Assembly: GCF_037975245.1 (NCBI RefSeq)
Contig: NC_092569.1
Coordinates: forward strand, 20,329,001 to 20,393,000
Direction of reading: 5' to 3'
Source: Apostichopus japonicus
Taxonomy: Eukaryota > Echinodermata > Holothuroidea > Aspidochirotida > Stichopodidae
Length of the DNA: 64,000 nucleotides
Position 1 is the stretch's first letter. The number at the start of each line of letters is the position of its first letter. Below are positions 1 to 64,000 of the stretch, piece after piece. The notes beneath the pieces were generated by a model. That model was not told the origin of the DNA and did no database searches. It worked only from the letters and a program-made list of their open reading frames with translations. The position numbers were made by a program, and so were the translations under genes.

Positions 1-145
1 CACAGCACTTCCAGAAGATCGACGAAAGGTTGAACGTGACCGAGATCGCTTGATTAAACTCGTTCAAGGCGCTCTTCAAGACAAACAGAACATGACGTCA
101 TGTGTATCCAACATCGACGGATCCAAAAGTAATCTCAAACTGTAG
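1..145 (+). pseudogene. Charged ORF relic, copy 1 (partial, premature stop)
   Basis: The left edge cuts into a short frame reading LPEDRRKVERDRDRLIKLV. The same segment occurs at 20480 and 44875. Here a TAG at 143-145 ends the frame before the point reached in copy 2. The peptide is strongly charged and I do not recognise it. Each copy is broken differently, so a relic is more likely than a gene. Confidence 0.4.
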
Positions 146-372
146 CAAAAGCTGAAAGCTAGGACAAATCGGTTTGTCTACAAACCTGAGATAATTTCCA
201 TATTCAAATTTTAGTAACTGATTGATATACCAATATGGTTTTATCTATTTTGTGACTGTAACAGTTGAACAGAAAGTATTTTCATTTCTAGTTACATCAG
301 CTGATATGATTATGAATCAGCAAAGTGACTTTGTGGGTGTTTTTTTTTTTTTTTTGCTGTAGGTTCTATTCA

Positions 373-609
373 ATGGCATTACAATGTAAGACTCTTGTTT
401 CTCGATCACTGAAAAATCTTTATTCAGCTCCATACATACAGGGTGGATATATACATACTGAAGGAAATTCGTCAGGGACATTAAATGTCACCATGTGTTG
501 CAAACTCGTAGACCTTACTAGAGCAGACATGTCTCTGTTTTCCAATTTGACAATCAATACCGTTAATCTCTGCTCCTTCATGTGGTGCTTCAATTTGAAC
601 AAATTATAA
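373..609 (+). other. Conserved 78-codon ORF or exon-like segment, copy 1
   Basis: The frame begins MALQCKTLVSRSLKN and ends at TAA. A T-rich tract and a TAG acceptor-like signal precede it, so it could be a terminal exon. The copy at 20849-21085 keeps the frame; the copy at 45276 stops early; a further diverged relic lies near 49197-49330. No family recognised. Overall copy identity is so high that one preserved frame proves little. Confidence 0.3.
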
Positions 610-3378
610 CCTTAACTTGGAATGGTCACAATCGTTCTTGTTCCACAACGCTGCTTTATTAATTAACAGTTTGAGAAGGTGGCTGATTAAATTGCTTTCA
701 TCCTGATTGTGTATATTCGCCATTTGTAAAATATATAAATATTAACCTTATTGGCCAAAACATATATGATTAGTTTGCTTTATTATTATTATTGATTCCT
801 TGTTTGCATGTGAACCGTACATAATGCATATAAAATAAAGTCATGTAAAGTAGGAGATGATAAAAACTGGAATGATCATTACAAAAACACCCACTTGGCA
901 GCTCCTCTATATGGGCAAACAGGACGCCATTATGAGAATAAAAAATAGGAGATTAATGAAAAGAATATAAATCGTACGTTGCTAGGAGAAACCGAAATTT
1001 GTCAACACTGTGAATAAAGAAGATATGTCATAAAAGAAACTTGTTCATAAGATTAACTACTCTTTAGCAGACTGGTGTAATTGATTTACTATATACTGAA
1101 TATGGCATTATATTGGCAAGTTTATGATTTAAACCTACATTGTAAATATTCATTATTCTTCAACAGCCTGGTGCGTATTCAAGTTGATAAACTATAAACT
1201 GTATATGGCTTTAGTGTACTAAATGAGCGATTGGCATCTAAGTTGTCTATAATAGTAACAAGTTGCAATAACCAATGCAATATCACTGTCTGTCTATCTA
1301 TCTGTTCTGTGGTACGATTGTACAACATCTGACTTTTTTTGACCGTACTAAGACACACTCGATACTAATAGCTAGTACAGTAAATACTGTTCATGTTCCA
1401 CAACCGTGCGTCGGTAACTACTGCCCTGTGTTCGCAACACGGTAACATGTGTTACAGGTGGCACAGTTATTACTGCAAAGCTGTTACACGTCGCACTACG
1501 AGTCCGAAAGGTGGAAATGCGCAGCGACTGGGTAACGAAGACTACTCACTAGCCGTACAATACGGAGTTCGTGGTCGGCGCTGGCACAACACGTAGCCGA
1601 CACACTGCGGTGGTTATTTTATACTGCATGCGAGATTCAGATGGTAGCCTAACTTTTCTTGAATCGTATTTGTAAATCCATTTGATTGAAACATTCTTCA
1701 CGGACAGGTGAATGTGTGAAAATCTCAAATAGATACAGAACAGATACAAAAAATGCAACCTAAGGTGGTGGAGGGGGGACCAGGATTTGCCTTATGGGTA
1801 GTTCCACGTCTAAATTAGGCATTTACATAGAATTATTACCAGCATTTACATTAACATGTGAACAAATTGTTATTTTTTTCAATAAATCATCCTAGTTTAG
1901 TTATATGGAATAATATGTCCTGCACTGTTCAAAACACGGAGAAATAATGTTTCTAAACGGAAGTTTCTAAACTATATCAAAAGAGATGTGAGAAAGCATT
2001 AATATTAGCAAGACTATTTTTTATCTGTAATAAATGTCGTGTACATATATCAAACAAAAACACGACCTCGTGCTTTAATAACGCAAGCCTTTTGCCTTTG
2101 CAGTCATTATTAGTTAGCGATCCTTGCTGTAAATTCATCATTTACATGTGTTGTATTGATTATGGATATGAATTACATGTCAATCATTTCAGATATATTA
2201 TAAAATAGATATAGAACGACACAAGAAACAATTGACATCTCCAGCATTTCCATGTTACGTATTAATTGAAACTATCAGTTGATCCCCTTAACAAGTCCCT
2301 TTAGCATATGAGCCGTATAAAATGCATATAAAATAAAGCCATGAAACGTAGGAGATGATAAAAACCTGAATGAATATTACGAGAAAACAAAAAATCGACA
2401 GTTCCCAGTAAAGTTCAAACAAGACGCTATTATAAAAAGCAAATTAGATTAATGAAAAGGAAATAAATCTAAGATTGCTAGGAGAAACCGGGATTTTAAA
2501 GACTGTTAATAAGGGAGAAATCAATTATGAAAGAAACCTGATATAGAACGACACAAGAAACAATTGACATCTCCAGCATAAGGCCAAATATAGCCTCATT
2601 ATGAAAAACAAAATAAAAAGAGAAAATTAATAAAGAGGATAAAAATGTATATTGGGCCTTTTCTATGAGGAACAGTCCTTTTTCATTCACTATGTAAAGG
2701 GAAAAGGAGAAAGAAACGAAAGCCGTCCATACTCATTAATATGAATATAACAAGTCGGTTAATTAATATTTGTCCTGATTATACTGTAAGGCATAGACGA
2801 TATTAACTCCATCTATATGCTTCGTGTGGCTTTAGATTGCGAAGTGTTTGAATTACGCCTACATTCAAAGTGACTTATTGCAGTAAGGTACATGTCTGTA
2901 TCAACTCCTGTTTGTTTCTGTTCACGTGACAAAAACATAAAAATGCATAATCCTATATTTCCCGAGCATTACATGTCGAACACACATATACTATTCATGA
3001 CCGACTATTTAAGATGTGGTAAGTAAACTCCATAGAAATTGAACGGTAATTCATAGCATCGTACCATTCTGTTTGCACAGAAACTTATACAACTGAGTAA
3101 CTTTGACCATGATAGTATTACCATGACGTGGTACAGTAATACTTTTATACGGATAATAAACCTATGTTATCAGTAACATTGATTTAATGTGTAATTGATA
3201 TTATTGCAAACAGTGGTTTTCGTGTAATGGAAGACCCGACTGAAAGGTATCTTTACCGTTTCGATTTCATTGATAAAATAGTTCGAGGTGAATCTTTGCA
3301 GCTGTAGATCATTTACCACCATCCTTCGTAACAATCTCATAAACAAAATGTTTGAAAATGAAACTCACCCCACTCAAT

Positions 3379-3444
3379 CCGTCCGTCCGTCCGTCCACCT
3401 ATCCATCCATTCCGTCCGTCTAACCATCCAATCCGTCCGTCTAT
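3379..3444. repeat. CCGT/CCAT tetranucleotide microsatellite, unit 1
   Basis: A short run of GTCC units followed by imperfect CCAT/CCGT repeats. The same locus is expanded in unit 2 (23579-23671) and replaced by CCAT/CCAG repeats in unit 3 (50681-50820). Confidence 0.8.
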
Positions 3445-4679
3445 CTTACACCGGCTACTCCCATTTTCATAAGTGACAAAAAGGCTTAAAATTACAACCA
3501 TGAGGGAGTTGATGAATATCCCTGAACCTTTTAATAGCTCGACAACATATGTCAATTTCTAAAAATCGATATAGTACATCAGAACAGGTGCCAACATTCG
3601 GAATTAGACTCTGCTAAAATCTTAGAAAAATTTACATATGAACTTCTGTCATAACTAATAACCAATTAAAACGCCCTTTTGTATAATAAGAAAATAAGAA
3701 ATCAAAGTCTCAGCTCTTTGACTGCATATGTGGAAAAGAAAACGAAACCGATTTTGGAACAAATTTAAATTTAGGAAATGAGTTAGAAACAGATTTAACT
3801 AACATTTCTTGGAGTTGATATCTACAGTTTATCAATACTGCGCAAAAATAATGTATGCTGAAAAGTATTATCGTCTACCTGAAAAGAAAATTAATGTACC
3901 CTTCCCTGCCTGTTGCGACCATCGTGTGTTGTAATAGGATGTTCTTTTTAATAAGTTTTTATTTTCACTTCTTTATCAAAGTTTCACAAGCTTTGAGACA
4001 CTGAAATAGATATGTGTTTTCCCAAAAAACTAGACCCATGTTGATATTAATAACCAAAGATGAGATCTTTATTTCATTCACCTACTGAAAAACTCAACAA
4101 ATATCATAAATGACCATTGCCACATATTTATGTGGTTGCGTACCCCTGCATGGTGCCTATATTCGAAGCTCTTCTCCTCCTCACCTCTTCTCAAATTTTG
4201 GTAGATTAGATCAACAAATACAAATGTCCATCCTAAAACCAAGTGCATACATGACTATAAACTGAATATTTGTGGGACTCTAGACTTATGCTACCATGTG
4301 ATATTATACGGGCAACCCCCACCCCCTCCCCCCACCACCCACCCATACAACAGTTTTGGTGAAGACAATGGATCGAGCAAAGAATGTTTGGAATACTCAT
4401 TCTGTTTCACTTCTTTCTTTTTATGCCAATAGTACAACACAGAGTGCAGCTGTAAGACTACGGATACAGCCAAGATACACAGTTAACCACGTTCTGTTCT
4501 AAACACTAGCAACTTTTACACGCGTATAGACCGCTTGAATTTGATACTATTAATTCAATATCCTGAGTAAATACACTCCAAGGATACACAATAGGCAATT
4601 TAAGTAGTGTAATACATGTGAAAGCAATATATGATTCCACATAAGTGTATACTGCATTAGTATACAACGTCAATGAACT

Positions 4680-5110
4680 TTGACCGTAACGATGGTGTTG
4701 GCGATGACAGTGATAATGAGAATGAAACCAGTGCCAGGAAGTGATGAGCTGGATGTTAGGATGAGGACGATAAAGACAATAATGATAGACCAGTGAGGAA
4801 GCTGAAAACAACGAGGACGACTTCACAGATGACGATTGTGAGTATAGGGATGACGAGGATGAAGATGATGTTACAAGGAAGGGGAACACGACAAAGAGGA
4901 GGACGGCGAAATTGATGAAATTGACAATGGTGACGATGATTATAAAGATAAGAATAAATATTGTGACATGAATGAGGATGAGATGAGATGATAACGGTAT
5001 ATACGATGACGTTGAGAACGATGAGGTAAACGAAAGCGATGAAGTGGGTGACGATGTAGGTGCAAATGACAATGACGATTGCGATGAACATACGATGATG
5101 CATGTGGTCA
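4680..5110. repeat. GAT/GAC-rich low-complexity tract, unit 1
   Basis: Imperfect GATGAC/GAGGATGAAGATG-type purine-rich sequence. It produces a long artificial Ser/His-rich frame on the minus strand (4506-5189). The equivalent in unit 2 (24890-25330) has indels that break that frame. Confidence 0.7.
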
Positions 5111-5532
5111 AAAGTACAAAAAAATCAATGGATTGGTTAAAATGGCACGTTAATAAGGAAAGTGTTATAAATTGATTCATTCTCATCATCTTGGATTAAC
5201 ATTTGACTTGTTCAGTACAATTTCTGCAAACTACCGTCAAACAAACCACCATTGCTTCAAAACTGCGAATCTCCTGTGAACTCGTTTCCATGCCAATACG
5301 CTATTTACTTTTTATTTAAAATGACGTGTCATTAGTTACGAAGATCCAAATGACAAAATATACATTAATATCAGCTAAGCGATCTAATTGGCTATTTAAC
5401 AGCAGTACACGACCGTCATTAAACCATCATGCCACTTCTGATTGTTAAAATCCGTTCGGTACGTCGCAGTTCTTGATCTGGATTTTGAAGTTTCATATCA
5501 TTTTACCGAGGTTTGAATCGGGAAACAGAAAC

Positions 5533-5587
5533 ATGAAGTCCACCGTTATTTTGCTTTTGACAGTAGCTTATGTAGCCCTGATCAGAG
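5533..5587 (+). CDS. FReD gene 1 exon 1: signal peptide
   Basis: The ATG opens [18 protein letters not shown], a basic N-terminus followed by a hydrophobic core, typical of a secretory signal. The donor is AGAG|GTAAGC, phase 1. About 140 bp upstream lie an ATTGG (reverse CCAAT) and a TATTTAA-like sequence, conserved in unit 2 as ATTGG with TTTAAAAG; this is a weak promoter candidate. Confidence 0.82.
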
Positions 5588-7262
5588 GTAAGCCTATTGT
5601 AATTTCTTCTTAATGTTACTTAATGTCCATTCATATGTAAAACAGTGTAATGTGAAAGATGTTGACTAGTTCACGTCTTCGTTTAATGTTTATTTTGTAA
5701 TAAAAATCCTCCCATGTAAAAAACAAATATATCTGTTCTTTAATACTACCTTCTATTATCCGTATACATCGATACCTACCTTAGTTGACATTAGCAATGA
5801 AGCTAGAGTTTTATGAAGCTAATAGATTATTATGGCATTGCATATCGAACAGTACCAATAAATCTGCTCAAAGGATGGCTAAGAAAACGTATGATATCCC
5901 TAATATGTTTTATTACAAACTTCACACAAAATTGTGTCAGTAATTGTTAGATCGACTTATATATTGAGTATATTGTAAAGTTGTGTAATTCTGAGCCAAG
6001 GCAAGCCATATTTACAAATTACTGAATAGCCACTCGGTCTTAATTAGAAATCTGTGCGGTTACAATTATTATAGTAATCAAATGTATATAGTTTTATTCC
6101 GTTTGATACAGAATCTCACGAACCTTTAGGTACAGAAGCCCTTAATTTCGAAATCTAAGCTACCTTTTAGACCCATGATTTTATCATATGTTGACGCCTT
6201 TTATGGTACATGGACTAACTTTATATTATAGTTATGAGTATTTTATAGTAACCTTTTATCAGTTTAGAGTAGTTTTTAATTCATTTAATACGTGTTTGAT
6301 ACCTAAATAGCAAAACTATCAATGTTATGGATCGAATATCATTTCAAATAACAAAGGAAAGAACAAAGAATAATATGGAATTTTCCAATTGGCATGTTAC
6401 ACTGATAGAGAGGTAATTCTATGCGACGAAGCCTTGGTTGGTAATTGTTGTTTTTTTTTTCAAATCAATTAACTATTTGCTCGTTAAACTGAATCATTTG
6501 GTAGCAATTTAAGTTCTTCTGGTCAATGAAAGTCTCATTTTAAGTGATTTTTTTAGCTTAATATTGATCGATGAAAAGTGAAACTTAAAAAACAGCAGTA
6601 TGGGTTGGCTGTGTTTGTCTCAAAGCACTGGTTTAATGTTCTATTTTGTAAACAAAGTTTATTTTGCACAAATTTAAATATATTCCGATGGCAGAGGTTG
6701 ATTTGTCAATAAACGTACAGGGAATTTCCTGCATATTTAGATCAAAATCACATCCTTACAGCATTTTCTATGACGAAGAAAGGAAGACATTTTCAAATTT
6801 GATTGTATTTTGTGAATGTATCTAGCGAAAGATGAGTGAATGGTGTCGTCACATCAACTCAACTGGAAACTTATTTACTTTCTTTGTAAAGCTGAACTCA
6901 CTTATTTCGCAGAGGCCAAACATATTTCTACAAAAATAAAGTTGTTTTTTCTTTAGCGTAAAATGAGCCGATGAAAAGTAAAAAAGAAAAACAAGCTTTA
7001 TGGGTTGACTGTGTATGTCTCATAGCACTGGTTTGATTTTATATGTTGTAGTCAAATTTTATTTTGCATAAATATAATTATATTCCGATGACAGAGGTTG
7101 ATATGTTAATAATCGTACATCGAGTTTTCTGCATATTTAGATCTAAATCACATCCTTAAAGCATATTCTATGCCGAAGAAAGGAACATTTGATTTGATTG
7201 TATTTTGTGAATGTATCTAGCAAATGATGCGTGAATGGTGTCGTCACACACACACACACACC

Positions 7263-7324
<62 letters not shown>

Positions 7325-10300
7325 ATCACAAAGATATCTTAATTGTACTGAAACACATTTATTTATCTAAATATTGTTTAACTTTGTCCAAAGGATTTAA
7401 GCATAAAACAACTCCAAATATAGTATATACTTTAAAAGATGAAAATATAGGAGAAAACTAAATTATTATAAAGTTTTAGATGATTCATCCCAAAACTGCA
7501 GGAAAGTACATGGAGAACTTTTGGATCATTAATCGTAGTTAATTTATGTATTCAATGCTGTAGAGAAATTTTAGACCCGCAGTTGCTGGAACGAAACAAG
7601 CGAATTTCGACCTTCAGCTGATGGCCTACTGCCACATGATGCGTGAATGGTGTCGTCACAGTTAACTATGCTGCAAATAGGAAAATAAAATGATTTTTTT
7701 TACAGTCATTCTAGATTAACATAAGTAGTAAAGCTTCATCGACCGACGAGGTAGCGAAAATTGACATTCAAGTGCAAATCCATAGTTATATATTTAAAAA
7801 GTGAATATTTCGAAAATAAAAAAATCGATATACATTCAATAACATTGGTATTGTACTGTATTGTTACTCCATGAATAATCGATACTGAAATCGAGGTAAA
7901 GTAATATTTTTAAGTACTCTTTCAAATTGCTTTTATCCACATTGAACAGCTCGTGACTCTGACGTTCGTGGATACTTTAAATGCACAAATAAAGTCGCAG
8001 AGAAGGAAGACATGCAGGTACATACTGCAAATGAAGGTAAGATGGACGGTGTGAACCTTTCTTCTAGTTTACGGACAATTTCATTGTAGAAACCGTTTCA
8101 TAAAATTATACAAAATATTTCGGGCTTGATAATATAGAAAAAAATAATTTTAATATGTTACATCAAAAGCACACGCGTCAGTCAGAATTGTTTTACTTGT
8201 ACTTAAACCATCAATGAATCATTAAAAAGAACATGCCTAATGGACTAAAATGACCTTCTTTTCCCTCTTCATTCACTAGGCAACCATCTCTTAACAAATT
8301 AAAAGGCCATTAAAATATCATTTTACACCAAAAATGCGATATCTACCTAATGAATGGAATGAATGTTATACGCCACTTACCTTGACATACTAGTAAAAAA
8401 TTTACAAACACATTACTAAAGCAGATATATCTCCAAAAGGAACGATAATTTTACCAGCTGTCTTATCGTACAGACAAGCATTTCTGTCGTCTAAGACAGA
8501 AACGACCATTAGACTTACATCTTAATTAATACCATTGGCGACTCAGCATCTATATATCAATTTGTAGGCCAGCTATCAATTTCCGTCATTTTGTTTTGAA
8601 ACTTAATATCGACGACAGAACAAATATATAATGTGTTCTCAGTATATGAACATGTATCCCAACAAAGCACCCAAGTATATATAAGCAGTTTTTATTGTAA
8701 CATCAGATTATTCAGCGTTGGATTAGTTTCTGATGTTAAACGTCACCATGCTTGATTCAATCAAGAACCCTCTCACTCACAACAAAAAAATATCTTACCA
8801 CCCCACCCCCACCACCACCCCACCACCTCCTCCGATTCGCCTAATTGGAAAAATTTCTAGAAAATCAGACATTAAGTAAAATATAGAAGCATTTGGAAAT
8901 TATTCATAATTCTGTTTCACTCCTTTCTCCCATGATATTAAACGTATTCTAGTTACAAGTGCACTTGGTTCAGATAATGAGGTTACCTTGCCGTTGACAC
9001 CACGTCATACACCACGCATAGAATATTTAATCAATTATGTTCATTGGAGAGTCGTATATATACGGCTCTGGTCCGTTGAGATGAACATTGCCCCAAATAC
9101 CTTGCATTTGAATCCTTCCTTGGCATTGTAGAACACTTCTTACTTTTGTTTTGTTTTGCGTGTAATACTTTCATTGTGAAACTTAGTCATCATGTTTAAC
9201 ACGGGCCGCGAATTTTTTTTCCCAAACAGGTTTGCAATTGTGTGTAAATATAGTCGCTCATGATTGGTCGGAAAAGTTACGTCATAACAATGAAATCTTC
9301 ACTTCGAGGTTATCAAAATGTCTGCATCCATTCGTTGCAACGAAGATATACCCGTTCAAAATTACCCGCAGTTTTTCGTAAATATATGTAGATGTGTTTT
9401 AAATTGGTTAAGACATATTGAGCCCACTAGTATTGTACGATCTACTTTGATCGAAGATTTCTGTGAAGGCATTAATCGATAACATCGCACAGTGAAAGTT
9501 TCGTACAGGGGTACATAACACATGCGCTGTAGGCCTATATGTATTAAAACTATGTATAGTAAAGGCTTCACAATTGACGCACCCCGTAATTGACGCACCT
9601 TCAATTATTACTAGCAACGATACAGCAGGCCACTTAAACTTTTTGCAGTCAAGCAGAGTTACACATTTCACGAGTTTGAATTCATTTCAGCTATTTAATG
9701 ACCAAATTGTGGTACTTGTTAAGCTTTTAACACCCTTCCCCTAGTTTTGCACGTATTTTGGGCATTTGGAAATCTTACACCCTAAAAATAACCAACATTA
9801 CCTCAGTATGATAACACTACTCTCTGGGACCTGACCTGTCTGAGCTTAGAGGCTCAGAGCATAGCAAACAACATCTAAAGTCAATGGATGTGTACTAAGG
9901 CCTACACTACAGTTAGCTTATCGACGAATGTGTCAATTTAGGGGTATGAAAGAACTTGACACGGCAAACAGTTTGTGATCAAATTCTGCTCAATTAAATA
10001 GTGCATAAGCACAGAATCTTAAATATTTTGAGATCATAACATTTCTGAGGAACTACTCATATGAAAAACACATACAGTTGAGTGATTTGGATTTTTCCTT
10101 GATAGTCATCGTTGAAAAAATCCTTAAGTGCGTCAATTATGAGCCTACCATGCTACACAGTGCAGTGACGGAAATATATCATACTGTACAATATACTGTT
10201 TTGCGTATATTCATTCAAGACTACTCGCGTCGTGAAGATGATTTTGGTGTAGGCCTACCCATTCCACGAAACGAATTCTGATTTCAATAGAACGGCTGAC

Positions 10301-13300
10301 GAATCTTGGATGACGTAAACACGAACCCGATAGAATGTAGCGTATGTATCATAAGTAAGGTCAACATGTTGCCCAACCATTAAAAGTAAAGTTAGGGCGT
10401 TTGCAGGGAAACCGCGTAACAAGACTTCATTAAGTGTCAGTGTGTAACTCAGTGAATGCCTTCGAACTTCCAAGCGATGGTCATTATTGATGCTGACGTC
10501 ACGAGCAATTGATTATCTGAAAATTCCGTAATTGCAAACCTGTTTGGGAAAAAAAATTCGCACACGGGCCTAGGCTGGATGTAACAATGTTGTAGGACCA
10601 TAGCCATATGCCTAGGCTATCATGTGATTTTACACTGTAATTAAGGACTTCAAGCGATATTACCCTCACCCTATAATATGTTTGGTGAAGACAGTGGATC
10701 AAAGAAGATCAAACAACGAATATTTTGAATACTAATTCCGTTTCACTCCTTTCTTACATGTACTTACACATATTAGTTCCCAGTGGACCTAACACCACGC
10801 CATACGCTACGACAAAAGAGGAACAGGACGTATCTACCACCAAGGATGGTAGGCTTGTTTGTTAATTTTGTTTAGTTAAATTCAATTTATTCCCCACCTC
10901 CCCCCAGTAAAAAAAAAAAAAATGTGCAATTTACTGTTAGTTAATGAACCTAAAGGAGAAGTAAGCCTAAAGACCATTGATAACATTATACACTTACTTT
11001 CATGGTTATCATAAGATAAAGATGCAGCCCACCCCCCCCCCCCCTTGCCCCTGTTAATAATAATTTCAATCTGTTTAGAAAATATCCGTGTGTTTAATAT
11101 CGTGAGAACTGTACACTGTTTGGAACTTAAGGCAAGAGCACCCGACCATAGAACATTTTTGGTGAATACAACAGATCAAATAGAGAACGTTTGGAATACT
11201 AAATCTGTTTCACTCATTTCTACCATGACATTACTCACATTCTAGTTACCAGTGAACCTGGTTCAAGTAATGAGGGTACCTCGCTTCCGGTTGACGCCAC
11301 ATCATACACCACGATCCGTACAAACTGCCTTACGAGTAATGGCAGTGTTATACAGGTAAGAATTAGTAATAGCTATGTTTCGATAATGTTTCGATGTAAT
11401 TCAAATTTTTAAATGTTAATAGCTTTGCTATTCTTTACTTTCATTAGCCAAGTTTAAGTTTAAGAATTATTAGAATGCAACTTATTGAAAGTTTCAGTCC
11501 ACTGTTGCGTTTTACATGTGAGTAATACAAATTCGAAAAATGGATAAAGAAATGATGGGAGCCAGATGGAAACATTAAATATTTGTTCATAAACCTTTAT
11601 TTTTTAAGTTATATAATAACCTAATCGATAAGCCTGATTGTACAGTTGTTGACAATATACGGCGGATTTTAGTTTCAAGTTGTTTGTAGAATTGACGTGA
11701 CATATTTTTGGTAACAACGGAATTATAAATATATCTGCATGGAAGAATGTACCGTTGTACTCGTTGTTCTTGGTAAAGAAGACCAAGGAATAACGCAAAA
11801 CAAAGACAAAGGTTTTATCAACTGTACCATGAAACAAATATCAGTGAAGTGATTTGCGAGCTAATTTGGACGGTTATGTGTCTTCCCAGATACAGTAAAG
11901 TAAAACTGCATCTTGACTTAGCGTTTAGTGTGAAGTTAGTTTTTTTTTTTCTGAACAAGCTATATCATCTTCACGCACCCGCTCAATTTAGTCAAGTTGA
12001 TTTTACGCTGTTAGAACCATTTGAATTCATAATAAGTTATTGTGCATTTGGAATACAGACAATTGTATCCTACATAATATAATCTAAGATGATATTTTAA
12101 ACGTAACTTGGAATCTTTGGGGAGGTTTAACAAGATTGCACAATTTCTTGTACGAGTTTGGTAGAATAAAATAAAATAAAATGAATAAAGTAGCTACAAT
12201 TATTAGTATTCTTTCTCTTAACTTTTTGGAGTGTTGATTTTGGTAATGCCATATTATGATAATTACAATGCAAAAGTTTGAGAGTGGAATTCTGTTCTCT
12301 TCATGCAAATAAAATATTATTTAAGTACAAGTTTATTTGATTGGTGTGTGTGTCTGTTTGCATTGTTTCGTCTGGTATTTGAAAAAAAAGTTTTAATTAA
12401 CCATTTTTCTCTGCTGGTAAAAGCCATAAGATAGTATATTGATAGTATATTGCATACAGTGAACCACAGTTCCTTAATTATATGTTTTGTCTTTCAAATG
12501 TTTATGTCCTATATTTCCTGTCGGTTTCATTTAAATCACATTTTAACTTTTGAACTCTTATGACTTGATTTCTCTTTTGATTCAGAATGGTTCACTTCTC
12601 GTGAATGAAGACTGTACAAGGATTTCAACCTGTGATAATGGAGTAATGAACTACAATGATCTCTACCAGTGTAGCTCTGATGCGGTTTGTGAAGTCCGTA
12701 ACGATGTACGCAAATGTTACTGCATGAGTGGTTACCATGGTAATGGAGTGAATTGTACAAAACACATGACCGACTGTAAGAATTGGTACGATGCTGGGAA
12801 CACTACTAATGGTATTTATACCATCATACCAACTAACTGGAGTGGAGCATCATTTGATGTTTCCTGTAATATGACTGACGGAGGAGGATGGACGGTAAGT
12901 CTAGTATGACATCCTATAGTATAGACGATATATTGCATATGTATAATATGACTGACGGAGGAGTATGGACGGTAACTCTAGAATTACATCATATAGTATA
13001 GACGATATATTGTTTATGTATAATATGACGGACGGAGGGGGGTGGACGGTAAGTCTATAGTTTGACATCTTATTGTATAGACGATATATTGTATATGTAT
13101 AATATGACTGACGGAGGAGGATGGACGGTAAGTCTATAGTTTGACATCTTATTGTATAGACGATTGTATATTTTAATATTACTGACGGAGGATGATGGAC
13201 GGTAGGTCTAGCATGACATCCTATAGTTTACACGATATATTGTATATGTATAATATGACTGACATGGGAGGATGGACCGTAAATCTGTTATAACTGCCTT

Positions 13301-16255
13301 TAATATAGACGGTATATTTGATTTTCACTAGAGAGGGGAGGTGTGACACAAAACCCAAACAGCAAACCTAATCCACCTAAACAAACCGCACCCCAACACA
13401 ACCGCACCCAGACACCACCACAACCCCGTATCTGAGCACTGTCTACAGTTTTACAGTGTAAACATGTTCCTCTTTGCGTTATACCTTTTCACATTACTCT
13501 TTAGGTTGTGAAAAGGCAAACTCATTTTCTGTTTCTCATTTTAATGCATTGCATAATTTACGCTAACACTTTCCTTTACATCCTTTGACCACATAACCTG
13601 TGGCGTATTACGTAAATAAGTAATGCGCTATAAAAAATCATACTATTATATCCTATTTACACATGTTTAAGGTTGTGGGCATTTTTGACCTTATTACGTC
13701 ATAACTCTAGTCTATTTTGTCATTTTGATATATACAACAATAGGCCAATGAGAATGGGGGAGAAGTTGCTGACATATTTAGTTTAGACAACCACATGCAT
13801 GTAATTTAGTTGCTCGCTTCAAAATTTGAGAATAAATAACATCTCTTTAAAAGAAACTGGTATAACAGTGTTAGTATAATATTTTATCTCCCCATCAATC
13901 AGATATTCCATCGTCGCGTTGATGGTTCTGTTGATTTCAATCGGACCTGGATCAGCTACAAAGAAGGCTTTGGTGATGTCGGTCATGAGTTTTGGTTGGG
14001 TAACGATAAACTGTATTACCTCACCAATCAAGGCAATTATCAACTCCGGGTTGATTTTGTGATCAGAGATGGTGATCCATTCTATGCTAAATTTGACCGG
14101 TTCCGTATCAACAATGAAAGTGACAACTATCGACTGTCTAGAATTGGAGAGTACAGCGGAAATGCAGGTTTGTGAACAGTTAGGCTATTGTGTGATTAAA
14201 CTTTATAACAGACAATCAATGCTTAAACGTCGTAAAACAAATTTCTCTCTCTTCTCTGAAATTAATTCGATGTAATCATGATTTAAAATCCAATCGGTTT
14301 AATTATAGTTGTCGTTGCTATAATTAAAATGTCAACGTGAAACCCTTCTGATTAGAATGATAATTTCAGGGCGATGGCAACAAGCCCGCCCTAGAAACTC
14401 GAGGGGGACTAATATGATGATATGTTGTATTCAAACCTGTGATTGGTGGACAATAGAACACCTCTAAAATAATAAGTAGCACATCGCTCAAACGAGCAAT
14501 TCCCAAGTAAAGCCAAACAATCGATCAAAAAAATCGATAACCAAATATTATGAAACACATATTTTCTTAACTTGTTTGAAATAATTGAGAGTGAAAAAGT
14601 TTAGTGAGCACGTTCCAGTGATAAATGTAATGGGACTTAAAGGAGGTTACATGGTACAATAAATATATTACAGACTGTAATATATACTGACACTATCCCT
14701 GATAATTTTCACGATGCATGCGCTACAGTAGTTTTGTTACCAATATGATTTTGTGGAAATATCCGTTTGAACTTACTTATGTATGTTTCTACAGACAATA
14801 CACAGATATACGCTAGTGCTGAAGGGACAATAAGTCAACAATGTCACAATATCCGTTGTAGCAGGATACGTCTTAATTTAAAATCACTCTCGTTGGACGA
14901 ATCCAGATCAATTTAAAGTTTTATGCTGAGCATATAAAAGCAATCCACGGAAGCTTTGAAAGCACATCCAATATTATATTAATATTAAGAAGAAGACAAG
15001 AGGAAACCATATGTTTCGGTTGACGTACGAGACACGTTAAGATCGTAGGATAATATGGACAGAAGGAGAAGTATATTCATTATAATATTAATAATAATTT
15101 GTGAATAGAATTTTTAAGTAAACTGGTAATATTTGGATGTCAAATATGTTTTGATTAAGTCTGGCAATGTATTTCTTTATACGTAAGCTGCATGTAATCA
15201 TTCCATGGTAATACACGCTATAATAATAATAATTAAATATTTCACACAAGTTTTATCAAAGATAGTGATTTTTTTTTTACATTGATTTCGCTTACGTAAA
15301 TTATGAGTAACTCCTTACCTGTATAAAGTTTGCATTTTATTACCACTTTTATGTTTATAATTTTATTTTGTTTTTATTGATGGCATTAAATAAAAATGAT
15401 ATTTCCGTATTTTAGACAGTAATCTTAAAAAGTATACAGACCAAGCGTTTAGCAGTTTGTCGGCATATTGAAAAATTAAAACAATGTAAAATAACAATGT
15501 CTTTTGGACCATATTCAAGTTTACTGTTAGTAACTCAAATTCAGGTGAAGCGGCAAGGAACTCAATTGGGGAGTGGGAAGGGGGGGGGGGTGGGAGTGGG
15601 TTTTCAAAACCTTTCAGGGATAGAGAGGCATGTGACATTGGGAAAACCACGTCCGTGAGAAAGACCCTATGTTAATTTTATTTGTTGTTTTTCAACGGCA
15701 CATTACTTTCATTAAAATTGTCTTTAAGTTGTCAAAATAGAGTATTTTCACAAAATTGGGAGGAAGTGAGAAATTCATCCCCAGCACTGTGCCCGGATCT
15801 TCTTCACTTTTATTTTGTTTTTATCTTTTATCTTCAAGCATTATAATATGATAATAGAGATTGGATAGTTGATAATATGATATCTCGTGATGTTTTGAGA
15901 TAATTTCCCAACTATGATGCATATTACTCTATCACGACGTTGATTGTTTATGGTTTTATTTTCAACTCAATATGCATTACCATAATTAAAATGCGTTCAT
16001 GGTATTGTTTAATATTTAGGTGGTGCTGGAGGTTTAAAGAATCGCTTGAATTATTCCTTCAGTACCTCGGACAAGAACAATGGAGGATGTTCGGATGACT
16101 ACCATTGTGGCTGGTGGTTCCGGGATTGTAATTTACGTTGCCTCAATGGTGACTATCATGCAGCGCGGAATGTAAGGTCAGGTGTATCCTGGTATAGAGA
16201 GTCTGGTTCCTATGATAATATCAAGTATACTGAGATGAAGATAAGGCCTGTCTAG
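5533..16255 (+). CDS. FReD gene 1: secreted EGF-fibrinogen-related protein, seven exons
   Basis: Predicted exons: 5533-5587, 7950-8036, 10777-10848, 11246-11355, 12586-12894, 13903-14167, 16020-16255. Phases 1,1,1,0,0,1 join to 378 codons including TAG (377 aa), with GT/AG at all borders. Order: signal peptide, short N-terminal segment with one Cys, Thr/Ser-rich linkers, EGF-like domain with six Cys and a GYHGNGVNC ending, then a FReD running from DCKNWYDAG to EMKIRPV. FReD family knowledge suggests an extracellular, often oligomeric lectin that binds sugars or acetyl groups in innate immunity; the ligand is unknown. Intron 2 contains a TIR transposon and intron 5 a splice-donor minisatellite. 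The gene appears intact. Exon choice is from homology among the three copies and splice signals, without transcripts. Confidence 0.85.
7246..7322. repeat. CA/TA compound microsatellite
   Basis: A CA run interrupted by CCCA passes directly into a TA run, at the left end of the private insertion in gene 1. It is absent from the matching intron of gene 2. Confidence 0.9.
7249..7635. mobile_element. 387-bp insertion in gene 1 intron 1 flanked by 25-bp direct repeats
   Basis: Perfect 25-bp repeats beginning ATGATGCGTG lie at 7224-7248 and 7636-7660. Gene 2 has the sequence once, at 27500-27524, so that is the empty site. The insert starts with CA and TA microsatellite runs, then about 310 bp of unrecognised DNA. 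The long target duplication fits a retroposition-like event, but no diagnostic protein or tail is visible. Confidence 0.65.
7950..8036 (+). CDS. FReD gene 1 exon 2: N-terminal segment with single Cys
   Basis: The acceptor TTGAACAG and donor GAAG|GTAAGA bound 87 nt, phase 1 to 1. The product is 29 residues starting [12 protein letters not shown], polar, with one Cys and an acidic/basic stretch. The lone Cys has no obvious partner and may link chains. Gene 2 has the same exon; gene 3 does not. Confidence 0.75.
8953..9016 (+). pseudogene. Degenerate duplicate of linker exon 4, unit 1
   Basis: After a CTAG acceptor, the sequence TTACAAGTGCACTTGGTTC resembles exon 4 at 11246 (TTACCAGTGAACCTGGTTC) through to ACCACG. 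No usable donor follows and the Cys-coding end is missing, so it is probably a dead exon. The same relic is at 28824-28887. Confidence 0.55.
9208..10561. mobile_element. 1.35-kb TIR DNA transposon, non-autonomous, in gene 1 intron 2
   Basis: Perfect 32-bp terminal inverted repeats (outer end GCGAATTTTTTTTCCCAAAC; inner bases GGTTTGCAATT) are flanked by the 9-bp direct repeat ACACGGGCC at 9199-9207 and 10562-10570. Unit 3 has an uninterrupted site at about 54602-54610. No transposase recognised; the small ORFs inside are unconvincing. A 9-bp duplication suits Mutator-like or Merlin-like elements, but the superfamily is not established. Confidence 0.85.
10777..10848 (+). CDS. FReD gene 1 exon 3: Thr/Ser-rich linker
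   Basis: 72 nt, phase 1 to 1, acceptor ATTAG and donor GATG|GTAGGC. Encodes [19 protein letters not shown] plus STTKD, a likely O-glycosylated spacer. Compared with the 105-nt exons in gene 3 it lacks 33 nt, an in-frame deletion of 11 codons. Confidence 0.75.
11246..11355 (+). CDS. FReD gene 1 exon 4: linker with Cys before EGF domain
   Basis: 110 nt, phase 1 to 0, acceptor TTCTAG and donor CAG|GTAAGA. Encodes a Ser/Thr-rich stretch ([20 protein letters not shown]), then [15 protein letters not shown]. The Cys may pair with the first Cys of exon 5. Confidence 0.82.
12586..12894 (+). CDS. FReD gene 1 exon 5: EGF-like domain and FReD N-terminus
   Basis: 309 nt, phase 0 to 0, acceptor GATTCAG and donor ACG|GTAAGT. 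It encodes [16 protein letters not shown], a six-Cys EGF-like module with a [15 protein letters not shown] core, then DCKNWYDAG, NGIYTI and [12 protein letters not shown], the conserved start of a fibrinogen C-terminal domain. Failure to splice here adds VSLV and a stop (TGA 12907-12909). The 3' end of the exon is the seed of the downstream minisatellite. Confidence 0.93.
12870..13290 (+). repeat. 77-bp minisatellite from exon 5 end plus splice donor, gene 1
   Basis: About six copies including the exon. Each has AATATGACTGACGGAGGA, a GGATGGACGGTAAGT-type donor and an AT-rich tail with TATAGACGATATATTG. Three of the five intronic copies lack the exact GGTAAGT: GGTAACT near 12968, GGTAGGT near 13196, CGTAAAT near 13273. 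Confidence 0.9.
13903..14167 (+). CDS. FReD gene 1 exon 6: central FReD
   Basis: 265 nt, phase 0 to 1, acceptor CAATCAG and donor GCAG|GTTTGT. The reading [52 protein letters not shown] follows the FReD core in order. It begins with ATA (Ile) where copies 2 and 3 have GTA (Val). Confidence 0.93.
16020..16255 (+). CDS. FReD gene 1 exon 7: C-terminal FReD and stop
   Basis: Acceptor TTTAG, phase 1, stop TAG 16253-16255. Encodes [44 protein letters not shown] and YTEMKIRPV. The canonical FReD calcium loop has a D-x-D; here it reads DKN. Four Cys are present, against two usual in this part. Confidence 0.92.
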
Positions 16256-16378
16256 TGCGTTGTAGATGTTTAGAATAATTCTCAGCTTTGAATAATCTAG
16301 AGATAACTTAAACATTATACACAGAGAATGATGATAAACTGATCACCATCGGCAGTGAAACAAGTCATTGATGTTGAA

Positions 16379-16384
16379 AATAAA
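16379..16384 (+). terminator. Polyadenylation signal AATAAA, gene 1
   Basis: AATAAA 124 nt after the stop. The same site occurs in genes 2 and 3 at the same spacing (38380, 61380). Confidence 0.7.
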
Positions 16385-16593
16385 GAAACTGCTATCATTC
16401 TTATCATGATGCATATTAAATGTTGTTACACAGAGTGAACTTGTAAGTATTTTGGTAAATAGCTACTATATTTCCCTTTATATTACTCTAATATGTAATC
16501 TATAGACATTACGATTCAAGTAAGTGTCTGGAAGTTAGCAGCTTCCTTATTTTTCTTGTTGTCGTGTTTTTGTCTTTCTTTGATTTTTTTTTC

Positions 16594-16910
16594 ATTATGT
16601 TATAATAACTGGTTACCTTCCATACCTCACAGATCACTAGTTTATTGACTCATGTGTATAAATTGTAGCCTACGGGTTCTTAATGATAACAACAGATTTA
16701 CGTTAGAGCTGATAATTATAACCTCAGCTGGAATTTAGCAACTTCTGCTTTTTTTTTTATAAAAACAAATTATGTTATAATAACTGGTTACCTTTCATAC
16801 CTCACAGATCACTACTGGATTGACTGATGTGTGTTAATTGTAGCCTGTGGGTTCTTAATGATAACAACAGATTAACGTTAGAGCTGATAATTATCACCTC
16901 AGCTGACAGA
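16594..16910. repeat. 175-bp tandem duplication in 3' flank, unit 1
   Basis: TTATGTTATAATAACTGGTT begins both copies, near 16595 and 16770, and each runs to CACCTCAGCTG or ACCTCAGCTG. Unit 3 also has two copies (from 61644 and 61816); unit 2 has one (38638-38775). Confidence 0.8.
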
Positions 16911-18318
16911 CCTACTTAGAAATATAAATCATTCAAGTACAGATGCTTATTGGGCAAAGTAAATTAGAATAATTGTTAAATTGGACAGGGTTGTCAGTTG
17001 GTATATTAAATAATACATCGGTTATTACTAATTGATTGGTAAAATACTGCCTTTGTTTTAAATTGTAACTGACATACTTTCTCACCAGGATTTAAACATC
17101 TACTCTGGCTGTATTGTAACAAGCTATAAATAAATTCAAAGCAGGAAAAGTTATCGTTGTTAACAATCTACATTAATGATTATAAAACAGTCTATGTACT
17201 ATCATTCTTTATAAATCTTCTTTGTCGATCCAGAAATTATTGCAAATTTATTCGAAAAATATCCGCGAAGAAGAATACAACAGAAAAGAAAATCAAGAAA
17301 GAGAGATAAATATTAGTATATATTACGATTTGTTTTGCGACGAAATTAGTAATAGTTTCAAAATTGTAGGCAAAATCGGATAATGCCGGACGAAGAATTG
17401 GCTAAGATTGTATTTATTCACTATTATTCTTCAATAATGGTAAAGGCGAAGCAAAACCATATCAATTATTTATTTGTAGTTAATATCCATCCCATTTCCC
17501 CTTCCCTTATCATCGTGTACAATTATCATTGAGTATAATTTCACTTTAATCTATTTCAAATGATTATAGGAAGAAAACATTCAAAATCATTTTTTGTAAA
17601 TATAGTTATAAATATTATTTGGAGATTCGATAAATATATGTAGTCACTCAAAAGTCAGCTTATTTCTTGTTATTGCCCTGTTTTCGTCGTTTTTTCTGTC
17701 TCCATAATGTCTCTAAAATGTCTTCTATAGTTTGGACCAATTCCAAGTTTAACAACCACCATCGTATGTTCAGATATATTAAATGGATTACCCATACCTA
17801 ATATGCCAATTTACTTAATCCCGACTCCCCAATCTGCTAATTAATATAATCCGTCATCGATATGTCACTTTAGAAACCTGTTGTAGTTTCCATCGTTAAC
17901 GATTATGTCATGATTCACCCCCCCCCCCCTCTGTCCTCCCCCAGGAATCAGATTCCCTACATCGGAACCAGCTTCAACGGTCCCACGGTCACACTTGCTC
18001 CTTTATCAGTTTATTAAATCCTGGATCCGTCTCAGATGACAATAGGTTCTTTCACTGACTGATGACGGTTGAGTCATTCTCGAGGAAACGATGTGTGATA
18101 TTCTGTCTGTGTATGTATGTATGTATGGGGGGGGGGGGTTGGGGTGTGGAGTGGAGTGGTGGGGAGATTCGAGCGTTAGGCTGCGTTATCTGACTGAGTA
18201 TCATTGCCAGGCTAGTAAAATGAATATGAACATCAGAAAAGACACTCAGGTAAAAATATTTGACATTATTCTATTTATGAGATTTCTCGAAATGAACGAA
18301 ATATACGGAATGAAACGG
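16911..18318. other. 3' flank of gene 1, no gene recognised
   Basis: AT-rich. Contains a short frame at 17383 starting MPDEELAKIV, repeated at 39222 and 62429. All three copies keep the ATG but vary in length and sequence. Also a C tract near 17918 and a G tract near 18127. Confidence 0.5.
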
Positions 18319-18505
18319 TATGAAAGGGTATGAACGGGATGAACGGGATGAATGGGATGAGCGGGATGAGCGGGATGAGCGGGATGAGCGGGATGAGCGG
18401 GATGAACGGGATGAACGGGATGAACAGGATGAGCTGGATGCACGAGATGATCGGGATGACCGGGAACGAACGAACGAACGAACGAACGAACAAACGATCG
18501 AACGA
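18319..18505. repeat. 9-bp GGATGAGCG minisatellite and GAAC microsatellite, unit 1
   Basis: Units of GGGATGAAC and GGGATGAGC repeat in register with codons, giving artificial MSG/MNG repeat frames, then GAAC runs. The same composite array is at 40140-40701 and 63389-63738. Confidence 0.9.
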
Positions 18506-20374
18506 ATTAAATTGAATTGAATGGAATCAAATTAAAACCAAGGAATGAAATCCATCGAATTGAAATCTGTTGAAATTCATCGACGAAATCGATGAAAAAT
18601 CGGTATATCGATGAAATCGATAACCCATGTTGAGTAAGGTGCAGAGGTATACTATTATATTTAATTTGTTCATATTTGGCAAACCATTAATGTCACAATA
18701 ATCCAAAAATATCCCAAACTAGAAATTTTACTATAAAAAATAAATTTAAAAGTTTACTTACTTTGTCAGTGAACGATCAACATCCTTTTAATGAGTAGGT
18801 CAAAGATCGTTTCCGGTCAACAATAATGAAATTATAAAAACTAATTACACCCGCTATTTAAACTAAGTACAGTATCATATAACTTTTTTTATGATTTTAT
18901 GTATGAAGCCTGTATGAATACCATATTTAATATAACTGTTTCTTTTATCTTGTTTGTTTCTTTGTTATACTTTCTTTCATTGGATGTCAAAAAAAAAAGA
19001 ACTGCACTAAAAGAACGAATGTGAAAACCGAGAATACTCTCCCATAACGTTCACTCTGGTTTAGTAGTGTAAATGTAATACGTAGATTGGAGTCGATCTT
19101 AATCTTCACATCAAACACCGATAAATATGTTTAACCTTAATAATTATTCGTGCAATTTACAGTGTGCAGCATTGCAAGTTACACTACCAACGAAAACAAA
19201 GCACAGGCCAGTATATGTTACTCGTACGTACTTTCATAGATGCGTAGTATTTTACTTGCTTACTAAGATCGTTAATATGAATACCAGAATTCCGAGCTAT
19301 TTGAAAGAAATGCAATAAAACCAGGATTATTCGAACTTCAAACTGTTAGGCAACGAATCCGAAACACTAGTAAATTTCTGCAGAAGAGCGCGACGTGATT
19401 TGAACTGTGTCATACGGTAAACGTTGTAGTGTGATAGTGATGTAGTGATATAGTGATCTATTTCCGCACCGCCACTTATAAACAACAGCTCATTATATGT
19501 TGGATGTTATCACAGTAAGCGTCAGCCCCGAACGAGTGTAGTCAATAATCTAACACTGGAAGCGTATATGATTTCTAGAAGGATACGTCTATAGATTTAC
19601 GTAAACATTGGATGGTTTGGTATGTATTGAATGATCTTAGCACTAACCATACGCTATTGTTTAGGTACCATCACCATACATAAAGCATGTTGTATGCTTA
19701 TCGTATTCAATTTACGCTCTTTACATTGTTTGTGATTTAATTTGTTGATTTCATTAGTAATATCAATGTCATAATACAGTACGCCATATTCTCAAATCTA
19801 GGCATAGTTGACTTCAAACGACTAACGAGAAAACAGCAATATCTGCCAGTGTATATTTGTTTGTGTATCGTCACTTTATCCTGTATAACGAAGTACGCGA
19901 AAATTATTTTTTAATAATCCAATGGATTGTGTAGTTTATAGGCAGCTGATTTAAGTTCCTTTGAAAACAAACTGAGGAGAGAGTCTCAGTTTGGTTGATT
20001 AATCTTTAGTCACGTTTAACTAGTATTGACTGTCTTGGTATAGTTTTGATCAATGCTACTGTCATCCAATGGAAGAAGGAACGAAGGTGTACTGAAGATA
20101 TTCCAGAAAAGCTGAGCTTTTTACATACAAGCGATTACACAAGGTCACCGTGAAGGAAGAAAAGTTGAGGGATGACCATCGAAAGACGACCACGTAAGTA
20201 TGCATTCAAAATGATGCATCTCGCGTCAGTATGGACAGCGGTGGATGTGGACATAACCGTTTACATGCCCTACTACTCCCCTGTTTAAAAATGCTTCAAA
20301 GGTGCCTCAAATAAGCTCATGCTTAGCATTGGATTGAACATGTACCTACAGTACAGATATGCGTCACTTTTTAG
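18506..20374. other. Inter-gene DNA between arrays of unit 1 and unit 2
   Basis: No gene recognised. The matching DNA in unit 2 is 40702-44770 including the LINE. The LINE insertion site is empty here, at about 20026-20034. Confidence 0.55.
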
Positions 20375-20693
20375 ATGAACGGCGAGGTAATTATGACGTC
20401 AGCGATAAGTTTGTTTTTCATTTGCAAGCGAAGATGTTCACAAGTTGTCATTGTGCAGTCTTCAACAAACCAATAGTATCACAGCACTTCCAGAAGATCG
20501 ACGAAAGGTTGAACGTGACCGAGATCGCTTGATTAAACTCGTTCGAGGCGCTCTTCAAGACAAACAGAACATGACGTCATGTGTATCCAACATCGAAGAG
20601 TCCAAAAGTAATCCCAGACTGAAGCAAAAGCTGAAAGCTAGGACAAATCGGTTTGTCTACAAACCTGAGATAATTTCCATATTTAAATTTTAG
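20375..20693 (+). pseudogene. Charged ORF relic, copy 2 (frameshifted)
   Basis: An ATG at 20375 starts MNGEVIMTSAISLF. A shift relative to copy 3 leads to TAG at 20474-20476. The downstream frame ITALPEDRRKVERDRDRLI continues open to 20693, ending in PEIISIFKF. Unrecognised, and broken differently from the other copies. Confidence 0.4.
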
Positions 20694-20848
20694 TAACTGA
20701 TTGATATACCAATATGATTTTATCTATGTTGTGACTGTAACAGTTGAACAGAAAGTATTTTCATTTCTAGTTACATCAGCTAATATGACTATGAATCAGC
20801 AAAGTGACTTTTTTGGTGTTTTTTTTTTTTTGCTGTAGGTTCTATTTA

Positions 20849-21085
20849 ATGGCATTACAATGTAAGACTCTTGTTTCTCGATCACTGAAAAATCCTAATT
20901 CAGCTTCATGCATACAGGGTGGATATATACATACCGAAGGAAATTCGTCAGGGACATTAAATGTCACCATGTGTTGCAAACTCGTAGACCTTACTAGAGC
21001 AGACATGTCTCTGTTTTCCAATTTGACAATCAATACCGTTAATCTCTGCTCCTTCATGTGTTGCTTCAATTTGAACAAATTATAA
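20849..21085 (+). other. Conserved 78-codon ORF or exon-like segment, copy 2
   Basis: Same frame as 373-609 (MALQCKTLVSRSLKN to NLNKL and stop), after a T-rich tract and GCTGTAG acceptor-like signal. Unrecognised. Confidence 0.3.
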
Positions 21086-24000
21086 CCTTAACTTGGAATG
21101 GTCACAATCGTTCTTACTCCACAGCGTTGCTTTATTAATTAACAGTTTGAGAAGGTGGCTGATTAAATTGCTTTTCATCCTGATTGTGTATATTCGTCAT
21201 TTGTAAACTATATAAATATTAACCTTATTGGCCAAAACATATATGATTAGTTTGCTTTATTATTATTATTGATTCCTTGTTTACATGTGAACCGTATATA
21301 ATGCACATAAAATAAAGTCATGTAAAGTAGGAGATGATAAAAACTGGAATGATCATTACAAAAACACCCACTTGGCAGCTCCTCTATATGGGCAAACGGG
21401 ACGCCATTATGAGAATAACAAATAGGAGATTAATGAAAAGAATATGAATCGTACGTTGCTAGGAGGAACCGAAATTTGTCAACACTGTGAATAAAGAAGA
21501 TATGACATAAAAGAAACCTGTTCATAAAATTAACTACTCTTCAGCAGACTGGTGTGTACTTAATTGATTTACTATATACTGAATATGGCATTATATTGGC
21601 AGGTTTATGATTTAGATCTACATTGTAAATATTCATTATTCTTCAACAGCCTGGTGCGTATTCAAGTTAATAAACTATAAACTGTATATGGCTTTAGAGT
21701 ACTAAGTGAGCGATTTGCAGCTAAATTGTCTATAATAGTAACAAGTTGCAATAACCAATACAATATCACTGTCTGTCTATCTATCTGTTCTGTAACATGA
21801 TTGTACAACATCTGACTTTTTTGACCGTACTAAGACATACTCGATACTAATAGCTAGTACAGTAAATACTGTTCATATTCCACAACCGTGCATCGGTAAC
21901 TACTGCCCTGTGTTCGCAACACGGTAACATGTGTTACAGGTGGCACAGTAATTACTGCAAAGCTGTTACACGTTGCACTACGAGTCCGAAAGGTGGAAAT
22001 GCGCAGCGACTGGGTAACGAAGACTACTCACTAGCCGTACAATACGGAGTGCGTGGTCGGCGCTGGCACAACACGTAGCCGACACACTGCGGTGGTTATT
22101 TTAAACTGCATGCGAGATTCAGATGGTAGCCTAACTTTTCTTGAATCCTATTAGTAAATCCATTTGATTGAAACATTCTTCACGGACAGGTGAGTGTGTG
22201 AAAATCTCAAATAGATACAGAACAGATACACAAAATGCAACCTAAGGTGGTGGAGGGGGGACCAGGATTTGCCTAATGGGTAGTTCCACGTCTAAATTAG
22301 GCAATTACATAGAATTGTTACTAGAATTTACATTAACATGTGAACAAATTGTTATTTTTTTCAATAAATCATCCTCGTTTAGTAATATGGAATAATATGT
22401 CCTGCACTGTTCACAACACGGAGAAATAATGTTTCTATACGGAAGGTTCTAAACTATATCAAAAGAGATGTGAGAAAGCATTATTATTAGCAAGACTAAG
22501 TCCCTTTAGCATATGAGCCGTATAAAATGCATATAAAATAAAGCCATGAAAAGTAGGAGATTATAAAAACCTGAATGAATATTACGAGAAAACAAAAAAT
22601 CGACAGTTCCCAGTAAAGTTCAAACAAGACGCTATTATAAAAAGCAAAATAGAAGATTAATGAAAAGGAAATAAATCTAAGGTTGCTAGGAGAAACCTGG
22701 ATTTTAAAGACTGTTAATAAGGGAGAAATCAATTATGAAAAAAACCTGATATAGAACGACACAAGAAACAATTGACATCTCCAGCATAAGGCCAAATATA
22801 GCCTCATTATGAAAAAGAAAATAAAAAGAGAAAATTAATAAAGAGGATAACAATGTATATTGTGCCTTTTCTAGGATGAACAGTCCTTTTTCATTCACTA
22901 TGTAAAGGGAAAAAGGAGAAAGAAACGAAAGCCGTCCATACTCATTAATATGAATTTAACAAGTCGGTTAATTATTATTTGTCCTGATTATACTGTAAGG
23001 CATTAACTCCAGCTATATGCTTCGTGTGGCTTTAGATTGCGAAGTGTTTGAATTACGCCTACATTCAAAGTGACTTATTGCAGTAAGGTACATGTCTGTA
23101 TCAACTCCTGTTTGTTTCTGTTCACGTGACAAAAACATAAAAATGCATGATCCTATATTTCCCGAGCATTACATGTCGAACACACATATACTATTCATGA
23201 CCGACTATTTAAGATGTGGTAAGTAAACTCCATAGAAATTTAACGGTAATTCATAGCATCGTACCATTCTGTTTGCACAGAAACTTATACACCTGAGTAA
23301 CTTTGACCATGATAGTATTACCATGACGTGGTACAGTAATACTTCTATACGGATAATAAACCTATGTTATCAGTAACATTGATTTAATGTATAATTGATA
23401 TTATTACAAACAGTGGTTTTCGTGTCATGGAAGACCCGACTGAAAGGTATCTTTACCGTTTCGATTTCATTGATAAAATAGTTCGAGGTGAATCTTTGCA
23501 GCTGTAGATCATTTACCACCATCCTTCGTAACAATCTCATAAACAAAATGTTTGAAAATGAAACTCACCCCACTCAATCCGTCCGTCCGTCCGTCCGTCC
23601 GTCCGTCCGTCCGTCCGTCCGTCCACCTATCCATCCATTCCGTCCGTCCAACCATCCATTCCGTCCGTCTATCTTACACCGGCTACTCCCATTTTCATAA
23701 GTGACAAAAAGGCTTAAAATTACAGCCATAAGGGAATTGATGAATATCCATGAACCTTTTAATTGCTCGACAACATATGTCAATTTCTTAAAATCGATAT
23801 AGTACATCAGAACAGGTGCCAACATTCGGAATTAGACTCTGCTGAAATCTTAGAAAAATGTACATATGAACTTCTGTCATAACTAAAAACCAATTAAAAC
23901 GCCCTTTTTGTATAATAAGAAAATAAGAAATCAAAGTCTCAGCTCTTTGACTGCATATGTGGAAAAGAAAACGAAACCGATTTTGGAACAAATTTAAATT

Positions 24001-25600
24001 TAGGAAATGAGTTAGAAACAGATTTAACTAACATGTCTTGGAGTTGATATCTACAGTTTATCAATACTGCGCAAAAATAATGTATGCTGAAAAGTATTAT
24101 CGTCTACTTGAAAAGAAAATTAATGTACCCTTCCATGCCTGTTGCGACCATCGTGTGATGTAATAGGATGTTCTTTTTAATATGTTTTTATTTTCACTTC
24201 TTTATCAAAGTTTCACAAGCTTTGAGACAATGAAATAGATATGTGTTTTCCCCAAAAACTAGACCCATGTTGATATTAATAACCAAAGATGAGATCTTTA
24301 TTTCATTCACCTACTGAAAAACTCAAAGCAAATATCATAAATAACCGTTGCCACATATTTATTTGGTTGCGTACCCCTGCATTGTGCCTATATTCGAACC
24401 TCTTCTCCTCCCCCACCTCTTCTCAAATTTAGGTAGATTAGATCAACAAATACAAATGTCCATCCTAAAACCAAGTGCAAACATGACTATAAACTGAATT
24501 TTTGTGGGACTCTAGACTTATGCTACCATGTGATATTATACGGGCAACCCCCCTCCCCCCACCACCCACCCATACAACAGTCTTGGTGAAGACAATGGAT
24601 CGAGGAATAAATGTTTGGAATACTCATTCTGTTTCACTTCTTTCTTTTTATGCCAATAGTACAACACAGAGTGCAGCTGTAAGACTACAGATACAGCCAA
24701 GATACACAGTTAACCACGTTCTGCTATAAACACTAACCAACTTTTACACGCGTATAGACCGCTTGAATTTGATACTATTTATTCAATATCCTGAGTAAGT
24801 ACACTCCAAGGATACAATAGGCAATTTAAGTAGTGTCCTACATGTGAAAGCAATATATGATTCCACATGTATAGTGTATACTGCATTAGTATACAACGTC
24901 AATGAACTTTGACCGTAACGATGGTGTTGGCGATGACAATGATAATGAGAATGAAACCATGGTAAGGAAGTGATGATCTGGATGTTAAGATGAGGCCGAT
25001 GAATAAAATAATGATAGACCAGTGAGGAAGCTTAAAACAACGAAGACGACTTCGCAGATAACGATGGTGAGGATAGGGATGACGAGGATGAAGATGATGT
25101 TACAAAGATGGGGAACGCGTCAAAGAGGAGGACGGCGAAATTGATGACAGTGGTACGATGAATATGAAGATAAGAATAAATATTGTTACAAGGATGAGGA
25201 TAAGATGAGTATGATAACGGTATATATGATGACGTTGATGACGATGAGGAAATCGAAAACGATGAAGTGGGTGACGACGTAGGTGCAGATGATAATGACG
25301 ATTGCGATGATCATACGATGATGTCGAAAGTACAAACAATCAATGGATTGGTTAAAATGTCACGTTAATAAGGAAAGTGTTATAAATTGATTAATTCTTA
25401 TCATATTGGATTAACATGTGACTTGTTCAGTACAATTTCAGCCAAGAATAGTCAAACAAACCACCATTGCCTGAAAACTGCAAATCTCTTGTTTCCATGC
25501 CAATATGTTATTTACTTTTTATTTAAAATGACGTGTCATTAGTTACGAAGAGCCAAATGACAAAATAGACATTAATATCAGCTGAGCGATCTAATTGGCT
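21086..25600. other. Non-genic DNA upstream of FReD gene 2
   Basis: Collinear with 610-5380. Contains the expanded CCGT microsatellite and a GAT-rich tract at 24890-25330. About 280 bp present in unit 1 are missing at about 22497. Confidence 0.6.
23579..23671. repeat. CCGT microsatellite, unit 2 (expanded)
   Basis: About eleven uninterrupted GTCC units, then imperfect CCAT/CCGT repeats. Unit 1 has about four units at the same place. Confidence 0.85.
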
Positions 25601-25739
25601 GTTTAAAAGCCGTACACGACCGTAATTATACCATCATGCCACTTCATATTGTTAACATCCTTTAAGTACGTCGCAGTTCTTGATCTGGAGTTTGAAGTTT
25701 CATATCATTTTACCGAGGTTTGAATCAGGAAACAGAAAC

Positions 25740-25794
25740 ATGAAGTCCACCGTTATTTTGCTTTTGACCGTAGCTTATGTAGCCCTGATCAGAG
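25740..25794 (+). CDS. FReD gene 2 exon 1: signal peptide
   Basis: Encodes [18 protein letters not shown], identical to gene 1 in protein. Donor AGAG|GTAAGC, phase 1. Confidence 0.82.
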
Positions 25795-25970
25795 GTAAGC
25801 CTATTTTGGTTTCTCCTTAATGTTACTTAATGTCCATTCATCTGTAAAGCAGTGTAATGTGAAATATATTGGCTAGTTCACTTCTTCGTTTAATGTTTAT
25901 ATTGTAATAAAAATCCTCCCATTGAATTTTTTTTTATATATATGCCTTTTAATACTACCTTGTATTATCC

Positions 25971-26061
<91 letters not shown>

Positions 26062-29000
26062 CATTGATACCTACCTTAGTTGACATAAGAAATGAAGCTC
26101 GAGTTTTATGAAGTTCATAGATTTTATTTTTATGGCATTGCATTTCGAACAGTACCAATAAATCTACTCAAAGGATTGATGGCTAAGAAAACGTATAATA
26201 TCCCATATACGTTTTACTACAAACTTCACACAAAATTGTGTCTTTGTTAGATCGACTTATATATTGAGTATATTGTAAAGTTGTCTAATTCTGAGCCAGG
26301 GCAAGCCATATTTACAAATGACTGAATAGCCACTCGGTCTTAATTAGAAATCTGTACGGTTACAATTATTATAGTAATCAAATGTATATAGTTTTATTCC
26401 GTTTGATACAGAATCTCACGAACCTTTAGGTACAGAAGCCCTTAATTTCGAAATCTAAGCTACCTTTTAGACACATGATTTTATCATATGTTGACGCCTT
26501 TTATGGTACATGGACTAACTTTATATTATAGTTATGAGTATTTTATAGTAACCTTTTATTAGTTCAGAGTAGTTTTTAATTCATTTAATACGTGTTTGAT
26601 ACCTAAATAGCAAAACTATCAATGTTATGGATTGAATATCATTTCAAAAGATTACTATGGAATTTTCCAATTGGCATGTTACACTGATAGAGAGGTAATT
26701 CTATGCGACGAAGCCTTGGTGATCAATTGTTTTTTTCAAATCATTTAACTATTTGCTCGTTAAACTGAATCATTTGGTAGCAAGTTTAGTTCTTCTGATC
26801 AATGAAAGTCTCATTTTAAGTGATTTTTTTAGCTTAAAATTGATCAATGAAAAGTGAGAAAAACAACTGCAGTATGGGTTGACTGTGTTTGTCTCAAAGC
26901 ACTGGTTTAATGTTCTGTTTTGTAATCAAAGTTTATTTTGCACAAATTTAAATATATTCCGATGGCAGAGGTTGATTTGTCAATAAACGTACAGGAAATT
27001 TCCTGCATATTTAGATCAAAATCACATCCTTACAGTATTTTTTATGACGAAGAAAGGATTACATTTTCAAATTTGATTGTATTTTGTGAATGTATCTAGC
27101 GAAAGATGAGTGAATGGTGTCGTCACATCAACTCAACTGGAAATTTCTTTATTTTCGTTGTAAAGCTGAACTTACTTATTTCGCAGAGGCCAAACATATT
27201 TCTACAAAAATAAAGTTGTTTTTTTCTTTAGCGTAAAATGAGCCGATAAAAAGTACAAAAGAAAAACAAGCTTTATGGGTTGACTGTGTATGTCTCATAG
27301 CACTGGCTTGATGTTATATGTTGTAGTCATTTTTTTTTGTATATATATAATTATATTCCGATGACAGAGGTTGATATGTCAATAATCGTACATGGAGTTT
27401 TCTGCATATTTAGATCTAAATCACATCGTTAAAGCATATTCTATGGCGAAGAAAGGAACATTTTCAAATTTGATTGTATTTTGTTAATGTATCTAGCACA
27501 TGATGCGTGAATGGTGTCGTCACAGTTAACTATGCTGCAAATATGAAAATAAAATGATTGTTTTTACAGTCATTCTAGATTAACACAAGTAGCAAAGCTT
27601 CATCGACCGACGAGGTAGCGAAAATTGACATTCAAGTGCAAATCCATAATTATATATTTAAAAAGTGAATATTTCGAAAATAAAAAATCGATATACATTC
27701 AATAACATTGGTATTGTACTGTATTGTAACTCCATGAATGATCGATACTGAAATCGAGGTAAAGAAATATTTTTTAAGTACTCTTTCAAATTGCTTTTAT
27801 CCACATTGAACAGCTCGTGACTCTGACGTTCGTGGACACTTTAAATGCACAAACAAAGTCGCAGAGAAGGAAGACATGCAGGTACATACTACAAATGAAG
27901 GTAAGATGGACGGTGTGAACCTTTCTTCTAGTTTACGGACAATTTCATTGTAGAAACCGTTTCATCAAATTATACAAAATATTTCAGGCTTGATAATATA
28001 GAAAAAATAATTTTAATATGTTACATTAAAAGCACACGCGTCAGTTAGAATTGTTTTACTTGTACTTAAACCATCAATGAATCATTAAAAAGAACATGCC
28101 TAATGGACTAAAATGACCTTGTTTTCCCCTTTTCTTCACTAGGCAACCATCTCTTAACAAATTAAAAGGCCATTAAAATATCATTTTACACCAAAAATGC
28201 GATATCTACCTAATGAGTGGAATGAATGTTATACGCCACTTACCTTGGCATACTAGTAAAAAATTTACAAACACCTTACTAAAGCAGAATATCTCCAAAA
28301 GGAACGATAATTTTTGCCAGCTGTCTTATCGTACAGACAAGCATTTCTGTCGTCTAAGACAGAAACGACCATTAGACTTACATCTTAATTAATACCATTG
28401 GCGACTCAGCATCTATATCTCAATTTGTAGGCCAGCTATCAATTTCCGTCATTTTTGTTTTGAAATTTACTATCGACGACAGAACAAATATGTTATGTGT
28501 TCTCAGTATATGAACATGTATCCCAACAAAGCACCCAAGTATATATAAGCAGTTTTTATTGTAACATCAGATTATTCAGCGTGGATTAGTTTCTGATTTT
28601 AAACGTCACCATGCTTGATTCAATCAAGAACCCTCTCACTCACAAAAAAAAAAATATCTTACCACCCCACCCCCACCAACACCCCCACCCCCACCACCTC
28701 CTCCGATTCGCCTAATTGGGAAAATTTCTAGAAAATCAGACATTAAGTAAACTATAGAAGCATTTGGAAATTATTCATAATTCTGTTTCACTCCTTTCTC
28801 CCTTGATATTAAACGTATTCTAGTTACAAGTGCACTTGGTTCAGATAATGAGGTTACCTTGCCGTTGACACCACGCCATACACCACGCATAGAATATTTA
28901 ATCAATTCATTGGAGAGTCGTATATAAACTGCTCTGGTCCGTTGAGATGAACATTGCCCCAAATACCTTACATTTGAATCCTTTCTTGGCATTGTAGAAC

Positions 29001-32000
29001 ACTTCTTACTTTTGTTTTGTTTTGCCTGTAATACTTTCATTGTGAAACTTAGTCATCATGTTTAACACGGGCCGAGAATATTTTTCCCAAACAGGTTTGC
29101 AATTGTGTGTAAATATAGTCGCTCATGATTGGTCGGAAAAGTTACGTCATAACAATGAAATCTTCACTTCTAGGTTATCAAAATGTCTGCATCCATTCGT
29201 TGCAACGAAGATATACCCGTTCAAAATTACCCGCAGCTTTTCGTAAATATATGTAGATGTGTTTTAAATTGGTTTAGACATATTGAGCCCACTAGTATTT
29301 TATGATCTACTTTGATCGAAGATTTCTGTGAAGGCATTAATCGATAACATCGCACAGTGAAAGTTTCGTACAGGGGTACATAACACATGCGCTGTAGGCC
29401 TATATGTATTAAAACTATGTATAGTAAAGGCTTCACAATTGACGCACCCCGTAATTGACGCACCTTCAATTATTACTAGCAACGATACAGCAGGCCACTT
29501 AAACTTTTTGCAGTCAAGCAGAGTTACATATTTCACGAGTTTGAATTCATTTCAGCTATTTAATGACCAAACTGTGGTACTTTATAAGCTTTTAACACCC
29601 TTCCCCTAGTTTTGCACGTATTTTGGGCATTTGGAAATCTCACACCCTAAAAATAACCAAACGACCTCGTGGCTCTAAATCGGGATTAAAGCACAAAAGA
29701 CATACCCCGTCTTTGAGTACTGCACCAAACTAGCCTATTCAAAGCATTCTCAGTGAACTTCGACCTGTGAATCAATCGTCACGCACCGTCCGGCCTCGAG
29801 TGTTGACTCTTGTTGACTGCATTAAACCGATTGAAACTGTCATTGGGTATCACCCTCTTTGTTCGGATGTTAATTTGAATAAAAATCAGCTGAGCGTCAT
29901 TCGTCAAATCCCACGTGAGGATGCTTTTGTGACCAAGTTAAAACTTCAATGTTCTCTGTGGAACGCGAGATCGATCCGAGAGAAAACCGGGGCCTTGATA
30001 GGCTCAATTTTAGAAAATGGAACGGATATTTTTCTGCTCACTGAAACATGGCTCAAAAACCAAAACGATCCGACGCTTGGAGACCTCCGCTTGAGTTTGT
30101 CTGGTTACGACGTTACCCACTTCCCGAGAGCTCAACGGAGAGGAGGCGGTGTCGCCTTTATTACACGTAAAAATCTAACATTGAAACGGCATCCTTCGAC
30201 AAAGTTCAAGTCGTTCGAACACGGCATTGTTGACATTCGCACCTCTTCTGAGCTCCTACGTACTGTGTTAGTGTACCGGCCGCCACCTTCAGTCAGTAAT
30301 AAATCCTCGTCGATATCGCATTTTCTCCCGGACTTCTCTACATTAATGGAGAATATTCTCGACAGTCCTGGTTACCTTCTGATTACTGGTGATTTTAACT
30401 TTCACTGTGATGACCCAAACGACACAGACCATCGGAAATTCGCTGATTTACTGTCACGATTGTGCTTACGCCAATTGGTCTCTGGAGCCACGCACAAAAG
30501 CGGTCATACATTAGACCTGATCATCACGCGCGAGTCGGATACCATCGTGTCTAATTGGATTGTGGGACCTAGGATGATGTATGACCACCACTGCATTCAC
30601 TTCGGCCTAAACGTTCGCCGTCCGCGTGGATATTGAACGCCGCCATCTCTCGGGAATTGACACTGAAGTTCTGGCGAAGAAACTGGAGGAAGCTTACACT
30701 ACAGTTAGCGTATCGACGAATGTGTCAATTTAGGGGTATGAAAGAACTTGACACGGCAAACATTTTGTGATCAAATTCTGCTCAATTGTATAGTGCATAA
30801 GCACAGAATCTTAAATATTTTGAGATCATAACATTTCTGAGGAACTACTCATATGAAAAACACATACAGTTGAGTGATTTGGATTTTTCCTTGATAGTCA
30901 TCGTTGAACTTAAGTGCGTCAATTATGAGCCCACCATGCTACACAGTGCAGTGACGGAAATATATCATACTGTATGCTATACTGTTTTGCGTATATTCAT
31001 TCAAGACTACTCGCGTCGTGAAGATGATTTTGGTGTAGGCCTACCCATTCCACGAAACGAATTCTGTTTCAATAGAACGGCTGACGAATCTTGGATGACG
31101 TAAACACGAACCCGATAGAATGTAGCGTATGTATCATAAGTAAGGTCAACATGTTGTCCAACCATTAAAAGTAAAGTTAGGGCGTTTGCAGGGAAACCGC
31201 GTAACAAGACTTCATTAAGTGTCAGTGTGTAACTCAGTGAATGCCTTCGAACTTCCAAGCGATGGTCATTATTGATGCTGACGTCACGAGCAATTGATTG
31301 GCTGAAAATTCCGTGATTGCAAACCTGTTTGGGAAAAAAAAATCGCACACGGGCCTAGGCTGGATGTAACAATGTTGTAGGAATATAGCCATATACCTAG
31401 GCTATCATGTGATTTTACAATATAATTAAGGACTTCAAGCGATATTACCCTCACCCTATAATATGTTTGGTGAAGACAGTGGATCAAAGAAGATCAAACA
31501 ACGAGTATTTTGAATACTAATTCCGTTTCACTCCTTTCTTACATGTACTTACACATATTAGTTCCCAGTGGACCTAACACCACGCCATACGCTACGACAA
31601 AAGAGGAACAGGACATATCTACTACCAAGGATGGTAGGCTTGTTTGTTAATTTTGTTTAGAAATATTTAATTTATTCCCCACCTCCCCCAGTAAAAAAAA
31701 AAAAAAAAAATGTGCAATTTTCTGTTAGTTAATGTACCTAAAGGAGAAGTAAGCCTAAAGACCATTGATTACATTATACACTTACTTTCATGGTTATCAT
31801 AGGATAAAGATGCCCCCACCCCCCTTACCCATATTAATAATAATTTCAATCTGTTTAGAAAATATCCGTGTGTTTAATATTGCGAGATCTGTACACTGTT
31901 TGGCACTTAAGGCAAGAGCACCCGACCATAGAACATTTTTGGTGAAGACAGCAGATCAAATAGAGAACGTTTGGAATGCTAATTCTGTTTCATTCATTGC

Positions 32001-35000
32001 TACCATGACATTACTCACATTCTAGTTACCAGTGAACCTGGTTCAAGTAATGAGGGTACCTCGCTTCCGGTTGACGCCACATCATACACCACGATCCGTA
32101 CAAACTGCCTTACGAGTAATGGCAGTGTTATTCAGGTAAGAATTAGTAATAGCTATGTTTCGATAATGTTTCGATGTAGTTCAAATTTTTAAATGTTAAT
32201 AGCTTTGCTATTCTTTACTTTCATTAGCCAAGTTTAATTTAAGAATTATTAGAATGCAACTTATTGAAAGTTTCAGTCCACTGTTGCGTTTTACATGTGA
32301 GTAATACAAATTCGAAAAATGGATAAAGAAATGATGGGAGCCAGATGGAAACATTAAATATTTGTTCATTAACCTTTATTTTCAAGTTATATAATAACCT
32401 AATCGATAAGCCTGATTGTACAGTTGTTGACAATATACGGCAGATTTTGGTTTCAAGTTGTTTGTAGAATTGACGTGACATATTTTTTTGTTAACAACGG
32501 AAATATCATTATATCTGCTTAGAAAAATGTACCGTTGCACTCGTTGTTCTTGGTAAAGAAGACACAGAAAACACGTACAACAAAGACAAAGGTTTTATCA
32601 ACTGTACCATGAAACAAATATCAGTGAAGTGATTTGCGAGCTAATTTGGACCGTTATGTGTCTACCCAGATACAGTAAAGTAAAACTGCATCTTGACTTA
32701 GCGATTAGTGTGAAGTTAGTCTTTTTCTGAACAAGCTATATCATCTTCACGCAACCGCTCAATTTAGTCAAGTTGATTTCACGCTGTTAGAACCATTTGA
32801 ATTTATAATAAGTTTTTGTGCATTTGGAATACAGACAATTGTATCCTACATAATTTAATCTAAGATGATATTTTAAACCTAACTTGGAATCTTTAAAGAG
32901 GTTTAACAAGATTGCACAATTTCTTGTACGAGTTTGGTAGAATAAAATAAAATTAAATCAATAAAGTAGCTATAATTATTAGTATTCTTTCTCTTAACTT
33001 TTTGGAGTGTTGATTTTGGTTATGCCATATTATGATAATTACAATGCAAAATAAAGCTTGAGGGTGGAATTCTGTTCTCTTCTTGCAAATAAAATATTAT
33101 TTAAGTACAAGTTTATTTGAATGGTGTGTGTGTCTGTTTGCATTGTTTCGTCTTGTATTTGAAAAAAAAAAGTTTTAATTAACCATTTCTCTCTGCTGGT
33201 ACAAGATTGAAGATAGTTTATTGATAGTATATTGCATACAGTGAACCACAGATCCCTAATTATATGTTTTGTCTTTCAAATGTTTATGTCCTATATTTCC
33301 TGTCGGTTTCATTTAAATCACATTTTAACTTTTGAACTCTTATGACTTGATTTCTCTTTTGATTCAGAATGGTTCACTTCTCGTGAATGAAGACTGTACA
33401 AGGATTTCAACCTGTGATAACGGAGTGATGAACTACAATGATCTCTACCAGTGTAGCTCTGATGCGGTTTGTGAAGTCCGTAACGATGTACGCAAATGTT
33501 ACTGCATGAGTGGTTACCATGGTAATGGAGTGAATTGTACAAAACACATGGCCGACTGTAAGTATTGGTACGATGCTGGAAACACTACTAATGGTATTTA
33601 TACCATCAAACCAACTAACTGGAGTGGAGCATCATTTGATGTTTCCTGTAATATGACTGACGGAGGAGGATGGACGGTAAGTCTAGTATGACATCCTATA
33701 GTATAGATGATATATTGTATATGTATAATATGACTGACGGAGGAAGATGGACGGTAAGTCTAGTATGACATCCTTTAGTATATACGATATATAGCATATG
33801 TATTATATGACTGACAGAGGAGGATGGACGGTAAGTCTAGTATGACATCATATAGTATATACGATATATAGTATATGTATAATATGACTGACGGAGGTGG
33901 ATGGACGGTAAGTCTAGTATGACATCATATAGTATATACGATATATAGTATATGTATAATATGACTGACGGAGGTGGATGGACGGTAAGTCTAGTATGAC
34001 ATCCTATAGTATAGACGATGTATTGTATGTATAATATGACTGACAGAGGAGTATGGACGGTAAGTCTACTTTGACATCCTATAGTATAGACGATATATTG
34101 TATATGTATGGTATGACTGACGGAGGAGGATGAACGGTAAGTCTAGTATGACATCCTATAGTATATACGATATATAGTATATGTATAATATGACTGACGG
34201 GGAGGATGGACGGTAAGTCTATAGTATGACATCCTATACTATAGACGATATATTGTTTATGTATAATATGGCGGACGGAGGAGGATGGACGGTAAGTCTA
34301 TAGTATGACATCTTATTGTATAGACGATATATTGTATATGTATAATATGACTGACGGAGGAGTATGGACGGTAAGTCTAGTATGACATCATGTAGTATAT
34401 ACGATATATTGTATATATTTAATATGACTGACGGAGGAGGATGGGCGGTACGTCCAGTATGACATCCTATATTATAGACGATACATTGTATAATATGACT
34501 GACGGAGCAGGATGGACGGTAAATCTATTATAACTGCCTTTAGTATAGACGGTATATTTGATTTTCACTAGAGAGGGGAGGTGTGACACTAAACCCAAAC
34601 AGCAACCCTATTCCACTCAAACAAACCCCACCCCAACACAACCGCACCCAGACACCACCACAACCCCGTATATGCTCACCGTCTACAGTTTTACAGTGTA
34701 AAACTGTTCCTCTTTGCGTTATGATTTTCTACATTACTCATTGAGGTTGTAAAAAGGCATAATCATTTTCTTTTTTCATTTTAATTCATTGCATAATTTA
34801 CACTTACACTTTCCTTTACATCCTTTGACCACATAACCTGTGCAGTGGCGGAGCGTCCAAACAGTCAGCTGGAGCGGATGCCCCCCCCCCCCCCCCCCTG
34901 ACGGACTCAAATGGACTGCGGGCGACCTTTTCAGCTCTTAACCACTTTTTACTTATTCACGATTATTGACTTTTTTATTGCGCTCTCATCTATAAATATT

Positions 35001-38000
35001 GACATTTGTCACATTTTGTTGGTCTAATTTGGAGATGACACCTATTTAATTCTTCGTTTATCTGCAAATTAGCCAGGCCCGAAAAGGGTCATTTCCTGCG
35101 ATCTAGGGATTGTCTTTACTTAAAACAAATGTGTACGCTACGCGCCAATCTGTGGTGGCGCTCCGCTTAGATAGGGTTGAAAGCGCCCCTTCAGACCATT
35201 CTCGCCCCCCCCCCCTGACCAATACCCCTAGCTCCGCCACTGAACCTGTGGCGTTTTACGTTGATGAGTAATGCACTATAAGCGATCAGAATATGATATC
35301 CTATTTACACATGTGTAAGGTTGTGGGCATTTTTGACCTTATTACGTCATAGCTCACGTAGGAACCACATTTATTTTGTCATTTTAACATATACAACAAT
35401 GGGCCATATGCAGTTTTCACCTCTTGGAGTTTCACCTCTGACCTTGTGCGCTAAGATGAACGTCTTTTCTTTTCCGGATTGAGAATGGGGGAGAAGTTGC
35501 TGACATCTTTAATTTAGACAACCACATGCATGTAATTTAGTTGCTCGCTTCAATATTTGAGAATAAATAACTTTTCTTTTAAAAGAAACTGGTTTTACAG
35601 TTTCAGTATTATATTTCTCTCCCCCCATCAATCAGGTATTCCAACGTCGCGTTAATGGTTCTGTTGATTTCAATCGGACCTGGATCAGCTACAAAGGAGG
35701 CTTTGGTGATGTCAGTCATGAGTTTTGGTTGGGTAACGAAAAACTGTATCACCTCACCAACCAAGGCAATTATCAACTCCGGGTTGACTTTGTGAACAGA
35801 AGTGGTAATCCATTCTATGCTAAATTTGACCGGTTCCGTATCAACAATGAAAGTGACAACTATCGACTGTCTAGAATTGGAAAATACAGCGGAAATGCAG
35901 GTTTGTGAACAGTTAGGCTATTGTGTGATTAGATAATCAATGCTCAAACGTCGTAAAACAAATATACTCATGTCGGCCATGTTAATGATGCATTCGTGGT
36001 GATAATCAAAGAGTAATATATATTAGTATAACCGTATATATTCTATAGCGTCGGTGAGGTAACACCGATCGGTAGAGGGCACATACGGTATTTACAGGCT
36101 GGGATAATGATTTATTGATTTATAAAGATAGTCTATGGAGCCTAGCAAAAATAAGTGACTGCGATATAATCGATTAAGCAAATTCAAGTTGATTTTCCCA
36201 TGATTTATTTCTCTCCTTCTTCTCTGAAATTAATACGATGTAATCAGAATTTAAATCCAATCAGTTAAAGTAAAGTTGTCGTTGCCTTTATTAAAATATC
36301 AATGTGAAACCCTTCTGATTAGAATGATAATGTCGGGGCAATGGCAACAAGCCCGCCCTAGAAACTCAAGGGGGACTAACATGATGATACGATGTATTCA
36401 AACCTGTGATTGGTGGACAAAAGAACACCTCTAAAATAATAAGTATTAATTAGCACATCGCTCAAGCGAGCTATTCCTAAGTAAAGCCAAACAATCGATC
36501 AAAAAAAATCGATAAAAAAATAAATAATGTAAAAGATATTATTTTCTTAACTTGTTCGAAATATTCGGGCGTGAACAAGTTAGTGAGCACGTTCCAGTGA
36601 TAAATGTAATGGGGCTTAAAGGAGCTTACATGGTACATTAAATATATTACAGACTGCAATACATACTGACACTATCCCTGATAATTTTCACGATACATTC
36701 GCTACAGTAGTTTTGTTACCAATATGATTTTGTGGAAATATCCGTTTGAACTTACTTATGTATGTTTCTACAGACCATACACAGATATACGCTAATGCTG
36801 AAGGGACAATAAGTCAACAATGTTACAATATCCGTTGAAGCAGGATACGTCTTAATATAAAATCACTCTCGTAGGACGAATCCAGATCAATTTAGAGTTT
36901 TATACTAAGCCTATGATAGCAATTAAATCTACCGCCACATCTTTACAGTCCACGGAAGCTTTGAAGGCGCTCCCAATCTTATGTTAATATTAAGAAGAAG
37001 AAAAGAGGAAACCATATGTTTCGGTTGACGTACGTGACACGTTAAGATCGTAGGATAATATAGACAGATGGAGAAGTATATTCATTATAATATAAATAAT
37101 AATTTGTGAATAGAATCTTTCAATATACTGGTAATATTTGTATGTCGAACATGTTTGGACTAAGTCTGGCAATTTATTTCTGTATACGTAAGCTGCAAGT
37201 TGTCATACCATGGTAATACACGTTATAATAATAATAATTAAATATTTCACACAAGTTTTATCAAAGATAGTGATTTGTTTACATTGATTTCGCTTACGTA
37301 AATTATGAGTAACTCCTTACCCGTATAAAGTTTGCATTTTATTATCACTTTTATGTTTATAATTTTATTTTGTTTTTTTGTTTTAATTGATGGCATTAAA
37401 TAAAAATAATCTTTCCGTATTTTAGACAGTAATCTTAAAAAGTATACAGACCAAGCGTTTAGCAGTTTGTCGGCATATTAAAAATTAAAACAATGTTAAA
37501 TAACAATGTCTTTTGGACCATATTCAAGTTTACTGTTAGTAACTCAAATGCAGGTTTAGCGGGAAGAAATTCAATTTTGGAGTGGGAAGAAGGGGGGGGG
37601 GGTCGGAGTGCAAAACCTTCCAGGGACAGAGAGGCATGTGACATTGGGAAAATCACGTCCGTGAGAAAGAACCTATGTCAATTTTAGTTTTTGTTTTTCA
37701 ACGGCACATTATTTGTCATTAAAATTGTAATTAAGTTGTCAAAATTGAGTATTTTCACAAACATTGGAGGGGTGAGAGATTCATCCCCAGCCGTGCGCCC
37801 GGAACCTCTTCCCTGTAATTTTGTTTTATCTTTGATCTTCACACATTATAATATGATAATAGAGATTGGATAGTTGATAATTCGATAAATCGTGATGTTT
37901 TGAGATAATTTCCCAACTATGATGCATACTACTTTATCACGACATTGATTTTTTGTTTTACTTTCAACTCAATATACATTACTATAATTAAATGCTTACG

Positions 38001-38256
38001 TTTTATTGTTTAATCTTCAGGTGGTTCTGGTGGTTTCGGGAGTCGCTTGAATTATTCCTTCAGTACCTCGGACAAGAACAATGGAGGATGTTCGGATGAC
38101 TACCATTGTGGCTGGTGGTTCCGGGAATGTAGGACACGTTCCCTCAACGGTGACTATCATGCAGCACTGAATGTAAGGTCAGGTGTATCCTGGTATAGAC
38201 AGTCTGATTACTATGATAATATCGAGTATACTGAGATGAAGATAAAGCCTGTCTAG
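25740..38256 (+). CDS. FReD gene 2: secreted EGF-fibrinogen-related protein, seven exons
   Basis: Predicted exons: 25740-25794, 27814-27900, 31562-31633, 32026-32135, 33368-33676, 35636-35900, 38021-38256, with lengths and phases identical to gene 1 (377 aa). Domain order is the same: signal peptide, short one-Cys segment, linkers, EGF-like domain, FReD. Intron 2 carries the TIR element with a nested LINE endonuclease fragment; intron 5 carries the splice-donor minisatellite and a hAT-like element. In the last exon the Cys in RCLNG of genes 1 and 3 is Ser (RSLNG), leaving one FReD Cys possibly unpaired. No stop or frameshift seen. The role as a secreted lectin-like recognition protein is inferred from the family. 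Confidence 0.85.
25972..26058. repeat. TA dinucleotide microsatellite in gene 2 intron 1
   Basis: A nearly pure TA run of about 87 bp. Gene 1 has only a short GTATAC at the same place (about 5761). Confidence 0.95.
27814..27900 (+). CDS. FReD gene 2 exon 2: N-terminal segment with single Cys
   Basis: 87 nt, phase 1 to 1, with GT/AG borders. Differs from gene 1 at Y to H (RGHFKC) and A to T (HTTNE); the lone Cys is conserved. Confidence 0.75.
28824..28887 (+). pseudogene. Degenerate duplicate of linker exon 4, unit 2
   Basis: Same relic as 8953-9016: acceptor-like TCTAG, exon 4-like sequence, no donor. Confidence 0.55.
29661..30694 (+). mobile_element. LINE (non-LTR retrotransposon) 5' fragment nested in TIR element
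   Basis: About 1034 bp replacing the 107 bp seen in unit 1 (9796-9902). It contains the endonuclease part of a non-LTR retrotransposon only: no reverse transcriptase, no 3' tail, no target duplication. It may have arrived by recombination or repair rather than target-primed insertion. Confidence 0.85.
29767..30636 (+). pseudogene. LINE ORF2 endonuclease domain, truncated and frameshifted
   Basis: About 289 codons from a GTG; the true start is uncertain. An APE-type endonuclease is recognised from CSLWNARSI (res. 62-70), LTETWL (91-96, catalytic Glu), ITGDFNFH (206-213), HTLDLIIT (247-254) and a DHH near 273-275. The family normally continues into reverse transcriptase. Here the frame ends at TGA 30634-30636, while the next frame stays open past that point ([16 protein letters not shown]), showing a +1 frameshift near 30626. 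Probably CR1/Rex-like by motif style; clade not proven. Inactive. Confidence 0.85.
31562..31633 (+). CDS. FReD gene 2 exon 3: Thr/Ser-rich linker
   Basis: 72 nt, phase 1 to 1, donor GATG|GTAGGC. Same as gene 1 except GTA to ATA (Val to Ile) near the end. Confidence 0.75.
32026..32135 (+). CDS. FReD gene 2 exon 4: linker with Cys before EGF domain
   Basis: 110 nt, phase 1 to 0. Ser/Thr-rich stretch, then [15 protein letters not shown]; donor CAG|GTAAGA. Confidence 0.82.
33368..33676 (+). CDS. FReD gene 2 exon 5: EGF-like domain and FReD N-terminus
   Basis: 309 nt, phase 0 to 0. EGF-like module with six Cys plus NEDC upstream, then [17 protein letters not shown] and [11 protein letters not shown]. 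Donor ACG|GTAAGT heads the minisatellite. Confidence 0.93.
33652..34525 (+). repeat. 77-bp minisatellite from exon 5 end plus splice donor, gene 2
   Basis: About twelve copies including the exon, most keeping GGATGGACGGTAAGTCTA. Two adjacent units near 33850-34000 are almost identical, indicating recent expansion. The last units are decayed (GGTACGT near 34447, GGTAAAT near 34516). Confidence 0.92.
34843..35242. mobile_element. 400-bp hAT-like MITE in gene 2 intron 5
   Basis: Perfect 12-bp terminal inverted repeats CAGTGGCGGAGC and GCTCCGCCACTG, with the 8-bp target duplication AACCTGTG at 34835-34842 and 35243-35250. Gene 1 has one AACCTGTG (13595-13602), an empty site. An 8-bp duplication and CAGTG terminus fit hAT. 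No coding capacity; C tracts inside. Confidence 0.92.
35636..35900 (+). CDS. FReD gene 2 exon 6: central FReD
   Basis: 265 nt, phase 0 to 1. [45 protein letters not shown]. No stop. Confidence 0.93.
38021..38256 (+). CDS. FReD gene 2 exon 7: C-terminal FReD and stop
   Basis: Acceptor CTTCAG, phase 1, stop TAG 38254-38256. [20 protein letters not shown] shows Ser in place of the fourth Cys. Ends YTEMKIKPV. Confidence 0.92.
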
Positions 38257-38379
38257 TGCGTTGTAGATGTTTAGAATAATTCTCAGCTTTGAATAATCTA
38301 GAGATAACTTAAACATCATACAAAGAGAATGATGTTAAACTGATCACCATCGGCAGTGAAACAAGTCATTGATGTTGAA

Positions 38380-38385
38380 AATAAA
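38380..38385 (+). terminator. Polyadenylation signal AATAAA, gene 2
   Basis: AATAAA 124 nt after the stop, conserved with genes 1 and 3. Confidence 0.7.
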
Positions 38386-40139
38386 GAAATAAGACACATT
38401 AAAAATAGTTAATTGTTAAATATCCGTGTTTAGACCTCCTGCTATCATTCTTATAATGATGTATATTTAATGTTTGTTACACAGAGTGAACCTGTAAGTA
38501 TATGTGGTAAATAGCTACTTTATTTCCCTCAATTTTACTTCAATGCGTAATATTTAGATTGACATTACGATTAAAGTTAGTGTCTGGAATTTAGCAACTT
38601 CTGTTTGTTTCTTTGGTTGTTTTTTTTATCAAAAAAAATTATGTTATAATAACTGGTTACCTTTCATAACTCACAGATCACTAGTGGATTGACTGATGTG
38701 TGTTAATTGTAGCCTGTAGGTTCTTAATGATAACAACAGATTAACGTTAGAGCTGATAATTATCACCTCAGCTGACAGACCTACTTAGAAACAGAAATCA
38801 TGTTAGTCCAGTTGCTAAATACATGAAATACATACATAAAATTAAATACATCGGTATTGCAAAGTGATAGGTAAAATACTGCCTTTGTTTTAAATTGTAA
38901 CTGACATAATTTCTCACCAAGATTTCATCATCTACTCTGGCTGTATTGAAACAAACTATAAATAAATTCAAAGCAGGAAAAGTTATCGTTGTTAACAATC
39001 TACATTAATGATTATTAAAACAGTCTATGTACTATCATTCTTTATAAATAATCTTTGTCGATCCAGAAATTATCGCAAATTTATTCGAAAAATATCCGCG
39101 AAGAAGAATACAACGTTCAGAAAGGAACATCAAGCAGGGGAGCTTGATATTAGTATATATTACGTAACTTGTTGTGCGACGAAATTAGTAACAGTCTCAA
39201 AATTGTAGGCAAAATCGGATAATGCCGGACGAAGAATTGGCTAAGATTGTATGTATTCGCTATTATTCTTCAATAATGGTAAAGACGAAGCAAAACCAGA
39301 TAAATTATTTATTTGTAGTTAATATCCATCCTCTTTCCCTTCCCTTATCATCGTGTTCAATTATCCATGAGTATCATTTCACTTTAATCTATTACAAATG
39401 GTTATAGAAAGAAACAATTTAAGATAATTTCATAAATATATTTATAAATGTAATTTGGAGATTCGATGAATATATGTAGTCACTCAAAAGTTAGCTTATT
39501 TCTTGTTATTGCCCTCTTTTCGTCGTTCTTTCTGTCTCCATTATGTCTCCAAAATTTCTTCTATCGTTTTAAACAATTCCAGATTAATCAACCCCAATTG
39601 TGCAACAGATATATGAAATGGATTATCCATCCGTAATATGCCAGTTTACTTAATTCCCGACTCCCAAATCTGATAATTTACATAATCCGTCCTCGATATA
39701 TCACTTTAGAAACCTTTTGTAGCTTCCATGGTTATAGATGCTGTCATGATTCACCCCCCCCCCCCGCTCTGTCTTCCCCTAGGAATCAGCATCGGAATCA
39801 GTTTCCATATACATCGGAACCAGCTTCATCGGTCCCACGGTTACACTTCCTCCTTTATCAGTTTATAAAATCCTGGATCCGCCTCAGACGACAATATCTT
39901 CTTACACTGACTTATGACGGTTGACTCATTCTCGAGGAAAACAATGTATGCTATGCTGTCTGTGTATGTATGGGGGGAGGGGGGGGGTCGTTGGGGGTTG
40001 TGGAGGTGTGTCGTGGTGGGGAGATTCGAGCGTTAGGCTGCGTGATCTAACTGATTAAGTATTCAGGCTACTAAAATGAAAATATGAACGTCACAAATGA
40101 CACTCAGGTAAATATATTTGACATGAATATTTTTATGAG
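38386..40139. other. 3' flank of gene 2, no gene recognised
   Basis: AT-rich. One copy only of the 175-bp element that is doubled in units 1 and 3. Contains the short MPDEELAKIV frame (39222-39407) and a C tract near 39753. Confidence 0.5.
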
Positions 40140-40395
40140 AGCTGCTCTCATTCTCGAAATGAACGAAATATACGGAATGAAACGGAATGAAACGAAATGA
40201 AACGGAATGAAACGGAATGAACGGGATGAGCGGGATGAGCGGGATGAGCGGGATGAGCGGGATGAGCGGGATGAGCGGGATGAACGAACGAAGGAACGAA
40301 CGAACGAAGGAACGAACGAAGGAACGAAGGAACGAAGGAACTAACGAACTAACGAACAAACGAACTAACGAACTAACGAACGAACGAATTAAATT
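40140..40395. repeat. GGATGAGCG minisatellite and GAAC/GAAGG array, unit 2
   Basis: Six or seven GGGATGAGC units, then GAAC, GAAGG and CTAACGAA variants. Confidence 0.9.
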
Positions 40396-40507
40396 GAATT
40401 GAATGAAATTAAACCAAGAAATGAAATCAATGGATTTGAAATATATTGAAATTGAATGGGATGAACGGATAAACGGATGAACGGACGGAATAAACGGACG
40501 GACGAAA

Positions 40508-40701
40508 GAACGAACGAACGAACGAACGAACGAACGAACGAACGAACGAACGAACGAACGAACGAACGAACGAACGAACGAACGAACGAACGAACGAACG
40601 AACGAACGAACGAACGAACGAACGAACGAACGAACGAACGAACGAACGAACGAACGAACGAACGAACGAACGAACGAACGAACGAACGAACGAACGAACG
40701 A
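40508..40701. repeat. Pure GAAC microsatellite, unit 2
   Basis: About 48 uninterrupted GAAC units, much longer than in unit 1 (18464-18505). It makes an artificial NERT repeat frame. Confidence 0.95.
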
Positions 40702-42245
40702 ATTAAATTGAATGGAATGGAATGGAATGGAATGAAATTAAAACCAAGAAATGAAATCCATCGATTTTAAATCTGTTGAAATTCACCGACGAAATCGATG
40801 AAAAATCGGTATATCGATGAAATCGGTAACCCATGTTGAATAAGGTGCATAGGTATACTATTATCTTTAATGTGTTCATATTTTGCAAACCATTAATATC
40901 ACAATAATCCAAAAATATCCAAAACTAGAAATTTTATTATCAAAAATATATATTTTTTGTCAGTGAACGATCAATATCCTTTTAATGAGAAGGTCAAAGA
41001 TCGTTTCTGGTCAACAATAATGAAATTATAAAAACTGTTTACACCCGCTATTTAAACGAAGTACAGTATCATATAACTTTTTTATGATTTTATGTATGAA
41101 GCCTTTATGAATACTCTATATGAAATATCTGTTTTTTTTTATCTTGTTTGTTTCTTTGTTACTTTCTTTCATTGTATGTCAAAAAAAGGGAACTGCAATA
41201 AAAGTAACAAGTGTTACAACCGCGAATATTCTCTCATAACGTTCACTTGGTTTATTAGTGTAAATGTAATACGTAGATAGAAGTCCATCTGAATCTTCTA
41301 ACTTGTATCTATCACTTTCAAAACAAACACCAATACATAATTTAACCTTAATAATTATTCGTGCAATTACAGTGTGCAGCATTGCAAGTTACAGTACCAA
41401 CGAAAACAAAGCACAGGCCAATATATGTTACTCGTACGTACGTTCATAGATGCCCTAGTATTTTCATTTGCTTGCTAAGATCGTTAATATGAATACCAGA
41501 ATACCGAGCTATTTGTAAGAAATGCAATAAAACCAGGATTATTCGAACTTTGAACTGTTAGGCAACGAATCTGAAATACGCGTAACTCTCTGCAGAAGAG
41601 CGTGACGTGTTTAAACTGTGCCATACGGTAAACGTTGTAGTGTGATAGTTATATAGTGATATAGTGATCTATTTCCGCACCGTCACTAGTAAACAACAGC
41701 TCATTATATGTTGGATGTTATTACAAGAAGCGTCAGCCCCGAATGATTGTAGTCAACAATCTAATACTGAGAGCGTATAGTCTGCATGGTTTGTACAAGG
41801 ATTCGTTTATAGATTAACGTATACATTGGATGGTTTGGTATAGAATTGAATGATCTTAGCACTAACCATACGCTATTGTTTAGGTACTATCACCATTCAT
41901 AAACCATGTTGTATGCTTATTGTATTCAATTTACGCTCTTTTCATTTTTTTGTGATTTAATTTGTTGATTTCATTAGTAATATCAATGTCAAAATACAGT
42001 ACGCCATATTCTCAAATCTAGGCATAGTTGACCTCAAACGACTTACGAGAAAACAGCAATATCTGCCAGTGTATAATTGTTTGTGTATCCTCATTTTATC
42101 CTGAATAACGAAGTATGCGAAAATCCATTTTAATAATCCAATGGAATGCGTAGTTTATAGGAAGCTGATTTAAGTTCCTTTGAAAACAACTGAGGACAGA
42201 GTCTCAGTTTGGTTGATTGAATCTTTAGTCACGTTAAACTAGTAT
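40702..42245. other. Inter-gene DNA, unit 2, no gene recognised
   Basis: Collinear with 18506-20025 of unit 1. Only short frames not preserved between copies. Confidence 0.55.
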
Positions 42246-44430
42246 GTACTAGATAGATAGATAGATAGATATTTATTTCGTCCATAAGATATGGAAATTT
42301 GTCGCCCTGCAGCAAAACACATAAAAATTAAAGTTATAAAGATACATTCAGAATACAGTAAAATATTAGTATAAACAAAACACAGAGAAGTTGAATGAAA
42401 AGGTAAGAATATCAAAAACAACAATATCCAAACATGTGAGAATAAAAAAAACACATATATACATATATAAACAAGATTATAAAACAAAAGAAACCTATCT
42501 AACATCCCTCAGGTTGAAAAAAGAAACAGAATTGGGTACAAAAGAAAACCTGAATCTGTTATGCTTAGACCATGGCATGCGAAGTCTGCTGCCTGAACGG
42601 CAGAATACATAGTTTTCGAAAAGAGGATGTGTATGGTCTTTTAATATTCCATGGGTTTTCTGGTGCACCATATCAATGTAGAGTTCATAAATAGTCTTTA
42701 AACCAATATCCCTCCCAATAGTACGGCTGGCAGCCCTTACAACCTTCTCTAATTTAATCGAAGAATCCTTTGTAAGCAGCCCGTAAAAACATATAATACT
42801 AAAAGTCAGCACGCTTTGTATCACTGACTGGTAAAAAAGTAAAAGAATAGTGTTGTCGACATTAAAATATTTCAGTTTACGTAAAAAGTACAATCGTTGG
42901 CAAGCTTTTGATCTAATTGCATCAACCTGGTCTTTGAAGTTAAGTTTACAGTCAATGATAGTACCTAGATATTTATAGTGGTGCACCTTTTCGACAATCT
43001 CATCATTAACCCTGATTTGAGCATGATCATGTGGCCGTTTTCTGAAGTCATATACTATCTCCTTAGTTTTTTTGCCATTCAATTTTAGGTAGTTTTGGTT
43101 GCACCAAGTAACAAAATCCTCGATTTCCTTCTCATACGGAGCAACAACATCGTTGTGCAGGTAACCGGTTATCACTGTATCATCAGCATATTTAATAATA
43201 GAACAGACATCGTGTTTACTTCTGCAATCGTTAGTGTATAAGCAGAAAAGGACAGGAGATAGACAGCATCCCTGAGGGGCACCTGTACTAACGGATCGAA
43301 CATCAGAGCAAATGCCATTTAATTTAACAAACTGTGGTCTGTCTCTTAAATAGTTTAAGATCCACAACAGTAACCTGCAATTTACACCCATAGCTAACAG
43401 TTTATTAATTAATAAGCGCGGCTGAATGGAGTTGAAGGCACTCGAAAAGTCAACAAATGTAGCCCTAACAAAAGAATTTGGAGTTTCCAAGTGTTGAAAA
43501 ATTTTATGCAAAAACAATAGGACTGCGTCATCAACACTTCTATTAGCTCTATATGCAAATTGCATGGGATCTATGGTAACGCCACTCTCATTTAACAAAG
43601 TCCTAAGGATAAGTTTTTCGAGACATTTCATTACGGTAGAAGTAAGTGCCACTGGACGATAATCATTTAAGGTAATGACTGTACGTGATTTTGGAACTGG
43701 GGTGATTGCAGATGTTTTCCAAATAACAGGGATCTCACCAGTATCAATTGTATCTTGAAAAATTTCAGTAAAGATGGGAGCTAACTGGGCAGAGCATAAC
43801 TTAATTACTTTGTTACTAATACGATCCGGTCCGCTAGCTTTATGTACATTTACCCGAGAAAATAGCGTACGGACCTCGTCAACTGATAAAATAACCCTGT
43901 TTAAATCATTGCACTTATCAAATAGAATTGCACGAAGAGAAAGCTGTTCTTCATTAAAATCGATCTCGTCAAATCTACAATAAAACTGATTGAGTTCATT
44001 AATGAAGTCCATAGTAGCATGTGCAGTGTCTGACTTTTTCAGTTTATGACCAGTGATGGTGGACATGACTTTCCACGCTGCGCGACTGTCGTTGCACTGA
44101 AATTTACGTTCAAGTTTCTTTCCATACTGATATTGACACCGTTTAATTTCTCTTTTAATTTCCCTTTGACGAGTTCTCGCTGTTTCGTAATCTTTGTTAT
44201 GATAGGCCACGTGTTTCTGTTTCATCAATACCTTCAAATCCTTAGATAACCACGGTTTACTGTTCGGGAATACCCATCTTGTTGTAGTTGGAACAATGGA
44301 TTCAACACAAAAGTTAATATATTCACTGACAGCTGTAACCCTATTGTTGGTGTCGTCATCTTGAAACACGCCCCAGTCGGTGCTTTCAAAGCACCCACGC
44401 AACGTCTCAGTGACTTCATCCGACCACGCA
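42246..44430 (-). mobile_element. 5'-truncated LINE (CR1/Rex-like non-LTR retrotransposon)
   Basis: Boundaries come from the empty site in unit 1 (ACTAGTAT then TTGGTATAG, about 20020-20041). Read on the minus strand it has reverse transcriptase, a short 3' UTR and an (ATCT)n tail (AGAT run at 42251-42270 on +), as in CR1/Rex-like LINEs with microsatellite tails. The endonuclease is missing. About 8 bp (TGACTGTC) of the target are absent and no target duplication is visible. It is present in unit 2; unit 3 ends before the site. Confidence 0.9.
42495..44430 (-). pseudogene. LINE reverse transcriptase ORF, 5'-truncated but open
   Basis: An uninterrupted frame of about 645 LINE codons; the open frame runs on to 44480 through flanking unit DNA, so its first 17 residues (MFLLPWNDTS...) are not LINE. 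RT motifs in order: ASGPDRISNKVIKL, WKTSAITPVPKS, NDYRPVALTS, QFAYRANRSVDDAV, ATFVDFSSAFNSI, STGAPQGCCLSPVLF and the catalytic KYADDTVI (YADD at 43179-43190 on +). The C-terminus has the TNRYRF-like tail (KHNRFRFSFVPNSVSFFNL) of CR1/Rex-type elements. The open frame points to a recent insertion. It lacks endonuclease and promoter, so it is presumably immobile. Confidence 0.9.
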
Positions 44431-44770
44431 TTGGTATAGGTTTGATCAATGCTAGTGTCATTCCATGGAAGAAGGAACAAAGGTATACTAAAAAGATTCC
44501 AGAAAAGCTGAGCTATTTACATACAAACGATTACACAAGGTCACCGTGAAGAAAGAAAAGTTGAGGGATGACCATCGAAAGACGACCACGTAAGTATGCA
44601 TTCAAAATGATGCATCTCGCGTCAGTATGGACAGCGATGGATGTGGACACAGGCGTATACAAGTCCCACCACTCCCCCGTTTAATAATGCTTCAAAGGTG
44701 CCTCAAATAAGCTCTGGCTTACCATTGGATTAAACATGTACCTACAGTACAGATATGCGTCACTTTTTAG
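44431..44770. other. Inter-gene DNA right of LINE, start of unit 3
   Basis: Homologous to 20034-20374. Contains ATGACCATCGAAAGACGACC followed by a consensus-like GTAAGT donor (near 44569-44596), seen in both units. A short first exon is possible, but no partner exon could be fixed. Confidence 0.35.
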
Positions 44771-45037
44771 ATGAACGACGAGATAATTATGACGTCAGCG
44801 ATAAGTTTGTTTTCATCTTCTAACGAAGATGGTCACAAGTTGTCATGGCGCAGTCATCAACAAACCAAGAGTATCACAGCCCTTCAAGAAGATCGACGAA
44901 AGGTTGAACGTGACCGAGATCGCTTGATTAAACTCGTCCGAGGCTCTCTTCAAGACAAACAGAACATGACGTCATGTGTATCCAACATCGACGAGTCCAA
45001 AAGTAATCTCAGACTGAAGCAAAAGCTGAAAAGCTAG
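44771..45037 (+). pseudogene. Charged ORF, copy 3 (88 codons, most complete)
   Basis: ATG to TAG frame: MNDEIIMTSAISLFSSSNED, then ITALQEDRRKVERDRDRLI and ending RLKQKLKS. Strongly charged, possibly helical, unrecognised. Compared with copy 2 an extra A near the end makes the stop. It may be an exon of an old gene or of a repeat; the three copies carry three different disruptions. Confidence 0.4.
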
Positions 45038-45144
45038 GACATTTCGGTTTGTCTACAAACCTGATGATAATGTCCATATTTAAATTTAAGTAACTGATTG
45101 ATATACCAATATGGTTTTATCTGTTTTGTTCCTGTAACAGTTGA

Positions 45145-45177
45145 ACCAGGGAGCTGTTAGAGTAGCAGCTCCCTGGT
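45145..45177. repeat. Small perfect foldback insertion, unit 3
   Basis: ACCAGGGAGCTG and CAGCTCCCTGGT form 12-bp arms around a 9-nt loop. Units 1 and 2 read straight through (CAGTTGAACAGAAAG). GTTGAAC and GTGGAAC flank it as a possible imperfect 7-bp target duplication. Could be the remnant of a CAGGG-ended (hAT-type) miniature element. Confidence 0.75.
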
Positions 45178-45275
45178 GGAACAAAAAGTATTTGCATTTC
45201 TGTTTACATAAGCTAATATGACTATGAATCAGCAAAGTGACTTTTTGGGTGTTTGTTTGCTGTAGGTTCTATTCA

Positions 45276-45374
45276 ATGGCATTACAATGTAAGACTCTTG
45301 TTTCTCGATCACTGAAAAATCTTAATTCAGCTCCATGCATACAGGGTGGATATATACATACCGAAGGAAAGTAG
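45276..45374 (+). pseudogene. Exon-like segment copy 3, early stop
   Basis: MALQCKTLVSRSLKN frame as at 373 and 20849, but GGAAAG is followed by TAG at 45372-45374. Confidence 0.3.
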
Positions 45375-48280
45375 TCAGGGACATTAAATGTCACCATGTG
45401 TTGCAAACTCGTAGACCTTACTAGAGTAGACATGGCTTTGTTTTTTCAATTTGACAATCTATACCGTTAATCTCTGCTCATTCATGTGTTGTTTCAATTT
45501 GAACAAATTATAACTTTAACTTGATATGGTCACAATCGTTCTTGTTATGCAAAGCTGCTTAATTCATTGACAGTTTGAGAAGGTGGCTGATTACATTGAT
45601 ATTCATCCTGATTGTGTATATTCGTCATTTGTTTCATACATAAATATTAACCTTATTGGCCAAAACAAATATAATTAGTTTGATTTATTATTATTATTAA
45701 TTCCTTGTTTGCATGTGAGCCGTACATAATTCATATAAAATAAAGTCATGTAAAGTTGGAGATGATAAAAACTGGACCATAATTACAAAAACACTCACTT
45801 GGCAGCTTCTCTATATATGGGCAAACAGGACGCCATTATGAGAATCAAAAATAGAAGATTAATGGAAAGGATATAAATCGTACGTCGCTAGGAGGAACCG
45901 GGATTTGTCAACACTGTGAATAAAGAAGATATGACATAAAAGAAACCTGTTCATATTATTAATTACTCTTCCACAGACTGGTGTGTACTTAATTTGATTT
46001 AGTATATACTGAATATTGCATTATATTGGCAAGTTTATGATTTAAACCTACATTGTAAATAATCATTATTCATCAACAGCCTGGTGCGTATTCAAGTTGA
46101 TAAGCTATAAACTGTATATGGCTTTAGTGTACTAAGTGAGCGATCGGCATCTAAGTTGTCTATAATAGTAAAAAGTTGCAATAAAGAATGCAATATCACT
46201 GTCTGTCTATCTATCCGTTCTGTGAAATAGGTACATTCCAAGAGTGTGTTTTGATGTGGGTGTGAATTTTATGGTGGCAGGGGGTTGGGAGAGAAGACCG
46301 TTACGGTTTGGATGGGGGGGGTGGGGGCTTCCTCAGAAGAACGATATTTTTTGTATTCGATCCATCAAGAGCAACATGACTTTGATGACGTCAGCTAATG
46401 TTCATTACACTTCGTTTATTGATTAATCACATGATTGTACAACATCTGACTTTATTTGACCGTACTAAGACACACTCGATACTATATACTGTTCATGTTC
46501 CACAGCCGTGCATCAGTAACTACTGCACTGTCTTCGCAACACGGTAACATGTGTTACAGGTGGCACAGTAATTACTGCAAAGCTGTACACGTTGCACTAC
46601 GAGTCCGAAAGGTGAAAATGCGCAGCGACTGGGTAACGAAGACTACTCACTAGCCGTACAATACGGAGTGCATGGTCAGCGCTGGCACAACACGTAGACG
46701 ACACACTGCGGTGGTTATTTTATACTGCATGCGAGATTCAGATGGTAGCCTAACTTTTCTTTAATCGTATTATTAAATCCATTTGATTGACACATTCTTC
46801 ACGGACAGGTGAGTGTGTGAAAATCTCAAATAGATACAGAACAGATACACAAAATGGGACCTAAGGTGGAGGAGGGGGAACCAAGATTTGCCTTATGGGT
46901 AGTTCCACGTCTAAATTAGGCATTGATATAGAATAGGTTACCAGCATTTACATTACATGTGAACAAATTGTCATTTGTTTTAATAAATCATCTTCGTTTA
47001 ATTATATGGTATAATATGTCCTGCACTGTTCACAACACGGAGAAATGATGTTTCTAAACGGAAGGTTCTAAACTATATCAGAAGAGATGTGAGAAAGCAT
47101 TATTATTAGCAAGACTATTTTTTATCTGTAATAAATGTCGTGTACATATATCAAACAAAACCACGACCTCGTGCTTTAATAACACAAGCCTTTTGCCTTT
47201 GCAGACATTATTAGTTTGCGATCCTTGCTGTAAATTCATCATTTACTCGTGTTGTATTGATTATGGATATGAATGAAATGTCAATCATTTGGTATATTAT
47301 AAAATAGATATGGAACGACACAAGAAACAATTGCCATCTCCAGCATTTCCATGTTACGTATCTTTGTTACGTATTAATTGAAACTATTAGTTGATCCCAT
47401 TAATAAGTCCCTTTAGCATATGAGCCGTATAAAATGCATATAAAATAAAGCCATGAAAAGTAGGAGATGATAAAAACCTGAATGAATATTACGAGCAAAA
47501 AAAAACAGTTCCCAGTAAAGTTCAAACAAGACGCTATTATAAAAAGCAAAATAGAAGATTAATGAAAAGGAAATAAGTCTAAGATTGCTAGGAGAAACCG
47601 GGATTTTAAAGACTGTGAATGAGAGAGAAATCAATTATGAAAGAAACCTGATATAGAACGACACAAGAAACAATTGACATCTCCAGCATAAGGGCAAATA
47701 TAGCCTCATTATGAAAAACAAAATAAAAAGAGAAAATTAATAAAGAGGATAACAATGTATATTGTGCCTTTTCTAGGATGAACAGTCCCTTTTCATTCAC
47801 TATGTAAAGAGAAAAAGGAGAAAGAAACGAAAGCCGTCCATACTCATTAATATGAATTTAACAAGTCGGTTTATTAATCATTGACCTGATTATACCGTAA
47901 GGCAAATACGATAATAACTCAAACTATATGCCTCGTGTGGCTTCAGATTGCGAAGTGTTTGAAATTACGCCTACATTCAAAGTGACTTATTGCAGTACGG
48001 TATATGTGTGTATCAAATCCTATATGTGTAAAGCTGCACCGTCCTTCACATCAAAATGCACCTCACTGACACCAACATGGAAAGTTCATTGTATGTATGT
48101 CATTCCGACAATTGTTTGGTCTGAACTTTGCACAGAGTCATTGTCAATATGTCTACTTGTTTCTGTTTTCATGGTAAAACATGAACATGCATGATTATAT
48201 ATTTTCCGAGTATTTCATGCCGAACACACATATACTATTCATGACCGACTATTCAAGATATAGTAAGTAAACTCCATCAA
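45375..48280. other. Upstream block of unit 3, first copy
   Basis: Collinear with 480-3020 of unit 1, with a private insertion of about 205 bp (near 46225-46430) that includes a G-rich run. No gene recognised. Confidence 0.55.
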
Positions 48281-48289
48281 ATATTTCTA

Positions 48290-48730
48290 AAATATTGATT
48301 TTCACATATCGCTATATTGTTAGAACTTTCGCCATTCTACTTGTCAGAACTTCTGCAACCATATCATGCAAATCGCAGTTTCATGAGATCACACAATAAA
48401 TTACTTCTGTGTGAAAATCGCTCAAATCGATGATGGGGCAAAAGAGCTTTTGCTACTGCTGCCCCTTCTCTGTGGAACAGCCTTCCAGAATATGTAAATA
48501 AAACACAGTCCATCTCTTGCTTCTTTTGAACTCTCTCTCAAGAATCATCTGATGAAAACTGTTTAATTAATAGTTCACTGTTGCCCATTTTTGCTTGCAT
48601 TTTTGTATTGTATTATATGTTTACTTTTTTGTTTTTTTATGTCGCAGTGTTTGTGTCACTGCGCCATGAGCGAATGTATTGACGGATAATATATATTTAT
48701 ATATTATATTATTGATTCGTTAAAATGAAG
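48290..48730 (+). mobile_element. Old LINE 3' end (CR1/L2-like fragment), unit 3
   Basis: One frame reads KRAFATAAPSLWNSLPEYV, matching the RSFAVAAPxLWNSLP signature at the C-terminus of CR1/L2-like ORF2 proteins, but a TGA and frameshift soon follow. Downstream, CACTGCGCCATGAGCGAATG and an AT tail resemble the 3' end of such elements. Decayed; absent in units 1 and 2. Confidence 0.75.
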
Positions 48731-49139
48731 GTATCTACATGGCCAACCGGTCAGCTATACATTGAATAGTAGGGTTTACTTATTGCGGTCTTCTGAAAGG
48801 ACTTAGAGACCTAGAGATTTCTTGGCGATTTAGTATGTACAGTAAGTCAACTAGTGCATGTGTATGGAGCATGCTAGCCCAGTGTTTTTCCCAGGTTTAA
48901 TCCATCTGCATTCTTGTCGGTTACATCAAATGTTCCTTATTTAGTTACTCATATTACTAAATGACAATTTTGATCGCTCGGTCACTATTCACTGACTTGC
49001 ACGAGGTTGTGAAGGACTCGGAATCGTACATTCACCATTTGAGAAAACACAATTCTAAGAATGGTCAATATAATATTAAATTGAATCGTTTTTCATGATA
49101 TACCAAAGTGATCGAGCAACCCGCACGGCAGTCAGGGTA

Positions 49140-50400
49140 GCAGTCCTTTCCGCGGGGAGAGGGGGAGGGGTAACCGAAGGGGAACGCAGTCGAGGACATC
49201 AAATGTTATCAAGATATGTGTTGCAAACTATTAGACCTTAGGAGAGCAGACATGGATCTTTTCTCCAATCTGACAATCTAAATCATTAATCTTTGTTCCT
49301 TCCGCTTTCGCTTTAATATGAAAAAAGTATAAAGGATAAAATTAACTAGATATGGTCACAATCGTTCTTGTTAATATAGCATTGCTTTATTCATTGAAAA
49401 TTGGAGATGGCTAATATTCATCCGGATTGTGTACAGTCGTCTCTTCTTACATATTTAAATAACCTTTTGGCCAGCAAATCTATGTTTTGTATTAATTGAA
49501 ACTATTAGTTGATCCCCTTATTAAGTCATTTTTAGCATATGAGCCGTACAAAATGCACATAAAATAAAGCCATGAAAAGTAGGAGATGATAGAAACCTGA
49601 ATGAATATCACGAGCAAACAAAAAATTAACAGTTCCTAGTAAAGTTCAAACAAGGCGCTATTATAAAAAGTAAAAAATAGAAGATTAATGAAAAGGAAAT
49701 AAATTTAAGGTTGCTAGGAGAAACCGGGATTTTTAAACACTGTGAATAAAGGAGAAATCAATAAAAGAAACCTGTTTACAATATTAACTAATATTCCACC
49801 GACTGGTGCATATTTAAGAATATGGGCAAATATAACGCCATTATGAAAAACAAAATGAAAAGAGAAGATTAATAAAGAGGAAAGTAATGTATTGTGCTAA
49901 TTATAGGATGAAACTTGTTCTGTTATTACTATGAAAAGAGCAAATGAAATAGAAACGAAGCCGTCCATACTCATTATTATTAATTCGGTTGATTAATCAT
50001 TGACCTGATTATACCGTAAGGCATAGACAATATTAACTTAACCTATATGCTTCACGTGGCTTTAGATTGCGAAATCTTAAATTACGCCTACATCCAAAGT
50101 GACTTATTGCAGTAAGGTACATGTTTGTATTAACTCCTATTTGTGTAAAGCTACACCGTCCTACACATCAAGACGTACCTCACTGACACCAACATGGAAA
50201 GTCCTATGTGTGTATGGCATTCCGACAATTGTTTGCAAAGAGTCCATTGTCAATATGCCTATTTGGCTCTGTTTTCATGGCCAAAACATGAACATGCAGG
50301 AGTATATATTTCCCGACTTTTACATGTTGAATAAACACATACTATTCATCACCGACTATTTCAGATGTAGTAAGTAACCACCATAGAAAGTTAACGGTAA
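49140..50400. repeat. Second, diverged copy of the upstream block in unit 3
   Basis: From about 49197 it repeats the exon-like relic (ATGTGTTGCAAACTATTAGA), and 49500-50400 repeats 47390-48260, including the CACTGACACCAACATGGAAA stretch that units 1 and 2 lack. It is more diverged than the units are from each other, so it is an older duplication. Confidence 0.75.
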
Positions 50401-50680
50401 GTTATAGCATTGTACCTTTCTGTTTGCACAGAGTATTAGCATGACGTGGTAATACTTCTATGGTAAGATTATACCTATGTAGTCAGTCACATTTATTTAA
50501 TGTATAATTGATATTATTACAAACAGTAGCTTTCGTGTAATGATAGGCCCGACTCAAATTTATATTTACAGACTCAGTTTCATTGATAAAATAGTTCAAG
50601 ATGAATCTTTGTAGCTTTAGATACTTATTCATTTACACACATCCATAATATTAATCTCATCAACATAGTGTTTTGAAATG

Positions 50681-50820
50681 TCCATCCAACCATCTATCCA
50701 TCTATCTATCCATCCAGCCAGCCAGCCAACCAGCTAGCCACCCAGATAGCCAACCAGCCAGATAGCCAACCAGCCAGCATGCCCAGTAAGCCAGTCAGCC
50801 AGTCAGCCAATCAGCCAGAC
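50681..50820. repeat. CCAT/CCAG tetranucleotide-rich tract, unit 3
   Basis: Imperfect CCATCTAT, CCAGCCAG and CCAGTCAG units at the position of the CCGT microsatellite of units 1 and 2. Confidence 0.8.
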
Positions 50821-51068
50821 ATTTTTACTGGCTCCTCCCATTTGATTAACTGACTTACATATTAGCCTCCCACGATTCGTTAAACTTCCCTGTGGTGTAT
50901 ACAGTAAAATATATTAAATGTCCAACCTTTAGTGGATTGATGAATATCAATGAATCTCTTAATAGATCGACAACATATGGCAATTTCTAAAAATCGACAT
51001 AGTACATCAGAACAGGTACCGAACATTTGCAATCAGACTCTGTTCAAATCTCAGAACAACCGAAAAAC

Positions 51069-61255
<10,187 letters not shown>

Positions 61256-61379
61256 TGCGTGGTAGATGTTTAGAATAATTATCAGCTTCGAATAATCTAG
61301 AGATAACTTAAACATCATACACAGAGAATGATGATAAACTGATCACCATCGGCAGTGAAAAAAAGTTATTAATGTTGAA

Positions 61380-61385
61380 AATAAA
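61380..61385 (+). terminator. Polyadenylation signal AATAAA, gene 3
   Basis: AATAAA 124 nt after the stop, conserved in all three genes. Confidence 0.7.
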
Positions 61386-61643
61386 GAAACAAGACACATT
61401 AAAAATAGTTAATTGTTAAATATTCGTGTTTAGACCTTCTGCTATCATTCTTATAATGATGCATATTTAATGTTTGTAACATAGAGTGAACCTGTAAGTA
61501 TTTTGGTAAATAGCTACTATATTCCCCTTTATTTTAATTTAATATGTAATCTGTAGACATTACGATTCAAGTAAGTGTCTGGAAGTTAGCAACTTCCTTA
61601 TTTTGCTTGGTTGTCGTGTTTTTGAGTTTCTTTGATTTTTTTC

Positions 61644-61960
61644 ATTATGTTATAATAACTGGTTACCTTCCATACCTCACAGATCACTAGTGTATTGACT
61701 GATGTGTATAAATTGTAGCCTGCAGGTTCTTAATGATAACAACAGATTTACGTTAGAGCTGATAATTATAACCTCAGCTGGAATTTAGCAACTTCTGCTT
61801 TTTTTATGAAAACAAATTATGTTATAATAACTGGTTACCTTTCATACCTCACAGATCACTACTGGATTGACTGATGTGTGTTAATTGTAGCCTGTGGGTT
61901 CTTAATGATAACAACAGATTAACGTTAGAGCTGATAATTATCACCTCAGCTGACAGACCT
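61644..61960. repeat. 175-bp tandem duplication in 3' flank, unit 3
   Basis: Two copies as in unit 1, each starting ATTATGTTATAATAACTGG or a near variant. Confidence 0.8.
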
Positions 61961-63388
61961 ACTTAGAAATATAAATCATTCAAGTACAGATGCTTATTGG
62001 GCAAAGTAAATTAGAATAATTGTTAAATTGGACAGGGTTGTCAGTTGGTATATTAAATACATCGGTTATTACTAATTGATTGGTAAAATACTGCCTTTGT
62101 TTTAAATTGTAACTGACATAATTTCTCACCAAGATTTCATCATCTACTCTGGCTGTATTGAAACAAACTATAAATAAATTCAAAGCAGGAGAAGTTATCG
62201 TTGTTAACAATATACATTAATGATTATAAAACAGTCTATGTATTATCATTCTTTATAAATCTTCTTTGTCGATCCAGAAATTATCGCAAATTTATTCGAC
62301 AAATATCCGCGAAGAAGAATACAACAGAAAAGAACATCAAGCAGGGGAGCTTGATATTAGTATATATTACGTAACTTGTTGTGCGACGAAATTAGTAACA
62401 GTCTCAAAATTGTAGGCAAAATCGGATAATGCCGGACGAAGAATTGGCTAAGATTGTATGTATTCGCTATTATTCTTCAATAATGGAAAAGACGAAGCAA
62501 AACCAGATAAATTATTTATTTGTAGTTAATATCCATCCGCTTTCCCTTCCCTTATCATCGTGTTCAATAATCATTGAGTATCATTTCACTTTAATCTATT
62601 ACAAATGGTTATAGAAAGAAAAAAATTAAGATCATTTCATAAATATATTTATAAATGTAATTTGGAGATTCGATGAATATATGTAGTCACTCAAAAGTCT
62701 TGTTATTGCCCTCTCTTCGTCGTTCTTTCTGTCTCCATTATGTCTCCAAAATCTCTTCTATCGTTTTAAAAAATTCCAGATTAACCAACCCCTATCGTGC
62801 AACAGATATATTAAATGGATTATCCATCCGTAATATGCCCATTTACTTAATTCCCGACTCCCAAATCTGATAATTTACATAATCCGTCCTCGATATATCA
62901 CTTTAGAAACCTTTTGTAGTTTCCATGGTTATAGATGCTGTCATGATTCACCCCCCCCCCCTGTCCTCCCCCAGGAATCAGCATCGGAATCAGTTTCCCT
63001 ATATCGGAACCAGCTTCAACGGCACCACGGTCACACTTCCTCCTTTATCAGTTTATAAAATCCTGGATCCGTCTCAGATGACAATAGGTTCTGTCACTGA
63101 CTTATGACGGTTGAGTCATTCTCGAGGAAAAAAATGTGTGATATTCTGTCTGTATATGTATGGGGGAGGGGGGGGGGGGTGGCGGGGTGATTCGAGCGTT
63201 AGGCTGCGTTATCTAACTGATTTAGTATCATTGCCAGGCTACTAAAATGAATATGAACATCACAAATGACACTCAGGTAAATATATTTGACATGATTATA
63301 TTTATGGGAGTTGCTCTCATTCTCGAAATGAACGAAAGATACGGAATGAAACGTTATGAGACGGTATGAAACGAAATGAAACGGAATG
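61961..63388. other. 3' flank of gene 3, no gene recognised
   Basis: Contains the short MPDEELAKIV frame (62429-62614), a C tract near 62951 and a G tract near 63160. Confidence 0.5.
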
Positions 63389-63738
63389 AAACGGTATGAA
63401 CGGGATGAACGTGATGCACGTGTTGAACGGGATGAGCGGGATGAGCGGGATTAGAGGGATGAGCGAGATGAACGGGATGAGCGGGATGAACGGGATGAAC
63501 GGATGAACGGAATGAGCGGGATGAACGGGATGAGCGGGATGAACGGGATGAACGGGATGAACGGGATGAACGGATGAACGGAATGAGCGGGATGAACGGG
63601 ATGAGCGGGATGCACGGCATGAGCGGGATGAGCGGGATGAGCGGGATTAACGGGATGAACGAGATGAGCGGGATGAGCGAGATGAACGGGATGAGCGGGA
63701 TGAACGGGATGAACGGATGAACGGCATGAGCGGCATAA
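63389..63738. repeat. GGATGAGCG minisatellite, unit 3 (longest, no GAAC end)
   Basis: About 350 bp of GGGATGAGC/GGGATGAAC units with a higher-order block (GGATGAACGGATGAACGGAA) recurring. Units 1 and 2 end this array with GAAC runs and then shared DNA; here neither follows. Confidence 0.9.
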
Positions 63739-64000
63739 GTGGGATTGTTTTAAAAGTTTAGATTACGAAATAGTTCAATATTTCTTGCATACCAAATTTT
63801 CTCTACTATGATGAACTCGTCGTCTTGAAAATAATAGATGACCAATAGATTACGTAACAGTTCAATATTTCTTGATCCATTTTCCTCAATAATTCACAAT
63901 TATGGTTTCTCCACTTCTAAGTTTTCTTCTTTCTTTTTTTTTTAACGTGGCCTGACCTCGATTATGAGCTTGCTCATGTACGCAGCACTTCCATAAAGTT
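63739..64000. other. Sequence beyond the right end of the tandem array
   Basis: Unlike the DNA following the arrays at 18506 and 40702. Holds two imperfect copies of AGTTCAATATTTCTTG (about 63772 and 63859). No gene recognised. Confidence 0.6.

Follow-up and report, generated by a model that had tools for sequence, protein, structure and literature searches.

An exon end and its splice donor repeated as an intronic minisatellite in a subfamily of EGF-FReD genes of Apostichopus japonicus

Results

The window, by which we mean the whole 64,000-nucleotide stretch of Apostichopus japonicus DNA that was analysed (contig C9, 20329001-20393000), contains three tandem copies of a segment of about 20-25 kb, each with one EGF-FReD gene on the + strand. 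The features are given below in window positions. Exon numbers 5 and 6 are those of an earlier note on this DNA. No upstream exons were found; a Pfam search of 10 of the 69 listed open reading frames of the window yielded only matches below the cut-offs.

12586..12894, + strand: gene 1 exon with the EGF-like part and the FReD start ("exon 5"); acceptor ttttgattcag, donor gtaagt
12867..13314, + strand: gene 1 array, 6 units, the last partial (TRF, wrap-around alignment)
12867..12943, + strand: gene 1 unit 1; the exon proper stops at 12894, with the true donor at 12895
12895..12909, + strand: gene 1 read-through codons V S L V stop
12944..13314, + strand: gene 1 decoy units 2-6, whose GTs lie at 12972, 13049, 13128, 13202 and 13279
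13903..14167, + strand: gene 1 next FReD exon ("exon 6")
16020..16255, + strand: gene 1 last FReD exon, including the stop
33368..33676, + strand: gene 2 homologous exon
33649..34558, + strand: gene 2 array, 12 units; unit 1 is the true exon end, true donor 33677
35636..35900, + strand: gene 2 next FReD exon
38021..38256, + strand: gene 2 last FReD exon, including the stop
56631..56939, + strand: gene 3 homologous exon
56912..58284, + strand: gene 3 array, 18 units; unit 1 is the true exon end, true donor 56940
59361..59625, + strand: gene 3 next FReD exon
61020..61255, + strand: gene 3 last FReD exon, including the stop

The array-bearing exon of gene 1 comprises 103 codons and is in phase 0 at both ends. 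Alone, it matches Fibrinogen_C (2.2e-5) and EGF_3 (1.8e-6; 28.5 bits, exactly the cut-off); the joined exons score 26.4 bits for EGF_3 against the cut-off of 28.5 and match the full Fibrinogen_C domain (PF00147) at 3e-53 over residues 62-268 (profile 3-220 of 221), and the best solved relatives are tenascin-R and ficolin-1. From the array-bearing exon to the stop, 269 codons are open in each of the three genes. By the Nei-Gojobori method, the window paralogs differ in this exon by 3-4 synonymous changes at ~61 sites and 3-6 nonsynonymous changes at ~248 sites, and in the less constrained next exon by 3-5 at 55 and 9-13 at 209, respectively; over the whole stretch, genes 1 and 3 give a pN/pS of 0.73. 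Residue 10 of the exon's product is Ser in gene 3 in place of Cys (12613-12615 versus 56658-56660). The introns that follow the array-bearing exon measure 1008, 1959 and 2421 nt in genes 1 to 3. Relatives sought in prokaryote genomes, viral contigs and phages were not found, and an Rfam search gave no match.

Structure of the 77-bp arrays

The exon ends in AAT ATG ACT GAC GGA GGA GGA TGG ACG, followed by gtaagt; in gene 1 it closes at 12894 (...GGA GGA TGG ACG), with gtaagt from 12895. TRF detects a 77-bp period at 12867-13286 (5.5 copies, score 567), and wrap-around alignment, which was used to delimit units, carries the gene 1 array on to 13314 through a sixth unit that is partial and diverged. 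The array starts 28 bases 5′ of the exon-intron junction, and its first unit is the true exon end with the true donor, as reading frame, FReD homology and splice phases show in 3 of 3 window genes; every unit contains the exon's final 27 coding bases along with the donor, those after the first being intronic. A junction-spanning 30-mer, allowed three mismatches or fewer, has 34 matches in the window (0.00 expected), always within the three arrays and on the + strand, the remaining 2 of the 36 units being too diverged to match. The repeat search, the alignment and the 30-mer thus agree with the earlier note that the unit holds the exon's last codons and the donor. The decoys are GT donors, as the note describes, and gene 1 has one true donor and five decoys. 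Two of these five are identical to the true nine-base donor and three are altered (GTAACT, GTAGGT, and C followed by GTAAAT). The first units of genes 1-3 are the most central among the 36 window units. Read-through past the true donor adds VSLV and a stop that ends 15 nt into the intron in all three window genes, as had been foreseen.

Past the array, the introns of genes 2 and 3 differ by 2.3% and that of gene 1 by 11-12% from both (13315-13902 versus 34559-35635 and 58285-59360). This part of the intron is ~490 nt longer in genes 2 and 3, and likeness among the copies is mosaic. The shift in similarity at the array within the window made the array a candidate recombination boundary, but switches occur elsewhere too. 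In 12 near paralogs, moreover, the correlation of block distances is low across the array (0.29) and also between the two blocks beyond it (0.22), against 0.57-0.70 for upstream blocks, and the candidate was rejected. The window holds other repeats as well. A ~16-bp repeat (CACCCAAACACAACCG) lies just 3′ of each array (13374-13419, 34613-34659 and 58339-58385), and all three copies contain 9-mer arrays of the ACGGGATGA type (18305-18506, 40155-40738 and 63341-63733), two of which are adjoined by GAAC tetranucleotides (~102 copies at 40282-40702).

Occurrence across the genome

The genome searched comprises 671,581,487 bases in 35 contigs. A DNA search returned 184 matches, with 39 of 174 candidates scored, and those matches that were listed were sorted manually into 39 places. 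In a second search, with the protein sequence of the exon, 150 of 1178 candidates were scored, and from these 20 further paralogs, mostly outside the known array places, were picked by hand. All counts of arrays and paralogs are therefore lower bounds. In the sequence fetched, the array starts at a FReD exon end in 38 of the 39 places, one of them (L029) with an insertion that splits unit 1 just past the donor. The remaining place, L032, has an array without an exon in the 1.5 kb fetched; the array-bearing exon L038 lies ~4 kb upstream of it, and L032 may belong to the intron of L038 as a second array block. The 20 further paralogs comprise 3 with an array and 17 without. At least 41 array-bearing exons, on contigs C2, C7, C9, C11, C15 and C18, were found among those examined, and the set of array-bearing genes is a whole subfamily that extends beyond the three paralogs of the window. 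The EGF-FReD family itself is very large, the 150 scored exon matches of 1178 candidates lying mostly on C9.

The 23 arrays that were dissected contain from 5 to ~65 units each, 348 in total, 325 of them decoys. In all 23 the array consensus differs from that of the window at 0-1 of 77 bases; protein identity to the window exon is only 53-74% in 11 of these loci, and the exon just upstream of the array is 67-75% identical in the 11 distant loci. The read-through stop ends at +15 in 23 of 23 arrays, preceded by VSLV in 19; among three extra array exons, L045 has VCL and a stop, and in L050 the stop comes five codons later. A second array block, farther along the same intron or close by, was seen at L026, L019, L023, L024 and L032. 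L009 (C9:19991700-19999600), ~350 kb away, differs by 0-0.8% from gene 1 when compared with window positions 11500-14200 and also has 6 units, and L013 and L014 are identical across five blocks.

Founder of the unit and distribution of the arrays

The 17 array-free paralogs reveal what preceded the repeat. Each has closely similar final codons, once only, followed by a GT donor (GTAAGT in 16 of the 17), and none has a unit within the first ~330 nt of the intron, whose first 49 bases match the intron part of the unit at just 14-23 of 49 positions. The exon end and donor, which array-free paralogs possess once and ahead of an unrelated intron, therefore preceded the array. The repeated codons are a conserved FReD motif, the exon end is the founder of the repeat unit, as the earlier note had supposed, and the unit's 49 intron bases belong only to array-bearing genes.

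For 58 genes a tree was built from 93 bases of the exon, with unit 1 excluded; it was midpoint-rooted and drawn without support tests, on a sample biased towards array genes, which had been found by array search. It places 45 genes in one group, 41 with the array and 4 without (L046, L047, L051 and L053), while the 13 remaining genes, all array-free, fall outside that group. Array state requires 4 changes on this tree, compared with a mean of 15.0 and a minimum of 10 in 500 shuffles. Because array-bearing genes cluster on this short exon tree, a single origin with a few losses is the likeliest history.

The likeness of the consensus among loci hinted that the exon end was being homogenised between genes. 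At unchanged residues, however, codons are conserved in 1216 of 1536 cases upstream and in 367 of 462 cases in unit 1 (66 comparisons among 12 genes); since conservation is the same in both, the array does not homogenise the exon end. Near-identical consensus sequences need no exchange, because the majority of independently mutating units gives back the ancestral unit.

Conservation and strength of the decoy donors

The 33 window decoys all retain GT, with GTAAGT in 27 and the full nine-mer in 25, and 8 still encode NMTDGGGWT. Unit 1 shows no change in 84 exon letters, and the decoys 55 in 924; the 54 decoy changes in the 27 coding columns fall at codon positions 1, 2 and 3 in the numbers 20, 19 and 15. 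In all 23 arrays, GT is present in 309 of 323 decoys and GTAAGT in 252 of 325. Taken by itself, the window shows a lower rate of change in the decoy donor (6 of 198) than in the rest of the unit's intron (122 of 1388). Change is as low as in the donor in 9 of 77 hexamer windows, and among the decoys 23 of 77 columns and 6 of 77 pairs of neighbouring columns do not vary. When 22 arrays were taken together, the near-copy L009 being left out, selection on the decoy donors was not found: 33 of 77 hexamer windows and 13 of 77 dinucleotides show no more change than the donor. Selection on the decoy donors, considered as a sign of function, was set aside on these grounds, many other windows of the unit being equally unchanged, and there is no detectable constraint on the decoys.

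Pairing with U1 was scored with the 11-base human U1 end. The true donor of L011 (GTTAGT) pairs more weakly than 9 of its 10 decoys and that of L016 (GTAACT) more weakly than all 4 of its own, and both genes retain a full-length next exon; four other arrays have 1-6 decoys that slightly exceed the true donor in strength. RNA structure that would single out the first donor was dropped as a candidate, since the predicted unpaired probability of its nine-mer ranks 3rd of 6, 3rd of 12 and 13th of 18 in genes 1-3.

Discussion

In our judgement it is probable that the first donor is the dominant one, that the array is old and tolerated, and that the remainder of it is ordinary intron. Recognition would start at the exon's own acceptor and treat the exon as a whole, the nearest adequate donor, and hence the 5′-most, being chosen, and the rest of the array would behave as plain intron; exon definition at the array-bearing exon is assumed here. 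In minigenes with two identical donors and flanking introns of 365 nt, the upstream donor is reported to be used exclusively under exon definition, while short introns favour the downstream one (PMC9225289). The introns of the window genes, at 1008 to 2421 nt, are long compared with the minigene case, so that use of the first donor would be expected provided that the upstream intron is long as well. In most arrays neither donor strength nor predicted accessibility can decide the choice of donor. The full-length next exon in L011 and L016 despite a weaker true donor points to position over strength, although these two could equally be mis-spliced genes. Among human 5′ splice-site competitions, before matching for strength, ~60% favour the downstream donor (PMC9225289). 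An engineered duplicate donor 18 nt downstream of the original in C. elegans is described as used to some extent, less than the original (PMC8865678). Both reports weigh against the reading favoured here. So do the low rate of change of the decoy donor within the window and the retention of the array by 41 of the 45 sampled members of the array group, which a pure passenger would not need, albeit in a biased sample.

In 23 of 23 arrays the second donor lies 75-80 nt downstream of the first, and the read-through stop 60-65 nt before it. This distance exceeds the 50-55 nt of the rule that usually holds for nonsense-mediated decay. Occasional use of a decoy would bring in a stop ~15 nt past the true exon end and give a product that is probably degraded; with that stop 60-65 nt upstream of the next junction, decay of the RNA is a likelier outcome than a stable protein with the EGF part only. 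The suggestion in the earlier note of an isoform switch to an EGF protein without a functional FReD is not supported, as the decoy donors in 22 arrays are no more conserved than the rest of the unit and the stop suits decay. Where that note left open whether the array regulates isoforms or is tolerated, tolerance is the half better backed; a regulatory interpretation is possible but unsupported, and we infer that the array has no function.

The chief alternative is that the array acts as a brake on splicing, decoys being used in a fixed or regulated share of transcripts and unit number tuning FReD output gene by gene; every transcript so spliced would contain an early stop and be degraded or give an EGF-only protein. 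Retention of GTAAGT in most decoys, the stop at +15 in every dissected array with the next donor 60-65 nt on, the range of 5-65 units and the persistence of the array in 41 of 45 sampled group members are all consistent with such a brake, and in humans a longer VNTR in ABCA7 goes with lower expression (PMC5954066). The decoy donors, however, show no excess conservation, the sampling favoured array genes, and retention of an ABCA7 unit is given as ~2% and independent of length, length affecting skipping of the next exon instead (PMC5954066). We therefore regard such a brake as unlikely. Still less credence attaches to the stronger proposal that the array is kept because it works, with donor number setting, in each gene of a large EGF-FReD subfamily, the share of transcripts sent to decay or to an EGF-only product; if true, the fast-changing length of a minisatellite would tune the output of dozens of recognition-type genes.

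A different account of the distribution holds that the array was copied between paralogs by gene conversion through the conserved exon end, without recent common ancestry. It would explain why the consensus differs at 0-1 of 77 bases in all 23 loci although 11 distant ones have just 67-75% identity in the exon upstream, as well as the presence of arrays on six contigs, the differing array states of L047 and L048 only ~17 kb apart, and the mosaic paralogs. Against it, 4 changes suffice to place array state on the exon tree, a consensus of independently mutating units recovers the ancestor without exchange, codons in unit 1 are no more conserved than those upstream, and block distances show no clean switch at the array. 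Copying of this kind is improbable.

Array units might also serve as small additional exons, each running from an AG in the unit to the following donor and lengthening the FReD, which we consider very improbable. Eleven of the 33 window decoy units, all in genes 2 and 3, do contain a candidate of 30-45 nt that is open and in frame, but these 11 are drawn from 99 AG-to-donor candidates in the window arrays, of which 47 contain a stop and 41 shift the frame, and their pyrimidine tracts are weak: the pyrimidine fraction before array AGs is at most 0.67 (0.44-0.56 for the 11), compared with 0.72-0.83 at true acceptors. Two of the 11 in-frame open stretches lie in the gene 2 array at 34015-34059 and 33872-33907 (45 and 36 nt). 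Insertion of a pre-existing satellite or mobile element at the exon end, which the frequency of other tandem arrays in the window and the exonless L032 might suggest, is hardly credible, given that 38 of 39 places start at a FReD exon end (only one of them, L029, interrupted) and that paralogs lacking the array have a single copy of this exon end.

Returning to the old, tolerated array, we propose that a tandem duplication over the exon-intron boundary in one EGF-FReD gene would have given rise to the minisatellite, that this founder gene would have expanded into a subfamily whose descendants received the array along with the gene, and that later gain, loss and mutation of units, copy by copy, may have produced the present 5 to ~65 units.

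The earlier note called the spread of a real splice site by minisatellite growth unusual, a view tempered by two donor-containing VNTRs in humans (PMC5954066, PMC2630376). In ABCA7 a 25-bp VNTR in intron 18 supplies, with its first GT, the canonical exon 18 donor, and every unit opens with a donor-like GT; when the second donor is used, one unit is retained, which happens in ~2% of transcripts, independently of VNTR length, with a frameshift and premature stop; longer VNTRs are associated with more skipping of exon 19 and lower expression (PMC5954066). As in the arrays described here, the canonical donor is thus the first GT of the array, but the ABCA7 unit is C-rich, starts with the donor, reaches up to ~427 units and occurs in one gene, whereas the present unit is 77 bp long, includes 27 coding bases and occurs across a gene subfamily. 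The CBS VNTR c.1444_1467+7(16_21) has, to judge from its name, a 31-bp unit of 24 coding and 7 intron bases (PMC2630376), so that exon end and donor are repeated together, 16-21 times; it differs in its shorter unit, its confinement to a single gene and its variation in length between people. In CBS c.844_845ins68, also human, a splice junction is duplicated and one of the two copies is strongly preferred (PMC2630376), for which reason the duplication is tolerated, a parallel to the present case. The intron gained by potato RdRp likewise arose by tandem duplication over an intron-exon boundary (PMC4974935), with the difference that a new intron was made there, while the copies here were absorbed into an existing one. 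VNTRs in TERT (VNTR6-1; PMC11830802) and MIR137 (PMC6692358) are described as affecting splicing, without repetition of a native exon end in those accounts. A literature search of titles and abstract openings found no FReD gene with such an array. The anatomy is of the ABCA7 and CBS kind, to which the present genes add inheritance within a whole subfamily.

Near-copies of an exon's own donor follow at least 41 related exons, with 4-64 decoys in each of the 23 dissected arrays. The printed arrays of the same kind that were found belong to single human genes, while the present one was apparently passed on in dozens of gene duplications. These arrays constitute a natural duplicated-donor experiment, in which array-free paralogs serve as controls and two genes have a true donor that looks weaker than its decoys, and the array-bearing genes would let the position, strength and number of equal donors be compared as rules of splice-site selection.
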